Below are positions 1 through 64,000 of a stretch of 64,000 nucleotides of DNA, one piece after another. Below the pieces are notes generated by a model. The model had not been told where the DNA came from and ran no database searches. It saw only the letters and a program-made list of their open reading frames with translations. Position 1 is the first letter of the stretch; each line of letters opens with the position of its first letter. This DNA comes from an uncultured Paracoccaceae bacterium (GTDB lineage: Bacteria > Pseudomonadota > Alphaproteobacteria > Rhodobacterales > Rhodobacteraceae): assembly GCA_947503765.1 (NCBI GenBank), contig CANNFA010000004.1:62001-126000 (forward strand). The letters run 5' to 3'. The position numbers and the translations under genes were made by a program.

Positions 1-759
1 GCCCCACAGCACGGCGCGAAGGGCGCCGCGAGCGAACAGCGCCCTGTCGGTGGCGACATGGCGCAGCACGATCCGCTCGCCCTCGCCGACGAACATCACG
101 TCATGCTCGCCGACGATATCGCCGCCGCGCAGCGCGGCGAATCCGATCGCGCCGCGCTCCCGCGCGCCGGTCAGCCCGTCACGGCCCGAATCGCGCGCCT
201 TGTCCAGCAAGGTGCCGCGCCCCTCCGCCGCCGCCTCGCCCAGCATCAGCGCGGTGCCCGACGGCGCGTCGACCTTGCGGTTGTGATGCGCCTCGACGAT
301 CTCGATGTCGAATTCCTCGTCCAGCGCCGCCGCCACCATGCGCGTCAGCTTCACCAGCAGGTTGACCCCCAGCGACATGTTCCCGGCGCGCACGATCACC
401 GCATGCCGGGCCGCCGCCGCGATCTTCTCCAGGTGCTCCGGCTCGAACCCGGTGGTACCGATCACATGCACCGCCCGCGCCTGTGCGGCGATGCCGGCAA
501 AGCGCACGCTGGCCTCGGGCGCGGTGAAATCCAGCACGCCCTGCGCCTTGGCGAACGCCTCCAGCGGATCGTCGGTCACCGTGATCCCGCAGGGCGCACC
601 GCCCATCGCCTCGCCCAGGTCGCGCCCGATCCAGTCGTGACCCTCGCGCTCCAGCGCGCCGACCAGCCGCGCGGCATCCGAGTCCATCACCGTTCGCGCC
701 AGCATCTGCCCCATCCGGCCCGATGCGCCCGTCACCACGATCCCAGGCACCTGCGTCAT
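1..759 (-). CDS. dapB: 4-hydroxy-tetrahydrodipicolinate reductase, 3' end outside window
   Basis: Reduces 4-hydroxy-tetrahydrodipicolinate with NAD(P)H in the diaminopimelate/lysine pathway, in the cytoplasm. The reverse strand reads [20 protein letters not shown] at the start, with the dinucleotide-binding motif GASGRMGQM at residues 10-18, a dapB-typical [10 protein letters not shown] stretch, and the substrate-binding [15 protein letters not shown] segment. The start ATG is preceded by AGGAACGG. 253 codons are visible without a stop, and the last residues (AVLWG) match the C-terminal region of a roughly 270-residue family, so only the final few residues are missing. The gene is divergent from rbfA. 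Family assignment is secure. Confidence 0.96.
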
Positions 760-885
760 CCGTTCCTCCATCCGTTTCTCTTCGCATACCGCGCCCGCGC
801 CGCCTTGGCAAAGCCGGCATTGCGCATCGGGACCGCTGCATCGGGGCAGTTGCGCGGACGGTCATTCAGCCCTAGATGAACGCTC

Positions 886-1296
886 ATGGCCAGACATTCC
901 CCAGACCGCGCCACGGGCCGCGCCGCCGGCCCCTCGCAGCGCCAGCTTCGCGTCGGCGAGCTGATCCGGCGCACCTTGTCGGACGTGCTGAACCGGGCCG
1001 ACATCCATGATCCCGATCTGAACCGGCTGTCGATCACCGTCGGCGAGGTGCGCACGTCCCCCGATCTCAAGGTCGCCACCGCCTATGTCCTGCCGCTCGG
1101 CGGCGAGGCCCGCGAAGAGGCGCTGGCCGCCCTGCGCCGCAACCGGCACGAATTGCGCCGCGCCATCAGCCGCGAAGTCACGCTGAAATACTCCCCCGAA
1201 CTGCGCTTCGTCATCGACGAAAGCTTCGACCGGATGGACGAAACCCGCCGCCTGCTGAACCGGGGCGACGTGCGCCGCGACCTCGACGAAGAGTGA
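886..1296 (+). CDS. rbfA: 30S ribosome-binding factor A
   Basis: A 136-residue, single KH-like domain protein that binds the 30S subunit and helps mature the 16S rRNA 5' end, important in the cold. Family hallmarks visible are [18 protein letters not shown] near residue 18, the central [18 protein letters not shown] strand-helix segment, and the C-terminal [17 protein letters not shown]. Length is normal for alphaproteobacterial RbfA. It heads a forward run that includes truB two genes later; rbfA and truB are neighbours in many bacteria. Its stop overlaps the GTG of the next gene. Confidence 0.96.
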
Positions 1297-2039
1297 CGCG
1301 GATGCGCGCGCTTGCCGTCCTCCTTCTGCTTCTGTGGGCGGCGCGCGCTGCCGCCGCCGCCGAATGCCGCAGCGACACGTTCGACGGGGCGCGGTTTTCG
1401 TGGTGCCGCGTCGACATGGCCGCCGAGACCCTGCGCCTTTGGCTGAACGACGGCTCCGGCGCGCCCCATGGCACCTTTCAGCGCGTCGACGAGGCACTGG
1501 CGGAGACCGGCCAGCGGCTCGGGATCGCGATGAACGGCGGCATGTACCACCAGGACCGCGCGCCGGTCGGCCTCTATATCGAGGACGGCGTGGAATACGC
1601 GCCGATCGTCACCTCCGAAGGTCCGGGCAATTTCGGCCTGCTGCCGAACGGTGTGCTGTGCATCGGCGAGGGGCGCGCGCATGTCCTCGAAAGCCGCGCC
1701 TTCGCCGCGAACCCGCCCGCCTGCCGCCATGCGACGCAATCGGGCCCGATGCTGGTGATCGGCGGTGCGCTGCATCCGAAACTCCTGCCCGACAGCGACA
1801 GCCGCTTCGTCCGCAACGGCGTCGGCACCAGCGCGGACGGGGGCACGGCCGTTCTGGCGATCTCGGACCAGCCGGTCAGCTTCCACCACTTCGCCCGGTT
1901 CTTCAGGGACGTGGCGGGCACGCCCGATGCGCTTTATCTCGACGGCAACGTCTCGCGGCTTTACGCGCCGCCGCTGGACCGGCGCGATACCGGCGCGCCG
2001 ATGGGGCCGATCCTCGGCACCGTTCTGCCCGCCGGTTGA
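1293..2039 (+). CDS. Exported phosphodiester glycosidase-like protein (DUF2233 type)
   Basis: A 248-residue protein with a signal peptide (about residues 1-22: MTRMR, then an L/A-rich core). The body resembles the DUF2233/NAGPA-type phosphodiester glycosidase fold: a motif MNGGMY at residues 80-84, then GLYIEDG, a QSGPMLV segment, and late [12 protein letters not shown] and LYLDGNVS segments that match the family's conserved N-G-G and D-G-G/S loops. The actual substrate is unknown; the relation to N-acetylglucosamine-phosphodiester cleavage is family knowledge. GTG at 1293 overlaps the rbfA stop, which supports coupling; an ATG at 1302 is an alternative start. Confidence 0.8.
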
Positions 2040-2091
2040 CAGCCCGTCAGGGCCGCGCTAGCCCCCGCGCCTGATCTCGCAGGAGGGCGAC

Positions 2092-2997
2092 ATGGGACGC
2101 AGGCGCAAGGGCCGCGACATTTCCGGCTGGCTGGTCGTCGACAAGCCCGCCGGGATCACCTCGACAGCGGTGGTGAACAAGGTGCGCTGGGCGCTGGGCG
2201 CGCGAAAGGCCGGCCATGCCGGCACGCTCGACCCGCAGGCGACCGGCGTGCTCGCCGTGGCGCTGGGCGAGGCGACCAAGACCGTTCCCTACATCACCGA
2301 CGCGATGAAGGCGTACCGCTTCACCATCCGGCTGGGCCAGGCCACCAATACCGACGATGCCGAGGGCGAGGTGATCGCCACCTCCGACACCCGCCCCTCG
2401 GATGCGGATATCGCCGCCGCCCTGCCCGCCTTCACCGGCGACATCATGCAGGTACCGCCGCAATTCTCGGCCGTGAAGATCGACGGCGAACGCGCCTATA
2501 AGCGCGCCCGCAGCGGCGAGGACATGGAGCTTGCCGCGCGCGCCCTCTATGTCGAGGAACTGACCCTTGCCGCGCGCCCCGATCCCGACCACGCAGTGCT
2601 GGAAATGATCTGCGGCAAGGGCGGCTACGTGCGCGCCATCGCCCGCGATCTCGGCACCGCTCTGGGCTGCCAAGCGCATGTCACCGAACTGCGCCGGGTC
2701 TGGTCCGGCCCGTTCGAGGCCGAGGACGGCATATCGCTCGACAAGGTGGAGGAGCTCGCCGGAACCCCCGAACTCGACGCCTGGCTGCGCCCGCTCGAAG
2801 ACGGGCTCGCCGACCTGCCGGAACTGCGCTGCACCGCCGAAGGCGCGGCGCGGCTGCGCAACGGCAATCCGGGCATGGTCCTCACCTCGGACGCCGAATA
2901 CGGCGACGAGGCCTGGGCGTCCGAAGGCGGCCGCGCGGTGGCGGTCGGCATCTACCGCGCCGGCGAATTGCACCCCAGCCGGGTCTTCCTGCCGTGA
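2092..2997 (+). CDS. truB: tRNA pseudouridine-55 synthase
   Basis: Converts U55 in the T-loop of most tRNAs to pseudouridine. 301 residues. The N-terminus contains [13 protein letters not shown], and the catalytic motif [12 protein letters not shown] places the nucleophile Asp at residue 47. [16 protein letters not shown] and the [13 protein letters not shown] segment are also TruB-specific. An AGGAGGGCGAC Shine-Dalgarno precedes the ATG. The C-terminal PUA-like tail looks complete. The downstream spacer has a copy of a dispersed intergenic element. Confidence 0.97.
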
Positions 2998-2999
2998 CC

Positions 3000-3024
3000 C
3001 TCATCTTCTTCTCGGAAAAAATAC
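3000..3024 (-). repeat. Dispersed intergenic element, copy A
   Basis: Read on the minus strand, this has a T-run core (GTATTTTTTCCGAGAAG) followed by AAGATGAG. It resembles copies at 3611-3634, 19175-19210 and 32981-33030, which share a (GG)GATATTT or GGTATTTTT core and, in A, C and D, an AAGA(T/A)G(A/G)-like tail. It lies directly behind the truB stop. Such copies commonly follow genes in Rhodobacterales; a terminator-like role is inferred. Confidence 0.45.
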
Positions 3025-3067
3025 GCTCGCCGAAGGCATCGCGCCAGGGGCGCGATTTCGGCTGTCG

Positions 3068-3574
3068 ATGATCACCCGGTCCCACCAGAAGGGCGACGCG
3101 GCGTCCACCGCGCTCTATTCGGAGTGCGAACGCTACCGTTACCTCCTGACACGGATATGGGATCCGCGGGGTCCGAAGGCGCTGTTCGTGATGCTCAACC
3201 CCTCGACCGCGACCGAGACGCAGAACGATCCCACCGTCGAGCGTTGCGAACGCCGGGCGCGCACGCTGGGGTTCGGCGCCTTCCGGGTCGCCAACATCTT
3301 TGCCTATCGCGCCACCGATCCCAAGGTGATGCGCGCCGCGGCGGATCCGGTCGGCCCCGGCAACGACGATGCCATTGCGCAAAGCGCCCCATGGGCCGAC
3401 CGAATCGTCTGTGCCTGGGGAAGCCATGGCGCACATCTGGACCGCGGCCCGCAGGTGGAGCGGCTGCTGCGCGCCACCGGCCTGCCGCTGCACCACCTTG
3501 GCCTGACGAAGCACGGCCACCCGAAACACCCGCTTTATATCGGCTATGCGGTGCAGCCGGAGCCCTGGAACTGA
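3068..3574 (+). CDS. DUF1643 family protein
   Basis: A 168-residue cytosolic protein of the DUF1643 family, function unknown. Family features visible: a LLTRIW opening, the signature LFVMLNPSTATETQNDPTV-type segment near residue 40, ERCERRARTLGFGAFRVAN, and the C-terminal GLTKHGHPKHPLYI. The chosen ATG gives the usual family length; the frame stays open upstream into truB, but that part is a shadow of truB. No functional clue comes from neighbours. Confidence 0.8.
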   Translation: MITRSHQKGDAASTALYSECERYRYLLTRIWDPRGPKALFVMLNPSTATETQNDPTVERCERRARTLGFGAFRVANIFAYRATDPKVMRAAADPVGPGNDDAIAQSAPWADRIVCAWGSHGAHLDRGPQVERLLRATGLPLHHLGLTKHGHPKHPLYIGYAVQPEPWN

Positions 3575-3610
3575 CCCCGGACAAAGCAGGTCCGAAGCAA
3601 GGCGCATCCC

Positions 3611-3634
3611 TATACTTGGCCTGAAATATCCCGG
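3611..3634 (-). repeat. Dispersed intergenic element, copy B (diverged)
   Basis: Read on the minus strand, CCGGGATATTTCAGGCCAAG matches the core of the same element as copies A, C and D but lacks the AAGATGA tail in good form. It sits in the gap between the DUF1643 gene and the convergent dehydrogenase gene. Confidence 0.35.
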
Positions 3635-3730
3635 CGCGGCCGCATCACGGGCGCACGGCCGGGCACGCCCCGCGCCCTGGAACATGGCTCGGACGGTTGA
3701 ATGCCCTGGATCCTGCCGAGCGAAAACGCG

Positions 3731-6250
3731 CTAGCCGTCTGTCCTGATCCGCGCGTTGGAGGGGTCATAGGGGCTGTCCGGGGCGATTTCGGCGGGCCAC
3801 AGATCGCCCATGATCCGCACCTTCAGCCGCGTGCCCGGTTCCGCCAGATCGGGCCGGACATAGCCCATGCCGATGGATTTGCCGAACGCCGCCGACCAGC
3901 CGCCCGAGGTCAGCCGCCCGACGCGGTCGTCGCCGTGATACAGCGCCTCGCGCCCCCAGGGGTCGGCGTCGTCCGGCCCGTCGATCAGCAATGTGACACA
4001 GCGCGAGCGGATCCCCGTCTCCTGCATCGCCTCCTTGCCGTGGAAATCCTTGTCCAGATCGACGAAGCGGTCCAGCCCGGCCTCCAGCGGGGTGGCGTCG
4101 CGGCCCAGCTCGGTGCCGAAGGCGCGGTAGGATTTTTCCTGCCGCAGCCAGTTCTGCGCCCGCGCGCCCACCGGTTTCAGCCCGTGCGGTTCGCCAGCCT
4201 CCATCAGCCGGTCCCACAGGTAGTTCTGCATTTCCATCGGGTGATGCAGTTCCCAACCCAATTCGCCGGTATAGGCCACGCGGATGGCGCGGACCGGGCA
4301 CATGCCCAGCTCGATCTCGCGGCAGGACAGCCAGGGGAAGCGCTTGTTCGACAGCAACGTCGCCGGATCGGCGTCCCTGGCGATCCCCTTCAGCACGTCG
4401 CGCGATTTCGGTCCGGCGATGGCGAAGGCGCCCCATTTGGTGGTGACATTCTCGATCCCCATCCAGTTGGCGGGGCCGGCGTTCTTCGCCCACCAATCCT
4501 CTTCCGCCTTTGTCAGGAAATCACTGTCATACGCCTCCCAGGCGCCGGCCGAGACGAGGTAATACTCGTCCTCCGCCAGCCTCACGATGGTGTATTCGCT
4601 GCGCGTGGTCCCCGCATCGGTCAGCGCGTAGGTCAGGTTGATGCGCCCGACCTTCGGCAGCCTGTTGCAGGTGAACCAGTCGAGGAACGCGGTCGCCCCC
4701 GGCCCGAAGACCCGGTGCTTGGCAAAGGCCGTCGCGTCGATCAGCCCGGCGCCTTCGCGGATCGCGCGCGCCTCGGCCTCGGCATATTGCCACCAGCCGC
4801 CGCGCCGGAACGACCGTGCATCGTGGTCGAACCCCTCGGGCGCGTCCGCAGGCCCGTAGTAATTCGGCCGCTCCCATCCGTTCACGCAGCCGAACTGCGC
4901 GCCCAGCGCCTTTTGCCGGTCATAGGCCGGTGCGGTGCGCAGGGGCCGGCAGGCGGGGCGTTCCTCGTCGGGGTGGTGCAGGATGAAGACGTGCTCATAG
5001 CATTCCTCGTTCTTGCGCGCGGCATATTCGGTGGTGATCCAGGGGCCGAAACGCTTGGGGTCGAGCGACGCCATGTCGATCTCAGCCTCGCCCTCAACCA
5101 TCATCTGCGCCAGGTAATACCCGGTGCCGCCGGCGGCGGTGATGCCGAAGGAAAACCCTTCGGCCAGCCACATGTTGCGCAGCCCCGGCGCCGGGCCGAC
5201 CAGCGGATTGCCGTCGGGGGTATAGCAGATCGGGCCGTTGAAATCGTCCTTCAGGCCCAGATCCTCGGTGCTGGGAACCCGGTGGATCATCGACATGTAT
5301 TCCTCTTCGATCCTTTCCAGATCGAGCGGGAACAGATCGGCGCGGAACCCCGCGGGCACCTCGTATTCGAACCGCGCCGGCGCGCCCCGTTCATAGGGGC
5401 CGAGGATCCAGCCCTTGCGTTCCTCGCGCACGTACCACTTGGCGTCGGCATCGCGCAGCACCGGATGTTCGGGATTGCCCGCGGCGCGCCATTCGGCAAG
5501 GGCGGCGTCGGGTTCGGTGACGATATACTGATGTTCCACCGGAATCGCGGGCATCTTGATGCCCAGCAGCCGCGCGGTGCGCTGCGCGTGGTTGCCGGTC
5601 GCGGTGACGACATGTTCGGCGGTGATGGTCGCGGTTTCATCCGACGCCACCAGGTTTCCGCCCTTCTCGATCATCCTTGTGACGGCGACCTTCCAGGCCG
5701 ACCCGTCCCAGTGATAGCCATCGACCTGCCAGCGCCGCTCGATAACCGCGCCGCGCTGGCGCGCGCCCTTGGCCATCGCCTGGGTCACGTCGGCGGGGTT
5801 GATATAGCCGTCGGTGGGATGAAGGATCGCGCCTTTCAGATCCTCGGTGCGCACCAGCGGCCAGCGTTCCTTGATCTGCGCCGGGGTCAGCCATTCATGC
5901 GGAATGCCGACCGTTTCGGCGGTCGAGGCATAAAGGCGGTATTCGTCCATCCGCGCATCGGTCTGCGCCATGCGCAGGTTGCCGACCACCGCGAAGCCGG
6001 CATTGAGGCCGGTCTCTTCCTCCAGCATCTTGTAGAACCGGACCGAGTAATCGTGGATGTGGCTGGTCGCATAGCCCATGTTGAACAGCGGCAGCAGACC
6101 GGCGGCATGCCAGGTCGAGCCGGCCGTCAGCTCGTCCCGCTCCAGCAGCATGACATCGGACCAGCCGGCGCGGGCCAGGTGATAGGCGATCGAGGCGCCG
6201 ACGGCACCGCCGCCGACCACCAACGCTTTGACATGGGTTTTCATCGGCAT
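3731..6250 (-). CDS. FAD-dependent dehydrogenase with GcvT domain, dimethylglycine dehydrogenase-like
   Basis: An 839-residue fusion: N-terminal DAO-type FAD oxidoreductase (dinucleotide motif VVGGGAVGAS at residues 11-20), a middle FAO_M segment (about 385-440), and a C-terminal GcvT aminomethyltransferase-type tetrahydrofolate domain (from about 450). The motif LTAGSTWHAAGL contains His48, at the position where dimethylglycine and sarcosine dehydrogenases attach flavin covalently. Such enzymes oxidise N-methyl groups (dimethylglycine or sarcosine) and pass the one-carbon unit to tetrahydrofolate; in marine Rhodobacterales they belong to glycine betaine catabolism. Which N-methyl substrate is used cannot be told from the sequence, and no other betaine gene is nearby. 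MKTHVKAL, two codons in, is an alternative start. Confidence 0.88.
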   Translation of the reverse strand: MPMKTHVKALVVGGGAVGASIAYHLARAGWSDVMLLERDELTAGSTWHAAGLLPLFNMGYATSHIHDYSVRFYKMLEEETGLNAGFAVVGNLRMAQTDARMDEYRLYASTAETVGIPHEWLTPAQIKERWPLVRTEDLKGAILHPTDGYINPADVTQAMAKGARQRGAVIERRWQVDGYHWDGSAWKVAVTRMIEKGGNLVASDETATITAEHVVTATGNHAQRTARLLGIKMPAIPVEHQYIVTEPDAALAEWRAAGNPEHPVLRDADAKWYVREERKGWILGPYERGAPARFEYEVPAGFRADLFPLDLERIEEEYMSMIHRVPSTEDLGLKDDFNGPICYTPDGNPLVGPAPGLRNMWLAEGFSFGITAAGGTGYYLAQMMVEGEAEIDMASLDPKRFGPWITTEYAARKNEECYEHVFILHHPDEERPACRPLRTAPAYDRQKALGAQFGCVNGWERPNYYGPADAPEGFDHDARSFRRGGWWQYAEAEARAIREGAGLIDATAFAKHRVFGPGATAFLDWFTCNRLPKVGRINLTYALTDAGTTRSEYTIVRLAEDEYYLVSAGAWEAYDSDFLTKAEEDWWAKNAGPANWMGIENVTTKWGAFAIAGPKSRDVLKGIARDADPATLLSNKRFPWLSCREIELGMCPVRAIRVAYTGELGWELHHPMEMQNYLWDRLMEAGEPHGLKPVGARAQNWLRQEKSYRAFGTELGRDATPLEAGLDRFVDLDKDFHGKEAMQETGIRSRCVTLLIDGPDDADPWGREALYHGDDRVGRLTSGGWSAAFGKSIGMGYVRPDLAEPGTRLKVRIMGDLWPAEIAPDSPYDPSNARIRTDG

Positions 6251-6545
6251 GGCCCTTCGGATCCGTTCGCGCCCTAGGTTGCAGAGAATCCGCGGCGGCG
6301 GCGAGGGGCAGCCGACATCTGGGATAGAAAAAGCGACATTCGCGGTTTGGCGACGGATGCAATTCGTATCGCAGGACGCTTTGCGCGCGAGTGACCGGCA
6401 TTGCCGAAATGGCGATCAAAAATATCACGAACGCGAAAAATACATGGCCGAAGCGCAAGCCCAACCCGCAAACCGCTGGCATAAAGAAACAATTTCTGGC
6501 AAATGATCAAAAAAACAAAAGCAAACCCAGAGGCAGTGGTTTCGC
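6251..6545 (+). other. Divergent intergenic region upstream of the Hint gene
   Basis: 295 bases between the divergent dehydrogenase and Hint genes. The right half is clearly richer in A/T (runs of A around 6417-6445 and 6500-6530) than flanking coding DNA. A weak promoter candidate is TTGCCG (6401-6406), 16-base spacer, TATCAC (6423-6428). AGAGG lies about 14 bases before the Hint ATG, a weakly spaced ribosome site. No RNA gene or riboswitch was recognised. Confidence 0.35.
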
Positions 6546-7511
6546 ATGGTCTACAATATCAGTGAGGCCTCCGGTACGTTTACCGGTGGCGGGCAAGGCG
6601 GCGTCGCCAACTGGACGTTCGACGCGACGCTTGCCGACCTGACGATCACCGGCGATTTCGATTACGACGGCAACCTTGACGGGCTTGGCGATGGCGAGGC
6701 GGCGGACGGCTATACGTTCAGCGCGCTGAGCACCACCGATTACGGCACGCTGACCTACAATACGACGACGGGCGAATTCACCTTTGTCATCGACAAGGCC
6801 GCCGTGATCGCGTCGGGGTCGGACCAGACGGTGACCTTTGTCGTCACCGGCTTTGACGGCAGCGACAGCGACGACGACCTTGTCACGATCAACATCGCGA
6901 TCTGCGTCCAGCGCGGCACCCTGATCGAGACCGGGCGCGGCCCGGTGGCGGTGGAAAGCCTGACGGCTGGCGATCTTGTCCTGACACGGGATTCCGGGCT
7001 GCAACCGGTGCGCTGGATCGGCTCGCGCCGGATGAACGCGGCCCAGCTTGACCGCGCACCCGAGATGCGGCCGATCCGCATCCGCGCCGGCGCGCTTGGC
7101 CCGGAATGCCCGGACCGCGACCTTCTGGTGTCGCCGCAGCACCGCGTCCTGCTGACCGGCTGGAAGGCCGAACTGTATTTCGGCGAGCCCGAAATCCTTG
7201 TGCCGGCCAAGAGCCTGGTGAACGATTCCAGCATCGTGATCGCCCGCGATACCGTGGATGTGGAGTATTTCCATGTCCTGTTCGACCGGCACGAGATCAT
7301 GATGACCAACGGCGCGCCGACCGAAAGCTTCTTTCCCGGCGCCTACGTGATGGATGCGCTGGACCGCGCGGTGATGGACGAGCTGTGCGCGATCTTCCCC
7401 GAGCTTGCCGCCGATCCCGAAGGCTTCGGCCCCGCCGCGCGGATGTCAGTCAAGCATTCGGAGGCCGCCGTGCTGCGCGCGGCGGCGCCGGACGCGGCCC
7501 GTCTGCAATGA
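6546..7511 (+). CDS. Hint (hedgehog/intein) autoprocessing-domain protein with short acidic passenger
   Basis: 321 residues. Residues 1-119 form a Gly/Thr/Asp-rich beta passenger resembling VCBS or cadherin-like repeats (DFDYDGNLDGLGDG, later GFDGSDSDDDL) without a Sec signal peptide, a pattern seen in type I-secreted proteins. At residue 120 a Cys begins a bacterial Hint domain: CVQRGTLIETGRGPVAVESL, then GDLVLTRD, the DLLVSPQHRVLL block (His199) and YFHVLFDRHEIM, ending near ESFFPGAYV. The Cys takes the place of the nucleophile used for N-S acyl shift in Hint domains. There is no C-terminal His-Asn and no extein, so it is not an intein. The passenger contains a single lysine (Lys84). The stop overlaps the ATG of the acyltransferase gene, so the two are probably co-translated. 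Autocleavage and export are inferred. Confidence 0.85.
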   Translation: MVYNISEASGTFTGGGQGGVANWTFDATLADLTITGDFDYDGNLDGLGDGEAADGYTFSALSTTDYGTLTYNTTTGEFTFVIDKAAVIASGSDQTVTFVVTGFDGSDSDDDLVTINIAICVQRGTLIETGRGPVAVESLTAGDLVLTRDSGLQPVRWIGSRRMNAAQLDRAPEMRPIRIRAGALGPECPDRDLLVSPQHRVLLTGWKAELYFGEPEILVPAKSLVNDSSIVIARDTVDVEYFHVLFDRHEIMMTNGAPTESFFPGAYVMDALDRAVMDELCAIFPELAADPEGFGPAARMSVKHSEAAVLRAAAPDAARLQ

Positions 7512-8029
7512 GCGGTCTGACCGACACCTCCGGCAAGCCGCTGCCGGCGATCGAGGCGCCGTCCGCCGCGAAATTGCGGACTTACGGCGACTTTCTGTTC
7601 CTCGCGTTCCGCAGCGACTGGCACCGGCAGATGAGCGTGGCGAACCTGCGTTCCGCCTTCGAAGCACCGATCGAGCTGGACCAGTACCGCGTGTTCCGGT
7701 TCGACGACGTGCCGCGCGCGGTCATCACCTGGGCCTGGCTGAATTCCGACGCCGAACGGCGCTATGTCCGGGGCGGTCTGCTGGAGCCGGACGACTGGCG
7801 GGCGGGCGACCGGCTGTGGCTGCTGGACATCATCGCGCCCTATCGGGGGCTGACCGCCAGCATCAGCCGCTGGATCATGGTGCCGGGGCAGTTGCCGAGC
7901 CACCGTTTCCGGTTCCGCCGGGTCGGCGAGGATCACGCGACGCGGCGCATCGTGTCGGTCGATCTGGACAATACCGACCGCAAGGCACGCATCCTGTCGG
8001 AAAAGGCGTTCCTGGCCGAAGGCGAATAG
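7508..8029 (+). CDS. HlyC/CyaC-family toxin-activating lysine acyltransferase-like protein
   Basis: 173 residues, close to HlyC (about 170). The family transfers a fatty acyl chain from acyl-ACP to internal lysines of RTX protoxins in the cytoplasm. Visible matches: FLAFRSDWHRQM with His39 at the catalytic His position, LDQYRVFRFDDVPRAVITWA, the segment LLEPDDWRAGDRLWLLDII with Asp107 at the catalytic Asp, and a C-terminal basic strand region (HRFRFRRVGEDHATRRIV). The ATG sits within the stop of the Hint gene (ATGA), and no RTX gene is present in the window. Its partner is therefore most simply the Hint protein, but a substrate elsewhere in the genome is possible. Confidence 0.85.
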   Translation: MSGLTDTSGKPLPAIEAPSAAKLRTYGDFLFLAFRSDWHRQMSVANLRSAFEAPIELDQYRVFRFDDVPRAVITWAWLNSDAERRYVRGGLLEPDDWRAGDRLWLLDIIAPYRGLTASISRWIMVPGQLPSHRFRFRRVGEDHATRRIVSVDLDNTDRKARILSEKAFLAEGE

Positions 8030-8035
8030 CTGGCC

Positions 8036-8707
8036 TCAGCGCCCCGCCGCACGGTCCAGCCGGCCGATGGTGAAATACGGCGACAGGATCCGGCGCAGTT
8101 CGGCCCGGCGCGGCGCGTCCGGGTCGAAGACGAGGTAGCACATGTAATCCTCGATCAGCGCGGCCTGCTGTTCATAACCGTAATCGAGAAACCCGCCCTC
8201 TGGGCCGGGCCGGTAGAAATACGGATCGCGCCGGCTCAGCCCCTCGAACGCGGCGCGGACGGGGCGGTATCCCGTCAGGCTCCGGTTCTGCCATTGCCAG
8301 ACATGTACCAGTTCATGCGCCATGATCAGCGCCTGCGGGATCATCACCCGGCCGGGCCAGCCGGGCATGGTGTCGGCCATGTACCATTCGGGCATGACGT
8401 GGACGCGGTTATACAGCACGAAAGCCGGCGGCGGCTCTCTCGGGCCGGTATCGGGCGCCTTGCGGTCGCAGATGCCGGGGCGCGGCTCGATCTTCCCGTC
8501 GGGGCGGGGCGGCGGCTCGGGGCGCGGGATCGGCGTCAGGCCAAGGCCGACCGCGACACGCACCTTGCCGGTGTCGAGGTTCGGCCCGAAGATGTCATGC
8601 GCCAGCGCCCGCTCGCCCGGCGCCAACGGCCGGGTGCAGGCAGCCAGAAGGCCGAGCAGGACCAGAACGATCAGCCCGCGCATCGCCCGGTCAGCCGTGA
8701 TGAACAT
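8036..8707 (-). CDS. Lipoprotein with HExxH zinc-peptidase-like motif
   Basis: 223 residues from the first ATG; an inner ATG at 8683 gives a cleaner lipoprotein signal (MRGLIVLVLLGLLAAC). The lipobox is LAAC with Cys24. A proline-rich stretch (60-75) is followed by AHELVHVWQWQ with His131, Glu132 and His135, and a later EQQAALIEDY that could supply a third ligand. This resembles DUF4157-like gluzincin motifs, but the family was not recognised with certainty and proteolysis is not shown. Convergent with the acyltransferase gene, 6 bases apart. Confidence 0.7.
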   Translation of the reverse strand: MFITADRAMRGLIVLVLLGLLAACTRPLAPGERALAHDIFGPNLDTGKVRVAVGLGLTPIPRPEPPPRPDGKIEPRPGICDRKAPDTGPREPPPAFVLYNRVHVMPEWYMADTMPGWPGRVMIPQALIMAHELVHVWQWQNRSLTGYRPVRAAFEGLSRRDPYFYRPGPEGGFLDYGYEQQAALIEDYMCYLVFDPDAPRRAELRRILSPYFTIGRLDRAAGR

Positions 8708-8816
8708 GGATGATTATCCGCCTGTCCTCCGCTCGCCCGGACAGAGTGACGCGGGGGCGCGCGACTGTCCAGTGCGGCGGGTGGCGCGGCGATTGTGATT
8801 GGGCTGTGAAAGACTG

Positions 8817-8852
8817 CACTGGCCGGAGCTTGCTTTCGCCAGTCGGCCAGTG
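8817..8852. repeat. 9-bp perfect inverted repeat
   Basis: CACTGGCCG (8817-8825) and CGGCCAGTG (8844-8852) are perfect inverted copies separated by 18 bases. They lie in the 250-base gap between the divergently read lipoprotein start and the 3' end of the PemK/MazF-like gene. It could be an operator or a structured 3' end of the minus-strand transcript; there is no T-run. The rest of the gap 8708-8958 shows no supported gene. Confidence 0.45.
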
Positions 8853-8958
8853 GCCCTTTCGGGTCTTAATGCGGATGCAGAACAGAGCCGCCACGCCCGA
8901 TATATAGGGCACGGGTTCGGCCTTTGCAAATCCTGTCGCACCCTATCCGCAGACCGAG

Positions 8959-9381
8959 TCACAATCGCTTTGCGGCGGCGCCAAGGCCAAGCCCGCACAA
9001 CACGCATTGCCGAATCTTTCGTAGCGTCGCCTCGGGCAAGGGAGTGGTGCGATACTCGCGTTTGCCGCTCCCTGTTTTCCCAATTCTGATAAGATCGGTT
9101 CGGTGAAAGCCAACGGTGTTGATCATGTCGCCCTTGACCCAACACCGATTGGACCAACCGGCAGGCAAAACGAACGGAATCTCGATCTCGCAATGATATG
9201 GCATGGGCATCTTCGGCGCTGTCGTGCTTAGCGCCACGACAGTCAAGAGCCCCCTCCGAGCCTGAATCGCGGGAGAAATCACAACCGCCAGCCGGCGCTT
9301 GACCATCTCCGGTTCCTTGAACCCCGGTTCATAGCTTACGGTGACCAGGGCGCCTTGCTTCGGGTGATATCGAAGTGCCAC
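8959..9381 (-). CDS. PemK/MazF-family toxin-like protein without adjacent antitoxin
   Basis: 140 residues starting at GTG. The N-terminus (MALRYHPKQGALVTVSYEPG, then EPEMVKRRLAVVIS) fits the MazF/PemK SH3-like barrel, whose members cleave mRNA as type II toxins; the next conserved block LLTVVALSTTAPK and a later KGDMINTVGFHRTDLI also fit. The start lies 7 bases behind the stop of the D-2-hydroxyacid dehydrogenase gene on the same strand, so it may share that transcript. No small antitoxin gene is found on either side. It may be an orphan, or a domesticated RNase. Confidence 0.8.
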   Translation of the reverse strand: MALRYHPKQGALVTVSYEPGFKEPEMVKRRLAVVISPAIQARRGLLTVVALSTTAPKMPMPYHCEIEIPFVLPAGWSNRCWVKGDMINTVGFHRTDLIRIGKTGSGKREYRTTPLPEATLRKIRQCVLCGLGLGAAAKRL

Positions 9382-9388
9382 GCGTCTC

Positions 9389-10375
9389 TTACACCATCGA
9401 CGGCACCACGAGGTCCGGCGGGCGGTGGCCGTCGGCGTATGTCTTGATGTTGACGATCACCTTCTCGCCCATCTCGGCGCGGCCCTCGCGGGTGGCGGAT
9501 CCCATATGCGGCAGCAGCACCACGTTGTTCAGCTCGCGCAGGCGCGGGTTGATCTGGGCGCCGCGCTCGAACACGTCCAGACCCGCGCCGGCGATTTCCT
9601 GGTTGCGGAGCATCCGGGTCAGCGCGTTCTCGTCGATCACCTCGCCGCGCGAGGTGTTGACCACCACGGCCGACGGCTTCATCAGCTTCAGTCGCCGCGC
9701 ATTCAGCAGGTGGAAGGTCGACGGCGTGTGCGGGCAGTTCACCGAGATGACATCCATCCGGCTGACCATCTGGTCGAGCGATTCCCAGTATGTCGCCTCC
9801 AGCTCGGTCTCGATCTCGGGGCGCAGGCGCTTGCGGTTGTGGTAATGGATCTGCATCCCGAACGCCTTGGCCCGCCGTGCCACGGCCTGCCCGATCCGCC
9901 CCATCCCGAGGATGCCCAGCCGCCGGCCGCCGACGCGCCCGCCCAGCATCGCATTGGGGGCCCAGCCGGCCCAGCTTCCGGCCTGCATGATCGCCAGCCC
10001 CTCGGGAATGCGGCGGGTCACGGCAAGGATCAGCGCCATGGTCATGTCGGCGGTGTCCTCGGTCACGACGCCGGGGGTGTTGGACACCAGAACGCCGCGC
10101 TGCCGCGCGGTGGCGACGTCGATATGATCGACGCCGGCCCCGAAATTCGCGATCAGCTTGAGCTTGTCGCCCGCCTGCGCCAGCAGCCCCTGGTCCACGT
10201 TGTCGGTGATCGTCGGCACCAGCACGTCGGCCCGGCGCATCGCGCTGGCCAGGTCGTCGCGGGAAAACGGGCTGTCATCGTCGCGCAATTCCACGTCGAA
10301 CAGCTCTTTCATCCGGGTTTCGACCACTTCGGGCAACCGTCGCGTAACGACAACACTCAGGCGCTCTTGGACCAT
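9389..10375 (-). CDS. D-2-hydroxyacid dehydrogenase (glyoxylate reductase-like)
   Basis: 328 residues, normal for the family of NAD(P)-dependent 2-hydroxyacid dehydrogenases (glyoxylate, hydroxypyruvate reductases). Visible: IANFGAGVDHIDV, NTPGVVTEDTADMTMALIL, the Rossmann motif LGILGMGRIGQAVARR, VNTSRGEVIDENAL with the catalytic Arg region, GLDVFE and LLPHMGSAT with the catalytic His. The substrate is not fixed by sequence; GyaR-like glyoxylate reductase is the closest type by memory. The PemK/MazF-like gene follows. Confidence 0.88.
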   Translation of the reverse strand: MVQERLSVVVTRRLPEVVETRMKELFDVELRDDDSPFSRDDLASAMRRADVLVPTITDNVDQGLLAQAGDKLKLIANFGAGVDHIDVATARQRGVLVSNTPGVVTEDTADMTMALILAVTRRIPEGLAIMQAGSWAGWAPNAMLGGRVGGRRLGILGMGRIGQAVARRAKAFGMQIHYHNRKRLRPEIETELEATYWESLDQMVSRMDVISVNCPHTPSTFHLLNARRLKLMKPSAVVVNTSRGEVIDENALTRMLRNQEIAGAGLDVFERGAQINPRLRELNNVVLLPHMGSATREGRAEMGEKVIVNIKTYADGHRPPDLVVPSMV

Positions 10376-10505
10376 GCACGTTCCCCCGTTGCTTCCATTC
10401 GGACCCTGTCGCTGGCAGAGTTACAGCATCGGACGCGGGGCACAACCCTGCGCCGGTGGGGGCGCAGAACGCCCCGGAGCAGGACAGGTTTCGAGTGGGA
10501 CCACG

Positions 10506-11018
10506 ATGAGTCGCATCAAACGGGGCGCTTGCGCCGCGGTACTGGCCGTGGCGGCGGTTTTCTGCGCGATGGCCGCGGTCGCGGAGGATGATCGCGGGCC
10601 GGTCACCAACCTGCCGCTGCCGCGCTACGTGTCGCTCAAGGCCAGCGAGGGCAACGTGCGCCGCGGCCCGTCGCTCAGCCACCGGATCGACTGGGTGTTC
10701 AAGCGCCGCGACATGCCGCTTCAGATCGTCGGGGAATACGGCCATTGGCGCCGGGTGCGCGACCGGGACGGCGCCGGCGGCTGGGTGCATTACTCGCTGC
10801 TGTCCGGGGTGCGGACCGTCCTGATCGAGCAGGACATGCTGCCGCTGCTGATGAAACCCGATCCCAGGTCGCCGGTGACCGCCCAGCTTGAAATCGGCGT
10901 GATCGCCGAGCTGGACGAGTGCGAGCGCGGCTGGTGCCGGGTCTCCGCCCACGGATATCGCGGCTGGGTGCCGTCGGAAACGCTTTGGGGCGTCGATCCG
11001 GCCGCGTCCGGGGACTAG
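10506..11018 (+). CDS. Exported SH3-domain protein
   Basis: 170 residues. Signal peptide at 1-26 (basic start RIKRG, hydrophobic core, cut near AVAEDD). Then two bacterial SH3-like segments: YVSLKASEGNVRRGPSLSHR with WVFKRRDMPLQIVGEYGHW, and a second from about residue 105 ending CRVSAHGYRGWVPSETLWGV. Proteins like this are periplasmic and probably bind cell-wall or partner peptides; no catalytic residue is expected. It is divergent from the dehydrogenase. Confidence 0.8.
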   Translation: MSRIKRGACAAVLAVAAVFCAMAAVAEDDRGPVTNLPLPRYVSLKASEGNVRRGPSLSHRIDWVFKRRDMPLQIVGEYGHWRRVRDRDGAGGWVHYSLLSGVRTVLIEQDMLPLLMKPDPRSPVTAQLEIGVIAELDECERGWCRVSAHGYRGWVPSETLWGVDPAASGD

Positions 11019-11113
11019 CGAATGGCGGTGTCCGGCGCAAACCAGAACACCGCCGCGCCCTGTGCGGCGCACCCTGCAGTGCCGCGTGTTTCAGCACAGG
11101 AAGGGCCCTTGCC

Positions 11114-12134
11114 ATGAAGCATGAGACGATAACCGCCCCGGCCGCCCCGGTACTGGCCCGCCCCGCCGCCGCGCCGGCGCATGCGCTGATCATCCACGCC
11201 GCGCGCGACTGGTTCCGCCCGCTGGAGGCGGGCGATCACGAATTCTTCCGCAAGCTGACCCGGCAGGCCGCCGCCAAGGGTCTGCCCGGCCGCATCGTCG
11301 AGGCCGGCAGCAGCGCCTCGCGGCTGATGCTGGAGCAGGGGCAGGGACAGGGCCATGTCCACCTGATCGTCGGCGGCGCGCCGGGCTACGGCCCCGGACG
11401 GCTGCATGCGCGCCCGGCCCATGTCTGGGGCTTCTGGTATCTCGACGAGATCGGCACCGGCTGGCATTCCAGCCTGCGCCTTGCGCGGTTCCACGCCGCC
11501 GAAATGGATGCCGACAAGGCCGCGTATTTCTTCAACGGGGTCACCGGCTACATGCTGCGCGAGAACGTGTCGAACCGCCCGCAGGAGCCGCGCCTGCCGC
11601 ATCCGCTTCAGGCGGCTGCGGCAACGATCTTCTGCCAGTGCGAGGAGGCCGGCCCCGAGCGGTCGCATTTCCTGACGACCGAGCAGATGCTGCGCGTCAC
11701 GGCGACCACCGCGTCGGGCGCGCGCGTCTACCTGAAACCGCATCCCGATCAGCCCAAGCTGGAACGCAAGCGGCTGATGGACATGGCGGCCGATTATCCC
11801 AACGTCACGGTCACCGACGCGTCGGTCCACGATCTGGCGCAGGCCGCCGCGGTGGTGGTCACGCAGAATTCGACCGCCGGGTTCGAGGCGCTGATGCAGC
11901 GCAAGCCGGTCGTCACCTGCGGCAAGTCCGATTACTGGCACGCCACGCTGACCCCGAAGACCGAGAACGACCTGCGACCTGCGCGACGCATTGCTGTACG
12001 GCGCCGAGGAAATGGCGGAATTTCCGTTCGACAAGTACCTGTACTGGTTCCTCGGCCGCAATTGCCTGGAGCCCGCGAAGCCGGAATTCGTGCGCCGGGC
12101 CTGGGCGCGGATCCGCGAAAAGGCGATGCTCTGA
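11114..12134 (+). pseudogene. Capsule polysaccharide synthesis/export-type protein, frameshifted
   Basis: From ATG 11114 the frame encodes a Capsule_synth (PF05159)-like protein: VYLKPHPDQPKLERKRL, then DLAQAAAVVVTQNSTAGFEA, RKPVVTCGKSDYWHATL, as in KpsC/KpsS-type sugar transferases. At 11969-11982 the 7-mer GACCTGC occurs twice in tandem. Removing one copy restores a frame that continues DALLYGAEEMAEFPFDKYLY to a stop at 12134, giving 337 residues. As written, the frame instead runs on with an Arg/Pro-rich tail to 12211. The capsule C-terminus is clearly the real continuation. It may be a broken gene, a reversible slip, or an assembly/sequencing artefact. Confidence 0.78.
11969..11982. repeat. 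7-bp tandem duplication (GACCTGC x2) causing a frameshift
   Basis: Two direct, adjacent copies of GACCTGC at 11969-11975 and 11976-11982. With a single copy the codons read GAC CTG CGC GAC GCA and the capsule-type protein stays in frame. A 7-base addition is not a multiple of 3, so it shifts the frame by one. Slipped-strand duplication is the obvious mechanism. Confidence 0.85.
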
Positions 12135-12207
12135 CATTTCGCGGTTGGCCCGCGTGCGCCGCTCTGGCAAGCAGCGGCCGATGCCGCGGGTCAATGCAGG
12201 ACCGACG

Positions 12208-13119
12208 ATGAGCCAAAGCGATTCCCACAGGCTGAACCTGTCGGCCGGGCTGATGTCCGCCGGGGTCGCGCTGGTGCTGGTGCTGGCCAAGCTCTGGGCG
12301 CTGGCGGCCACGGCGTCGCTGTCGATCGCCGCCAGCCTTGCCGACAGCGCGCTGGACCTGATGGTATCGCTGGCCGGGCTGGCCGCCATCGTCTATGCCG
12401 CCAAGCCGGCCGATGACGACCACGCGTTCGGCCATGCGTCGGCAGAGGACCTGGCGGCGCTGGGCCAAACGGCGGTGATCCTCGCCTCGGCCGCGGTCAT
12501 CGCCTGGGGCGCGGTGGCGCGGCTGCTGTCCGGCCCGCCCTCGCCGATCACCTCCGAGGGGGCCGGCATCGCCGTCATGGTCCTGTCCATCGTGCTGACT
12601 GCCGGGCTGGTCCTGTGGCAGCGGCGGGTGGTGCGGGCGACCGGCAACAAGGTGGTGGCCGCCGACCGGCTGCACTACCTGGGCGACCTCGTGCCGAACG
12701 TGGGCGCGATCCTGGCGCTGGCGGCCTCGGCGCTGTTCGGGCTGGGGCAGGTGGACAGCATCGTGGCGCTGGGCGCGGCGGCGATGCTGGCGGTCGGCGC
12801 GCTACGGATCGGCAAGGGCGCGTGGGACGCGCTGATGGACCGCTCCGCCAGCCCCGAGATGATCGCCGGGATCGCGCGCATCGCCGCCAGCTATCCGGGG
12901 GTGCACGGCTATCACGACCTGAAGACGCGCAGTTCCGGCTCGGTGGTGTTCGTCAACCTGCATATCGAGCTGGACGGCAGCCAGTCGCTGGACGCCGCCC
13001 ATGCCATCGGCGCGGGGCTGCGCCGGGCGATCCTGCGCGCCTATCCGCAGACCGACGTGATGATCCACAAGGACCCCGTCGGCGTGACGCCGCACCCCGA
13101 CGATCCGCGCCGGACCTGA
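12208..13119 (+). CDS. Cation diffusion facilitator family transporter
   Basis: 303 residues with about six transmembrane helices and a soluble C-terminal domain. Motifs: SLADSALDLMVSL (TM2 metal site, Asp-x3-Asp), HAFGHASAEDLAAL, RLHYLGDLVPN (TM5 site, His-x3-Asp), and a cytosolic HDLKTRSSGSVVFVNLHIEL segment. The family exports divalent metals (Zn, Fe, Mn) by proton exchange; which metal is not told by these motifs. It follows the broken capsule gene but is not obviously related. Confidence 0.88.
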   Translation: MSQSDSHRLNLSAGLMSAGVALVLVLAKLWALAATASLSIAASLADSALDLMVSLAGLAAIVYAAKPADDDHAFGHASAEDLAALGQTAVILASAAVIAWGAVARLLSGPPSPITSEGAGIAVMVLSIVLTAGLVLWQRRVVRATGNKVVAADRLHYLGDLVPNVGAILALAASALFGLGQVDSIVALGAAAMLAVGALRIGKGAWDALMDRSASPEMIAGIARIAASYPGVHGYHDLKTRSSGSVVFVNLHIELDGSQSLDAAHAIGAGLRRAILRAYPQTDVMIHKDPVGVTPHPDDPRRT

Positions 13120-13125
13120 CCCCTC

Positions 13126-13689
13126 CTATCTCATCGGTATCACCGCGGACAGGTCGGCATCGGTGGTGAACAGGTAATCGCCGCCGCCCGCCGCGCTGTG
13201 GCAGGCGATGCAGCCGGCATCGCCGCCCTTGCCCACCAGTCCCGCCAGCGCCATCCCCGCCGGGTTCTTGTCGAGTGTGCCATCCTTGAGATACTTCGCA
13301 TAGAACCAGTCGCCGGTCTCCGCGTCGTAGCCGGCCTCGCGCTTGAACATGATCGTGACGGCGGCAAGGTGGCCATCGGGATCGGCGATCACCTCGTCAG
13401 CCGTCACCCCCTCGGGGCCGTAATTGCGCTTGATCACCAGCACGCCGTCATGTCCGTCGATTGTGGCGCGGGTGAAGAGCGTGGCGAGCTGAAAGCCGTG
13501 CGGCTCGATCCCGGCATAGGGAAAGACCAGTGGCGCGTCCGGGCCGGCCAATCCTTCCGCGATCATCGTGTCCCACAGCCCGGCGGCATAGTCCCGGTCG
13601 GTCTCGGTCCCGAAACCGGCCTGCTGCGCCAGCGCGGGCGCCCCGGCGGCGAGCAGTGCAATCGCCGCAATCGTCGTCGTTCTGCGCAT
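13126..13689 (-). CDS. Cytochrome P460-like c-type haem protein
   Basis: 187 residues with a signal peptide (MRRTTTIAAIALLAAG, cut after ALAQ) and a strong GGGAGGAAG ribosome site. One haem-binding CIACH motif occurs near the C-terminus (GDAGCIACHSAAGGGDYLF). The middle (VMFKREAGYD-type segment, WFYAKYLKDGTLDKNPAG) fits the cytochrome P460 / cytochrome c'-beta family, periplasmic proteins that bind or oxidise hydroxylamine, NO or similar ligands. The real ligand is unknown. Convergent with the CDF transporter by 6 bases. A longer start at 13758 adds no signal peptide and is rejected. Confidence 0.75.
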   Translation of the reverse strand: MRRTTTIAAIALLAAGAPALAQQAGFGTETDRDYAAGLWDTMIAEGLAGPDAPLVFPYAGIEPHGFQLATLFTRATIDGHDGVLVIKRNYGPEGVTADEVIADPDGHLAAVTIMFKREAGYDAETGDWFYAKYLKDGTLDKNPAGMALAGLVGKGGDAGCIACHSAAGGGDYLFTTDADLSAVIPMR

Positions 13690-13785
13690 GATCTTCCTCC
13701 CTGTTGCGGGGCGGCCTCGGCCGTCCCAGAGGGGCAGGATAGCGTGGATGCGCTTCACGCAGGGTAAGGACTGATCACGTCGCGG

Positions 13786-15825
13786 TCAGTCCCCGTGAGT
13801 TTCATCCGCGATCAGCCCGCGCCCGCGAAGCAGCGGCTCAACCCCCGGCATCCGGCCGCGGAAACGGGTGTAGAGCACGTCGGCCTCTTCCGATCCGCCG
13901 GCGGAAAGGATGTTCTGCTCCAGCCGCCGTGCCGTGTCCGCGTCGAAGGCACCGCCCGCCTCGCGGAACGCCTCGAACGCGTCGGCATCCATCACCTCGG
14001 ACCACATGTAGCTGTAATAGCCCGACGAATATCCGTCTCCGGCGAAGACATGCGCGAAATGCGGCGTGGCGTGGCGCATCCCGATGGCGTCCGGCATGTC
14101 CAGACCGGCAAGGATCTCCGCCTGCCGCGCCATCGGATCGGCAGGCGCCGGGCCGGCGTGGAACTCCAGATCAACCAGCGCCGAAGCGATGTATTCCACG
14201 GTGCTGAATCCCATGTCATGGGTCGACGCGGCCAGCACCTTGTCCAGCAACGCGCGCGGCATCGGCGCGCCGCTTTCCGCGTGGACGGCGTGTTCGGCCA
14301 GCACCTCGGGCACTTCCAGCCAATGCTCGAACAACTGGCTGGGCAGTTCCACGAAATCGCGCGCCACCGAGGTGCCCGAGATCGATTCGTATGTCACGTC
14401 GGACAGCATCTGATGCAGCGCGTGGCCGAATTCGTGGAACAGCGTGCGCGCATCGTCCCAGGACAGCAGCGCCGGCTGCCCCTTGGGCGGCTTGGCGAAG
14501 TTGCACACATTGACCACGATGGGCCGGATGTCGCCCGCCAGCCTTTGCTGGGCGCGCATCGCGGAACACCACGCGCCCGACCGTTTCGACCCGCGCGCGA
14601 AATAGTCTGCGACGAAGATCCCCATGTGACGCCCGGCGCGCGTTGCTTCCCAGCTGCGCATATCGGGATGATAGCGCGGCAGGTCCACCTCGCGGAATTC
14701 CAGCCCGAACAGCCGCCGCGCACAGGCAAAGGCCGCCTCGATCATGCGGTCGAGTTGCAGGTACGGCTTCAGCTCCGCCTCGTCCAGGTCATGCTCGGCC
14801 CGGCGGCGTTTCTCGGAATAATAGCGCCAGTCCCACGGCTCCAGCGCGCCGTTGATGCCGTCTTCGTGCAGCATGCCCTCCAGAACCTGCGCATCCGCCT
14901 CGGCGGCGGCGCGCGCCGGGGTCCAGACCTGCATCAGCAGATCGCGCACCGCATCGGGGGTGCCGGCCATCTCGGTCTCCAGCTTCCAGGCGGCGAAGCT
15001 GTCATGGCCCAGCAGCCGCGCGCGTTCCTCGCGCAGCGCCAGGATCTCGGCCGCGATCTCGCGGTTGTCGGTCTTGCCGCCCCCCGCACCGCGCGAGGTC
15101 CAGGCGGCGTGGGCGACGCGGCGCAATTCGCGGTCGGGCGAGAATTGCAGGAACGGCACGATCAGCGAGCGCGACAGCGTCAGGATCGGGCCGTCCTTGC
15201 CGTTTTCCTCGCCTGCCGCCCGGGCGCCGTCGGCGACGAAAGCCGGCAGGCCGCGCAGATCGTCCTCGGACAGGTCCAGCGTCCAGCCACGCTCATCCGC
15301 CAGCAGGTTCTGGGTGAACTCGGTGCCCAGCACCGCCAGCCGTTCCTTGATCCGGCCCAGCCGCGCGCGGTCCTCGCCCTCCAGCAGCGCGCCGGAGCGG
15401 ACGAAACCGCGCCATGTCAGGAACAGCACGCGCCGCTGCTCGTCCGTCAGATCGAGGTTTTCGGCCCGGTCCCACAGGTTCGCGATCCGCTCGAACAGCG
15501 GCCGGTTCATGGTGATCTCGGACCCGTATTGCGCCAGCTTCGGGGAAAAGTCGCGCTGCAATTCCTCGCGCGCGGGGTTGCTGTCGGCGCCGGCCAGGCT
15601 GAAGAACACCGACAGGACCTTGCCCAGCCGCTCGTCGGCCAGCTCCAGCGCCTCGATCGTGTTGGCAAAGCTCGGCGGCTCGGGGTTATCCGCGATTCCG
15701 GCGATGTTCGCGCGCGCCTCGGCCATGGCGGCGTCGAAGGCTTCGGCGAAATCGCCGTCTTCGATCCGATCGAAGGGCGGCATGTCGAACGGGGTGTCCC
15801 AGTCGTCGAGCAGCGGGTTGGTCAT
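13786..15825 (-). CDS. M3 family metallopeptidase (oligopeptidase A / Dcp-like)
   Basis: 679 residues, standard for M3 peptidyl-dipeptidases. The zinc site is HEFGH at residues 464-468 within LFHEFGHALHQML, followed by SISGTSVARDFVELPSQLFE with the third ligand Glu. N-terminal MTNPLLDDWDTPFDMPPFDR is typical of this subfamily. Cytosolic digestion of short peptides is the family role. The ATG at 15825 is backed by GGAG; a longer open frame upstream is a shadow of the permease gene. Confidence 0.93.
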   Translation of the reverse strand: MTNPLLDDWDTPFDMPPFDRIEDGDFAEAFDAAMAEARANIAGIADNPEPPSFANTIEALELADERLGKVLSVFFSLAGADSNPAREELQRDFSPKLAQYGSEITMNRPLFERIANLWDRAENLDLTDEQRRVLFLTWRGFVRSGALLEGEDRARLGRIKERLAVLGTEFTQNLLADERGWTLDLSEDDLRGLPAFVADGARAAGEENGKDGPILTLSRSLIVPFLQFSPDRELRRVAHAAWTSRGAGGGKTDNREIAAEILALREERARLLGHDSFAAWKLETEMAGTPDAVRDLLMQVWTPARAAAEADAQVLEGMLHEDGINGALEPWDWRYYSEKRRRAEHDLDEAELKPYLQLDRMIEAAFACARRLFGLEFREVDLPRYHPDMRSWEATRAGRHMGIFVADYFARGSKRSGAWCSAMRAQQRLAGDIRPIVVNVCNFAKPPKGQPALLSWDDARTLFHEFGHALHQMLSDVTYESISGTSVARDFVELPSQLFEHWLEVPEVLAEHAVHAESGAPMPRALLDKVLAASTHDMGFSTVEYIASALVDLEFHAGPAPADPMARQAEILAGLDMPDAIGMRHATPHFAHVFAGDGYSSGYYSYMWSEVMDADAFEAFREAGGAFDADTARRLEQNILSAGGSEEADVLYTRFRGRMPGVEPLLRGRGLIADETHGD

Positions 15826-15896
15826 GGGGGGGCTCCTGTCAGGTGTCGGCCTGAACCTAGGCGCGGCGGGCACGGCGTGCCAGAGGCGACGTGCGT

Positions 15897-16694
15897 CTAC
15901 CCCGGATGCCGCCCGCGCAGGCGCCGCTCCAGCCGCCGCAGCCCCAGCGACAGCGTCACCGTCATCACCAGATAGATCAGCGCCACCACGTTGTAGGTTT
16001 CGAAATACCGGAAATTCCCCGCCGCCGTGACCTTGCCCAGCTGAGTGATGTCGGCGACGCCCAGCACCGACACCAGCGAGCTGTCCTTGACCATCGCCAC
16101 GAAATCGTTGCCCAGCGGCGGAAGGATGGTGCGGAATGCCTGCGGGAACACGATATGCCGGAACCGCCGCCATGCAGACAGGCCCAGCGCCTCGGCCGCC
16201 TCGATCTGGCCGCGGTCCACCGATTGCAGCCCGGCGCGGAACACCTCGGCGATGAAAGCCGAATAGCCGATGCTCAGCGCCAGGATCGCCCGCCATAGCA
16301 GCGAGAAGTCGCGGGTGCGTATCGGGTCAAGGCCCAGGTTCGCGGCGGTCCAGTTCCAGCCCGCGACCAGTGCGGGCGCCAGCACGAAGGCGACATAGAG
16401 CAGCAGCACGATGATCGGGATGCCGCGCACGATCTCGATGTAGAACCGCGCGATCTGCCGCAACACGAGGAACCGCGACAGGCTGGCCATGGCCAGAAGC
16501 AATCCCGCCGCGCTGGCGGTGGCAAAGCCGACCAGCGTGACGAAGACCGTGATGGCGATGCCGCGCGACAGGGTGGACAGCACCTGTGCATACAGATCGT
16601 CCGACACCACCTGGTAGCCGAACCACGCGGCCAGCGCCGCGGCAAGCACGAGCCACCAGGGAAAATCCCCGTCCTGCGGCGGTGTTGGCGTCAC
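15897..16694 (-). CDS. Polar amino acid ABC transporter permease
   Basis: 265 residues of the HisM/GlnP family. Several membrane spans, TLSRGIAITVFVTLVGF in the first part, the EIVRGIPIIVLLLY motif, and the EAA loop EAAEALGLSAWRRFRHIVFP that docks to the ATPase. Makes the membrane channel for an amino acid whose identity is not fixed. It follows the binding-protein gene by 112 bases, with two hairpins between them. No ATPase gene is in the immediate operon, so it is probably encoded elsewhere. Confidence 0.88.
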   Translation of the reverse strand: MTPTPPQDGDFPWWLVLAAALAAWFGYQVVSDDLYAQVLSTLSRGIAITVFVTLVGFATASAAGLLLAMASLSRFLVLRQIARFYIEIVRGIPIIVLLLYVAFVLAPALVAGWNWTAANLGLDPIRTRDFSLLWRAILALSIGYSAFIAEVFRAGLQSVDRGQIEAAEALGLSAWRRFRHIVFPQAFRTILPPLGNDFVAMVKDSSLVSVLGVADITQLGKVTAAGNFRYFETYNVVALIYLVMTVTLSLGLRRLERRLRGRHPG

Positions 16695-16744
16695 GATCTG
16701 TCCCCTGCGTTGCTTCGACCGGTCGCGGCCTACCGATCACGCCG

Positions 16745-16802
16745 GCGGCCCGGCTGCAATGCCGGGCCGCATATTCGGGGCACGGGCCGGGCCGTCCCGG
16801 CC
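16745..16802 (-). terminator. Two strong hairpins between binding-protein and permease genes
   Basis: Hairpin one: GCGGCCCGGC (16745-16754), loop TGCAAT, GCCGGGCCGC (16761-16770), a perfect 10-bp stem. Hairpin two: GGCCGGG (16785-16791), loop CCGT, CCCGGCC (16796-16802). In ABC transporter operons such stem-loops between binding protein and permease protect the upstream mRNA or partly end transcription. No T-run, so partial attenuation rather than a full terminator is inferred. Confidence 0.6.
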
Positions 16803-16806
16803 GCTG

Positions 16807-17598
16807 TCACTGGCCCATCTTGTAATCGAGGAACCACTTCCTGTTCAGCGCGTCCAGCGTGCCGTCATCGCGCATGTCCGCGATGGCGGCGTTGATCGGC
16901 GCGGTCAGCTCGGACCCCTTGGGAAAGATGAACCCGAAATCCTCCGATCCCAGCTTTTCGCCCACGACCTTCAGCCCACCATCCGACGCCTCGACATAGC
17001 CGTCCGCGGCGACACCGTCGGTCAGCACAAGGTCCACGTCACCGGTGCGCAGCGCCTGCACCCCGGCACCGAAGGTCTCGAACTTGACGACGCGGGGATT
17101 GGCCTCGTCGCCGTCCAGAACGTCGTAGATCGCGACGTAGAACGGCGTCGTGCCCGGCTGCGCGGCCACCAGCAGATCGTCATCCGCGGCGAAGCCGGCG
17201 GCGTCGTCGAACCTGTCCTCGTCTCCGCGCACCAGCATCACCATTTCCGACCGCATGTAGGGGTCCGAGAAATCGACAACCTCGGCGCGATCCTCGCGGA
17301 TCGTGATGCCGGTCATGCCCATGTCGTACTGCCCCTCGGCAACGGCGGCGATCATCGCGTCCCAGCTGATGTTCTGGTACTCGACCTCGATGTTCAGCCG
17401 CTCGGCGATCTCGGCCATGGCGTCATATTCCCAGCCGATGGCGTCGCCGGATGCCGGGTCGATGAATTGCAGCGGTGGATAGGCGTTTTCCGTCACCACC
17501 GCGATGGTGCGCCCTTCAAGGTCGGGCAGGTGGCTGGCGGCATGCGCACTGGTGGCGGCGAGCATGGCCAGACCGGCGGCGAAGGCGAGCGATTTCAT
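16807..17598 (-). CDS. Polar amino acid ABC transporter periplasmic binding protein
   Basis: 263 residues, signal peptide [20 protein letters not shown]. The mature part has [20 protein letters not shown], the ligand-site region [20 protein letters not shown], and [20 protein letters not shown], all SBP_bac_3-type. It captures an amino acid and delivers it to the permease downstream. First gene of a minus-strand pair; a pair of hairpins follows it. Confidence 0.9.
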
Positions 17599-17631
17599 GC
17601 GGGCATCTCCCTGATTTGAACCGCACCCATG

Positions 17632-18702
17632 CTACGCGCCGGGGCGCGGCTGTCCAGCCGGTTCAGCCCCCGCGCCGCAATCGGGGCAGTCCGGCCGCCG
17701 GGCGATGGCAATCACCCGGCTCTCGCCGAACAGCGCGTCGTGGATCAGCATCCGCCCGGCCAGCGTTTCGCCCGCCCCGGTGATCGCCTTGATCGCCTCG
17801 GCCGCCATCATCGCCCCGACGATGCCCGGCAGCGGGCCCAGCACCCCGGCCTCGGCGCAGGTGGGCGCAAGACCCGGCGCGGCCGGTTCGGGAAAGATGC
17901 AGCGATAGCAGGGCGTGCCCGATGCCGGGTCGAACAGCGAAAGCTGCCCTTCCCACTGGCTGAGCGCGCCCGAGATCAGCGGCACCCGCGCCGCCACGCA
18001 GGCCGCGTTCACCGCATAGCGCGTGTCGGTCGAATCGCAGCCGTCGAGCACCAGGTCGTACTCCGCCACCAGTTCCCGCGCGATGTCGCGCGTCAGCCGC
18101 CGGTGATAGGCGCGCACGTCCACATACGGGTTCAGCGCGGCTATCGCCGCCTCGGCCGAGAATACCTTGGGCATCCCGATCCGCGCATCCGAATGGATGA
18201 TCTGGCGTTGCAGGTTGGTCGCCTCGACCACGTCGTCGTCGATCACGCCCAGACGTCCCACCCCGGCGGCGGCAAGGTACAAGAGCGCCGGCGATCCCAG
18301 CCCCCCGGCCCCCACCACCAGAACCTTCGCCTGTTTCAGCGCCTTCTGCCCCGGCCCGCCGATCTCGCGCAGCATGATGTGGCGGGCATAGCGCGCCGTC
18401 TCGCCCGGCGCATATGTGCCCGGCGCCGCACTCGGCGCCCCCTGCGGCCGCGCCCGGCGCCGCAGCCGGCCCAGCACGCGGCCATAGGCGTACAGGGCCG
18501 CCGCCATCCCCCCCAGCACCAGCCATTCGCCCGGCGATCCGCCCAGCGCGCGCGCCGCCGGATGCGCCGGCGGCAGCAGCACCAGCAGCGCCAGCATCAC
18601 GACATACAAAAGCGCGATCATCAGCCAGCGCGCCCCGGACGCCACGCCCAGCATGCGGCCAAGCCCCCAAAGCGCTGCCGCCAATGCCAGGAACCAGATC
18701 AT
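17632..18702 (-). CDS. moeB: MoeB/ThiF-type adenylyltransferase with N-terminal membrane segment
   Basis: 356 residues. Residues 1-90 hold three hydrophobic spans (LALAAALWGLGRML, LMIALLYVVMLALLVLLP, WLVLGGMAAALYAYG), not usual for MoeB. Then the E1-like domain: YARHIMLREIGG, nucleotide motif VVGAGGLGSPALLYLAAAGVG, NLQRQ, GCDSTDTRY, a CYRC and a later CPDC pair for zinc, and PTCAEAGVLGPLPGI. It activates the C-terminus of MoaD/ThiS-type sulfur carriers by adenylation. The start overlaps the dut stop (ATGA). The membrane segment suggests localisation to the inner membrane; its purpose is not known. Confidence 0.85.
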   Translation of the reverse strand: MIWFLALAAALWGLGRMLGVASGARWLMIALLYVVMLALLVLLPPAHPAARALGGSPGEWLVLGGMAAALYAYGRVLGRLRRRARPQGAPSAAPGTYAPGETARYARHIMLREIGGPGQKALKQAKVLVVGAGGLGSPALLYLAAAGVGRLGVIDDDVVEATNLQRQIIHSDARIGMPKVFSAEAAIAALNPYVDVRAYHRRLTRDIARELVAEYDLVLDGCDSTDTRYAVNAACVAARVPLISGALSQWEGQLSLFDPASGTPCYRCIFPEPAAPGLAPTCAEAGVLGPLPGIVGAMMAAEAIKAITGAGETLAGRMLIHDALFGESRVIAIARRPDCPDCGAGAEPAGQPRPGA

Positions 18703-19169
18703 CAGCCGCGCCCGGTCGAGCCGAACCCGCCGCTGCCGCGCGGCGTTTGTGCCAGCTCGTCCACCGTCTCGAACATTGCCCGCGCAACCGGGGCGACGAC
18801 CATCTGCGCGATCCGCTCGCCATGCACCACGGTAAAGGGCACGTCGCCCCAGTTCACCAGCAGCACACCCAGCGGGCCGCGGTAATCGCTGTCGATCGTC
18901 CCCGGCGCGTTCGGCAGCCCGATCCCGTGCCGCAGCGCCAGCCCGGACCGCGCGCGGATCTGCACCTCGAACCCGTCCGGGATCGCAACGCGCAGCCCGG
19001 TCGGCACGATGCGCCGCGCCCCCGGCGCCAGGACCAGCCCGGCGCGATCCGCCTCGGGCAGGTTGGCGCGCAGATCGGCCCCCGCCGCGCCGCCGGTCGC
19101 GTAGGCCGGCAGCGGAATGCCCGGATCGGCCCAGTCCTCGCGCATAACCTGCAGGATCGGTGCGCTCAC
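18702..19169 (-). CDS. dut: dUTP diphosphatase
   Basis: 155 residues, trimeric dUTPase family. Hydrolyses dUTP to dUMP, keeping uracil out of DNA and supplying the dTMP precursor. Visible: [20 protein letters not shown], the Tyr-motif [29 protein letters not shown], and the C-terminal [10 protein letters not shown] glycine-rich motif that closes the site. Follows coaBC and overlaps moeB, a compact minus-strand operon. Confidence 0.97.
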
Positions 19170-19174
19170 GCGGT

Positions 19175-19210
19175 CCTCCTTCTTCGGTTTTCAAATATCC
19201 CCGCCGGAGG
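19175..19210 (-). repeat. Dispersed intergenic element, copy C
   Basis: Minus strand reads CCTCCGGCGGGGATATTT followed by a GAAAACCGAAGAAGGA tail, a form commonly met between Rhodobacterales genes. It fills the short gap between coaBC and dut. Related to copies at 3000, 3611 and 32981. Confidence 0.5.
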
Positions 19211-19221
19211 CATTGAAATCT

Positions 19222-20415
19222 CTATCCCAACGCCTCGGCGATGCGCGCCGCCAGCCGGTTCGCGACGTCGCCCTTGCCCATCCGCGGCCAATCCTCGGCG
19301 CCGGCATCTGTGATCAGCGTCACCGCGTTCTCGGTCCCGCCCATGATCCCGGTCTCGGGCGACACGTCGTTGGCCACGATCCAGTCGCAACCCTTGCGCG
19401 CCCGCTTGGCGGCCGCGTTATTCCGCACCGCCTCGGTCTCGGCGGCAAAGCCGACGACCAGCCCCGGCCGCCCGCTGCCCATCTGGGCCACGCTGGCCAG
19501 GATGTCCGGGTTCTCGGCAAATTCCAGCACCGGCAGCGCGCCGGCTGTCTTCTTGATCTTCTGCGGTTGGTCCTCGGCCATGCGCCAGTCGGCCACGGCG
19601 GCGGCGAACACGGCGGCATCGGCGGGCAGCGCGGCGCGCACCGCGTCCAGCATCTGCCGCGCGGTTTCCACGCGGATCACAGCGACACCCTCGGGCGGCG
19701 GCACCTCGGCCGGGCCGGTCACGAATGTCACCCGTGCACCCAGCGCCGCCAGCGCCCGCGCGACGGCGGTGCCCTGCGCCCCGGACGACCGGTTCGCGAT
19801 ATAGCGGACAGGGTCGATCGGCTCATGCGTCGGCCCCGAGGTCACGACGACATGACGCCCCTTCAAGGGTCCGTCCATCAGCGCGGCCTGGGCCGCCGCC
19901 ACGATCTCCGGCACCTCGGCCATGCGGCCCGGTCCGAACTCGCCGCAGGCCATCGCGCCCTCGTCCGGGCCGACCGTCAGGATGCCGTCGCCGCGCAGCG
20001 CGGCAAGGTTGCGCTGTGTTGCGGGATGCTGCCACATCCGCACGTTCATCGCCGGCGCGATCAGCACCCGCTTGTCGGTCGCCATCAGCACGGTCGTGGC
20101 CAGATCGTTCGCGTGACCGCCGGCCATCTTCGCCATCAGATCGGCGGTGCAGGGCGCCACCACGACCAGATCGGCCGCGCGCGACAGCTCGATATGGCCC
20201 ATCTCGGCCTCGTCGGTCAGATCGAACAGGTCGCGGTATACCTTCTGCGCGGACAGCGCCGAGGCGGATAGCGGCGTCACGAATTCCTCGGCCGCGCGGG
20301 TCAGTACCGGCACCACCGCCGCGCCGCGATCCCGCAGCCGCCGGATCAGGTCGAGCGATTTGAAGGCGGCGATACCGCCCCCGAAGATCAGCAGGATACG
20401 CTTTCCGGCCAGCAT
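19222..20415 (-). CDS. coaBC: Bifunctional phosphopantothenoylcysteine decarboxylase/phosphopantothenate-cysteine ligase
   Basis: 397 residues, normal for CoaBC (Dfp). Joins cysteine to 4'-phosphopantothenate (CTP-dependent) and decarboxylates the product, two steps of CoA synthesis. N-terminal flavoprotein part: RILLIFGGGIAAFKSLDLIR, APAMNVRMWQHPATQ, MACGEFGPGRMAEV. C-terminal ligase part: VVTSGPTHEPIDPVRYI, NRSSGAQGTAVARAL, and VGFAAETEAV. Sits between rpoH and dut on the minus strand. Confidence 0.97.
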   Translation of the reverse strand: MLAGKRILLIFGGGIAAFKSLDLIRRLRDRGAAVVPVLTRAAEEFVTPLSASALSAQKVYRDLFDLTDEAEMGHIELSRAADLVVVAPCTADLMAKMAGGHANDLATTVLMATDKRVLIAPAMNVRMWQHPATQRNLAALRGDGILTVGPDEGAMACGEFGPGRMAEVPEIVAAAQAALMDGPLKGRHVVVTSGPTHEPIDPVRYIANRSSGAQGTAVARALAALGARVTFVTGPAEVPPPEGVAVIRVETARQMLDAVRAALPADAAVFAAAVADWRMAEDQPQKIKKTAGALPVLEFAENPDILASVAQMGSGRPGLVVGFAAETEAVRNNAAAKRARKGCDWIVANDVSPETGIMGGTENAVTLITDAGAEDWPRMGKGDVANRLAARIAEALG

Positions 20416-20493
20416 CGTCTTGCCCCGCTTGCTTGCATTGCCTGTCTAGGCGGACATGGCAGGCGGGGCAATGGCAAGTGGCGGGGCACGAAA

Positions 20494-20520
20494 AGGGCCG
20501 CGGGTCTTGCCGGCGGCCCT
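20494..20520 (-). terminator. Rho-independent terminator after rpoH
   Basis: On the minus strand AGGGCCGC (20520-20513), an 11-base loop, GCGGCCCT (20501-20494) and then TTT form a perfect 8-bp GC-rich stem with a T-run, 20 bases past the rpoH stop. Good evidence that rpoH and coaBC are separate transcription units. Confidence 0.75.
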
Positions 20521-20540
20521 GTCATGCGCGCGCATCGGTG

Positions 20541-21419
20541 TCAGGCGAAGAACTGGTGCACTTCGGCCGACTGCGCCTCGAGGCTCTTGCGCATCTTGCC
20601 GAAAGCGGCGGCCTCCAGCTGGCGCACCCGCTCTTTCGACAGGCCCAGCTCGGTGCCCAGCGATTCCAGCGTCCGGGGTGCCTCGCGCAGCTTGCGCTCG
20701 CGGACGATGAACTGCTCGCGCTCGTTCAGGCGGCACATCGCCGAAACCAGCCAGCCGCGCAGCGTGTCGATGTCCTTGTCATGCTCCACCGTTACGGAGG
20801 CGTGTTCGCCCTCATCCGCCAGCGTGTCGATCCACTCGCGGCCCTCGTCCTCGGACGATTGCGTCGCGTTCAGCGAAAAATCCGAGCCGGACAGCCGCCC
20901 CTCCATCAGCTCGACATCGTTCAGCGGCACGCCGACCTCCTTGGCGATCATCGCGCGCATCCGGTGCCGCTCCAGCGTCGTGCCGGCGGCCGCGGCCTCG
21001 CGTTCCAGCCGGGCCTGAACCCGGCGCATGTTGAAGAACAGCGACTTCTGCGAAGAGGTGGAGCCGGTGCGCACCATCGACCAGTTGCGCATCACGTAAT
21101 CCTGGATCGACGCCTTGATCCACCAGACGGCATAGGTCGAAAACCGCACGCCGCGGTCGGGGTCGAACTTGTCGGCGGCCTTCATCAGGCCCAGCGACGC
21201 TTCCTGGATCAGATCGCCCATCGGGGCACCGTAGCGCTTGAACTTCGCCGCCATCGAGATCGCCAGCCGCATGTAGGCGGTGATCAGGCGGTGCAGCGCC
21301 TGTTCGTCGCGCTCGTCCCGCCATGCATAGGCCAGCCGCAACTCTGTCTCCGCGTCCAGAAGCTCCGCCTTCATGGCGCGGCGCGGCAGGGAATTTTCGT
21401 TGAAACCGTCAAAAGCCAT
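20541..21419 (-). CDS. rpoH: RNA polymerase sigma factor RpoH (sigma-32)
   Basis: 292 residues. Directs RNA polymerase to heat-shock promoters. Sigma region 2: DLIQEASLGLMKAADKFDPD, GVRFSTYAVWWIKASIQDYV; the RpoH box follows as SSQKSLFFNMRRVQARLE; region 4 contains ESLGTELGLSKERVRQLE. The ATG at 21419 (MAFDGFNENSLPRRAMK) is backed by GGGGGAAG; a longer open frame lacks such support. Divergent from cobU with a 100-base intergenic region that should hold both promoters. Ends in a clear terminator. Confidence 0.95.
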   Translation of the reverse strand: MAFDGFNENSLPRRAMKAELLDAETELRLAYAWRDERDEQALHRLITAYMRLAISMAAKFKRYGAPMGDLIQEASLGLMKAADKFDPDRGVRFSTYAVWWIKASIQDYVMRNWSMVRTGSTSSQKSLFFNMRRVQARLEREAAAAGTTLERHRMRAMIAKEVGVPLNDVELMEGRLSGSDFSLNATQSSEDEGREWIDTLADEGEHASVTVEHDKDIDTLRGWLVSAMCRLNEREQFIVRERKLREAPRTLESLGTELGLSKERVRQLEAAAFGKMRKSLEAQSAEVHQFFA

Positions 21420-21519
21420 GTCTTCCCCCAAGTCGTCCCGCCCGTTCGCGGGTCTCTTACGTTTCGCCGATGATCTTGTTACGGATACGCCGTTGCACCG
21501 GATCAATTGGCAGGTCTTG

Positions 21520-22053
21520 ATGTCTTTCCAACGCGCGCTAGTGCTGGGCGGTTCCCGGTCGGGCAAGTCGGCGCTGGCCGAACGACTGGTCGCGGCGCTG
21601 CCGCCGCCGCATGTCTACCTGGCCACCGCCGAAGCGCATGATACTGAAATGTCGGACAGAATATCGACGCACCGCGAAAGGCGCGGGCCGAATTGGTGCA
21701 CCGTGGAAGCGCCAAAAAATATTTCGGGCGCGCTTGGAACCCTGCCGCGGGAAAGCGCCGTTCTGCTTGATTGCGCCACGTTGTGGCTGACCAATCACAT
21801 GCTCGCGGGCAGCGACCTTGCGGCCGAGACGCAGGCGCTGCTTGACGGGGTACATAGCTTTGGCGGCCGCATTGTCACGGTCTCGAACGAGGTGGGCAGC
21901 GGCATCGTGCCGGAAAACGCGCTGGCCCGGCAGTTCCGCGACGCGCAGGGTGTGCTGAACCAGCGGCTGGCGGCCGATGCGGACCTGGTGGTGCTGGTCG
22001 CGGCCGGGCTGCCGCTGGTGCTCAAGGGGCGGCTGCCGGACGGCGCGGCGTGA
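21520..22053 (+). CDS. cobU: Adenosylcobinamide kinase / adenosylcobinamide-phosphate guanylyltransferase
   Basis: 177 residues, the CobU/CobP family. Phosphorylates adenosylcobinamide and adds GMP in late cobalamin nucleotide-loop assembly. P-loop GGSRSGKS at residues 10-17; then STHRERRGPNWCTVEAP with the GMP-attached His region, LLDCATLWLTN and VSNEVGSGIVPENALAR. The following phosphatase gene starts on its stop codon, in keeping with cobalamin work. Other cobalamin genes are not in this window. Confidence 0.94.
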   Translation: MSFQRALVLGGSRSGKSALAERLVAALPPPHVYLATAEAHDTEMSDRISTHRERRGPNWCTVEAPKNISGALGTLPRESAVLLDCATLWLTNHMLAGSDLAAETQALLDGVHSFGGRIVTVSNEVGSGIVPENALARQFRDAQGVLNQRLAADADLVVLVAAGLPLVLKGRLPDGAA

Positions 22054-22613
22054 CCCGGTTCTGGTGGGTGCGGCACGGGCCGACCCATGCGCGCGGCCTG
22101 TGCGGCTGGACGGACCTGCCCGCCGATCTGTCGGACACGGCGCTTCTGGCGCGACTGCGGGCCTGTCTGCCGGCAGCGCCCGTGATCTCTTCCGACTTGG
22201 TGCGCGCGGCGGAAACCGCCGATGCCATCTCCGGCGCGCGCCCGCGCCTGCCGCATGATGCGGACCTGCGCGAGATGAATTTCGGCCGCTGGGAAGGGCT
22301 TGCCTTCGACGCGCCCGAGGCGGCGGGCCTGCGCACCTTCTACGACGGTCCGGGCACGCGGCGCGCGCCCGGCGGCGAAAGCTGGAACGATCTAGCCGAC
22401 CGCACCGGGGCGGCGGTGGAAAGGCTGCTGCGGACGGGGGCGCCCGACATCGTCTGCGTGGCGCATATGGGGCCGATCCTGACCCAGCTGCAACGCGCGC
22501 TCGGCCTTGGCGCCTACGACACGCTCGGCCACCGCATCGACCCGCTTTCGGTCACGCGGATCGTGCACGAGACCGGTGCCTGGCGGGCCGAGGCGATCAA
22601 CCATCTGCCCTGA
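22050..22613 (+). CDS. Histidine phosphatase family protein, possibly alpha-ribazole phosphatase
   Basis: 187 residues, phosphoglycerate-mutase fold. RHG motif (Arg8-His9-Gly10, phospho-His), then SSDLVRAAETADAI, the conserved LREMNFGRWEGL region and VAHMGPILTQLQR with the second catalytic His. Because it is coupled to cobU by GTGA, a CobC-type role (removing phosphate from alpha-ribazole-5'-phosphate) is the best guess; the family has many other substrates. Confidence 0.85.
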   Translation: MTRFWWVRHGPTHARGLCGWTDLPADLSDTALLARLRACLPAAPVISSDLVRAAETADAISGARPRLPHDADLREMNFGRWEGLAFDAPEAAGLRTFYDGPGTRRAPGGESWNDLADRTGAAVERLLRTGAPDIVCVAHMGPILTQLQRALGLGAYDTLGHRIDPLSVTRIVHETGAWRAEAINHLP

Positions 22614-22686
22614 CGTGCCGGCCCCGCGTTTACCATTCGTAAACCATCCCGGCGCTATCCGTTAACCATTGCTCGGGAGAGGACAC

Positions 22687-24210
22687 ATGGTGGCACGCGC
22701 CTACACGGTCGCGTTCGAAGGGATCGAGGCGCGCATCGTCGAGGTGCAATGCGCCGTCGCGCCCGGCCTGCCGTCCTTTGCCGTGGTCGGACTGCCCGAC
22801 AAGGCGGTGAGCGAGGCGCGCGAACGGGTGCGCGCCGCGCTGACATCCATGTCCATCGCGCTGCCGTCGAAACGGATCACGATCAACCTGTCGCCCGCGG
22901 ACCTGCCCAAGGAAGGCTCGCATTTCGATCTGCCCATCGCGCTGGCACTGCTGGCGGCGCTGGACATCCTGCCTGCCGAACAGACCGAACAGATCGTGGC
23001 GCTGGGCGAATTGTCGCTGGACGGCGCGCTGGTGCCGGTGATCGGCGCGCTGCCCGCCGCGATGGCCGCCGCCGAGGATGCGCGCACCCTGCTCTGCCCG
23101 CGTGCCTGCGGGAAAGAGGCCGCCTGGGTCGGCGCGGCGCAGGTGATCGCGCCGGCCACGCTGGCCGAGGCGGTGCAGCACCTGACCGGCCAGCGCGTGC
23201 TGCACCCCGCCGATCCCGGCGAAGTCACCGCCACCGCGCAGGGCCGCGATCTGCGCGACGTCAAGGGGCAGGAACGGGCCAAGCGCGCGCTGGAAATCGC
23301 CGCGGCCGGGCGCCACCATGTGCTGATGGTCGGCACGCCCGGCTCCGGCAAGTCGATGCTGGCGGCCCGCCTGCCCGGCATCCTGCCGCCGCTGACCCCG
23401 GCCGAGGCGCTGGAAACCTCGATGATCCACTCGCTGTCCGGGCTGCTCGACGAGGGCGGCATTTCCCGCGCCCGCCCGTTCCGCGAGCCGCACCACACCG
23501 CCTCGATGGCGGCCATCGTCGGCGGCGGGCGCAGTGCAAAACCGGGGGAAATCTCGCTGGCGCATAACGGCGTGCTGTTCATGGACGAATTCCCCGAATT
23601 TCCCCGCGCCGTGCTGGAAACCCTGCGCCAGCCGATCGAGACCGGCGAGGTCGTGGTCGCCCGTGCCAATGCCCATGTCCGCTATCCGTGCCGCTTCATG
23701 CTGGTCGCCGCCGCGAACCCCTGCAAATGCGGCTACCTGACCGATCCGGCGCGCGCCTGCGCCCGGGTGCCGCAATGCGGCGAGGATTACCTCGGCCGCA
23801 TCTCGGGCCCGCTGATGGACAGGTTCGACTTGCGGATCGAGGTGCCGCCGGTCGCCTATACCGATCTCGACCTGCCCGAATCCGGCGACAGCTCGGCCCG
23901 GGTTGCCGCCCGGGTCGCCGCCGCGCGCGCGGTACAGGCTGATCGCCTTGCCGATCATCCCGGCATGCGCGCGAATGCCGATGCCGAGGGCGCCGTGCTC
24001 GACCGGATCGCCACCCCCGACGATGCCGGCCGCGCGCTGCTGTCGCGCGTGGCGGAACGGTTCGGCCTGACCGCGCGCGGCTATCACCGGGTGTTGCGGG
24101 TGGCGCGGACCATTGCCGATCTCGACGGATCGGACGGCGTGCTTGGCCGGCACATCGCCGAGGCGGTCAGCTACCGGCTGGCGGAGACGAAGGAAGCACT
24201 GACGCAATGA
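22687..24210 (+). CDS. comM: YifB/ComM-family Mg chelatase-like AAA ATPase
   Basis: 507 residues. ComM is a hexameric helicase that extends strand invasion during natural transformation; other members have unclear roles. N-terminal ChlI-like domain (YTVAFEGIEARIVEVQ, PSFAVVGLPDKAVSEARERV), Walker A GTPGSGKS at 216-223, MDEFPEFPRAVLETLRQP for Walker B, a zinc-like NPCKCGYLTDPARAC, and the sensor region GPLMDRFDLRIEVP. ATG 22687 with GGAGAGGAC upstream is preferred over a TTG at 22669. The 3' end overlaps the convergent esterase gene by 44 bases. Confidence 0.93.
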   Translation: MVARAYTVAFEGIEARIVEVQCAVAPGLPSFAVVGLPDKAVSEARERVRAALTSMSIALPSKRITINLSPADLPKEGSHFDLPIALALLAALDILPAEQTEQIVALGELSLDGALVPVIGALPAAMAAAEDARTLLCPRACGKEAAWVGAAQVIAPATLAEAVQHLTGQRVLHPADPGEVTATAQGRDLRDVKGQERAKRALEIAAAGRHHVLMVGTPGSGKSMLAARLPGILPPLTPAEALETSMIHSLSGLLDEGGISRARPFREPHHTASMAAIVGGGRSAKPGEISLAHNGVLFMDEFPEFPRAVLETLRQPIETGEVVVARANAHVRYPCRFMLVAAANPCKCGYLTDPARACARVPQCGEDYLGRISGPLMDRFDLRIEVPPVAYTDLDLPESGDSSARVAARVAAARAVQADRLADHPGMRANADAEGAVLDRIATPDDAGRALLSRVAERFGLTARGYHRVLRVARTIADLDGSDGVLGRHIAEAVSYRLAETKEALTQ

Positions 24211-25084
24211 ACGCTGCCACCCGGGCGATCGACGCGTCAGCCTCGGGCACGCGGCCATGGAACAATTGCCAGACATGCGGCGCGTTGCGCTGGATGTCGC
24301 ACTCGACCTCGGCGCCCGCGTCCCGCAGCGCATCCGCCATCCGCCGCCCGTCATCGCGCAGGATCTCCGATTCGGACCACGCCAGGAACACGGGCGGGCA
24401 ATCGGGGAACCGCGCATACAGGGGCGACAACCTGGGATCGGCGGGGTCGAGTGTGCCGCGAACCATGTCGCGCACCTCCTCCAGCCGTTCAGCGGGCAGC
24501 AAGACATCGCGCCGCGCGTTCTCGCGCAGGGACGTGCCCGTCAGCGCCAGGTCGGTCCAGGGCGAAAAGGCGAAACACCCGGCAGGCCGCTCGCCCCGTG
24601 CCAGCAGATGCGCCAGCAACGCAAGCGCCAGGCCGCCCCCCGCGCTATCGCCGCCAAGCGCGACATGCGCGGCCGCGTAGCCCTGCGCGCGCAGGGCATC
24701 CCACGCCGAAAGCGCCGCGTCGAAGGCCGCCGGCGCCGGCGATTCCGGGGCCTTGGGATAGTCGGGCAGGTACAGCGCACGCCCGGTATCCACGGCCAAT
24801 CGCCCCGCGAGGGAGCGGTGCGTGCCGGGACTGCCGATGATGTAGGCGCCGCCATGCAGGTAGAGCACGACACCCGGTCCCGGCTCGCCGCGGCCGGTCG
24901 CCCAAAGCCCCGGCGCCAGCATGTCCCTGGCGCGCCGATACCGCGCGGCGAAGACCGGGCGAAACCCGAGTTTCGCGCTGGCCGCGAACCCCGCCCGTGC
25001 GAGCCGCCAGTCGGTCGTGCGCGCCGCGACCGGACGAGCCGTCCAGCGCAGCATCCGCCGCAGGGCGGAAAGCTGCCAGCTCAT
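24167..25084 (-). CDS. Alpha/beta hydrolase (hormone-sensitive-lipase-like esterase)
   Basis: 305 residues. Oxyanion-hole motif [16 protein letters not shown] and nucleophile [10 protein letters not shown] mark the HSL/GDXG esterase type; the late [20 protein letters not shown] and [16 protein letters not shown] supply Asp and His. Acts on short-chain esters; substrate unknown. Start overlaps the gshB stop (ATGA), so it is downstream in the same transcript. Convergent with comM, overlapping by 44 bases. Confidence 0.88.
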
Positions 25085-26028
25085 GCCGCGTTCCGGCGCC
25101 TTTCGACGGCATCCCAGATCAGCCCGGCGGCATTCGTGCCGTCGAACCGTTCCAGTTCCTGCAACCCGGTCGGCGAGGTCACGTTGATCTCCGTCAGCCG
25201 GTCGCCGATCACGTCGATCCCGACGAAGACCTGCCCGTACTCCCGCAGGCGCGGGCCGATCGCGGCGCAAATCTCGCGGTCGCGGTCCGTGATCGCGGCC
25301 GGCTCCGCGCGGCCGCCGACATGCATGTTCGACCGTGTCTCTCCAGCCTGCGGCACCCGGTTGATCGCGCCGACAGGCTCCCCGTCGACGAGAATCACCC
25401 GCTTGTCGCCATGCTGCACATCGGGCAGGAATTTCTGCGCGATGAGCGGCTCGCGGCTCATCCCGGTGAACAATTCGTGCAGCGAAGACAAGTTGCGGTC
25501 GTTCGGATCCAGCCTGAACACCCCGGCACCGCCATTTCCGTAAAGCGGCTTGAGGATGATGTCGCCATGCGCGGCCTTGAATTCGCGCAGCGTCCCGAGA
25601 TCGCGGGCGATCAGGGTCGGCGGGATCAGATCCGCGAATTGCAGGACCAGCAGCTTCTCGGGGCAATTGCGTACCCAGAACGGATCGTTGACCACCATCG
25701 TGCCCGGCGCCAGCAGGTCCAGCAGATGCGTGGTGGTGATATATCCCATGTCGAACGGCGGATCCTGCCGCAGCCACACAACGTCGAAATCCGACAGGTC
25801 CACCTCCTGCCGATCCCCAAGTGTGAAATGATCGCCACGCTCGCGCCGGACCGTCAGCGGCCATCCCGACGCCATGACCTTCCCCTCGCGCCAGGACAGG
25901 TGATCCGGCGTGTAATAGAACAGCGAATGCCCGCGCGCCTGCGCCTCTTCGGCAAGCCGGAATGTGCTGTCGGCCTCGATGTCGATCGGGCCGATGGGAT
26001 CCATCTGGAAGGCGACGTTCAGCGGCAT
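25081..26028 (-). CDS. gshB: Glutathione synthase
   Basis: 315 residues. Joins gamma-glutamylcysteine and glycine with ATP. Family marks: [11 protein letters not shown]-type start (here [20 protein letters not shown]), [16 protein letters not shown], the ATP-grasp segment [59 protein letters not shown], and [16 protein letters not shown]. Standard length. YraN and RsmI lie just upstream on the same strand, a common alphaproteobacterial set. Confidence 0.97.
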
Positions 26029-26095
26029 GGGACATCCTCGGAAAAAGGGATATTGCCCACCCTACATGGCGCAGCGCCGCCGCGACGGCAAGCCG

Positions 26096-26449
26096 TCACG
26101 GGCCGAAGGCGTTTTCCAGGATTTGAACCGCGCCGCTGCGATTCACGAATGCCGCGTCGAACCGGCTGTCCGTGTCCTGCCCGGTCGGCATCCGCGCGAG
26201 ATAGCCGCTGGCGGATGCATAGATCCGCTCGATCTGCCGGGCCGAGATACGGGCAGCGGCGCGCGCGAAATCACGCGATTTCTTGACTTCGACGAAGACC
26301 AGCGCGCCTGCCTTCTGAAAGATCAGGTCGATCTCGCCGCCCGGCCCGCGCCAGCGCCGCTCGCAGAGCTGGAAACCGCGCCGGGCATAGTCGCGCGCCA
26401 CGATGTCCTCCGCCGCCAGTCCGGCATGGTATGATATCGGTCCGCTCAT
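26096..26449 (-). CDS. YraN family protein (UPF0102), endonuclease-like fold
   Basis: 117 residues. A restriction-endonuclease-fold family of unknown role. Motifs: GLAAEDIVARDYARRGF and GGEIDLIFQKAGALVFVEVK with the D...ExK layout of the PD-(D/E)xK group (Asp in EIDLI, Glu-Val-Lys in VEVKK). Its start overlaps the rsmI stop by ATGA. In-frame DNA upstream is the shadow of rsmI. Confidence 0.9.
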   Translation of the reverse strand: MSGPISYHAGLAAEDIVARDYARRGFQLCERRWRGPGGEIDLIFQKAGALVFVEVKKSRDFARAAARISARQIERIYASASGYLARMPTGQDTDSRFDAAFVNRSGAVQILENAFGP

Positions 26450-27303
26450 TTCGGTCTCTCCATGTCCAGCGCCGCCTGATAGACGCGGCGCTTCGGCAAT
26501 CCCAACGCCGCGGCCACCGCCGCCGCGGCATCCTTGACGCTCATCGTGTCCAGCGCCGCGCGCAGCGCCGTTTCCATATCCTGATCCGACGCAGCGTCCT
26601 CCGCCCGGTCGATCACCAGCACCATCTCGCCCTTCAGCACCCGTTTGCCAGCGGCATCGCGCAGTTCGGCCAGGGTGCCGCGCAGCACCTCCTCGAAGCG
26701 TTTGGTCAGCTCCCGGCACAGGGCCGTTTTACGCCCTTCGCCCAAGTATTGCACCAATTCTCCCAATGTTCGGTTAATGCGCTTGGGGCTTTCGTACAGC
26801 ACCAGCGTCGCCGGAATCGCCGCAAGCTCGGCCATCCATGCCCGGCGCGCGCCCGCGCCCGAGGGCGGAAAGCCCGCGAACAAAAACCGGTCGGTCGGCA
26901 GCCCCGCCACCGTGAGCGCCGCGATCACCGCCGAGGGGCCGGGCACCGCGTGCACCGGCAGCCCCTCGGCGATCGCCGCGCGGGCCAGCGGAAAGCCGGG
27001 ATCGGCGACCAGCGGCGATCCGGCTTCCGATGCATAGGCGACCGAGCGTCCCCCCTGCATCATCCGAATCAGCCGCGGGCGCATTTCGGCACCGTTATGG
27101 TCGTGATAGGCGATCATCGGGCGATCCCCCACCGCGATCCCGTGCAACGCCATCAGGCGGCGCAGGGTACGGGTATCCTCGGCCGCCAAAACGTCCGCCG
27201 AGGCCAGCGTGTCCAGCGCACGCAAGGTTATGTCGCGCGCCGCGCCCAGCGGAGTTGCCACGAAATACAGCCCGGCGGAGAGTCGCTTGATCTCGAATGT
27301 CAC
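26446..27303 (-). CDS. rsmI: 16S rRNA (cytidine-1402 2'-O)-methyltransferase
   Basis: 285 residues from GTG 27303, matching the usual family size. Methylates the ribose of C1402 in the decoding centre, using SAM. Hallmarks: AGLYFVATPLGAARDITLRA, AAEDTRTLRRLMALHGI, EAGSPLVADPGFPLARAAIA, VPGPSAVIAALTVAGLP, LYESPKRI. An ATG farther up at 27351 is possible but overlaps the divergent promoter region. Divergent from the LpoA-like gene, which is the usual arrangement. Confidence 0.94.
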   Translation of the reverse strand: MTFEIKRLSAGLYFVATPLGAARDITLRALDTLASADVLAAEDTRTLRRLMALHGIAVGDRPMIAYHDHNGAEMRPRLIRMMQGGRSVAYASEAGSPLVADPGFPLARAAIAEGLPVHAVPGPSAVIAALTVAGLPTDRFLFAGFPPSGAGARRAWMAELAAIPATLVLYESPKRINRTLGELVQYLGEGRKTALCRELTKRFEEVLRGTLAELRDAAGKRVLKGEMVLVIDRAEDAASDQDMETALRAALDTMSVKDAAAAVAAALGLPKRRVYQAALDMERPK

Positions 27304-27412
27304 GTCCGGCCTCGCGCTTCGGGGACATTTACTCTGTTTCCTGTAGCGCATAGTGTGGCCCGGCCTGCAAGCATGGCGCCGTCCCGCGCCACCCGAAGCC
27401 GAGGAGACACCG

Positions 27413-28594
27413 ATGATCGCCACCCTCCGCCGGACCCGCCGAAACGCGGTTCGGCTCGTTCTCGTCGCATCCGCGCTCTGGCTGGCCGCATGCGGCGGCG
27501 CGGGGCCGCTTCGCAACGCCGACGGGCCGAGCATCGACACCGGCGCGCCGGTCCCGGTCGCGCTGCTGGTGCCGGCGGGATCGGGACAGGAGGGCGATGA
27601 CGGGCTTGCGAGATCGCTGGAGAACGCGGCACGGTTGGCAATCGGCGACCTGAACAACGTCGCCATCGACCTGCGCGTCTACCGCACCGCAGGCAATGCC
27701 GCGACCGCCGCGGAAGTGGCGGCCAAGGCGGTCGAGGACGGCGCGAAGATCATCCTCGGTCCGGTCTATGCGGCCGCCGCCAATGCTGCCGGCACCGCCG
27801 TCGCGCGCAGCGGCGTGAACGTGCTGAGCTTTTCCAACAATGCCGGAATCGCGGGCGGCAACGTCTTTGTGCTCGGCCACACCTTCGAGAACACGGCAAG
27901 CCGTCTTGTCACCTACGCGGCCGCGCAGGGCCGTTCGAAGATCATGATCGCCTATGGCCGCGACACCGCCGAGAAACGCGGCCGCGACGCCATCGCCGCC
28001 GCCATCGCGCGCAGCGGCGCCGTGCTGGCCGGCGAAGCCTCGTTCGAGCTGTCGCAGAACGGCGTCGTGCAGGCGGTGACCGAGGTGACGGACACCGCCA
28101 AGGCCAGCGGCGCCGACGCGATCTTCATGACCTCGGGCACCGCGGGCGCGCTGCCGATCCTGTCGCAGCTGGTCAAGGAAAACGGCATCGACCCCGAGAC
28201 GACCAAGTTCATCGGCCTGCAACGCTGGGACATCCCGCCCGGCGCGCGCGAGCTTCCGGGGCTTCAGGGCGGCTGGTTCGCGCTGCCCTCACCGGCGCTG
28301 ACCGAGCAGTTCGACGCGCGCTATTCGGCCGCCTATGGCGAGCCGCCGCATCCGATCGCCAGCCTCGCCTATGACGGCATCGCCGCGATCGGCGCGCTGG
28401 TCGGCGCCGGGGATGCCGGCGCCCTGAGCGCAGCCTCGCTGACCCAGCCCACGGGCTTTGTCGGGGTGAACGGCATCTTCCGGCTGCGCACCGACGGCAG
28501 CAACGAGCGCGGCCTGGCCGTCGCCACGATCCAGGACAACCAGGTAAGTGTCATTGACCCCGCCCCCAGAAGCTTCCCCGGCGCCGGTCTCTGA
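27413..28594 (+). CDS. Penicillin-binding protein activator (LpoA-like) lipoprotein
   Basis: 393 residues. Lipobox LWLAAC with Cys27 after a basic N-terminus. The rest is a periplasmic-binding-like fold (Peripla_BP_6 type): PVALLVPAGSGQEGDDGLAR, IILGPVYAAAANAAGTAVAR, VFVLGHTFENTASRLV, YDGIAAIGALVGAG. In gammaproteobacteria the relative LpoA stimulates PBP1A; in alphaproteobacteria the role is inferred. Outer-membrane anchored lipoprotein by signal. The rsmI gene is divergent. Its 3' end overlaps the glnD start by 47 bases. Confidence 0.85.
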   Translation: MIATLRRTRRNAVRLVLVASALWLAACGGAGPLRNADGPSIDTGAPVPVALLVPAGSGQEGDDGLARSLENAARLAIGDLNNVAIDLRVYRTAGNAATAAEVAAKAVEDGAKIILGPVYAAAANAAGTAVARSGVNVLSFSNNAGIAGGNVFVLGHTFENTASRLVTYAAAQGRSKIMIAYGRDTAEKRGRDAIAAAIARSGAVLAGEASFELSQNGVVQAVTEVTDTAKASGADAIFMTSGTAGALPILSQLVKENGIDPETTKFIGLQRWDIPPGARELPGLQGGWFALPSPALTEQFDARYSAAYGEPPHPIASLAYDGIAAIGALVGAGDAGALSAASLTQPTGFVGVNGIFRLRTDGSNERGLAVATIQDNQVSVIDPAPRSFPGAGL

Positions 28595-31373
28595 CCCCTC
28601 CGCCGCGCCGGCCGCGGGGCCGCTTTTCGACGACCTGATCTGCCCCGAAGCGGACATCTTCGACATCGCGGCGGTCACGGACGCGCTGCGCGCGGCCTGC
28701 GACGCCGCCGCCGACGCGCCCGGGATGCGGGCGGAAACGGTGCGGATCCTGTCGGACGCGTTGCAGCATGGACGGGCCCGCATCGCCGGGGCCTTTGCCG
28801 CCGATCCGCTGAACGCCTGGCCGACGGTGCGCGCCTATGCCTTCCTCGCCGACCGTGTCGTCGCCGCCGTCTTCGACGTCGCCACCTGCTGGCTGCATCC
28901 GAAACACACGCCGACCGAATCCGAACGGCTGACCGTGCTGGCGGTGGGCGGCTATGGCCGCGCCGAGATGGCGCCGTTCTCCGACATCGACCTGCTGTTC
29001 CTGACCCCCTACAAGATCACCGCCTGGGCCGAGAGCGTGATCGAATCCATGCTCTACATGTTCTGGGATCTGCACCTGAAGGTCGGCCATGCCAGCCGCA
29101 CCGTGGACGATTGCCTGCGGCTCGGGCGCGAGGATTACACGATCCGCACCGCGCTACTGGAGCATCGCTATGTGGGCGGCCACGCCCCGCTGGCGCAGGA
29201 TCTCAAGCGCCGGCTCTGGGCCGAGCTGTTCACCGGCACCGAGGCCGATTTCATCGAGGCCAAGCTGGACGAACGCGCGGCGCGGCACCGCAAGCAGGGC
29301 GGCCAGCGCTACATGGTCGAGCCGAACGTCAAGGAGGGCAAGGGCGGGCTGCGCGACCTGCATTCGCTGTTCTGGATCGACAAGTACGTTCACGGGGTCG
29401 AGAATCCGGCCGATCTGGTCGCGCTGGGCGTGTTCCACAAGGACGAATACGACGACTTCCGCGCCGCCGGCAATTTCCTGACGGCGGTGCGCTGTCATCT
29501 GCACCTGCTGACCGGACGGCCGGTGGACAGGCTGACCTTCGACATGCAGGTCGAGGTGGCGAGCCGCATGGGCTATGCCGACCGGGGCGGGCGCCGCGCG
29601 GTCGAGCATTTCATGCAGGACTACTTCCTTCAGGCCACCAAGGTCGGCGAGCTGACGCGCATCTTCCTTGCCGCGCTGGAGGCGCGCCACCTCAAGAAGG
29701 AGCCGAAGCTGGTCGGCCTGTTTCGCCGCCGCCGCAAGGTGCGCAAGGGCTACCGCGTGGTGCAGAACCGGCTTGCGGTCATCGACGAGGACGCGTTCCT
29801 GTCGGACAAGCTGAACCTTCTGCGCATCTTCGAGGAAGGGCTGCGCACCGGCCTTCTGATCCATCCGGGCGCGCTTCGGCTGATGACGGCCAACCTGCAC
29901 CTGATCGACGACGACATGCGCAGCGATCCCGAAGCGACGCGCATCTTCCGCGATCTGATGCTGAAACACGGCAACCCGGAACGCGCGCTGCGGCGGATGA
30001 ACGAGCTGGGCGTGCTGGGTGCCTTCATCCCCGAATTCAAGCCCATCGTGGCGATGATGCAGTTCAACATGTACCACAGCTACACGGTGGACGAGCACAC
30101 GATCCAGTGCATCTCGGTGCTGGCGCAGATCGAGCGGGGCGAGCTGGTCGAGGAACTGCCGATTGCCAGCCAGATCCTGCAGGAGGGGGTGAACCGCCGG
30201 GTGCTGTATGTCGCGCTGCTGTGCCACGACATCGGCAAGGGCCGGCCCGAGGATCACGCCGTGGTCGGTGCCAAGCTGGCCCGCACCATCGCGCCGCGGC
30301 TGGGCCTTCGGCCGGGCGAATGCGCGGCGGTGGAATGGCTGGTGCGCTATCATCTGCTGATGTCAGACATGGCGCAGAAACGCGACATCGCCGATCCGCG
30401 CACGGTACGCGATTTCGCCAAGGCGGTGCAGACGCGCGAGCGGCTGGATCTCTTGACCGTGCTGACGGTGTGCGACATCCGCGGCGTCGGCCCCGGCGTC
30501 TGGAACAACTGGAAGGCCACGCTGCTGCGCGCGCTCTACCGGCAGACGCGCCGCGCGATGGAGGACGGGCTGGAGGCGCTGAACCGCACCCATCGCGGGG
30601 CAGAGGCCAAGCGCAACCTGCGCGCCGCGCTGGAGGGCTGGCCGCCAAAGGAGATCAAGGCGGAACTGGATCGGCACTACGATCCGTACTGGCAGGGGCT
30701 GCATGTCACCGCGCATGTCGATTTCGCCGAATTGCTGCGCGGTATCGACACGGCGGGGATCCGGCTGCGGCTGACCGCGGACGAGGACCGCGACGCGACC
30801 CGCATCTGTTTCGCCATGGCGGACCATCCCGGCATCTTCAGCCGGATGTGCGGCGCGCTGGCGCTGGTCGGCGCCGACATCAAGGACGCGCGCACCTTCA
30901 CCACCAAGGATGGCTGGGCCACCGCCGCCTTCTGGGTGCAGGACATCGAGGGCGCCCCCTACGAGACCAGCCGCCTGCCGCGCCTCAGGGCAATGATCCA
31001 CAAGATCATGGGCGGCGAGATCAAGGCGACCGAGGCGATGCGCAGCCGCGACAAGCTGAAGAAACGCGAGGCCGCGTTCCGGGTGCCCACCTCGATCGTG
31101 TTCGACAACGAAGGGTCCGAGATCTACACGATCATCGAGGTCGACACCCGCGACCGCCCCGGCCTGCTGTTCGATCTGACGCGCACGCTGGCGGCGGACC
31201 ATGTGCAGATTGCCAGCGCGGTGATCGCCACCTATGGCGAACAGGTGGTCGACAGCTTCTACGTCAAGGACATGTTCGGGCTGAAACTCTATTCCGAAAG
31301 CCGCCAGCAGGCGCTGGAGGCGAAGCTGCGCAGCGCCATCGAGCAGGGCGCGATCCGGGCCAAAGAGGGATGA
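28548..31373 (+). CDS. glnD: Bifunctional uridylyltransferase/uridylyl-removing enzyme GlnD
   Basis: 941 residues. Uridylylates and de-uridylylates PII proteins in response to glutamine, the nitrogen sensor. N-terminal nucleotidyltransferase motif GGYGRAEMAPFSDIDLLFL (residues 134-152); HD domain LLCHDIGKGRPEDH near residue 558; ACT repeats from about 750 (CFAMADHPGIFSRMCGALAL) and 860 (VDTRDRPGLLFDLTRTLA). The start GTG lies inside the LpoA-like gene; the first 30 residues are Pro/Ala-rich and may be extended artefactually, with the conserved body beginning later. Confidence 0.94.
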   Translation: MSLTPPPEASPAPVSDPSAAPAAGPLFDDLICPEADIFDIAAVTDALRAACDAAADAPGMRAETVRILSDALQHGRARIAGAFAADPLNAWPTVRAYAFLADRVVAAVFDVATCWLHPKHTPTESERLTVLAVGGYGRAEMAPFSDIDLLFLTPYKITAWAESVIESMLYMFWDLHLKVGHASRTVDDCLRLGREDYTIRTALLEHRYVGGHAPLAQDLKRRLWAELFTGTEADFIEAKLDERAARHRKQGGQRYMVEPNVKEGKGGLRDLHSLFWIDKYVHGVENPADLVALGVFHKDEYDDFRAAGNFLTAVRCHLHLLTGRPVDRLTFDMQVEVASRMGYADRGGRRAVEHFMQDYFLQATKVGELTRIFLAALEARHLKKEPKLVGLFRRRRKVRKGYRVVQNRLAVIDEDAFLSDKLNLLRIFEEGLRTGLLIHPGALRLMTANLHLIDDDMRSDPEATRIFRDLMLKHGNPERALRRMNELGVLGAFIPEFKPIVAMMQFNMYHSYTVDEHTIQCISVLAQIERGELVEELPIASQILQEGVNRRVLYVALLCHDIGKGRPEDHAVVGAKLARTIAPRLGLRPGECAAVEWLVRYHLLMSDMAQKRDIADPRTVRDFAKAVQTRERLDLLTVLTVCDIRGVGPGVWNNWKATLLRALYRQTRRAMEDGLEALNRTHRGAEAKRNLRAALEGWPPKEIKAELDRHYDPYWQGLHVTAHVDFAELLRGIDTAGIRLRLTADEDRDATRICFAMADHPGIFSRMCGALALVGADIKDARTFTTKDGWATAAFWVQDIEGAPYETSRLPRLRAMIHKIMGGEIKATEAMRSRDKLKKREAAFRVPTSIVFDNEGSEIYTIIEVDTRDRPGLLFDLTRTLAADHVQIASAVIATYGEQVVDSFYVKDMFGLKLYSESRQQALEAKLRSAIEQGAIRAKEG

Positions 31374-31404
31374 GCGCGGTGCGGGCGCGCGCGGGGGGCG
31401 CACA

Positions 31405-32946
31405 ATGAAGCCGATCCGGCTGATGGCCGCGTTCTTCACCGTGGGCGTCTGGACGCTGGCCAGCCGCGTGCTGGGCTTCGTGCGCGACATCCTGATCGCC
31501 GCCTACCTGGGGGCGGGGCCGGTCGCGGAAGCGTTCCTGATCGCCTTTTCGCTGCCCAACATGTTCCGCCGATTCTTTGCCGAGGGCGCGTTCAACATGG
31601 CCTTCGTGCCGATGTTCTCGAAAAAGGTCGAACGCGGCGAGGATCCGCTCGGCTTCGCGCGCGACGCCTATGCCGGGCTGGCGGCTTTGCTGATCGGGTT
31701 CACGCTGGTGGCGGTGCTGGCGATGCCGTGGCTGGTGCTGGCAATGGCGTCCGGGTTTCTCGAGGATGAACGCTATCCGCTGGCGGTGCTCTACGGGCGC
31801 ATCGCTTTCCCGTACATCCTGTTCATCTCGCTCGCGGCGCTGTTGTCGGGGCTGCTCAACGCCATCGGCCGGTTTGCGGCCGCCGCCGCCGCGCCGGTGC
31901 TGCTGAACGTGCTGTTCATCGGCGCCCTCGCGGTTGCGGGGCGCGCGGGCTGGGATATCGGGCTGACACTTGCCTGGACGGTGCCGGCCGCGGGCATCGC
32001 GCAGCTGGCGCTGGTCTGGGCGGCGGCGGCGCGCGCGGGCTTTCGCCTGAGGCTGAAGCGGCCGCGCCTGACGCCCGAACTGCGCCGGCTGGCCGTCATC
32101 GCCTTTCCCGCACTACTGGCCGGCGGGGTGGTACAGATCAACCTGCTGATCGGGCGGCAGGTCGCCAGCTTCTTCGACGGGGCGGTGGCCTGGATCAACT
32201 ATGCCGACCGGCTTTACCAGTTGCCGCTGGGGGTGGTCGGGATCGCCATCGGCGTGGTGCTGCTTCCGGATCTCTCGCGCCGGCTTGGCGCGGGCGACAC
32301 TGCCGGCGGGCGCGACGCGTTCAACCGCGCAGCCGAGATCAGCCTGGCCTTGACCATTCCCGCTGCGGTGGCGCTGGTAGTGATCCCGATGCCGCTGATC
32401 GCGGTGCTGTTCCAGCGCGGCGCCTTCGGACCCGACGACACCGCGGCCACGGCGTTGGCGGTGGCGGTCTACGGCCTTGGCCTGCCGGCCTTCGTGTTGC
32501 AGAAGGTGCTGCAGCCGCTGTTCTTCGCGCGCGAAGACACCCGCACGCCCTTCCGCTACGCGCTGGTGGCGCTGGTTGTGAACGCCGTCATCGCCATCGG
32601 GCTGGCGCCGTCCGTCGGCTATATCGCGGCGCCGCTGGGAACGGTGCTGGCCGCATGGACGATGGTGTTTCAGCTTTGGCGCGGCTCGCGCGCGATGGGC
32701 GACGCGGCACGGCTCGACACGCGGTTCCGCCGCCGGATCTGGCGCATCGTGCTGGCCGCGGCGCTGATGGGCGCGCTGCTGTGGGCCCTGAACCTCGGGC
32801 TGGGGCCGATGTTCGGGATGGGGCGGCTGCGCTATGCGGCGCTCGCGATACTCGTGGGCGCGGGGATCGGCGCCTATTTCGCGCTGGCCCATGTGCTGGG
32901 CGGGCTGCCGCTGCGGGACATCGGGCGGACATTGCGGCGCGGGTAG
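31405..32946 (+). CDS. murJ: Lipid II flippase MurJ
   Basis: 513 residues with about 14 membrane spans. Moves lipid II across the inner membrane for peptidoglycan synthesis. Start MKPIRLMAAFFTVGVWTLAS, then RVLGFVRDILIAAYLGAGP, FLIAFSLPNMFRRFFAEGAF (conserved Arg cluster), and the pseudo-repeat VLQKVLQPLFFAREDTRTPF. Comes 31 bases after glnD, likely one operon. A hairpin terminator with the repeated intergenic element follows. Confidence 0.96.
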   Translation: MKPIRLMAAFFTVGVWTLASRVLGFVRDILIAAYLGAGPVAEAFLIAFSLPNMFRRFFAEGAFNMAFVPMFSKKVERGEDPLGFARDAYAGLAALLIGFTLVAVLAMPWLVLAMASGFLEDERYPLAVLYGRIAFPYILFISLAALLSGLLNAIGRFAAAAAAPVLLNVLFIGALAVAGRAGWDIGLTLAWTVPAAGIAQLALVWAAAARAGFRLRLKRPRLTPELRRLAVIAFPALLAGGVVQINLLIGRQVASFFDGAVAWINYADRLYQLPLGVVGIAIGVVLLPDLSRRLGAGDTAGGRDAFNRAAEISLALTIPAAVALVVIPMPLIAVLFQRGAFGPDDTAATALAVAVYGLGLPAFVLQKVLQPLFFAREDTRTPFRYALVALVVNAVIAIGLAPSVGYIAAPLGTVLAAWTMVFQLWRGSRAMGDAARLDTRFRRRIWRIVLAAALMGALLWALNLGLGPMFGMGRLRYAALAILVGAGIGAYFALAHVLGGLPLRDIGRTLRRG

Positions 32947-32980
32947 CGGACGGGTCCACCCGCTGGCGCGGGCGGACCGG

Positions 32981-33030
32981 CCGGGGGCTCTGCCCCCGGA
33001 CCCCCGAGGTATTTTTCGGCAAGATGAGGA
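32981..33030 (+). terminator. Terminator hairpin fused with dispersed element, copy D
   Basis: CCGGGGGC (32981-32988), loop TCT, GCCCCCGG (32992-32999) is a perfect 8-bp stem, followed by ACCCCCGAGGTATTTTTCGG and AAGATGAGG. It stands 34 bases past the murJ stop. The hairpin plus T-run is a good intrinsic terminator, and the trailing sequence is the fourth copy of the dispersed element. Confidence 0.65.
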
Positions 33031-33064
33031 GCAGGGGCGCTTTCTGCTGCGCGGGGCCGCGTGC

Positions 33065-33751
33065 CTATCTGTGGCGCAGTTTTGTCATCACCCGCGCCCA
33101 GCCGCCGGGGCTGACGACGAAGGACAGACCGAACCCGGTTGCAAAGCCCGTCAGATCGGCGACCCAGTCCAGTCCGCCGCCGAACAGAAGCCCGAAGATC
33201 AGCTGAAACGCCATCAGGAAGCCGATCAGGTAGAAGGCCCGCGCCTGCGGCCCGCCGGTCGCGGCAAGCTGGGTCCAGAGCAGGAAGGTGAAGGCCCCGA
33301 TCAGACCGTAGACCGCCGGGTATCCGCCGAACAGCGGGAACCGCGTGTCGAGCGCAAGGCTGTAGACCAGCCCCGCCGACACGGAGGCGCCGAAGAACAC
33401 GGCGAGCACGGCCCAGGCGGAAAAGATCTCTCCGACCATCTTGCCCAGCGCCAGCAGGAAGACGAGCACGAAGAGCGTGTGCGTGAAATTGGCATGAATG
33501 AACGGATAGGCCACCAGCCGCAGGAGGTGTTCGGGCGGCCAGCGGTTCTGCGCCAGCATCTGGCCGAACACGTCGCCGACCACCGCGAAGCGCTGGATCA
33601 TTGCCAGTCGCCAGCCCACCGCGTCGGGCCCGCCGACAAGGCCCCGTTCGGCCAGTTGCAGCGCCGCCTCGACCCCGAAAATCGCGAGCGCGAGCGCCAC
33701 CACCACAGGCGGCAGGGCGTTGAACGGGCTTTCGTTGTGCGGGCTGCTCAT
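33065..33751 (-). CDS. Rhomboid-fold membrane protein lacking catalytic residues
   Basis: 228 residues with about six spans. The fold matches rhomboid proteases: [18 protein letters not shown] (second span with His86), then [14 protein letters not shown] where active rhomboids have G-x-S-x-A-x-Y-G; here Tyr144 replaces the serine. The last-span motif (normally His plus Gly-rich) reads [14 protein letters not shown], with Asp199 where the catalytic His belongs. It is therefore most likely a pseudoprotease. Sits between murJ and trpS on the opposite strand. Confidence 0.8.
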
Positions 33752-33825
33752 GCGGGGCTTCCTTGACGGCCTTTGCGCCTTCCGATACGCGAGCGCGGCG
33801 CAGAAATCCAGACGGAGACATGGAC

Positions 33826-34839
33826 ATGGCCGAGTTTACCCCCCGCGTGTTCTCGGGCATCCAGCCGTCGGGCGGCCTGACGCTGGGCAACTACCTTGGC
33901 GCGCTGAAACGCTTTGCCGATGTGCAGGATGCCGGGGTCGAGACGATCTATTGCATGGTCGACCTGCATGCGATCACCGTCTGGCAGGATCCCACCGCGC
34001 TGACCCGCGCCACGCGCGAGCTGTGTGCCGGGTTCATTGCCTCGGGCATCGACCCGGAAAAGTCGATCCTGTTCAACCAGAGCCAGGTGCCCGCCCATGC
34101 GCAGCTTGCCTGGATCTTCAACTGCGTCGCCCGCATGGGCTGGATGCAGCGGATGACCCAGTGGAAGGACAAGGCCGGCAAGAACACCCAGAACGCGTCT
34201 TTGGGCCTGTTCGCCTATCCGGCGCTGATGGCGGCCGATATCCTAGTCTATCACGCGACGCATGTGCCGGTGGGCGAGGACCAGAAGCAGCACCTGGAGC
34301 TGACGCGCGATATCGCCATCAAGTTCAACAACGATTTCGGCGTCGATTTCTTCCCCGAGACCGAGCCGGTGATCGAAGGCGCCGCGACGCGGGTGATGAG
34401 CCTGCGGGACGGGACGAAGAAGATGTCGAAATCCGACCCCTCGGACATGAGCCGCATTAACCTGACCGACGACGCCGATACCATCGCGCAGAAGATCCGC
34501 AAGGCGCGCACCGATGCCGAACCGCTGCCCGGCGATCTTGACGGGCTGACCGCGCGGCCCGAGGCGCGCAACCTGGTGAACATCTATGCCGGGCTGGCCG
34601 ACATGAGCGCGCAGCAGGTACTGAATGCGCATGGCGGGCAGCAGTTTTCCGCCTTCAAGCCGGCGCTGGCCGATCTGGCGGTGGACAGGCTGTCGCCGAT
34701 CTCGGCGGAAATGTCGCGGCTGATGCAGGAGCCGGCGGAAATCGACGCCATCCTTGCCCGCGGAGCGGAACGGGCGAATACCATCGCCGCGCCGATCCTG
34801 AAACGCACATATGAGATCGTGGGGATGGTGGGCGCGTGA
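33826..34839 (+). CDS. trpS: Tryptophanyl-tRNA synthetase
   Basis: 337 residues, class I synthetase. [20 protein letters not shown] is the HIGH-like ATP motif, [20 protein letters not shown] binds tryptophan, and [11 protein letters not shown] carries KMSKS. The ATG at 33826 has GGAG eight bases before it; ATG 33820 is closer to the ribosome site and less likely. Standard length. Confidence 0.96.
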
Positions 34840-34920
34840 CGCGATGCCGTTGCGGCGCGGGCGGTCTGGACCTCGGCCGGCGCCGCGCCTAGTGTCGCCG
34901 CGCGAGCGAAGGAGACGCCG

Positions 34921-35784
34921 ATGGCCACGGGCACCAATATCCGCACCTATTTCGAGGGCAGCTGGCACGAGGGCAACGTGCCGATCATGCGCGCGGCCGA
35001 TCACGGCGCCTGGCTGGGCAGCACGGTGTTCGACGGCGCGCGCTATGTCGACGGCGTCGCCCCCGACCTGGACGCGCATTGCGCCCGGGTGAACCGGTCG
35101 GCGGAGGCGCTGATGATCAAGCCCGATGTAGCCACCGACCGCATGGTCGAAATCGTGCGCGAGGGGCTGGCGCTTTATCCCGCGGATGCCGCGGTCTACA
35201 TCCGCCCGATGTACTGGGCGACCGAGAACGGCCATCTTGCCGTCCTGCCCGGCGATGCGGAGACCGGGTTCTGCATCTGCCTCGAAGAGGTGCCGATGGC
35301 CCCGCCCGACATGACCGCGACGCTGGGCACCACGCGCTTTCGCCGGCCGATCCTGGAAAGCTCGGTGGTCAATGCCAAGGCCGGCTGCCTTTACCCCAAC
35401 AATGCGCGGATGCTGCGCGAGGCGGTGGATAACGGCTATTCCAACGCGCTGGTGGCCGATGCGATGGGAAATGTCGCCGAGACCGCGACCTCGAACATCT
35501 TCATGGTCCGGGACGGCGAGGTGTTCACCCCGATCGCCAACGGCACCTTCCTGGCCGGCATCACCCGGGCGCGGCATATCTCGAACCTGGCGGCGGACGG
35601 CACGACGGTGCATGAAGCGGTGCTGACCTTCGACGATTTCCGCAAAGCGGACGAGGTGTTCATGTCGGGCAACCTGATGAAGGTGACGCCGGTGACGGAA
35701 TTCGACGGCACCGCCTATCAGGTCGGGCCGGTGACGCGGCGGGTGCGCGAGCTTTACTGGGATTGGGCGCTGTCCGGCGACTGA
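34921..35784 (+). CDS. ilvE: Class IV aminotransferase, branched-chain amino acid type
   Basis: 287 residues, PLP fold type IV. TYFEGSWHEGNVPIMRAADH, Lys153 in VVNAKAGCLYPNNARML is the PLP lysine, and VAETATSNIFMVRDGEVFTP with LAGITRARHI fits the branched-chain/D-amino acid group. IlvE (valine, leucine, isoleucine transamination) is the best guess; D-amino acid or (R)-selective transaminases share this layout. GGAG precedes the ATG. The aminotransferase follows trpS closely. Confidence 0.82.
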   Translation: MATGTNIRTYFEGSWHEGNVPIMRAADHGAWLGSTVFDGARYVDGVAPDLDAHCARVNRSAEALMIKPDVATDRMVEIVREGLALYPADAAVYIRPMYWATENGHLAVLPGDAETGFCICLEEVPMAPPDMTATLGTTRFRRPILESSVVNAKAGCLYPNNARMLREAVDNGYSNALVADAMGNVAETATSNIFMVRDGEVFTPIANGTFLAGITRARHISNLAADGTTVHEAVLTFDDFRKADEVFMSGNLMKVTPVTEFDGTAYQVGPVTRRVRELYWDWALSGD

Positions 35785-35853
35785 CCGGTTGCCAGACCGG
35801 CCCGCCTGCGACATCATCCGCGAAACGGTCAACAGCCGCAATCCGGGGCCCCC

Positions 35854-36309
35854 ATGCGCAAGTTCCTCGTCGTCCTCGACGACAGCCGCGAATGCCTGAA
35901 CGCGATGCGCTTTGCCGCGATGCGCGCGGCGAATACCGGCGCCGGCGTGCAGATCCTGTCGATCATTCCGCCGGACGAGTTCCAGCACTGGGTCGGCGTC
36001 GGCGCGATCATGCGCGAAGAGGCGCGCGAACGGATCGAGGCGCATTACGAGGTCTACGCCAAGTGGATGCGCGACCGCCAGAATGTCGAGCCGGAACTGG
36101 TGATCCGCGAGGGCGAGGCGGTACCGGAAATCCTGGCGCAGATCCGCGACGATCCGGCGATCGGCGTGCTGGTGCTGGGGGCCGGATCGGAAAAGGGCGG
36201 GCCGGGCCCGCTGGTCAGCCAGCTGTCCAAATCCGCCGGCAGCCTTCCGGTGCCGGTGACCATCGTGCCGGGCGACATGTCGAAGGAACGGCTGCAAGAG
36301 GTGACGTGA
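35854..36309 (+). CDS. Universal stress protein
   Basis: 151 residues, UspA fold. MRKFLVVLDDSRECLNAMRF at the start, then residues EPELVIREGEAVPEILAQIR, LVLGAGSEKGGPGPLVSQL with a GxxGxG/S-type nucleotide loop, and VPVTIVPGDM at the end. Cytosolic; role in stress is family knowledge, without a specific signal. Confidence 0.85.
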   Translation: MRKFLVVLDDSRECLNAMRFAAMRAANTGAGVQILSIIPPDEFQHWVGVGAIMREEARERIEAHYEVYAKWMRDRQNVEPELVIREGEAVPEILAQIRDDPAIGVLVLGAGSEKGGPGPLVSQLSKSAGSLPVPVTIVPGDMSKERLQEVT

Positions 36310-36356
36310 CCTATCGCCCGGCAGCCGCGGCGCGTGCCGGGCTGCGGTAAAGGAAC

Positions 36357-37451
36357 ATGATGCGCGAACGGGTGATCTTTCTGCTGCTCGGCCTGATGAT
36401 CGGGGCGGGCGTTCTGGCATGGATCGGCGATATGGCGACGCCGCCGCCGGAACCGCGCGCGATCACCCCGCGCGGCGATCTCAGCCCCGGCGAAGAGACG
36501 ATCATCGCGCTTTTCGAGGCAACGCAGAATTCCGTTGTCTCGATCACCACCAGCGAGGCCCGCGTCGATCCGTTCTCGCGCCGGCGGCAGGTGGTGCCGC
36601 GCGGTACAGGGTCGGGCTTCATCTGGGACGACGCGGTGCATGTCGTCACCAACAACCATGTGATCGCGGGGGCAAGCGGCGCGCAGGTGCGGCTGGCCGA
36701 TGGCCGCGTCCTGCCGGCAAAGCTTGTCGGCACAGATCCGTCGCACGACCTTGCGGTTCTGCGCATCGCCCCGGACGGAGAAGTGCCGCGCCCGATCCCG
36801 GTGGGCGACAGCGCGTCGATCCGGGTCGGGCAGACCGTGCTGGCGATCGGCAACCCGTTCGGGCTGGACTGGACGCTGACCACCGGCGTCGTCTCGGCGC
36901 TGGACCGGGAACTGGAAGAGCCGGGAAACCGCACCATCACCGGGCTGATCCAGACGGATGCGGCGATCAATCCGGGCAATTCCGGCGGCCCGCTGATCGA
37001 CAGTGCCGGGCGGCTGATAGGGGTGAACACGGCGATCTTCAGCCCCTCGGGCACCTCGGCCGGGATCGGGCTGGCCGTGCCGGTGGACGTGGTCAACCGC
37101 GTCGTGCCGCAACTGATCGCCACCGGCCGCTATCACCCGCCGGTCCTGGGCGTGCGGCATGACGAGCGGGTCAATGCGCTGGCCCGCCGGCAAGGGCTGA
37201 ACGGCGTGCTGGTGCTGGGTATCGAGCCGGGCAGCCCCGCCGACGCGGCCGGCCTGCGCCCGGCAACCGCGGATCGGGCCGGGCGAATCGCGCCAGGCGA
37301 CGTGATCGTGTCGGTGGACGGCACCGCGACCGAGAGCTCGGCCGACCTGGTGGCCGCGCTCGACCGGCACCGCCCCGGCGACACGGTGACGCTGGGCATC
37401 GGGCGGGCGGGGCGCGAGATGACGCTGGAGGTGACGCTTGCCGCGCGCTAA
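36357..37451 (+). CDS. DegP/DegQ-type serine protease with one PDZ domain
   Basis: 364 residues. A membrane segment at 5-24 acts as signal or anchor. Trypsin-fold protease: VTNNHVIAG with His101, SHDLAVLRI with Asp131, NPGNSGGPL with Ser209, all present. Then a C-terminal PDZ (LGVRHDERVNALARRQGLNG, GDVIVSVDGTATES). One PDZ domain and an N-terminal anchor recall DegS rather than DegP. Acts in the periplasm. Possible targets are unknown. Confidence 0.88.
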   Translation: MMRERVIFLLLGLMIGAGVLAWIGDMATPPPEPRAITPRGDLSPGEETIIALFEATQNSVVSITTSEARVDPFSRRRQVVPRGTGSGFIWDDAVHVVTNNHVIAGASGAQVRLADGRVLPAKLVGTDPSHDLAVLRIAPDGEVPRPIPVGDSASIRVGQTVLAIGNPFGLDWTLTTGVVSALDRELEEPGNRTITGLIQTDAAINPGNSGGPLIDSAGRLIGVNTAIFSPSGTSAGIGLAVPVDVVNRVVPQLIATGRYHPPVLGVRHDERVNALARRQGLNGVLVLGIEPGSPADAAGLRPATADRAGRIAPGDVIVSVDGTATESSADLVAALDRHRPGDTVTLGIGRAGREMTLEVTLAAR

Positions 37452-37475
37452 GCGAGGCGCGCGACGACAGCACAA

Positions 37476-37492
37476 TCTAGAATGGTTCTAAA
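37476..37492. promoter_or_regulatory. Irr/ICE-like iron box
   Basis: TCTAGAA (37476-37482), TGG, TTCTAAA (37486-37492). From the Irr-box (iron control element) consensus TTTAGAA-N3-TTCTAAA this differs at one base. It is 53 bases before the nfu-type ATG and just upstream of a strong promoter. Irr is the haem-responsive Fur-family regulator of alphaproteobacteria, and a NifU-like gene (fssA) is an Irr target in Rhizobium. Inference from sequence only. Confidence 0.7.
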
Positions 37493-37494
37493 CC

Positions 37495-37523
37495 TTGACT
37501 TGCCGCCGCGCCGCGCGCATATC
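37495..37523 (+). promoter_or_regulatory. Sigma-70-type promoter of the Nfu gene
   Basis: TTGACT (37495-37500), 17-base spacer, CATATC (37518-37523). The -35 matches 5 of 6 to TTGACA, the -10 is moderate. The Irr-like box ends 2 bases before the -35, so regulator and polymerase would be neighbours. The Shine-Dalgarno GGAGAGAGG follows. Confidence 0.55.
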
Positions 37524-37544
37524 GGGCGGAGAGAGGTATGTGCC

Positions 37545-38102
37545 ATGTTCATCCAGACCGAATCCACCCCGAACCCCGCAACGCTGAAATTCCTGCCCGG
37601 TCAGGCCGTGCTGGAATCCGGCACGGCGGATTATCCCAGCCCCGATACCGCCGGCTCCTCGCCGCTGGCCCGCCGCATCTTCGCGGTCGAGGGGGTGACC
37701 GGCGTGTTCTTCGGCAACGATTTCGTGACCGTGACCAAGGCCGAGAACGTCGCGTGGGAACATATCAAGCCCGCGATCCTCGGCGCGGTGATGGAACATT
37801 TCCAGTCCGGCGAGCCGGTGATGGACGGCGAAGGCCAGGAGGTCGGCCATGCCGACCATGACGGCCCGGACGGCGAGATCGTGGTCCAGATCAAGGAATT
37901 GCTGGACACCCGCGTGCGTCCCGCCGTGGCGCAGGACGGCGGCGACATCACCTTTCAGGGGTTCGAGCGTGGCGTCGTCTATCTGCACATGCAGGGCGCC
38001 TGTGCCGGCTGCCCGTCCTCGACCCTGACGCTGAAGATGGGGATCGAGAACCTGCTGCGCCACTACATCCCCGAGGTGACAGAGGTGCGGCCGGTTGTCT
38101 GA
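37545..38102 (+). CDS. NifU-family Fe-S scaffold/carrier protein (Nfu, FssA-like)
   Basis: 185 residues. N-terminal Nfu_N domain (MFIQTESTPNPATLKFLPG, SPLARRIFAVEGVTGVFFGN) and C-terminal NifU-like domain with the CxxC cluster motif in HMQGACAGCPSSTLTLKMG. Carries Fe-S clusters to target enzymes. Iron-dependent control through the box upstream is suggested, since Irr regulates this gene type in rhizobia. ATG 37545 is chosen because the conserved N-terminal motif starts there. Confidence 0.93.
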   Translation: MFIQTESTPNPATLKFLPGQAVLESGTADYPSPDTAGSSPLARRIFAVEGVTGVFFGNDFVTVTKAENVAWEHIKPAILGAVMEHFQSGEPVMDGEGQEVGHADHDGPDGEIVVQIKELLDTRVRPAVAQDGGDITFQGFERGVVYLHMQGACAGCPSSTLTLKMGIENLLRHYIPEVTEVRPVV

Positions 38103-38694
38103 CGGCCTGACGCTGGGATTCGACACATCGGCCGGGCATTGCGCGGCCGCTTTGCTTTGCGACGGTGCGGTTCTGGTCGCGCGAGCCGAAGAGATGAGCC
38201 GGGGACAGGCCGAACGGCTGATGCCGCTTCTGGAAGACGTGCTGGCGGAGGCCGGGATCGGCTGGCCGGATCTGGCGCGGATCGGCGTCGGGATCGGGCC
38301 GGGCAACTTCACCGGCATCCGCATATCGGTGGCCGCGGCGCGCGGACTGGCACTGGCGCTGGGCTGCCCGGCAATCGGGGTGGACAGCTTCGAGGCGACC
38401 GCCCTGGACCGGCCCCGCCCCTGCGCGGTAGCGATCCCGGCCATGCGCGGGCAGGTCTACCTGCAACGCTTCGCACCTGACCGGGCCGGGCCGCCCGAAC
38501 TTGCCGAGGCGGGGGCCGAGATTTCGGGCGACCTTCCCGTGATCCCCCGCGCCGCGCCGCGCGATCTGGCCGTCGCCATTGCCCGGATCGCGGCCAGCCG
38601 CCCGGCCGAGGAGGCGGACCGCCCCGCACCGCTCTACATCCGGGCCGCCGATGCCGCCCCGCCGCGAGAAGCCCCGCCGGTGATGCTGCCATGA
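38095..38694 (+). CDS. tsaB: tRNA threonylcarbamoyladenosine biosynthesis protein TsaB
   Basis: 199 residues. Partner of TsaD in t6A37 modification; a short ASKHA-fold protein. TLGFDTSAGHCAAALL at the N-terminus, SRGQAERLMPLLEDVLAEAG, GIGPGNFTGIRISVAAARGL, and PAMRGQVYLQRF. The start is TTG at 38095, which overlaps the nfu stop; no ATG or GTG lies close before GFDTS. Then rimI overlaps by ATGA. Confidence 0.92.
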   Translation: MSDGLTLGFDTSAGHCAAALLCDGAVLVARAEEMSRGQAERLMPLLEDVLAEAGIGWPDLARIGVGIGPGNFTGIRISVAAARGLALALGCPAIGVDSFEATALDRPRPCAVAIPAMRGQVYLQRFAPDRAGPPELAEAGAEISGDLPVIPRAAPRDLAVAIARIAASRPAEEADRPAPLYIRAADAAPPREAPPVMLP

Positions 38695-39110
38695 CACCCG
38701 CCGAGCTGGCCGCCCTGCATCGCCGCTGTTTCACCCTGCCCCGCCCATGGGACGCGGATGAATTCGCGGCGCTGCTGGCAACGCCCGCCGCATTCCTGTG
38801 CTGTGCGCCGGGCGGCTTCGCGCTGGGCCGCGCAGCGGCCGGCGAGGCAGAGCTTCTGACCCTCGCGGTCGATCCCGGCCAGCGGCGGCGCGGGATCGGG
38901 CGCGGCCTGCTGGATCGGTTCGAGACCGCGTCGATCGCGCGCGGCGCGCAAACCGCCTTTCTCGAAGTCGCCGCAACCAACAATGCCGCCCGCGCGCTGT
39001 ACGCTGCCGCCGGCTGGCAGGAGGCGGGGCTGCGGCGCGGCTATTACCGCGCGCCGGACGGCGCCGCCGAGGATGCGGTGATCCTGACCCGGACGCTGGC
39101 CGCCGCCTGA
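38691..39110 (+). CDS. rimI: Ribosomal protein S18-alanine N-acetyltransferase-like GNAT protein
   Basis: 139 residues, GNAT fold. Acetyl-CoA loop VDPGQRRRGIGRGLLDRF and FLEVAATNNAARALYAAAGW, then YYRAPDGAAEDAVILTRTL. RimI acetylates the N-terminal Ala of ribosomal protein S18. The tsaB-rimI order with ATGA overlap is the usual arrangement and supports the name. Confidence 0.88.
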   Translation: MTPAELAALHRRCFTLPRPWDADEFAALLATPAAFLCCAPGGFALGRAAAGEAELLTLAVDPGQRRRGIGRGLLDRFETASIARGAQTAFLEVAATNNAARALYAAAGWQEAGLRRGYYRAPDGAAEDAVILTRTLAAA

Positions 39111-39177
39111 CCTTGCGTCAGACGGTGCCGCGCCGCGGAATTGGCCCGCGATTCACCGCGGCCGCGCAAATTAGCAG

Positions 39178-39207
39178 TTGACCGCCCCTGACCCCTCGGT
39201 CCTAATT
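39178..39207 (+). promoter_or_regulatory. Possible promoter of the nucleoside importer operon
   Basis: TTGACC (39178-39183), 18-base spacer, CTAATT (39202-39207). It lies 79 bases before the binding-protein ATG. Moderate match only. Confidence 0.35.
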
Positions 39208-39285
39208 CGGCCCATGTCGGGGCCAGTTCCGGGGCCGGGAAATCCGCCACGGAATCGGCCCTCAATGAACAACTGGGAGATTTCC

Positions 39286-40284
<999 letters not shown>

Positions 40285-41919
40285 ATGGCGGGCACCGTGA
40301 CAGAAACGCAAGCGGGGCGGCCGGCCGAATCGGCCGCCCCGGCCATCGAGCTTCGCGGCATCTCCAAGGCGTTCGGCCCGGTGCAGGCGAACAAGGATAT
40401 CTCGATCCGTGTCATGCCCGGCACGATCCACGGCATCATCGGCGAGAACGGCGCTGGCAAATCCACGCTGATGTCGATCCTCTACGGCTTCTACAAGGCG
40501 GATGCCGGCGAGATCTTCATCAACGGGGAAAAGACCGAGATCCCCGACAGCCAGGCCGCCATCTCGGCCGGCATCGGCATGGTGTTCCAGCATTTCAAGC
40601 TGGTGCAGAATTTCTCGGTGCTGGAAAACGTGATCCTCGGCGCCGAGGACGGCGCGCTTCTCAAACCGTCCAAGGCCAAGGCGCGCGAGGCCCTGAAACG
40701 GCTTGCCGCCGAGTATGAATTGCAGGTCGATCCCGATGCCCTGATCGAGGAGATCGGCGTCGGGATGCAGCAGCGGGTGGAAATCCTCAAGGCGCTGTAC
40801 CGACAGGCCGACATCCTGATCCTCGATGAGCCCACCGGCGTTCTGACCCCGGCCGAGGCCGACCACCTGTTCCGCATCCTCGAAGGGCTGAAGGCGCAGG
40901 GCAAGACGATCATCCTGATCACCCACAAGTTGCGCGAGATCATGGATGTGACCGACACCGTCAGCGTGATGCGGCGCGGCGAGATGACGGCGACCGTCCA
41001 GACCTCGGAAACCGATGCCGAGCATCTGGCCGAGCTGATGGTGGGTCGCAAGGTGCTGCTGCGCGTCGACAAGAAACCCGCCGCGCCCGGCGATACCGTG
41101 CTGGAGATCGAGAACCTGAAGGTCGTCGACGAGGACGGGGTGGAACGGCTACGCGGCATCGACCTGCATGTCAGGGCCGGCGAAATCCTGGGGATCGCCG
41201 GCGTCGCGGGCAATGGGCAATCCGAGGTGCTGGAGGTGCTGGGCGGGATCACCGCCGCCAAGGGAACGGTGCGGATCAACGGGCAGGAAATCGACCTGTC
41301 CGGCAAATCGTCCGACGGCCAGTCGCGCCGCGCCCGCAGCATCGCGCATGTTCCGGAAGACCGGCAGTCGCTGGGCCTGATCATGGATTTCCACGCGTGG
41401 GAAAACATGATCTTCGGCTATCACCATGACCCGGCCTACCAGAAGAACGCGCTGCTGATGGACAATGCCGGCATCCGCGCCGAAACCCAGGCCAAGATGG
41501 AACGCTTCGACGTGCGCCCGCCGAACCCGGACCTGACCGCGCGCAGCTTTTCCGGCGGGAACCAGCAGAAGATCGTCTGCGCCCGCGAGATCGAGCGCAA
41601 TCCCGACCTGCTGCTGGTCGGGCAGCCGACCCGCGGCGTCGATATCGGCGCCATCGAGTTCATCCACAACCAGATCGTCGGCCTGCGCGACCAGGGCAAG
41701 GCGGTGCTGCTGGTCAGCGTCGAGCTGGAAGAGATCATGTCGCTGGCCGACCGCATCGCGGTGATGTTCGACGGCCGCGTGATGGGCGAGCGCCTGCCAT
41801 CCGAAACCGACGAACGCGAGCTGGGTCTGCTGATGGCCGGCATCACCGATACCGAGGCCGAGCATTCGGTCGACGAGGTCGCGGCGAACCTGGCAAAGAC
41901 CCAGGGCAAGGTGGGCTGA
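40285..41919 (+). CDS. Nucleoside ABC transporter ATPase, two ABC domains
   Basis: 544 residues. Two nucleotide-binding halves in one chain. First half: ENGAGKSTLMSILYGFYKA (Walker A near 53), IGVGMQQRVEILKALYRQAD signature, ILDEPTGVLTPAEADHLF. Second: LGIAGVAGNGQSEVLEVLGG with a degenerate Walker A, RSFSGGNQQKIVCAREIERN signature. The layout is that of RbsA/BmpF-type transport ATPases. ATG follows directly on the binding-protein stop. Energises the uptake with the two permeases downstream. Confidence 0.93.
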   Translation: MAGTVTETQAGRPAESAAPAIELRGISKAFGPVQANKDISIRVMPGTIHGIIGENGAGKSTLMSILYGFYKADAGEIFINGEKTEIPDSQAAISAGIGMVFQHFKLVQNFSVLENVILGAEDGALLKPSKAKAREALKRLAAEYELQVDPDALIEEIGVGMQQRVEILKALYRQADILILDEPTGVLTPAEADHLFRILEGLKAQGKTIILITHKLREIMDVTDTVSVMRRGEMTATVQTSETDAEHLAELMVGRKVLLRVDKKPAAPGDTVLEIENLKVVDEDGVERLRGIDLHVRAGEILGIAGVAGNGQSEVLEVLGGITAAKGTVRINGQEIDLSGKSSDGQSRRARSIAHVPEDRQSLGLIMDFHAWENMIFGYHHDPAYQKNALLMDNAGIRAETQAKMERFDVRPPNPDLTARSFSGGNQQKIVCAREIERNPDLLLVGQPTRGVDIGAIEFIHNQIVGLRDQGKAVLLVSVELEEIMSLADRIAVMFDGRVMGERLPSETDERELGLLMAGITDTEAEHSVDEVAANLAKTQGKVG

Positions 41920-41942
41920 TGCGGAACGGTCACGCAATGAAC

Positions 41943-42172
41943 ACCCGTCCCGGGCTTGCCCCGGGACCTCGGGGCGCATCATGGCCGGGAGGCCCCGGAT
42001 CAAGTCCGGGGCGGGCTCCAGGATCAAGTCGGTGGCAGGCTCGCGGATCAGGTCGGGTGCGGGCGTTTGTTTCACGTCTTGCAGAGCCGCGCGGGCCTGT
42101 CCGTTGCACGCGCCCCGGGCTTGATCCGGGGCCTCTGGCGGCGCGAGGTCCCGGGGCAAGCCCGGGACGGGT
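41943..42172. repeat. Nested inverted repeat (230 bp) inside the transporter operon
   Basis: Outer arms of 28 bp are perfect inverted copies: 41943-41970 and 42145-42172 (ACCCGTCCCGGGCTTGCCCC start). Inner arms of 24 bp match with one mismatch: 41990-42013 and 42111-42134. The core between repeats a GGATCAAGTC-like motif three times (about 41997, 42023, 42042). No gene is present. Such CGGGCTTGATCCGGGG-type units are common in alphaproteobacterial spacers; the paired, nested order would fold the mRNA strongly. Sits between the ATPase and permease genes. Confidence 0.85.
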
Positions 42173-42196
42173 ATTCCAGACAACCGGGACGGCCCG

Positions 42197-43366
42197 ATGA
42201 ACAAGCTTCCCAAATGGGTGGACGTGGCACTGATCCCGTTCATCAACCTGCTGCTGGCGCTGATCGTGTCGGGGCTGGTGATCCTCTATATCGGGGAAAG
42301 CCCGTTCGAGGCGATCTCGATCATGGTGCGCGGCGCTGTCGGCTCGACCTATGGCTGGGGCTACACGCTGTATTACGCGACCAACTTCATCTTCACCGGC
42401 CTGGCCGTCGCCGTCGCCTTCCAGGCGCGGATGTTCAACATCGGCGGCGAGGGTCAGGCGGCGATCGGCAGCCTTGGCGTGGCGCTGGTCTGCCTGGCCG
42501 TGCCGTGGCCGCACTGGCTGATCGCGCTGCCTGCGGCGGTTATCGCCGGGGCCATATTCGGCGCGGCCTGGGCGGCGATCCCGGCCTATCTGCAGGCGAA
42601 ACGCGGCAGCCATATCGTGATCACCACGATCATGTTCAACTTCATCGCCTCGGCGCTGCTGGTCTACCTGCTGGTCAACGTGATGAAGCCGGTGGGCACC
42701 ATGGCCCCCGAAACCGGCCGCTTCCCGCCCGGAACCTTCCTGCCCGATGCCTATGACATGGCCGGCTGGGTCGGCCTGCGCTTTTCGCGGTCCGCGCCGC
42801 TGAACATCACCTTCTTCATCGCCATCCTGTGCTGCGTGCTGGTCTACCTGCTGATCTGGCGCACCCGGCTGGGTTATCAGATCCGCGCCTTCGGCCAGTC
42901 CGAAAGCGCCGCGGTCTATGCCGGCATAAGCCCGGTGCGGATCACCATGATCACCATGCTGATCTCCGGCGGGCTGGCCGGGCTGATGGGGATCAACGCC
43001 GTGATGGGCGAGGCCGAGCGCCTGGTGATCGACCCGGTGCAGGGCGCCGGCTTTGTCGGCATCGCCGTGGCGCTGATGGGCCGCAGCCATCCGGCGGGCG
43101 TGTTCCTGGCCGGGTTGCTGTTCGGGATGCTGTACCAGGGCGGCGGCGAGCTGGAATTCGACATCCCGGCGATCAGCCGCGAGATGATCCTGGTGATCCA
43201 GGCGCTGGTGATCCTGTTCACCGGGGCCTTCGACAACATGATCCGCATGCCGCTGGAACGGCTGTTCAACCGTCCGGGCCGGGGTGGCGGTTCTCCCGCG
43301 AAACCGATGCCGCCGGGCGAAGGCACGACCCACAAGCCCGCGGTTTCCGAACCGGAAAAGAGCTGA
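42197..43366 (+). CDS. Nucleoside ABC transporter permease, first subunit
   Basis: 389 residues, BPD_transp_2 family (YufP type). About ten membrane spans, NIGGEGQAAIGSLGVALV, IPAYLQAKRGSHIVITTIMF, the GINAVMGEAERLVIDPVQG and GFVGIAVALMGRSHPAGV segments. C-terminal tail (from about 350) is basic and Pro-rich. Forms the pore with the next permease. Confidence 0.9.
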   Translation: MNKLPKWVDVALIPFINLLLALIVSGLVILYIGESPFEAISIMVRGAVGSTYGWGYTLYYATNFIFTGLAVAVAFQARMFNIGGEGQAAIGSLGVALVCLAVPWPHWLIALPAAVIAGAIFGAAWAAIPAYLQAKRGSHIVITTIMFNFIASALLVYLLVNVMKPVGTMAPETGRFPPGTFLPDAYDMAGWVGLRFSRSAPLNITFFIAILCCVLVYLLIWRTRLGYQIRAFGQSESAAVYAGISPVRITMITMLISGGLAGLMGINAVMGEAERLVIDPVQGAGFVGIAVALMGRSHPAGVFLAGLLFGMLYQGGGELEFDIPAISREMILVIQALVILFTGAFDNMIRMPLERLFNRPGRGGGSPAKPMPPGEGTTHKPAVSEPEKS

Positions 43367-43369
43367 TCC

Positions 43370-44335
43370 ATGGACCTGGCCACGATCATCCCGATCCTCG
43401 ACGCGACGCTGCGCTCGGCGACGCCGCTGCTGTTCGTCTGCCTTGCCGGGCTGTTTTCGGAACGCTCGGGCATCATCGACATCGGGCTGGAGGGAAAGCT
43501 GCTGATCGCCGCGTTCTTCTCGGCCTCGGTCGCGGCGATGAGCGGGTCTGTCTGGATCGGCCTGCTGGCGGGCATCGGCGCGTCGCTGGTGCTGTCGCTG
43601 CTGCACGGGGTCGCGTCGATCACCTTTCGGGGCAACCAGCTGATCTCGGGCGTCGCGCTCAACTTCCTCGCCTCCGGTCTGACGGTGGTGATCGGCGAGA
43701 ACTGGTTCGGGCTGGGCGGGCGCACCCCGCAACTGTCCGGCGCGGCGCGGTTTCAGCCGATCCACCTGCCCGGCGTCGAGGCGATGGCGGATGTCCCGGT
43801 GATCGGGCCGATCTATTCCAACCTGATCTCGGGCCACACGATCCTTGTCTACGCCGCGATCGTCACCGTGGCGCTGACATGGTGGGTGCTGTTCCGCACC
43901 CGGTTCGGCCTGCACCTGCGCGCGGTGGGCGAAAACCCGGAATCGGTGGACACGGCGGGCATCTCGGTCATCCGGCTACGGTATTCGGCGATGGTGATCG
44001 CCGGGGTGCTGTGCGGCATCGGCGGCGCGTACCTGGCCACCGGCCTGGCCGCCGGGTTCGTCAAGGAGATGAGCGCGGGGCGCGGCTTCATCGCGCTGGC
44101 GGCGCTGATCTTCGCCAAGTGGCGGCCGTGGTACGCGCTGGCGGCCTGCCTGCTGTTCGGCTTTCTCGACGCGGTCGGCACCCGGTTCCAGAAACTGGAG
44201 GTGCTGGGCGTGAACGTGCCCACGCAGTTCATGCAGGCCCTGCCCTACATCCTGACGGTGGTGATCCTGGCCGGCTTTGTCGGCAAGGCGATCCCGCCCC
44301 GCGCCGGAGGAACGCCCTATGTCAAGGAACGCTGA
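43370..44335 (+). CDS. Nucleoside ABC transporter permease, second subunit
   Basis: 321 residues, BPD_transp_2 family (YufQ type). LFSERSGIIDIGLEGKLLIA, ITFRGNQLISGVALNFLASG, RAVGENPESVDTAGISVIRL, AGRGFIALAALIFAKWRPW. Ends inside the ribosome-binding region of the purine nucleoside phosphorylase gene, overlapping its start by 17 bases. Confidence 0.9.
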   Translation: MDLATIIPILDATLRSATPLLFVCLAGLFSERSGIIDIGLEGKLLIAAFFSASVAAMSGSVWIGLLAGIGASLVLSLLHGVASITFRGNQLISGVALNFLASGLTVVIGENWFGLGGRTPQLSGAARFQPIHLPGVEAMADVPVIGPIYSNLISGHTILVYAAIVTVALTWWVLFRTRFGLHLRAVGENPESVDTAGISVIRLRYSAMVIAGVLCGIGGAYLATGLAAGFVKEMSAGRGFIALAALIFAKWRPWYALAACLLFGFLDAVGTRFQKLEVLGVNVPTQFMQALPYILTVVILAGFVGKAIPPRAGGTPYVKER

Positions 44336-45122
44336 CGACCTCGCCCGGCTCATCCGTTCCCGTGCCGGCGATGCGCCGGTGCGCGTCGGGCTGGTGCTGG
44401 GATCCGGGCTGGGGCACCTGGCGGACGCGGTGGAGGGCACGGCGATCCCTTACGGCGATCTGCCCGGCTTTCCCCATGCCGGGGTCAGCGGTCACAACCC
44501 GAACCTGGTGATCGGCGATCTGGAGGGCGTGCGCGTCGCGGTGTTCGGCGGGCGCGCGCATTACTACGAGAGCGGCCGGGGCGACGCGATGCGCCTGCCG
44601 CTGGAGGTGCTGCGTGCGCTGGGGGCCGAGGCGCTGATCCTGACCAACGCCGCCGGCTCGATGCAGCCCGACATCCCGCCGGGGGAATTGATGCTGCTGT
44701 CGGACCATATCAATTTCTCCGGCCTGAATCCGCTGATCGGCGAGGCGACCGATGATCGCTTTGTCCCGATGAAGGATGCCTATGATCCGGCGATGCGCGC
44801 CGCCCTGCAACGCGCCGCCGAGGCCGAGGGTATTCCCCTGCAACAGGGCGTTTACGCCTGGTATTCCGGCCCCTCCTTCGAGACCCCGGCCGAGATCCGC
44901 GCGATCCGTACCCTTGGCGCCGACGCGGTCGGCATGTCCACCGTGCCCGAGGTGATCCTGGCGCGGTTCCTTGGCCTGAAGGTCGCCGCGATCTCGACCG
45001 TCACCAACATGGCCGCCGGGATGAGCGACGAGGCGATCAGCCACGAACACACCAAGGCGATGGCCCCCCTCGGCGCGGCGAAGCTGGAGCGTATCCTGCG
45101 CCGGTATCTGCGCGGGGCCTGA
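44319..45122 (+). CDS. Purine nucleoside phosphorylase (PNP class I)
   Basis: 267 residues, trimeric PNP type (PunA/DeoD-like of the I class). Cleaves inosine and guanosine with phosphate to base and ribose-1-phosphate. VGLVLGSGLGHLADAVEG binds phosphate, LTNAAGSMQPDIPPGELM, AWYSGPSFETPAEIRAIRTL and the signature region GMSTVPEVILARFLGLKVAA, with TVTNMAAGM carrying the purine-contact Asn. GCCGGAGG leads the ATG. The coupling to the ABC importer suggests uptake and then phosphorolysis of nucleosides. Confidence 0.94.
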   Translation: MSRNADDLARLIRSRAGDAPVRVGLVLGSGLGHLADAVEGTAIPYGDLPGFPHAGVSGHNPNLVIGDLEGVRVAVFGGRAHYYESGRGDAMRLPLEVLRALGAEALILTNAAGSMQPDIPPGELMLLSDHINFSGLNPLIGEATDDRFVPMKDAYDPAMRAALQRAAEAEGIPLQQGVYAWYSGPSFETPAEIRAIRTLGADAVGMSTVPEVILARFLGLKVAAISTVTNMAAGMSDEAISHEHTKAMAPLGAAKLERILRRYLRGA

Positions 45123-45207
45123 CCGGCCACCACGCGGCGGCGGCGTTTGACACTGCGCGCGCAACCGGGTTCTCTAGGGCAACCCCTTGCCGAGCGCCCG
45201 GAAGTTC

Positions 45208-46119
45208 ATGCAAATCTACCTTCCCATTGCCGAGGTGTCGGTCAACGCCTTTCTCCTGTTCGGTCTCGGCGGGCTGGTGGGCATCCTGTCGGGCATGTTC
45301 GGGGTCGGCGGCGGCTTCATCCTGACGCCGCTGCTGTTCTTCGTCGGCATCCCGCCCGCCGTCGCCGTGGCGACCCAGGCCAACCAGGTCGTCGCCTCGT
45401 CGCTGTCGGGCGTGCTGGCCCACCTGAAACGCAAGACCGTCGATCTGCGAATGGGAACCGTGCTGCTGATCGGCGGGTTGGTCGGCGCGGCGGCGGGCGT
45501 GCAGCTTTTCGCGCTGATGCGGCGGCTCGGGCAGGTCGACCTGATGGTCAACCTGTTCTACGTCGTGTTCCTTGGCATCGTCGGCGGGCTGATGCTGGTC
45601 GAGGGGCTGTCGGCGCTGCGCAAGTCGCGGCGCGGCGCGCCCCGGCGCAAGCGGCACAATTGGGTGCACAACCTGCCGTTCAAGATGAAGTTCCGCGTGT
45701 CGGGGCTGTATATCTCGGTCATTCCGCCGCTGATCGTCGGGCTGCTGGTCGGTGTCCTGTCGGCGATCATGGGGGTCGGCGGCGGCTTCATCATGCTGCC
45801 GGCGATGATCTACATCCTTGGCATGCCGACCAAGGTGGTTGTCGGCACCTCGCTGTTCCAGATCATCTTTGTCGCGGCTTTCACCACGCTGATGCATGCC
45901 GTCACCAACCACACCGTCGACATGGTGCTGGCGGTGCTGCTGCTGGTCGGCGGTGTGATCGGGGCGCAGATCGGCACATCGCTGGCGGTTCACCTCAAGG
46001 CCGAACAACTGCGTATCTGGCTTGCCGTGCTGGTGCTGCTGGTGGGCGTGAAGCTGGGCCTCGACCTGCTGCTGGAGCCCTCGGATCTCTACTCGATAGA
46101 GCCGGAGGGACCGCGATGA
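45208..46119 (+). CDS. TauE/SafE family anion exporter (sulfite exporter-like)
   Basis: 303 residues, about eight spans. Two repeat motifs: GMFGVGGGFILTPLLFFVGI and IMGVGGGFIMLPAMIYILGM. Moves sulfite, sulfoacetate or similar anions across the inner membrane; which one is not told. The TTG at 45187 is a weaker start than ATG 45208 (MQIYLPIAEVSV). Coupled to the TIGR02186 gene, an arrangement I associate with alphaproteobacteria. Confidence 0.88.
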   Translation: MQIYLPIAEVSVNAFLLFGLGGLVGILSGMFGVGGGFILTPLLFFVGIPPAVAVATQANQVVASSLSGVLAHLKRKTVDLRMGTVLLIGGLVGAAAGVQLFALMRRLGQVDLMVNLFYVVFLGIVGGLMLVEGLSALRKSRRGAPRRKRHNWVHNLPFKMKFRVSGLYISVIPPLIVGLLVGVLSAIMGVGGGFIMLPAMIYILGMPTKVVVGTSLFQIIFVAAFTTLMHAVTNHTVDMVLAVLLLVGGVIGAQIGTSLAVHLKAEQLRIWLAVLVLLVGVKLGLDLLLEPSDLYSIEPEGPR

Positions 46120-46880
46120 AACTCCGCTGGCTGCTCGCCGCAATTCTGCTGGTCGCCCTGCCCGCGCGCGCCGAAGAGGTCGTGGCCGGCCTCAGCCAGA
46201 CGCGCGTGTCGATCACCGCGGACTTCGCCGGGTCCGAGATCCTGATCTTCGGCGCCGTCAAGCGCGACCGCCCGGTGCCGGCCGATGCCGATCCGTTGCA
46301 GGTGGTGGTTGCGGTCGCCGGCCCGTCGGTCCCCGTCTCGGTCCGCAAGAAGGAACGCGTGTTCGGCATCTGGGTGAACACCACCTCGGTCGAGATCGAC
46401 CTTGCCCCCAGCTTCTACGCGGTCGCCACCTCGGGGCCGTTCTACGACGTGATGTCGAATGTCGAGGATCTGCGTCACAAGGTGTCCGTCACCCGCGCGA
46501 TCCGCTCGGTCGGCGCCACGACCGAGGTGGCAAGCGCGCGCGACTTCACCGCCGCGCTGATGCGCATCCGGGACCGGGACGGCAGCTATCAGTTGCACGA
46601 ATCCACGATCCAGATCGACGAGGAAACGCTGTTCCGGACCGCTATCGAACTGCCGCCGGACCTGCAGGAAGGCAATTATACCGCCCGCATCTTCCTGACG
46701 CGGGGCGGCACGGTGCTGGATGCGCACCAGACGGTCATCTACGTGCAGAAGGTGGGGCTGGAACGCTGGCTGCATGCGCTGGCCGATGAACGGCCGCTTG
46801 CCTACGGTCTTCTGTCGCTGGCCATCGCCATCGCCGCGGGCTGGCTGGCCTCTGCCGCGTTCCGCTACCTTCGGGGTTGA
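46116..46880 (+). CDS. TIGR02186 family (Alph_Pro_TM) membrane protein
   Basis: 254 residues. Signal peptide MKLRWLLAAILLVALPARAE. The body includes GLSQTRVSITADFAGSEILI and GIWVNTTSVEIDLAPSFYAV, which recall the alphaproteobacterial TIGR02186 family of unknown function; a membrane span near 232-251 (YGLLSLAIAIAAGWLASAAF) anchors it. Most of the protein would be periplasmic. ATGA overlap with the exporter gene points to a joint role. Confidence 0.85.
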   Translation: MKLRWLLAAILLVALPARAEEVVAGLSQTRVSITADFAGSEILIFGAVKRDRPVPADADPLQVVVAVAGPSVPVSVRKKERVFGIWVNTTSVEIDLAPSFYAVATSGPFYDVMSNVEDLRHKVSVTRAIRSVGATTEVASARDFTAALMRIRDRDGSYQLHESTIQIDEETLFRTAIELPPDLQEGNYTARIFLTRGGTVLDAHQTVIYVQKVGLERWLHALADERPLAYGLLSLAIAIAAGWLASAAFRYLRG

Positions 46881-46887
46881 GGCCGGT

Positions 46888-48054
46888 TCAGTCGCCGCGC
46901 TCGCGGCAGTCGAAATCCACCCGCATTCCGCCCGGCGGCACCACCTGGCCGACAAGCGCGCGCGCCTGGTCCCCCACCGGGCCCGATCCGCTGCCCGCCA
47001 TGGTCAGCAGCGGCCCCTTGGCCGTGCGGTTCATCAGCATCGCCAGCCAGCCGGCCTGCGCCACCGCCAGCTTGCCGGTGGGGACGCGGCACATCTCGAC
47101 CATGGCCAGCAAACCCGTGCGCCGGTTCATCGGCGCCAGTTGCCCGGACACGAAATTGCCCGTGGAATAGATCACCAGCGCCCGCGTTCCGCCTGCCCCC
47201 GGCACCCATTCCCAGGGCTGCACGACATGCGGATGGGTGCCGATCACCGCCGCGGCCCCGGCGGCCGCCATCTCGCGCGCAAGCCGCTTTTGCGCGGCAT
47301 CGGGGACATGGGTGTACTCGCTGCCCCAATGCGGCACCGCGATCACGGCCGCCACATCGGGCCGCGCCGCCTCTCGCCGGATGGTGGCCAGAACCTCGGC
47401 GCGGTCGCGGTAGCACAGCAGCACCTGCCGGTTCGGATCGGCGATGCCGTTGGTGTCATAGCTGCATGCCACGAACGCGACGGGACCGGCCGGGCTGCGG
47501 ACATGGGCGGCAAAGGCGCGCGGCGCACCTGCCACGATCGTCCCGGTATGGGCAATGCCGGCCGCGCGCAGCGCCGCGACGGTGCGGTCCGCACCAAGGC
47601 TGCCCCGGTCCATCGCGTGGTTGTTCGCGGTGGACACCACGTCTATCCCCGCCGCCTTCAACTGCCCCGCGATGCGCGGGTGATAGTTGAAGCGCGGATA
47701 GCCGTCATAGACATTCCCGTCCAGCACCGGGCCGGGGTCGGGCGCATCCGCGAAACTGCCGTCGACGCCGCGCGCCACCGGTCCTTCAAGATTGGCATAG
47801 GCGATGTCGGCAAGGCGGAAGAACGGCTCTGCATAGCGCCAGATCTCGCGGTAGCCGTTCGGCCGGGACAGGCCATGCGCCTGTAGCGGACGGTGCAGCA
47901 GCACGTCGCCCACCGCCGCGATGCGGATGCGCGCGCTGCCGTCGCAGGGATTCACCGGCGGCGTGCTTTCGACCACGGGGCGGCAGGTGGCGGCATTTCC
48001 CGGAAGCGGCAGCGCGCACAGCAGCGCCAGGCAGGCAAGCCGCACGATCCGCAT
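46888..48054 (-). CDS. CapA-family (poly-gamma-glutamate synthesis type) metallophosphatase-like protein
   Basis: 388 residues from ATG 48054, with signal peptide MRIVRLACLALLCALPLPGN. An ATG at 48102 is possible but would give an N-terminal extension before the signal. PGA_cap fold: IRIAAVGDVLLHRPL, ADIAYANLEGPVARG, VVSTANNHAMDRGSLGADRT, PHWGSEYTHVPDAAQK, VIGTHPHVVQPWEWV and LVIYSTGNFVSGQL. His/Asp/Asn metal ligands are present. Substrate unknown. Lies behind the MBOAT operon on the same strand, 54 bases away, so may share it. Confidence 0.85.
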   Translation of the reverse strand: MRIVRLACLALLCALPLPGNAATCRPVVESTPPVNPCDGSARIRIAAVGDVLLHRPLQAHGLSRPNGYREIWRYAEPFFRLADIAYANLEGPVARGVDGSFADAPDPGPVLDGNVYDGYPRFNYHPRIAGQLKAAGIDVVSTANNHAMDRGSLGADRTVAALRAAGIAHTGTIVAGAPRAFAAHVRSPAGPVAFVACSYDTNGIADPNRQVLLCYRDRAEVLATIRREAARPDVAAVIAVPHWGSEYTHVPDAAQKRLAREMAAAGAAAVIGTHPHVVQPWEWVPGAGGTRALVIYSTGNFVSGQLAPMNRRTGLLAMVEMCRVPTGKLAVAQAGWLAMLMNRTAKGPLLTMAGSGSGPVGDQARALVGQVVPPGGMRVDFDCRERGD

Positions 48055-48108
48055 CGCGGACCGCGTCCTTGCGTCAGGGCTTTGATCGCGCGTCATGTGC
48101 ATAGCCTA

Positions 48109-48345
48109 TCACAACAATCCCAGCGCGCGGTGAATTGCACCGCGCATCGCGGAAAACACGTCCGGCAGGCCAAGCGCGGCCTTCCAGTCCTCCAGCGTGA
48201 CGACCGCGGCGATGATCGCGTCGTCCAGCCGGCCCAGATCGGGCATTTCGAACACCGCATCCAGGAACCGCTCGCCCGACAGCAGCCATGCGGCGGCGAG
48301 TGCGGCGAGGCAGGTCAGGGTGAAGCGGGACATACGGGACATCAT
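48109..48345 (-). CDS. Small membrane-anchored protein of the acylation operon
   Basis: 78 residues with an N-terminal hydrophobic segment (RFTLTCLAALAAAWLLSG) and a short hydrophilic-amphipathic remainder (DLGRLDDAIIAAVVTLEDWK). No family recognised. The start is 7 bases behind the MBOAT stop, same strand, so it looks like an operon member. Could still be chance; no independent support. Confidence 0.5.
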   Translation of the reverse strand: MMSRMSRFTLTCLAALAAAWLLSGERFLDAVFEMPDLGRLDDAIIAAVVTLEDWKAALGLPDVFSAMRGAIHRALGLL

Positions 48346-48352
48346 GGCGGGC

Positions 48353-49744
48353 CTAGAACTGGAAATAGATGAACGGGGCGACGCCTTCCTGCGCGGCGGC
48401 GAACATCGCCCAGATCCCCAGCGCGAGGATCAGCGCCTGCAATTCCGGCCCCAGCCGTGCCAGCGCTATCTCGGCCCGGGCACGCCAGGTCAGCGGCAGC
48501 CCGTTCATCGCCAGCCCTGCGGCAAGCAGGCCCCACACGACCGGCACGATCTGCAGCGCCCCGTAGCCATCGGTCCTGCCGAACGCGGCAAGCATCGCCA
48601 GCGTATCGGCGAACGAGGTGGCGCGAAACGGGATCCACAGAAGCGACACGAACACGAACACGGCCACGATCGCCAGGACGCGCGGCAGCCGCGCCCCGGC
48701 CCGGCGCAGGACGCGCTCGACGGCCAGACCGGCGCCGTGGAAAAATCCCCACAGGATGAAATTCCAACCCGCCCCGTGCCACAGCCCGGCCAGCGTCATC
48801 GTCAGGATCAGCGTGAAATGCTGCCGCGCGGGCGATCCCTTGCGGCCGCCCAGCGGCACGTACAGGTAATCGCGGATCCAGGTGGACAGCGAGATATGCC
48901 AGCGCCGCCAGAAATCGCGCAGGCTGTCCGCGCGGTAGGGCTGGTTGAAGTTGCGGTGAAACCGGTAGCCCAGCAGCAGCGCGATGCCGATGGCGATGTC
49001 CGAATAGCCCGAGAAGTCGCAGTAGATCTGCACGGCGTAGCCCAGCGTGGCGGCCCCCGCACTTTGCCAGTCCTGCCCGCCGGGCAGCCCGAAGACCGGA
49101 TCGACCAGCAGCACCGACAGGTAGTTGGCCACCACCATCTTCTTGAACAGGCCCGACAGGATCAGCACGACCGCCGCCGCCCGCGCGGCATTGTCGGGGC
49201 GCGTCGGCCTGTCGATCTGCGGCAGGAAATGCGCGGCGCGCACGATCGGACCAGCCACGAGCTGCGGGAAGAACGAGATGTACAGGAACACATCCGCCGG
49301 ATTTCGGCGCGGCGGGATCTCCTGCCGGTCCACGTCCATGATGTAGGAAATCGCCTGGAACGTGTAGAACGAGATGCCGACCGGCAGCACGACCGTCATC
49401 CAGGGCAGGTCACGCTCAAGCCCCAGCGATTGCAGCAATTGCGCCAGCGACAGGGTGAAGAAGTTGTAATACTTGAACGCGCCCAGCACGGCCAGCATCG
49501 CGGCGATGCCGGCCGCCTTGGCGGGGCGGCGCAGGCGCGGCATCGTGACCGCCAGCCCCGCAAGCCAGGCCACCGAAGACACGAAGCCCATGAGCAGCAG
49601 GAACCGCACGTCCCAGGCGGCATAGAACACGTAGGACGCCGCGATCAGCATCCCCTTGCGCCAGGCATTGCTGTTCCAAAACAGCCCGTTCAGCGCCAGG
49701 ACGACAGCGAAGAACCCGATGAACTGAAGCGTCGGGAAGACCAT
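48353..49744 (-). CDS. MBOAT family O-acyltransferase (AlgI/DltB-like)
   Basis: 463 residues with about ten membrane spans. Family motifs: FFPQLVAGPIVRAAHFLPQI, FCDFSGYSDIAIGIALLLGY, FWRRWHISLSTWIRDYLYVP, and TLAGLWHGAGWNFILWGFFH with the conserved His of the active-site channel. AlgI acetylates alginate and DltB passes D-alanine; the acyl group here is unknown. Adjacent to two SGNH proteins, which typically receive or transfer the acyl group in the periplasm. Likely modifies an exopolysaccharide or other surface glycan. Confidence 0.9.
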   Translation of the reverse strand: MVFPTLQFIGFFAVVLALNGLFWNSNAWRKGMLIAASYVFYAAWDVRFLLLMGFVSSVAWLAGLAVTMPRLRRPAKAAGIAAMLAVLGAFKYYNFFTLSLAQLLQSLGLERDLPWMTVVLPVGISFYTFQAISYIMDVDRQEIPPRRNPADVFLYISFFPQLVAGPIVRAAHFLPQIDRPTRPDNAARAAAVVLILSGLFKKMVVANYLSVLLVDPVFGLPGGQDWQSAGAATLGYAVQIYCDFSGYSDIAIGIALLLGYRFHRNFNQPYRADSLRDFWRRWHISLSTWIRDYLYVPLGGRKGSPARQHFTLILTMTLAGLWHGAGWNFILWGFFHGAGLAVERVLRRAGARLPRVLAIVAVFVFVSLLWIPFRATSFADTLAMLAAFGRTDGYGALQIVPVVWGLLAAGLAMNGLPLTWRARAEIALARLGPELQALILALGIWAMFAAAQEGVAPFIYFQF

Positions 49745-49747
49745 GGG

Positions 49748-50665
49748 TTACGGCAGGCCCGCCACCTCCACACCGGGCGGCAGGAAGATGCCCGGATTGT
49801 CGCGCTCGATCGCCTTCAGGATCTGGTCGACGACAAGGAAATAGCCGGTCACGTTGAAATGGCTGCCGTCGCCCGTGCGGATCTTGGTGCCGTTCACCAC
49901 CTGCGCGAATTCGCCGTTCGGCCCGGCCGCAAAGCGGGGCAGCGAGATGAAATGCGCCCCGGCGCCGCGCGCCTCTTCGCGGAACAGCCGGTTCGCCTTG
50001 GTCAGCAGCGCGTTGCGATGCGCGTCGCGGTCGGGCGCGGGGCCGAGCCAGTAGACGACCGCGCCATATCGCGCGGCGGTGTCGAGGATGCGCCGCGCCT
50101 CGGCGCGGTAGGCGGCATCCCATTCGGGCGTGTCGTAGGGCACCGATCCGCCGCCGCCGCGGCGCAGCGGCTGGTCGTCATTGGCACCGAAATGCACCAC
50201 CACCACATCCGGCCTCTGCGACGCGGCCATGCCGGCGAAATTCCCCGGCCAGTCATAGAAATCGCCGCGCGCCAGCCCGGTCGAGGTCTTGCCAAGGTTG
50301 GTCACATTGATCGGCAGGCCGCGCTGCGACACGCGCTGTTTCATGAAGATGCCAAAGCCGTCCGCCAGCGAATCGCCGATGATCATCAGCCGCAGCGGAT
50401 CGCCGGGCGCCACCGCGCGCGTGACCGTGGCCGGGATCCGCCCGCCTCCCGGCGGCGCTTCGGACACGATGCCGACCGGCACGGTGCGCTCGGGCGCGGG
50501 GGCGGCCCTGGGCGCTTCGGGGCCTGAGGTGGCGGATGCCGCGGGCGCCGGGGCGTTGACCGTCACCGCGGGGGCGCGCGCATCCACGCCGCCGCGGCCG
50601 GTGCTGCAACCCGCCGCAAGACTCAGGAGTACCGGCAGAAGAAGCGCCTTACTGAAGCTGAACAT
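49748..50665 (-). CDS. SGNH/GDSL hydrolase-like lipoprotein (DUF459 type)
   Basis: 305 residues. Lipobox LAAGC with Cys20, then a Pro/Ala linker (about 27-60). SGNH blocks: MIIGDSLADGFG with Ser99, VVVVHFGANDDQPL with Asn, and GDGSHFNVTGYFLVVDQILK with the His. Acts in the periplasm, probably with the MBOAT gene just 3 bases downstream. Overlaps the next SGNH gene by 17 bases. Confidence 0.85.
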   Translation of the reverse strand: MFSFSKALLLPVLLSLAAGCSTGRGGVDARAPAVTVNAPAPAASATSGPEAPRAAPAPERTVPVGIVSEAPPGGGRIPATVTRAVAPGDPLRLMIIGDSLADGFGIFMKQRVSQRGLPINVTNLGKTSTGLARGDFYDWPGNFAGMAASQRPDVVVVHFGANDDQPLRRGGGGSVPYDTPEWDAAYRAEARRILDTAARYGAVVYWLGPAPDRDAHRNALLTKANRLFREEARGAGAHFISLPRFAAGPNGEFAQVVNGTKIRTGDGSHFNVTGYFLVVDQILKAIERDNPGIFLPPGVEVAGLP

Positions 50666-51416
50666 CCTGAAGCGCGATCCTGCGGTTGTGGTTGGCGATC
50701 ACCTTGGCGACATCGTTCAGTACCACGCTGGCGACATAGTCGTAACCCGGCTTGGTGAAATGCACCTTGTCGGGCGCGCGCAGCCGCATCAGCTGACCGC
50801 CGATCTTGCCGGCCATGGAAAAGTCGCCGGTGCCGAACTTGGTCAGTTCATGGATGTCGATAAAGGTGCCGCCGGCCTTTCTGACCGCCGCCGCCTGCAG
50901 GGCCGAGATGATCTGGTACGACGGCTCCCAGTCGGTATTGCCCACAACGGGCAGCCCCAGCCAGTAGACCTTCGAGGCGTTGGCGCCCAGCGTGCGGGTC
51001 ATCTGCCCCACGCGCTGCGCATAAAGCGCGTTCCAGGTGTCGGTGTTGAAGCTCTCGCGCGTGCGGCCGTTGCGGATCGCGGTGATGTCGTTCGCGCCCA
51101 TCTGCACGACGACGATATCCGACATCTTGTCCTTCGGCGCCCCCGCGCGGTGCATGTAGCGCTGGATCCAGCCCTGCCCCGAGGTCTTGGCAAGCCCGTC
51201 GGACACCTTGGTCAGGCGTACCACGTCCATCGTGCCGCATTGGGCAAAGGCCCGCCGGAACGACATCCACAGCCCGTCCGCCAGGCTGTCGCCGATCACC
51301 AGAACGCGCATCGGCGAGTTCGGGCAATCCAGCGCCTGCGCCCCCTGGGCTGCGCCGAACAACGCCGCAAGACCGACAAGCACCCCCGCCAGATACCGCT
51401 TCATGCCTGCCGCCAT
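50649..51416 (-). CDS. SGNH/GDSL hydrolase family protein, exported
   Basis: 255 residues from ATG 51416 (MAAGMKRYLAGVL); ATG 51404 (MKRYLAG) is an alternative. Signal peptide to about residue 28 (AAQGAQA). MRVLVIGDSLADGLW carries Ser44, VVVQMGANDITAIRNGRTR the Asn, and APDKVHFTKPGYDYVA the Asp-x-x-His pair. First gene in the operon. The two SGNH proteins may split acyl transfer and deacylation, as AlgJ/AlgX do, but that is inference. Confidence 0.85.
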   Translation of the reverse strand: MAAGMKRYLAGVLVGLAALFGAAQGAQALDCPNSPMRVLVIGDSLADGLWMSFRRAFAQCGTMDVVRLTKVSDGLAKTSGQGWIQRYMHRAGAPKDKMSDIVVVQMGANDITAIRNGRTRESFNTDTWNALYAQRVGQMTRTLGANASKVYWLGLPVVGNTDWEPSYQIISALQAAAVRKAGGTFIDIHELTKFGTGDFSMAGKIGGQLMRLRAPDKVHFTKPGYDYVASVVLNDVAKVIANHNRRIALQDVQLQ

Positions 51417-51912
51417 CTCAATCCCTCTCGTCATTCCGGCTTCGCGCCAGCCCCGGTTCCGTCATAATGCCCCTCGGTGATCTGCGCCAGCGTGTTCCGA
51501 TCACGAGCCCGCGCGTCCGCATCCTGCATGGCACGGCGCGAAACCCCGGCCGGAGGCATGGAAGATTTCCTTTCGCATCACGGGCGGATCGCCGCGCAAA
51601 AACAGGTTTCGGGACGGTAGCCAAGCACCCGCGCCCCGGCAACCGCGATCACCTTGGGGCGGGTGAATTGTGACCGCCGCCGCTGCATCGGGCCGGCTTG
51701 TTGTTGCGCACCGGGCACAAATCACCGGGCCGGTGTGCAGCATTCCGCCGAGCCGCACCGGCCGTCCCGGCACGTTCCGGCTTGCACGATGCCGCCCGCA
51801 ACCGCCGCGCGCGAGGGGCGCGGCACAAAGCCGGAGATTCCGCTGGTGAACGCCGCCGCCGGCCCGATATGGTCCGGCCGAACGCCCGCCACGACCGGAG
51901 GAGGACACGATC
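51417..51912. other. Divergent promoter region between SGNH and AceE-like genes
   Basis: About 500 bases with no supportable gene. Contents: a perfect palindrome CACCGG-G-CCGGTG at 51723-51735, and the Shine-Dalgarno CGGAGGAGG for the AceE-like gene at the right end. Both flanking genes start away from it, so promoters for each should lie here; none stands out clearly. Confidence 0.4.
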
Positions 51913-54288
51913 ATGCGCCGCGAGGACCGTACCCACCTGAAAACGCTCGAAAGCCGGCTGCTGTGGCTGTCGCACTGGATGGTGCACAACGCCAACCACA
52001 TCCGGCCCAAGGTCGACGGGATCAAGACCGGCGGGCACCAGGCCAGCTCCGCCTCGATGGTGTCGATCATGACGGCGCTCTACTTCTCGGCGCTGCGCCC
52101 CGAGGACCGGGTCGCGGTCAAGCCCCACGCCGCGCCGATCTTTCACGCCATGCAATACCTGATGGGCAACCTGCCACTGGAGCGGATGCAGAACTTCCGC
52201 GGCTTCGGCGGGGTGCAAAGCTATCCCAGCCGCACCAAGGACGTGGACGACGTGGATTATTCCACCGGCTCGGTCGGTCTTGGCGTGGCGATCACCGCCT
52301 TCGGATCCATCGTGCAGGATTACATCGCCGCCAAAGAATGGGGCGAGGATCTTCCGCTTGGGCGGCAGATCGCGCTGGTGGGCGATGCCGAACTGGACGA
52401 GGGCAACGTCTATGAAGCGCTTCAGGAAGGCTGGAAGAACGACCTGCGCAATTGCTGGTGGATCATCGACTACAACCGCCAGTCGCTGGACGGCGTGGTG
52501 CGCGAGGGGCTGTTCGCCCGCGTCGAGAAGATCTTCGAGGCGTTCGGCTGGAACGTGATCCGCGTGAAATACGGCGCCCTGCAACGCGCCGCCTTCGAGG
52601 AAGAGGGCGGCAGCGCCCTGCGCGACTGGATCGACGCCTGCCCGAACCAGGTCTACTCGGCGCTGACCTACCAGGGCGGCGCGGTCTGGCGCAAACACCT
52701 GATGGACGATCTGGGCGATCAGGGACCGGTCAGCGCGCTGATCGACCGGCGCTCGGACACGGAACTGGCCGCGCTGATGGAAAACCTCGGCGGCAATTGC
52801 GTGACCACGATGGCGGACGTGTTCGCCGATGTCACCGATGACCGGCCGACCTGTTTCCTGGCCTATACCGTCAAGGGCTGTGGCACGCCCATCGCCGGGC
52901 ACAAGGACAACCATGGCGGCCTGATGACCCGCGCGCAGATGGCCGAATGGCAGACCCATATGGGCGTGCCCGAAGGGCAGGAATGGGACCGCCTCGCCGC
53001 CGTCCCGGACGCCGACAGCTTGCAGGCGTTTCTGGACCGCGTGCCGTTCTTTGCGGGCGGGCCGCGCCGCCATTCCGCGCCGGTGCTGGATGTACCCGCC
53101 ATACCGCAGCCATCGGACCGCGAAACCTCGACCCAGATGGCGTTCGGCCGGATCCTCGACGATCTGGCGCGCGGTGACAGTGCGCTGGCCGCGCGGATCG
53201 TCACCACCTCGCCCGATGTCACCGGCACGACCAACCTCGGCCCCTGGGTGAACCGGCGCAAGCTGTTCGCCCGCACCGCGCGGCCCGACGCCTTCATCGA
53301 GCATCGGATCCCGTCCACCGCCAAGTGGGAATTCGCCCCCGAGGGCCAGCATATCGAGCTTGGCATCGCCGAGATGAACCTGTTCCTGCTGCTCGGCGCG
53401 GCGGGGCTGTCGCATTCGCTGTTCGGCAAGCGGCTGATCCCGATCGGCACGCTTTACGATCCGTTCGTGTCGCGCGGGCTCGATGCGCTGAACTACGCCT
53501 GTTACCAGGATGCGCGGTTCATCGTCGTGGGCACGCCCTCGGGCGTGACGCTGGCCCCCGAGGGCGGCGCGCACCAGTCGGTCGGCACGCCGCTGATCGG
53601 CATGAGCCAGGACGGGCTGGCCGCGTTCGAGCCGGCCTTTGCCGACGAATTGGCGGCGATCATGGAATGGGCCTTCGACTATCTGCAACGGGACGGGTCG
53701 GGCGACCCGGACGAGCGGACGTGGCTGCGCGACGAGACCGGCGGCTCGGTCTATCTGCGGCTGTCCACCAACCCGGTGGAACAACCCGGCGCCCGGCCCG
53801 ATGCCGATTGGCGGCAGGGTGCCATCGACGGCGCCTACTGGCTGCGCCGGCCGGGGCCGAATTGCGATGTGGTGATCGCCTACCAGGGCGTCGTCGCGCC
53901 CGAGGCGATCGGCGCCGCCGGCATCCTGGGCGAGCATCGGCGCGATGTCGGGGTGCTGGCAGTGACCTCGGCCGACCGGTTGAACGCCGGCTGGACGGCG
54001 GCGCAGCGGGCGCGCAGCCGCGGGCAGACCGGTGCGCAAAGCCATGTGGAGCGGCTGATGGGCGACTTGCCCGCGCATTGCCGGCTGGTCACGGTGATCG
54101 ACGGGCACCCGGCGACGCTGGCGTGGCTGGGCGCGGTCTGCGGCCACCGCACGATCCCGCTGGGGGTGGAACATTTCGGGCAGACCGGCACCATTGGCGA
54201 TCTCTACCGCCATTACGGGATCGACGCGGCCAGTATCGCCCGCAAGGTCGGAGAGTTGACCGCTGGCCGAAAGATCGCGGCGGGCTGA
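51913..54288 (+). CDS. Thiamine-diphosphate enzyme of the AceE/transketolase group
   Basis: 791 residues. Resembles homodimeric pyruvate dehydrogenase E1: GGHQASSASMVSIMTALYFS, STGSVGLGVAITAFGSIVQD, the ThDP-binding GDAELDEGNVYEALQEGWKN (from residue 157) with WWIIDYNRQSLDGVVREGL, then AFGWNVIRVKYG, and the second-half pyrimidine domain KWEFAPEGQHIELGIAEMN. AceE proper is nearer 890 residues, so this is a shorter relative, often named transketolase. Function (pyruvate oxidation or ketol transfer) is uncertain. AGGAGG leads the ATG. Followed by an AT-rich spacer. Confidence 0.75.
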   Translation: MRREDRTHLKTLESRLLWLSHWMVHNANHIRPKVDGIKTGGHQASSASMVSIMTALYFSALRPEDRVAVKPHAAPIFHAMQYLMGNLPLERMQNFRGFGGVQSYPSRTKDVDDVDYSTGSVGLGVAITAFGSIVQDYIAAKEWGEDLPLGRQIALVGDAELDEGNVYEALQEGWKNDLRNCWWIIDYNRQSLDGVVREGLFARVEKIFEAFGWNVIRVKYGALQRAAFEEEGGSALRDWIDACPNQVYSALTYQGGAVWRKHLMDDLGDQGPVSALIDRRSDTELAALMENLGGNCVTTMADVFADVTDDRPTCFLAYTVKGCGTPIAGHKDNHGGLMTRAQMAEWQTHMGVPEGQEWDRLAAVPDADSLQAFLDRVPFFAGGPRRHSAPVLDVPAIPQPSDRETSTQMAFGRILDDLARGDSALAARIVTTSPDVTGTTNLGPWVNRRKLFARTARPDAFIEHRIPSTAKWEFAPEGQHIELGIAEMNLFLLLGAAGLSHSLFGKRLIPIGTLYDPFVSRGLDALNYACYQDARFIVVGTPSGVTLAPEGGAHQSVGTPLIGMSQDGLAAFEPAFADELAAIMEWAFDYLQRDGSGDPDERTWLRDETGGSVYLRLSTNPVEQPGARPDADWRQGAIDGAYWLRRPGPNCDVVIAYQGVVAPEAIGAAGILGEHRRDVGVLAVTSADRLNAGWTAAQRARSRGQTGAQSHVERLMGDLPAHCRLVTVIDGHPATLAWLGAVCGHRTIPLGVEHFGQTGTIGDLYRHYGIDAASIARKVGELTAGRKIAAG

Positions 54289-54400
54289 AACGGTTGCCGG
54301 CGGGTATTGTGTTTATAAAACTTCAAAAAAAATTAAGAGCATGAAACCTGCCACAAAATCGGGACCCGCATTGTAGAATTAATAGAAAATGCGAGCTAGA

Positions 54401-54421
54401 AAAGCCTCTAGCTTCGGCTTT
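54401..54421. terminator. Bidirectional hairpin in the AT-rich islet
   Basis: AAAGCC (54401-54406), loop TCTAGCTTC, GGCTTT (54416-54421); overlapped by a second pairing GCTAGA (54395-54400) with TCTAGC (54407-54412). It ends the AceE-like transcript and also sits on the stop codon of the minus-strand small membrane gene. The competing pairings are suggestive. Confidence 0.5.
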
Positions 54422-54752
54422 CTTTCGCATTTCGTGCACCGCGAAAATAGCTAAAAAATGTTGTGGAGGTACCATTTATAATCCAGCGTGACGCCCAGCC
54501 AATCGAGTATAAAACAAAAGACTTTAGTAGTGCGGTGAGAATTACAATTAGTAATAAAAGATATACTTCCCTTTCCGTTTGCATTTGCCCAATTTCTTCC
54601 ATTTCTTCAAATAATTGCCGCCCAGAAATCAGTGAATATGGAATGCTTAAAAATGCGCCCGTGCAAAATAATACATATATCACTTGAGCTATGCGGTCTT
54701 TGACAGTATAGAACTTCATCTTTTTTCGCTTTTCTGGGTTTCGACCTGCCAT
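54408..54752 (-). CDS. Small two-span membrane protein in AT-rich DNA
   Basis: 114 residues, no family recognised. Two hydrophobic segments: about 21-38 (AQVIYVLFCTGAFLSIPYSL) and 64-84 (YLLLLIVILTALLKSFVLYS), joined by an acidic loop (LFEEMEEIGQMQTEREV). An inner ATG (MKFYTVKDR) is an alternative start. The DNA is strikingly AT-rich, for example 19 of 60 bases are G or C at 54541-54600, unlike either neighbour, which hints at horizontal gain. It may be a fragment of a mobile element. Confidence 0.5.
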   Translation of the reverse strand: MAGRNPEKRKKMKFYTVKDRIAQVIYVLFCTGAFLSIPYSLISGRQLFEEMEEIGQMQTEREVYLLLLIVILTALLKSFVLYSIGWASRWIINGTSTTFFSYFRGARNAKESRS

Positions 54753-54794
54753 TTGTCTTTCAAAACGGCGTGTTTTGTCGGTTAATTTTGTAGG

Positions 54795-55865
54795 TTAATC
54801 CGCCAGCCGCATCCCGCTTTCGGGATCGAACAGGTGCAGAGCCGCCGGGTCGACCGACAGACGCTGCCGGTCGCCGGTGCCGAGATTCACCCGCTCGCGC
54901 AGCACCGCGCGGATGTCCGACGCGGTCTCTCCGCCGCTGCGGGCCGCCAGGGTCCGGTCCACGATATTCGCCAGCACATGGGTCTCGGGGCCCATCGGTT
55001 CGATCACCTGCACCTCGACCTCCAGCCCGGTATCGCCGCCGGCCATCGTGAACCCTTCGGGCCGCACGCCCACGATCACTGCACCTTCCCGCGTATCCAC
55101 CGGGATCGACAGGCCGCCAAGCGTCAGTCGCCCCGCCTCGATCCGGCCGTTCAGGAAACTCATCGCCGGAGAACCGATGAAGCCCGCGACGAACACGTTG
55201 TTCGGCCGGTCGTAGATGGCCAGCGGCGCGCCTTCCTGCTCGATCCGGCCGTCGCGCATCACCACGATCCGGTCGGCCATCGTCATCGCCTCGACCTGGT
55301 CGTGGGTGACATAGACCACCGTGTTCTTCAGCCGCGCGTGCAGCGCCTTGATCTCGGCCCGCATCGCCACGCGCAACTGTGCGTCGAGGTTCGACAGCGG
55401 CTCGTCGAACAGGAACAGGCGCGGCTCGCGCTGCAGCGCCCTGCCCATCGCCACGCGCTGGCGCTGCCCGCCCGACAATTCGCGCGGATAGCGGTCGAGA
55501 TAGGGGGTCAGGTTCAGAAGTTCGGCCGATTCCTCGACCTTGTCGCCCGCCTCGCCGCGCACCTTGGGGCCATAGGCGATATTCTCGCGCACGGTCATGT
55601 GCGGGAACAGCGCGTAGGACTGGAACACCATGGCCACGTCGCGTTTCTGCGGCGGCAGGTGTTCGACCCGGCCCTCGCCGATCCACATCTGCCCGCCCGA
55701 GACATCCTCCAGCCCGGCGATCATCCGCAGCAGCGTGGACTTGCCGCAGCCCGACGGGCCGACCAGCGCGACGAATTCACCATCCGAGATGTCCAGATCC
55801 AGCCCGTGGATCACCTGGACATGCCCGAACCGCTTGACCAGATCGCGGGTTTTGAGCGTTGCCAT
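54795..55865 (-). CDS. Carbohydrate ABC transporter ATPase (UgpC/MalK-like)
   Basis: 356 residues. Walker A GPSGCGKSTLLRMIAGLEDV, signature LSGGQRQRVAMGRALQREPR, Walker B LFLFDEPLSNLDAQLRVAM, and switch His in VVYVTHDQVEAMTMADR. The C-terminal TOBE region (from about 240) is as in MalK. Reads opposite to the binding protein and permeases, sharing a 136-base promoter region with them. Energises uptake of a sugar or polyol. Confidence 0.93.
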   Translation of the reverse strand: MATLKTRDLVKRFGHVQVIHGLDLDISDGEFVALVGPSGCGKSTLLRMIAGLEDVSGGQMWIGEGRVEHLPPQKRDVAMVFQSYALFPHMTVRENIAYGPKVRGEAGDKVEESAELLNLTPYLDRYPRELSGGQRQRVAMGRALQREPRLFLFDEPLSNLDAQLRVAMRAEIKALHARLKNTVVYVTHDQVEAMTMADRIVVMRDGRIEQEGAPLAIYDRPNNVFVAGFIGSPAMSFLNGRIEAGRLTLGGLSIPVDTREGAVIVGVRPEGFTMAGGDTGLEVEVQVIEPMGPETHVLANIVDRTLAARSGGETASDIRAVLRERVNLGTGDRQRLSVDPAALHLFDPESGMRLAD

Positions 55866-55923
55866 GGGATACCTTTCCGAAAACGGGCGAATGCGCCGGG
55901 ACCACTTTTCATTTGATACCTAA

Positions 55924-55942
55924 CCTGTATTCTCGATTCAGG
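55924..55942. promoter_or_regulatory. Imperfect palindrome, possible operator
   Basis: CCTGTAT (55924-55930), TCTCG, ATTCAGG (55936-55942), an inverted repeat with one mismatch in 7. It sits between the divergent ATPase and sugar-binding protein genes, where a LacI-type regulator would be expected. No regulator gene is in the window. Confidence 0.35.
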
Positions 55943-56001
55943 GCAATACGGGCGGACCCGCCCAACCAAGGGTTCGCCGCAAGGGAGGTTAAAGACCGAC
56001 G

Positions 56002-57228
56002 ATGAAACCGATTTTCCATCTTATGGGCAGCGCCGCGCTGCTTGGCCTTGCCGGCATGGCGCAGGCCGGCGACGTGCGTATCACCGTGGCCGAATACTCG
56101 TCCAAGACCGGGCCGTATTTCGACAAGATGGTCAGCCAGTTCGAGGAAGCGAACCCCGACATCAACGTCATCGTCGAGGTGACGCCGTGGGATGTGATGC
56201 TTCAGAAACTGACGACCGACATCGCCGGCAACGCCAATGCCGATCTGGCGATCATCGGCACCCGCTGGCTGCTGGACTTCGTGGAGCAGGACATCGCCGA
56301 GCCTCTGGACAGCTACATCGACGAGGATTTCCAGGCCCGGTTCATCGAGACCTTCCTCAGCCCGTCGCGGATGGACGGCCAGATCTACGGCCTGCCGGTC
56401 GCCGCCTCGGCGCGGGCGATGTATTACAACAAGTCCCTGTTCGAGGAGGCCGGCATCGACGGCCCGCCCGCGACCTGGGAAGAGCTGAAGGAAGATGCTG
56501 CCAAGATCTCGGCGCTGGGCGACGACATCGCCGGCTACGGTCTTCAGGGCAAGGAGATCGAGACCGACGTCTATTTCTACTATCCGATGTGGTCCTATGG
56601 CGGGTCGATCCTGGCCGACGACGGATCGTCCGGCTTCGGCTCTGACGCCGCGATCCAGGCGGCGACGATGTACAAGTCGCTGATCGACGCGGGCGTGACC
56701 CAGGACGGCCCCACCGCCTATAACCGCGAGGACGTGCAGAACCTGTTCAAGCAGGGCAAGGTCGGCATGATGATCACCGCGCCGTTCCTGGCATCGCAGA
56801 TCAAGGACGAGGCGCCAGACCTGAATTACGGCATCGCACCGATCCCGGCCGGGCCGGACGGCGATCGCGGCACCTATGGCGTGACCGATTCGATCATCAT
56901 GTTCGCCAATTCCGGCAACAAGGACGAGGCGTGGCAGTTCCTCGACTACCTGTTCACGCAAGAGCCGCGGTCCGAATTCACCCGCGGTGAAGGCTTCCTG
57001 CCGGTCAACAAGGCGGTGTCCGAAGAGCCCGCCTTTACCGAGAACGAGGATCTCAAGGTGTTCGCCAGCGTCCTGCCGGATGCACGGTTCGCCCCGGTCG
57101 TGACCGGCTGGGAAGAGATCGCCGACGTGATGTCCTCTGCCCTGCAGCGCGTCTATCTGGATCAGGCCACGCCCGAAGAGGCGATGACCCGCGCCGCGGA
57201 CGAGGCCAACCGGATCCTCGGCAAGTAA
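56002..57228 (+). CDS. Carbohydrate ABC transporter periplasmic binding protein
   Basis: 408 residues. Signal peptide MKPIFHLMGSAALLGLAGMA. SBP_bac_1 type: VAEYSSKTGPYFDKMVSQFE, NPDINVIVEVTPWDVMLQKL, GLPVAASARAMYYNKSLFEE, ETDVYFYYPMWSYGGSILAD, and the late GEGFLPVNKAVSEEPAF. The sugar is not told by sequence. GGGAGG precedes the ATG. Heads the operon with the two permeases, spaced by 3 bases from the first. Confidence 0.92.
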   Translation: MKPIFHLMGSAALLGLAGMAQAGDVRITVAEYSSKTGPYFDKMVSQFEEANPDINVIVEVTPWDVMLQKLTTDIAGNANADLAIIGTRWLLDFVEQDIAEPLDSYIDEDFQARFIETFLSPSRMDGQIYGLPVAASARAMYYNKSLFEEAGIDGPPATWEELKEDAAKISALGDDIAGYGLQGKEIETDVYFYYPMWSYGGSILADDGSSGFGSDAAIQAATMYKSLIDAGVTQDGPTAYNREDVQNLFKQGKVGMMITAPFLASQIKDEAPDLNYGIAPIPAGPDGDRGTYGVTDSIIMFANSGNKDEAWQFLDYLFTQEPRSEFTRGEGFLPVNKAVSEEPAFTENEDLKVFASVLPDARFAPVVTGWEEIADVMSSALQRVYLDQATPEEAMTRAADEANRILGK

Positions 57229-57231
57229 CCG

Positions 57232-58173
57232 ATGAACCAGGGCTCCGCCCCTCGTGCCGCCGCGGTTTCGCCCGCGGCGGCGCCCCCCCGCCGGGCGCGC
57301 CCGCTCGGCGGCGCTGTCGCCTATCTGCTGATCCTGCCCGCCTTTCTTCTGGCCGCGCTGATCGTGCTGTGGCCGCTGGCGACGATCACCAACATCTCGC
57401 TGCATGACGTGAACCGCTTCGGCCAGTTGCGCGGCTATTCCGGGCTGGCCAATTTCGCCGATCTGTGGCGCGACCCCGATTTCATCGCCACGCTGTGGCG
57501 CACCGCGGTCTGGACGATCGGGGTGGTCGGCGGAACGCTGATCCTGTCGATCCCCGTGGCGCTGGTGCTGAACCGCGATTTCTATGGCCGGGGTCTGGCG
57601 CGCATCATCATCATGCTGCCCTGGTCGGTATCGGTCACGATGACCGCCGTCGTCTGGCGCTGGGCGTTGAACGGCGAAAGCGGGCTGCTGAACTCGGCGC
57701 TGCGCGCGGTCGGCGTACTCGATCACAACGTGGTCTGGCTGGCCTCGGCCGCGACCGCGTTTCCGGTGCAGATCGGCATCGGCATCCTGGTGTCGATCCC
57801 GTTCACCGTGACCGTGTTCCTGGCCGGGTTGTCATCGGTCCCCGAAGACATCTACGAGGCCGCCGCGCTGGAAGGTGCCAGCGGCTGGCAGCAATTCCGC
57901 AGCCTGACCCTGCCGATGCTGCGCCCGTTCATCACGCTGGCCGTGGTGCTGAACGTGATCTACGTGTTCAATTCCTTCCCGATCATCTGGGTGCTGACCC
58001 AGGGCGGACCCGCCAATTCCACCGACATCCTGGTGACATACCTGTACAAGCTGGCCTTCCGCTTCGGCCAGATGGGCCAGGCAGCCGGCGTGTCGATCAT
58101 CATGTTCGCCATCCTTCTGGCCTTCACGCTGCTCTACGTGCGGCTGGTATCGCGCACGGAGACGCCGACATGA
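57232..58173 (+). CDS. Carbohydrate ABC transporter permease, MalF-like
   Basis: 313 residues, about six spans. [20 protein letters not shown], the [20 protein letters not shown] region, and the EAA loop [20 protein letters not shown]. Forms half of the channel. The stop overlaps the next ATG. Confidence 0.91.
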
Positions 58174-58994
58174 ACACCAAGCTGCGCCGCACCCTTGTCG
58201 CATGGGCGCTGATGGGCCCGATCACGGTGGTGATCCTGTTCCCCTTCGCCGTCATGCTGGTCACGGCGCTGAAGCCGGCGGATGAAGTGCTTCAGCCGCA
58301 TTGGTGGCCGCGGAGCCCGCAATGGTCGAACTTCGTTGCCATGTGGGACGCGACCAATTTCGGCCCTGCCCTGTTCAACTCGCTGGTGGTGTCGGGCTTT
58401 TCCACCCTGATCGCCGTGGCGGTCAGCATTCCCGCCGCCTATGCGCTGGCGCGGATGCCGTTCCGCGGCAAGGGCGCGTTCCGGCAATTCCTGCTGATCA
58501 GCCAGATGCTGTCGCCCATCGTGCTGGTGCTGGGGCTGTTCCAGCTTGTCGTGTCGCTGGGGCTTCTGGATACGCGGCTGTCGATCGTGCTGGTCTATGC
58601 CGCCTTTGCCATCGCCTTTGCGACATGGCTGCTGCAATCCTATTTCGCGACCATTCCGCGCGATCTCGAGGAAGCCGCCTGGGTGGAGGGCGCAAGCCGC
58701 GCCAAGGCGGTGCGCACCGTGTTCCTGCCGCTGGCCCTGCCGGCCGTGGCCGTCACCTGCATCTTCACCTTCGTTCAGGCGTGGAACGAATTCGTGCTGG
58801 CCCTGACGCTGCTGCGCAGCACCGAAAGCTATACGCTGCCGATCCAGATATTCTCGCTCGTGGCCGGGCGCTACACGATCGAATGGCACTATGTCATGGC
58901 CGCCGCACTGGTGGCGACGATCCCGGTCGCCATCGTCTTTGCCGCGATGCAGCGCCACCTGGTGCGCGGGCTTGCGGCGGGGGCGGTGAAGTAG
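58170..58994 (+). CDS. Carbohydrate ABC transporter permease, MalG-like
   Basis: 274 residues. [39 protein letters not shown] and the EAA loop [40 protein letters not shown] near the end. Partner of the preceding permease, coupled by ATGA. Completes the operon. Confidence 0.91.
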
Positions 58995-59042
58995 GCCGGG
59001 GCAGAGCGTAACTGCCAAAGGCGCGGCCGTAGCCGGGCGGGT

Positions 59043-59163
59043 GCCTGCCCGTCGGGATGGCGCCGCCACGGATGAGCGGCGCGGTTTATTCCTGCCAGGC
59101 CGGTACACAATAAGAGCTGCGCAAGCCGATGGCCAAAGCGCCAGCCCGCCGGGACGGGCAGGC
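59043..59163. repeat. 11-bp inverted repeat pair in intergenic spacer
   Basis: GCCTGCCCGTC (59043-59053) and GACGGGCAGGC (59153-59163) are perfect inverted copies about 100 bases apart, within the 219-base spacer between the permease and map genes. The spacer also has a GGCGCC-TTC-GGCGC hairpin near 59176-59190, oriented so it could end either transcript. No gene seen in the spacer. Confidence 0.45.
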
Positions 59164-59213
59164 GCTCGCCCGGCGCCTTCGGCGCTATTCGGGCGAAAGG
59201 GGCGGCGACGCCC

Positions 59214-60026
59214 TCACCCCCAGGTCGGGTGAAACAGCCCGCCGGGCGACAGGGTGAAAATCTCTGCCCCGTCGGCCGTCACGCCAACCGAATGCTCGAA
59301 CTGCGCCGACAGGCTCTTGTCACGGGTCACGGCCGTCCAGTCATCGGCAAGCACCTTGGTCTCGGGACGGCCAAGGTTGACCATCGGCTCGATGGTAAAG
59401 AACATCCCCTCTTCCAGCACCGGCCCGGTGCCGGGGCGGCCGTAATGCAGCACGTTGGGCGGTGCGTGGAACACCCGGCCCAGCCCGTGACCGCAGAAAT
59501 CGCGCACCACGGACATCCGGTGCGCTTCCACGAAACTCTGGATCGCGTGGCCGATATCGCCGAACGTGTTGCCGGGCCGCACCGCCTCTATGCCCTTGAA
59601 CAGCGCGTCATGGGTCACCTCGATCAGCCGCTCGGCCTTGCGGGGCAGCTTGCCGGCGACATACATCCGGCTGGTATCGCCGAACCAGCCATCGACGATC
59701 ACCGTGACGTCGATGTTCAGGATATCGCCATCCTTCAGCTTCTTGTCGCCGGGGATGCCGTGGCACACGACATGGTTGACGCTGATGCAACTGGCATGGC
59801 GATAGCCCTTGTAGCCAATGGTGGCAGAGGTCGCGCCCGCCTCCTCGACCATGCGGGTGATCGCGGTGTCGATCTCTGCGGTGGTGCGGCCCACATCGAC
59901 CAGCGGCGCGACATCGTCGAGAATCCGCGCCGCAAGCCGCCCGGCCGCATGCATTCCCGCGAAATCGGCCGGCTCATGGATGCGGATGCCGTCCTTGGTC
60001 AGATGTCCCCGGCTGCTGTCGTCCAC
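59214..60026 (-). CDS. map: Methionine aminopeptidase type I
   Basis: 270 residues from GTG 60026 (GGAGC before it); an ATG at 60098 is a longer alternative. Removes the starter methionine. Metal ligands appear in DILNIDVTVIVDGWFGDTSR (two Asp), DFCGHGLGRVFHAPPN (His), FFTIEPMVNLG (Glu) and AQFEHSVGVT (Glu). CISVNHVVCHGIPGDKKL is the usual substrate loop. Single gene with no close partner on its strand. Confidence 0.95.
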   Translation of the reverse strand: MDDSSRGHLTKDGIRIHEPADFAGMHAAGRLAARILDDVAPLVDVGRTTAEIDTAITRMVEEAGATSATIGYKGYRHASCISVNHVVCHGIPGDKKLKDGDILNIDVTVIVDGWFGDTSRMYVAGKLPRKAERLIEVTHDALFKGIEAVRPGNTFGDIGHAIQSFVEAHRMSVVRDFCGHGLGRVFHAPPNVLHYGRPGTGPVLEEGMFFTIEPMVNLGRPETKVLADDWTAVTRDKSLSAQFEHSVGVTADGAEIFTLSPGGLFHPTWG

Positions 60027-60161
60027 GCCACGCTCCGTCGTCTGGAATTTCCCGCTACATAAGGTAAGAGCCGCGCGCAGACCAGACCAAGACGGCATTT
60101 GCGACCCCGTGCCGCCATGCTACGCTTTGGCCTTGATCATTTCAAACCACGGACCCGTTTC

Positions 60162-60803
60162 ATGCACCCCGCCCTGCCCGCCGCCATTCTCGCGGCCGCC
60201 CTTGCCGCGCTGCCGCCCGCCATCGCCGCCGCCGATGCCTGCCGGGACGAGATCGCCGCGCTCTACGATGCGGGCGGCGCGCTCGACCCGTTCGCGCGGC
60301 CGCCGCACCGCCAGCATGTGCGCGAATTCGGCGCGGACGGCGCGGAATTGCGCGTCGGACTCAACCTGTTCGAAACGCCGCTGCGCACCATCGCCGGCAT
60401 ACCGGCCGAATCGCAGTTCACCATGGCGGTGGAGAGCGATCTCTGGAACGGGCCATCCATCGAAGGCCCGTGGCAAAAGCTCGACTTCCAGGCACCCGAA
60501 GGGCGCGGCGACGCGATGCGCGCCTCGATGGAGGAAGAGCGCGCCAACCTGACCGACACCGAATGTCACGGCCCGGATGCGGACGGGCTGCTGCATTACA
60601 CCTACCGCACCCGCACCGACCCCGACAGCAACGACGTGTTCTACGGTGCGCTGAGCGATCTGTGGATCGACCCCGAGACCGGGCAGGCGATGCGGATGGA
60701 GAAGACCGAGTTCGTCAATTCCTGGACCGAGGGCATCGCGCCGGGGCGGCAGGAGATCACGTTCGAGTATGACGGCAACATCCGCGTCACGCCGCCGGAG
60801 TGA
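60162..60803 (+). CDS. Exported protein of unknown function
   Basis: 213 residues. Signal peptide MHPALPAAILAAALAALPPA (cut near AAADA). The mature body has ACRDEIAALYDAGGALDPFA, PHRQHVREFGADGAELRVG, and YTYRTRTDPDSNDVFYGALS with WIDPETGQAMRMEKTEF. One Cys is conserved near the mature N-terminus and another in DTECHGPD. No family recognised; a periplasmic carrier-like (LolA or DUF-type) fold is possible but not shown. Convergent with sfsA by 9 bases. Confidence 0.65.
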   Translation: MHPALPAAILAAALAALPPAIAAADACRDEIAALYDAGGALDPFARPPHRQHVREFGADGAELRVGLNLFETPLRTIAGIPAESQFTMAVESDLWNGPSIEGPWQKLDFQAPEGRGDAMRASMEEERANLTDTECHGPDADGLLHYTYRTRTDPDSNDVFYGALSDLWIDPETGQAMRMEKTEFVNSWTEGIAPGRQEITFEYDGNIRVTPPE

Positions 60804-60812
60804 TCGCGCCCG

Positions 60813-61517
60813 TCACGTCACCAGCGGCAGCGGCCCGGCCAGCGTCACGCCCTCGGGCGTGATGGCACAGCTCAGACAGATCGCCGCGACCCCCGCCGCC
60901 CGCGCGCGTTCGAACGCATCCGCATAGGCCGGGTCGATATCGGCCGCGATCGCCACCCTGCGTGCATCCGTGCGCTGTACCAGGAACAGCACCGCCGCGC
61001 GGTGGCCGGCCGCCACCATCGCGGCCAGGTCGTCCATGTGCCTCGCGCCGCGCGTCGTCACCGTGTCGGGAAACTCGGCCAGCCCCGGCCGGCGCATCAG
61101 CGTCACCGATTTCACCTCGACATAGGTATCCGGCCCGCCGCCGCCCGTCAGAAGAAAGTCCACCCGGCTTTTCTGCCCGTAGGCCACCTCGGCGCGCACC
61201 GCGTCATGGCCGTCCAGCCCCGGAACCTGCCCCGCCAGAAGCGCCGCCCCCACAAGCCGGTTCGGCAGCGCCGTGTCGATCCCGGTGAAATGCCCGCCGG
61301 GATGTTCCACCAGCCGCCAGCCGAAGCGCAGCTTCTTTCGCGGATCGTCGTTCGGCTCCAGCCAGATGCGGGTGCCCGGATCGGCCAGCCCGGCCATGCT
61401 GCCGGGGTTGGGACAATGCGCCACCACCTCTGTCCCGTCCTCCAGCCGCACATCCGCGAGGAACCGCTTGTAGCGGCGGATCAGGCGGGCGGGGAGGAGG
61501 GGCGCGGCGAACTTCAT
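60813..61517 (-). CDS. sfsA: SfsA family protein (putative DNA/RNA nuclease)
   Basis: 234 residues. FAAPLLPARLIRRYKRFLAD, HCPNPGSMAGLADPGTRIWL, the SRVDFLLTGGGGPDTYVEVK core with Asp and Glu-x-Lys residues of the PD-(D/E)xK fold, and VTLMRRPGLAEFPDTVTTRG. SfsA was first linked to sugar fermentation; nuclease activity is the more recent family view. Divergent from the CinA-like gene. Confidence 0.92.
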   Translation of the reverse strand: MKFAAPLLPARLIRRYKRFLADVRLEDGTEVVAHCPNPGSMAGLADPGTRIWLEPNDDPRKKLRFGWRLVEHPGGHFTGIDTALPNRLVGAALLAGQVPGLDGHDAVRAEVAYGQKSRVDFLLTGGGGPDTYVEVKSVTLMRRPGLAEFPDTVTTRGARHMDDLAAMVAAGHRAAVLFLVQRTDARRVAIAADIDPAYADAFERARAAGVAAICLSCAITPEGVTLAGPLPLVT

Positions 61518-61600
61518 GCGCCCTGCCTTACACGCGCCATGGAAATCCTCTAGAAGAATCTGGTTCGATGTTCAGGCTCCGCCGCCACGAAGGAGACCCC

Positions 61601-62326
61601 ATGCCAAACCCCACCGCCGCAATGCTTGTGATCGGCGACGAGATCCTGTCGGGCCGCACCCGCGACGCCAACATGCACCACCTTGCCGGGGCGCTGACCG
61701 CAGCGGGGATCGACCTGCGCGAGGTGCGTGTCGTGCCCGACGATCACGCCGCCATCGTCACCGCGATCACGGCGCTGAAACCTGCGTTCCACCACGTCTT
61801 CACCTCGGGCGGGATCGGTCCGACCCATGACGACATCACCGCCGATGCCATCGCGGATGCGTTCGAAGTGCCGATCGGCGTGCGGGACGATGCCCGCGCG
61901 ATCCTGAGCGCGCATTACGACCGCAACGGAACCGAGCTGAACGCCGCCCGCCTGCGCATGGCCCGGATCCCGGACGGCGCCGCGCTGATCGAGAACCCGA
62001 TCTCCGCCGCGCCCGGCTTCACGCTTGGCAATGTGCATGTCATGGCCGGCGTGCCCGCGATCTTCAATGCCATGGTCGAAAGCGTTCTGCCCATGCTGAC
62101 CGGCGGCGCACCGATGCTGTCGCGCACCCTGCGGGTGGACCGCGCCGAGGGCGAGGTGGCCGACGTGCTGCGCGAGCATGCCATGCGCAACCCGGACCTG
62201 TCCTTCGGCTCCTACCCGTTCCATCTGAACGGCCGGTTCGGCACCAACCTCGTGATCCGGGGCAGCGACGGCGCGGCCCTGGACCGGGCCGCGGACGCGC
62301 TGAGCGCCGCGCTGGACGGCGCGTGA
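61601..62326 (+). CDS. Molybdopterin-binding protein, CinA N-terminal type
   Basis: 241 residues, MoCF_biosynth fold. AAMLVIGDEILSGRTRDANM, TSGGIGPTHDDITADAIADA and GVPAIFNAMVESVLPMLTGG match the CinA N-terminal domain. The C-terminal NMN deamidase domain of full-length CinA is absent. AAGGAG leads the ATG. Role is uncertain (nucleotide pyrophosphatase or pterin binding). GTGA overlap with the next gene. Confidence 0.85.
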   Translation: MPNPTAAMLVIGDEILSGRTRDANMHHLAGALTAAGIDLREVRVVPDDHAAIVTAITALKPAFHHVFTSGGIGPTHDDITADAIADAFEVPIGVRDDARAILSAHYDRNGTELNAARLRMARIPDGAALIENPISAAPGFTLGNVHVMAGVPAIFNAMVESVLPMLTGGAPMLSRTLRVDRAEGEVADVLREHAMRNPDLSFGSYPFHLNGRFGTNLVIRGSDGAALDRAADALSAALDGA

Positions 62327-63072
62327 CACGGCCCGCCGCGCCGGAGCTGTTTCGCGCAATGGACGCCACCTGGCCGCCCGCGCGCCTGTTCCGCCTTGGC
62401 CCCTGGTGCCTGCGCGATGGCGCTGGCGGTGGGCAGCGCGTTTCGGCTGCCACGGCCGAGGGGCCGGTGCAACGGCCCGACATCGCCGCGGCCGAGGATG
62501 CGATGCGCGCCATGGAGCAGACGCCGCTGTTCATGCTGCGCGAGGGCGAGGAAGCGCTCGACAGCCTGCTGGCGGCGGAGGGCTATGCGCTGCACGATCC
62601 CGTCGCGCTTTACACCGCGCCGATCACGCTTCTGACCAGCAAGCCGGTGCCGCCCGTTTCCGCCTTCACGATCTGGCCGCCCCTCGCCATTCAGTACGAC
62701 CTCTGGACCGCCGCCGGTATCGGGGCGCCCCGCCAGGCGGTCATGGCCCGTGCGGCAGGCCCGAAAACCGCGGTCCTGGCGCGTCAGAACGATCGCCCCG
62801 CGGGCACGGCCTTTGCCGCCTGTGACGGGAAAACCGCAATGGTTCACGCGATAGAGACGGTGCCGAGCCTGCGCCGTCTCGGCGTCGGTACCAACATGCT
62901 GCGGGCAGCCGCGCATTGGGCACAAGATCAGGGGATGACGACCCTGGCCTTGGCAGTCACCCGCGCAAATGACGCTGCGTGCGGACTCTATTCTTCCCTT
63001 GGGATGCAGGTTGCCGGATACTATCATTACAGAATAAAACAAGGCCGGGAACCGGCCACGGAGCAGTCTTGA
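62323..63072 (+). CDS. GNAT family N-acetyltransferase
   Basis: 249 residues, GTG start overlapping the previous stop. The C-terminal half has a GNAT acetyl-CoA site: VPSLRRLGVGTNMLRAAAHW, followed by TLALAVTRANDAACGLYSSLG and YYHYRIKQ. The N-terminal half (about 1-120) is less conserved. Substrate unknown. Coupling with the CinA-like gene does not explain it. Confidence 0.82.
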   Translation: MTRPAAPELFRAMDATWPPARLFRLGPWCLRDGAGGGQRVSAATAEGPVQRPDIAAAEDAMRAMEQTPLFMLREGEEALDSLLAAEGYALHDPVALYTAPITLLTSKPVPPVSAFTIWPPLAIQYDLWTAAGIGAPRQAVMARAAGPKTAVLARQNDRPAGTAFAACDGKTAMVHAIETVPSLRRLGVGTNMLRAAAHWAQDQGMTTLALAVTRANDAACGLYSSLGMQVAGYYHYRIKQGREPATEQS

Positions 63073-63157
63073 CAGATCTCAACCAGCCCGCGGCGATGCG
63101 CAGCCGTGACAGAACCTTCTGCCTCATGCGCGCGAGTGCCGGCGGCCCGGCGATCCG

Positions 63158-64000
63158 GTGATCCGCCCCGCCGCCATATCCGCCGCCGCGCTGCTGGCCG
63201 CGTTTCCCGCCACCGCCGAGGTGCTGCGCTTTCCCGCCGATGCCGAGCAGCGCGCGCGCCGCGTCGTCGCCGGCGACAGCCAGTTCCTGCCCACCGCGCC
63301 CGCGGGCGGCGACCGTGTCGACGGCATCGTCGCAGAGGGGAATGTGGAACAGACCGCCTGGAATGTCGGCGACGGCAGCCTGACCACGCTGCAGCTTATC
63401 GCCCCGCTGCGCGAGCAGTTGATCGGCGCCGGGTTCGAGCCGATCTTCGAGTGCGACACCGATGCCTGCGGCGGCTTCGACTTTCGCTTCGAGATCGACG
63501 TGATGCCGGAGCCGGACATGCATGTGAACCTGGGCGATTTCCGCTATTTCTCCGCCCGGCGCGGCGAGGATGCGGAATTCGTCAGCCTGCTGGTCAGCCG
63601 CACCGCGCGCACCGGCTTTGTACAGCTCACCCGGATCGGTGCGCCCGAGGCCGCGCCGGCCTTCACCGCCTCCACCAAGACGCCGGCCCCGGACATGCCG
63701 GTCATCCCCGAGCCGGCCGGCCCGATTGCCGAGACGCTGGAGAAGGCGGGTCATGTCACGCTGGACGACCTGGTGTTCGAGACCGGCTCTTCGCGGCTTG
63801 GCGGGGCGGAGTTCGCCTCGCTCGCGGGGCTTGCGCGCTATCTGCGGTCGAACCCCGACCGGCGGGTGACGCTGGTCGGACATACCGACGCCCAGGGCGC
63901 GCTTGGGGTGAACATCACCCTGTCGCGCAGCCGCGCAACCGCGGTCCGCGAGCGGCTGATCGACAGCTACGGCGTGGCGCCGGACCAGATCGAGGCGGAC
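63158..64000 (+). CDS. OmpA-family outer membrane protein, 3' end outside window
   Basis: 281 codons visible without a stop, from GTG 63158. Signal peptide IRPAAISAAALLAAFPATAE. The middle part (about 25-180) is a secreted domain with two Cys (FECDTDACGG). From about 190 a C-terminal OmpA domain begins: VTLDDLVFETGSSRLGGAEF, ALARYLRSNPDRRVTLVGHT-like segment and HTDAQGALGVNITLSRSRAT, which binds peptidoglycan. The 3' end continues past the window. Confidence 0.85.
   Translation, partial: MIRPAAISAAALLAAFPATAEVLRFPADAEQRARRVVAGDSQFLPTAPAGGDRVDGIVAEGNVEQTAWNVGDGSLTTLQLIAPLREQLIGAGFEPIFECDTDACGGFDFRFEIDVMPEPDMHVNLGDFRYFSARRGEDAEFVSLLVSRTARTGFVQLTRIGAPEAAPAFTASTKTPAPDMPVIPEPAGPIAETLEKAGHVTLDDLVFETGSSRLGGAEFASLAGLARYLRSNPDRRVTLVGHTDAQGALGVNITLSRSRATAVRERLIDSYGVAPDQIEAD

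What the first reader, a model, noticed from the sequence alone, without database searches (positions are those of the whole stretch)
6546..8029. Hint autoprocessing protein translationally coupled to an HlyC-type lysine acyltransferase
Sequence shows a Cys-initiated Hint domain (Cys120, His199) behind a short acidic beta passenger, with an ATGA overlap to a 173-residue HlyC/CyaC-like protein holding His39 and Asp107. Family knowledge: Hint domains cleave themselves through a thioester, and HlyC proteins acylate internal lysines of RTX proteins. There is no RTX gene in the window. The coupling suggests a dedicated substrate, possibly a self-processing, fatty-acylated secreted protein, functionally parallel to the dual lipidation of Hedgehog. 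The pairing may recur in Rhodobacterales, but I do not know of a description of it.
Basis: partly seen in the sequence, partly recalled or inferred. Interest (0 to 1): 0.85.

Follow-up and report, generated by a model that had tools for sequence, protein, structure and literature searches.

The report
Self-cleaving protein paired with lipid-attaching enzyme
Many marine bacteria of one family carry a two-gene unit in which an enzyme related to those that attach fatty acids to toxins is coupled to a small self-cleaving (Hint) protein, and sequence patterns suggest the enzyme lipidates that protein at its first amino acid, much as eukaryotes do by N-myristoylation.

Summary
In detail: window 6546-7511 is a Hint_2 protein (Cys120, His199) whose stop overlaps (ATGA) the start of a 173-aa HlyC-family acyltransferase (7508-8029; His39, Asp107). 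The pair is not a one-off. Of 101 HlyC places in 397 genomes of the same family, about 54 sit directly against a same-strand Hint_2 gene, in either order (Hint-HlyC or HlyC-Hint), mostly overlapping or within a few bases. Almost all these HlyCs lie in one clade, apart from RTX-linked ones. Outside the family, 0 of 29 HlyC loci have an adjacent Hint_2.

The proposed acceptor (an internal lysine) is not supported: 47 of 54 passengers have no lysine near the Hint, and no lysine is conserved across classes. Residue 2 instead stands out: Gly in 43 of 54 (Val 8, Thr 2, Ser 1). In mixed arrays, all 10 HlyC-coupled Hints begin Met-Gly (one start call ambiguous) and none of 17 uncoupled neighbours does. 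Best hypothesis: after Met removal the HlyC acylates the N-terminal amine, and the Hint then frees the lipidated passenger. The window's own copy carries Val2. Pairing is solid; the acylation site and cleavage are inferred.

The parts
6546..7511 (+). Hint_2 precursor protein, 321 aa (MVYNISEASG...)
   Evidence: PF13403 E=1.4e-59; class A family alignment A1
6546..6902 (+). N-terminal passenger, residues 1-119: acidic beta domain, weakly VCBS/cadherin-like, one non-conserved Lys (K84)
   Evidence: TIGR01965 E=0.002; AF2 all-beta of uneven confidence; cadherin/RTX-adhesin fold matches; a class B relative hits Cadherin_4
6549..6551 (+). codon 2: Val here, Gly in 43 of 54 coupled relatives; candidate acylated residue after Met removal
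6900..7340 (+). Hint_2 domain; nucleophile Cys120 at 6903-6905, His199 (S196xxH) at 7140-7142; no C-terminal His-Asn
   Evidence: fold matches to inteins and a bacterial intein-like domain
7341..7508 (+). C-terminal tail after the Hint domain (helical; conserved Glu306)
   Evidence: similar tails on uncoupled Hints
7508..7511 (+). ATGA stop/start overlap
   Evidence: a 4-base overlap in 17 of 20 class A pairs
7508..8029 (+). HlyC-family (TAAT) acyltransferase, 173 aa; His39 at 7622-7624, Asp107 at 7826-7828
   Evidence: PF02794 E=3.2e-21; ApxC by sequence E=1.1e-11 and by fold TM 0.70; AF2 mean pLDDT 95

Best explanation
The locus is a self-contained two-gene unit: a HlyC-family acyltransferase dedicated to the Hint protein encoded with it. 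Proposed order of events: the start methionine is removed; the HlyC enzyme, with His39 and Asp107, moves a fatty acyl group (probably from acyl-ACP, as in its relatives) onto the exposed N-terminal amine of the passenger, usually Gly and here Val; Cys120 of the Hint domain forms a thioester at the passenger/Hint junction, which is cleaved. The product is a small acidic beta-domain protein with a lipid at its N terminus, freed from the Hint part. Shown by sequence: the pair, its recurrence, coupling and active-site residues. Inferred: that the Hint protein is the substrate (strong), that the acceptor is the N-terminal amine (moderate), that the Hint cleaves (from family knowledge), and any export.
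For: About 54 of 101 HlyC places in the family abut a same-strand Hint_2, in two orders, with 4- or 1-base overlap in 19 of 20 class A pairs and mostly -1 to +5 bases in the other order. HlyC and Hint are the only genes common to all pair loci. Paired HlyCs fall almost all in one clade. Catalytic His and Asp are kept in class A 20/20; class B His 19/22, Asp 22/22. Residue 2 is Gly in 43 of 54, with entropy 0.95 bit against 2.5-3.4 at positions 3-12. In mixed arrays 10/10 coupled Hints start Met-Gly and 0/17 uncoupled ones do (Fisher 1e-7). Uncoupled background: 5/38 Gly. 47 of 54 passengers have no Lys in the 95 residues before the Hint Cys, and no Lys column is shared by the classes. In class A the Hint gene comes first, so the HlyC stop cannot force Gly2. 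Named class A relatives: Gly 36, Ala 4, Ser 2 of 42. Precedents: CdiC, a HlyC homologue acting on a non-RTX protein (PMC8510554); NMT acylates both Gly and Lys amines (PMC8339906).
Against: Every HlyC-family enzyme I know to be characterised modifies internal lysines. The window's own protein has Val2 and its nearest relatives Ala2, so Gly is not strictly required. Coupled passengers are partly related to each other, so Gly2 could be a family trait; a test on supported branches of the Hint tree had only 3 independent pairs (2.5 agree on average, p about 0.25). Low lysine goes with low arginine, so it may only reflect an acidic protein. No model of an enzyme-substrate complex was made, and no export route was found.
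Confidence: 0.5

Rival explanations
1. The HlyC acylates a lysine of the Hint protein (passenger, Hint domain or tail).
For: Known HlyC relatives acylate lysines (PMC8339906, PMC8510554). K222 in the Hint domain is kept in 18 of 20 class A proteins.
Against: K222 belongs to Hint_2 in general (also in uncoupled copies) and is not kept in class B. Passengers mostly have no lysine, tail lysines vary, and K84 of the window is not conserved.
Confidence: 0.2
2. The HlyC acts on a protein encoded elsewhere (for example one of the genome's RTX proteins) and the Hint gene is a partner in something else.
For: The genome has several RTX ORFs and this is its only HlyC.
Against: One HlyC clade is tied to Hint genes of several classes in two gene orders across many genera, while RTX-linked HlyCs of the same family lie beside RTX genes and mostly in other clades.
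Confidence: 0.12
3. The HlyC-like enzyme does not use acyl-ACP here but takes the passenger from the Hint thioester and joins it to an amine, acting as a protein ligase.
For: A Hint thioester is chemically like the acyl thioester used by HlyC enzymes (inference); a Cys at the Hint start is kept in all 54 coupled proteins.
Against: It gives no role to Gly2, and the HlyC active site is unchanged. No direct evidence.
Confidence: 0.06
4. Gly2 is only an inherited feature of one passenger family or of translation initiation, unrelated to the enzyme.
For: Coupled passengers in each class look related; statistical independence on the Hint tree is limited.
Against: Gly2 recurs in three classes whose other N-terminal residues differ, in both gene orders, and stops at the boundary of coupling inside single arrays.
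Confidence: 0.12

Closest known systems
HlyC/CyaC/ApxC toxin-activating lysine acyltransferases (TAAT, PF02794)
   Same: Family, fold (4whn, TM 0.70), His and Asp dyad
   Different: Partner is a Hint protein without RTX repeats; no conserved target lysine; separate clade
CdiC of class IV CDI systems (PMC8510554)
   Same: HlyC homologue adapted to a dedicated non-RTX partner encoded beside it
   Different: CdiC acylates Lys1467 of a large CdiA adhesin; here the partner is about 320 aa, carries a Hint domain and is lysine-poor in its passenger
Eukaryotic N-myristoyltransferase
   Same: Proposed acceptor: N-terminal Gly after Met removal, a primary amine
   Different: Different family and presumed donor; activity not shown here; residue 2 not strictly Gly
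Hedgehog proteins
   Same: N-terminal passenger followed by a Hint with Cys and T/SxxH and no splicing at the C-terminal side; possible lipid at the passenger N terminus
   Different: No evidence of sterol or any C-terminal lipid; unrelated passenger and acyltransferase; no signal peptide seen
Bacterial intein-like domains / Hint_2 (PF13403)
   Same: Fold and Cys nucleophile
   Different: Only a minority of Hint_2 proteins are coupled to HlyC

Membership tests
HlyC/TAAT (PF02794) | Profile match above cut-off and TAAT fold | tested here: met
   76 bits against cut-off 25; ApxC TM 0.70
HlyC/TAAT (PF02794) | Catalytic His and Asp | tested here: met
   His39, Asp107; 20/20 in class A
HlyC/TAAT (PF02794) | Cognate RTX protein encoded next to it | tested here: not met
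   No RTX array in the window; the partner is Hint_2
HlyC/TAAT (PF02794) | Conserved internal lysine acceptor in the partner | tested here: not met
   No lysine column shared by the paired classes
HlyC/TAAT (PF02794) | Acyl transfer from acyl-ACP | not testable with these tools
   Needs biochemistry
Hint_2 (PF13403) | Profile match, N-terminal Cys, block-B His | tested here: met
   E=1.4e-59; Cys120, S196xxH199 invariant
Splicing intein | C-terminal His-Asn plus downstream Cys/Ser/Thr | tested here: not met
   The Hint_2 domain ends in TESFFPG; no His-Asn
N-myristoyltransferase family | NMT sequence family | tested here: not met
   Pfam gives HlyC only
NMT-like function | Acyl group on N-terminal Gly | not testable with these tools
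   Predicted from Gly2 enrichment
Hedgehog-like autoprocessing | Self-cleavage at Cys1 | not testable with these tools
   Residues present; activity not shown

The most novel reading that the evidence does not exclude
A bacterial system of N-terminal protein fatty-acylation: a HlyC-family enzyme lipidates the N-terminal Gly (or other small residue) of a co-encoded passenger, which its own Hint domain then cuts free. This would parallel N-myristoylation and the N-terminal lipid of Hedgehog, evolved from toxin-activating enzymes.
Probability: 0.42. Interest if true: 0.9.

Novelty: new variant of a known kind. Interest (0 to 1): 0.76.

Why it matters
HlyC enzymes are known for activating RTX toxins and, in one case, a CDI adhesin. 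A widespread branch tied to self-cleaving Hint proteins would widen their role and give Hint_2, very common in Rhodobacteraceae and without a function that I found described, a first testable pathway. If the N-terminal amine is the acceptor, bacteria would have their own counterpart of N-myristoylation, usually regarded as eukaryotic (one paper read here states that prokaryotes lack NMT: PMC5868815). The hypothesis predicts a defined mass change at one residue, so it is easy to test.

Tried and rejected
My first HlyC profile included wrong-strand rows; it was rebuilt. An upstream Hint in L097 with an internal ATG (MGLSPG) was dropped from the coupled count, and L089 and the pseudogene L155 were left out. 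A dedicated exporter or third partner: none conserved. Pairing outside the family: 0 of 29 loci with Hint_2; short flanks limit this. Paper searches for Hint with HlyC, Rhodobacterales or PF13403 found no description; the library is open-access only. Independent-pairs test was underpowered. Acylation of a conserved Ser, Thr or Cys in the passenger: no such column in class A or B.

Full report
What is there. Window 6546-7511 encodes a 321-residue protein with a Hint_2 domain (PF13403, E=1.4e-59, residues 119-265), Cys120 as its nucleophile and S196-P-Q-H199 as the block-B motif. Its stop overlaps the start of a 173-residue HlyC-family protein (7508-8029; PF02794, E=3.2e-21) through ATGA at 7508-7511. 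The HlyC protein aligns with ApxC (4whn, E=1e-11) and its AlphaFold2 model (mean pLDDT 95) matches 4whn at TM 0.70. The Hint protein's model matches inteins and a bacterial intein-like domain, and more weakly cadherin-type domains and an RTX adhesin. The Hint domain has no C-terminal His-Asn, so by family knowledge it should cleave on its N-terminal side and not splice. The genome holds one HlyC, 12 Hint_2 and several RTX ORFs, the latter not near this locus.

The pairing is real and common. In 397 genomes drawn from the same family, 85 carry HlyC, with 101 places. I fetched the surroundings and scanned them. About 54 HlyC genes sit directly against a same-strand Hint_2 gene: 20 in the order Hint-HlyC as here (class A), 22 in the order HlyC-Hint (class B), and 12 of a third class that often lies in arrays (class C). 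Many of the other HlyCs lie beside RTX genes. Class A overlaps by 4 bases in 17 of 20 and by 1 base in 2; most HlyC-Hint junctions lie between -1 and +5 bases. HlyC and Hint are the only genes shared by all pair loci. In a maximum-likelihood tree the paired HlyCs fall in one group of 59 rows that includes only 5 unpaired ones, one of them cut by a contig end. In other families of the class 0 of 29 HlyC loci have an adjacent Hint_2, within short flanks. Named holders of the class A pair include Sulfitobacter, Pseudosulfitobacter, Roseovarius, Ruegeria, Nioella, Rhodovulum, Tropicibacter and Yoonia.

What is the acceptor? If the HlyC modified a lysine of its partner, that lysine should be conserved. 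It is not. Coupled passengers hold 0.17 lysine per 95 residues and 47 of 54 have none there. The only well-kept lysine in class A, K222, is general to Hint_2 and is not kept in class B. The window's single passenger lysine, K84, is not conserved. What stands out is residue 2: Gly in 43 of 54, otherwise Val (8), Thr (2), Ser (1), with entropy 0.95 bit against 2.5-3.4 bits at positions 3-12. Among 42 named class A relatives it is Gly 36, Ala 4, Ser 2; these overlap the survey and are not independent of it. All are residues after which the start Met is removed and whose amine can be acylated; Pro and Lys, common in uncoupled Hints, are absent.

An internal control. Several loci hold coupled and uncoupled Hint genes side by side. 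In eight of them, all 10 coupled Hints begin Met-Gly (one, in L113, has a second possible start), while 17 uncoupled neighbours begin with Met followed by Pro, Ala, Val, Lys, Ser or Glu (Fisher 1e-7). In 38 uncoupled Hints from genomes without HlyC, 5 have Gly2, all in one family. Class A has Hint first, so an overlap with the HlyC stop codon cannot explain Gly2. Cautions: passengers within a class are related, and a test restricted to supported branches of the Hint tree had only three independent comparisons (agreeing in 2.5 on average, p about 0.25). The Fisher values ignore relatedness.

Proposed mechanism. Met removal exposes a small N-terminal residue; the HlyC enzyme acylates its amine; the Hint domain forms a thioester at Cys120 and the passenger is released. 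The result is a small acidic beta-domain protein with an N-terminal lipid. Precedents are CdiC, a HlyC homologue that lipidates a non-RTX adhesin (PMC8510554), and NMT, which can acylate both N-terminal Gly and a nearby lysine (PMC8339906). I rate the statement that the Hint protein is the substrate at about 0.85, the N-terminal acceptor at about 0.5, and Hint cleavage at about 0.6. Export and role in the cell are unknown; surface attachment or release of the passenger is a guess.

Limits. The window's own copy has Val2 and its closest relatives (Sulfitobacter and Pseudosulfitobacter, about 65% identical HlyC) have Ala2, so the window is not the best example of the Gly rule. Six of the eight Val2 cases form one HlyC sub-clade, which fits co-evolution of enzyme and substrate but also plain descent. 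Hint_2 cleavage has, as far as I could find in the open-access library, not been described for these proteins. The claim of novelty rests on that library and on my own knowledge.

Noticed in passing
L279:4920-6183 (Herbaspirillum sp. alder98): A HlyC gene followed about 20 bases later by a 247-aa protein with a different, weakly similar Hint domain (hhalign E=0.005): a HlyC-Hint pair outside the family.
   Followed up: partly
L285:1321-3425 (G608): A HlyC gene beside an ORF with a stretch resembling the end of a pretoxin-type Hint domain.
   Followed up: no
L068:5835-6974 and L133:5846-7405: HlyC neighbours or fusions that contain a metallopeptidase-like motif (LAHEAAHAI / LAHEIAHAA); no RTX or Hint nearby.
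   Followed up: no
L113, L097, L124, L095: Tandem arrays of up to seven Hint_2 genes with different passengers and up to three HlyC genes, like a cassette of varied passengers on one Hint type.
   Followed up: partly
G004: 33 Hint_2 matches in one genome of the same genus; Hint_2 is very numerous in this family and also ends many RTX-repeat proteins.
   Followed up: no
window 8959-9381 (-): 140-aa ORF that looks by eye like a PemK/MazF-type toxin protein; not tested.
   Followed up: no
class A loci, e.g. L072, L121: About half of the class A pairs share flanking housekeeping genes (one looks like argG), so the unit is probably inherited vertically there.
   Followed up: partly

Follow-up and report, generated by a model that had tools for sequence, protein, structure and literature searches.

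A recent 7-bp tandem duplication that breaks the frame of a putative KpsC/WbbB-like glycosyltransferase gene in a marine Paracoccaceae bacterium

Short tandem duplications that break a reading frame are common in bacteria. Spontaneous tandem duplications of the pneumococcus, in the type 3 locus, in cap8E/wchA and in tts, are brought together in a passage of PMC4022640 that refers to Waite et al. (2001, 2003). When an insertion is no longer than 9 bp, the reversion to be expected is about 1e-5 at most (PMC4022640). On the side of the enzymes, the titles of PDB entries name the catalytic Asp nucleophile of three proteins that figure below: D160 in KpsC, D232 in WbbB and D193 in KrkA.

The window, by which we mean the whole stretch of 64,000 nucleotides that was analysed, comes from contig CANNFA010000004.1 of a marine uncultured Paracoccaceae bacterium. 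Positions 11955-11994 read ...GAACGACCTGCGACCTGCGCGACGC... (11958-11993: ...ACCGAGAACGACCTGCGACCTGCGCGACGCATTG...), and Tandem Repeats Finder places there, on the + strand at 11968-11983, a 16-bp array CGACCTG-CGACCTG-CG (period 7, 2.3 copies, 100% match). An earlier note on this DNA had described the same pair in another register, as GACCTGC doubled at 11969-11982; the sequence and the repeat finder agree that its coordinates and its description were right. Doublets of this kind are not rare. The window holds 11 perfect 7-bp doublets, and third-order Markov sequences hold 9.6 +/- 3.1, so that the idea of a statistically unusual CGACCTG doublet had to be dropped. What is noteworthy about the doublet is its effect on the reading frame, not the doublet itself.

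From its ATG at 11114, the affected gene as it stands runs to a stop at 12211 (11114-12211, + strand) and encodes 365 residues of a PF05159-type GT-B protein, while the frame that continues the family stops at 12134. Residues 1-288 of the shifted product are native and are followed by 77 unrelated, Arg/Pro-rich residues, which replace the final 49 of the intact protein. The displaced native C-terminal tail (11976-12134, + strand; 52 codons at 11976-12131 plus the stop) lies out of frame with the start and is conserved in relatives. For the latter, tblastn was run against 29 relative loci, 26 of them distinct (the two collections had three in common). In all the distinct loci except one (25/26; the exception, L051, is taken up below) the upstream part and the tail lie in the same frame, which confirms that the 7-bp duplication breaks the gene. 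The claim of the earlier note that about 50 residues are lost holds as well, the native tail frame ending at 12134. The closest loci, those of Pseudoruegeria sp. HB172150 and of two Maritimibacter metagenome-assembled genomes (MAGs), have just one unit there, CGACCTG or CGAGCTG, and match the tail at 73-75%; L031, for example, is single-copy (GAACGACCTGCGCGATGC), and CGACCTGCG, likewise single-copy, occurs in close relatives. In a family-wide scan, the window genome had the only close homologue with a match that ends early (at position 282 of 328). Independently, a codon-usage HMM derived solely from the window puts the frame switch at 11974/11975 and scores the displaced tail in its native frame at a log-odds of 18.9. 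The G+C content of the three codon positions tells the same tale: in its old frame the tail (0.65/0.40/0.87) resembles the upstream part of the gene (0.70/0.50/0.89), and as now read (0.86/0.63/0.41) it is not gene-like.

What the gene encodes can be judged from its family and from the predicted fold of an intact relative. The window protein matches PF05159 (Capsule_synth) with an E-value of 1.8e-11 and 44.5 bits, above the gathering cut-off of 20, over about 95 residues of the 310-position profile (hmmsearch spans profile positions 179-265); the intact L031 protein scores 36.1 bits. The AlphaFold2 model of the L031 protein (pLDDT 90.3, pTM 0.87) was searched with Foldseek, and its top 24 matches are all KpsC, WbbB or KrkA, the best with E-values of 2e-8 to 5e-7, at TM-scores of 0.40-0.55 and 11-17% identity. 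Since these three are the best PDB matches of the model, the protein is taken as KpsC/WbbB-like GT-B. Fold and Pfam match together make the product of the gene at 11114 a candidate stand-alone KpsC/WbbB-like GT-B transferase, probably an enzyme involved in surface sugars. The description of the gene as 'capsule-type' in the earlier note thus stands as a PF05159 family label, but the gene sits outside the kps-type genes of its genome. Its neighbours are not kps genes: an SH3 protein gene and a CDF transporter gene flank it. Longer KpsC/KpsS-like PF05159 genes free of internal stops are found on another contig of the genome (G000, C6:5328-9552). This stretch on C6 is the likely main capsule-type locus, and the gene at 11114 accordingly does not represent it. 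The matches on C6 were considered as rescuing paralogues and set aside, these proteins being of the longer KpsC/KpsS-like sort, and no paralogue of the subfamily of the 11114 gene that might rescue it was found in the same genome at E <= 1e-3.

The consequences for the protein have been followed on predicted structures. In the L031 model the C-terminus is made of helices at residues 275-289, 294-304 and 314-327. In the window protein the last two (294-304 and 314-327) are gone and the one that precedes them is mostly foreign sequence; its model is disordered from residue 299 on, with pLDDT < 50 over residues 299-365. The tail is, in other words, predicted to have lost its fold. In GT-B proteins the helices at the C-terminus are packed onto the remainder of the fold, and for that reason the shifted protein is probably inactive or unstable. 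Some residual activity is possible, because the upstream 288 residues, which include the most conserved part of the family, are intact.

It might be supposed instead that the duplication has made a functional C-terminal variant, with the shifted protein at work and its translation coupled to that of the gene downstream. The next gene, for a CDF-family cation efflux transporter (12208-13119, + strand), has an ATG that overlaps the shifted-frame stop by 4 bp (ATGA); that the new Arg/Pro-rich tail would overlap the next gene had been correctly noted before. For 77 codons the shifted frame meets no stop, and its end in just this ATGA, at 12208-12211, might by accident couple translation to that of the transporter. 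Such an ending readily arises by chance, and we regard the overlap at 12208 as a coincidence. With a new tail that is predicted to be disordered, has the codon-position G+C already given and is absent from all relatives, we give hardly any credence to a working variant.

How old is the frame shift? Between the window and L031, dN and dS are 0.20 and 0.91 for the tail and 0.26 and 0.68 for the upstream part; against L031-L033 the dN/dS of the tail is about 0.2. The displaced tail is 67-75% identical in amino acids to the closest relatives (73-75% to L031-L033), and its distance from relatives is no greater than that between non-sister relatives. On these comparisons purifying selection acts on the displaced tail just as it does upstream, with no sign of relaxation. 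An old frame shift is rejected, since the dN/dS of the tail betrays no decay. The shift is recent; with constraint on the tail equal to that upstream, the duplication either arose a very short time ago or is absent from the organism. The second branch is the sequencing or assembly artefact, under which the unit is single in the living strain and the gene intact, and the undecayed tail, together with a sample of one genome, is what speaks for it. The quality of the assembly speaks against it. The assembly has 30 contigs and 3.98 Mb and is listed as 100% complete. A scan for frame breaks covered 464 kb of the same genome (the window and 400 kb of further stretches) with 138 same-strand frame changes, and the gene at 11114, with an upstream frame that overruns by 238 nt, is the only clear break among them; the other three flagged changes overshoot by just 52-55 nt, as ordinary gene overlaps do. 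A sole clear break in 464 kb indicates a clean assembly and favours a real mutation. An insertion of 7 nt is also atypical of homopolymer error, and short-read assemblers collapse tandem copies more often than they expand them, which counts against an artefact too. We therefore consider an artefact unlikely, and the duplication is probably present in the living strain and not merely in the assembly.

Of 395 family genomes, 65 have a homologue of the 11114 gene at E <= 1e-30, which makes this an accessory gene. It lies in a recurrent neighbourhood: a 2-hydroxyacid dehydrogenase gene on the - strand (9389-10375 in the window, the divergent neighbour of the conserved block), an SH3 protein gene on the + strand (10563-11018, for a bacterial SH3-domain protein), the transferase gene (+) and usually then the CDF transporter gene (+) follow one another in many Rhodobacteraceae genera. 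Further upstream in the window, at 6546-7511, lies a gene for a Hint-domain protein (PF13403, E 1.4e-59). In L051, a Rhodobacteraceae MAG (CATOSB010000001.1), the orthologous gene is split (5645-6796) by about 1.2 kb with a DDE transposase gene (PF05598, PF01609), an independent disruption. In a congener, G001, no match to the 11114 gene was found; there the SH3 and CDF genes are on separate contigs (L097 and L098), beside other genes. The L051 insertion and the absence from G001 suggest that loss of the transferase gene is tolerated.

The earlier note had also raised a reversible on/off switch of a surface polysaccharide; this would be phase variation in which the 7-bp unit is gained and lost by turns. 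Precedents exist: in the pneumococcus, spontaneous duplications within capsule genes reportedly control phase variation (work cited in PMC4022640), and E. coli K96 has kpsC frameshifts that are reversible (PMC13410964). The site itself does not look like a contingency locus. There are only two copies, 7-bp doublets are at chance frequency in the window, the repeat number does not exceed chance, the relatives are single-copy with no repeat tract and no tract or copy variation at the site in the loci compared, and the gene is outside the kps locus; for an insertion of 7 bp, moreover, reversion is expected at ~1e-5 or less (PMC4022640). The switch is accordingly unsupported, and we think it very unlikely. 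That the duplication flips appreciably in the population, switching a stand-alone marine Rhodobacteraceae glycosyltransferase, for example under phage pressure, is an extension that we likewise think very unlikely.

We are left with ordinary strain-level loss, the other proposal of the earlier note and the best fit to a recent shift in a clean assembly: a recent spontaneous 7-bp duplication has probably disabled a dispensable transferase gene. The array consists of two 7-bp units and 2 bp, as left by slippage at the CG microhomology in CGACCTG-CG, so that the event probably began with replication slippage at the 2-nt CG found at either end of that sequence. The extra 7 bp shift the frame of the stand-alone KpsC/WbbB-like GT-B transferase gene; by prediction the product is deprived of the final two helices and most of the preceding one, and gains 77 mostly disordered residues. 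Reversion by loss of one copy is possible in principle, presumably at low frequency. If all this is real, the strain has very recently been deprived of a probable enzyme of surface sugars, encoded in a conserved neighbourhood, and, with the L051 insertion and the absence from G001, provides a further sign that the transferase gene is repeatedly discarded. Such a finding is of use in strain annotation and in recognising mutations that come with domestication or with escape from phage.

The described systems resemble this locus up to a point. The retaining Kdo transferases KpsC, a PF05159 protein, and WbbB (PDB 8fux, 6mgc, 5fa1) and the Kdo transferase KrkA (PDB 9yfx) share the GT-B fold with the protein encoded here; unlike them, it has a single domain and its gene is outside a kps locus. 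The frameshifts in E. coli K96 are likewise in a KpsC-type gene and arise by slipped-strand events (PMC13410964), but there the main gene of capsule initiation is hit, at a homopolymer, and revertants were isolated; here the unit is a 7-bp doublet. In the capsule duplications of the pneumococcus, as the cited passage describes them, a short tandem duplication likewise breaks a polysaccharide gene and could revert by loss of a copy. In the pneumococcus it is the main capsule gene that is affected, and reversion is reported in that passage, whereas in the Paracoccaceae bacterium nothing points to reversion and the gene that was hit stands alone, away from the kps locus.
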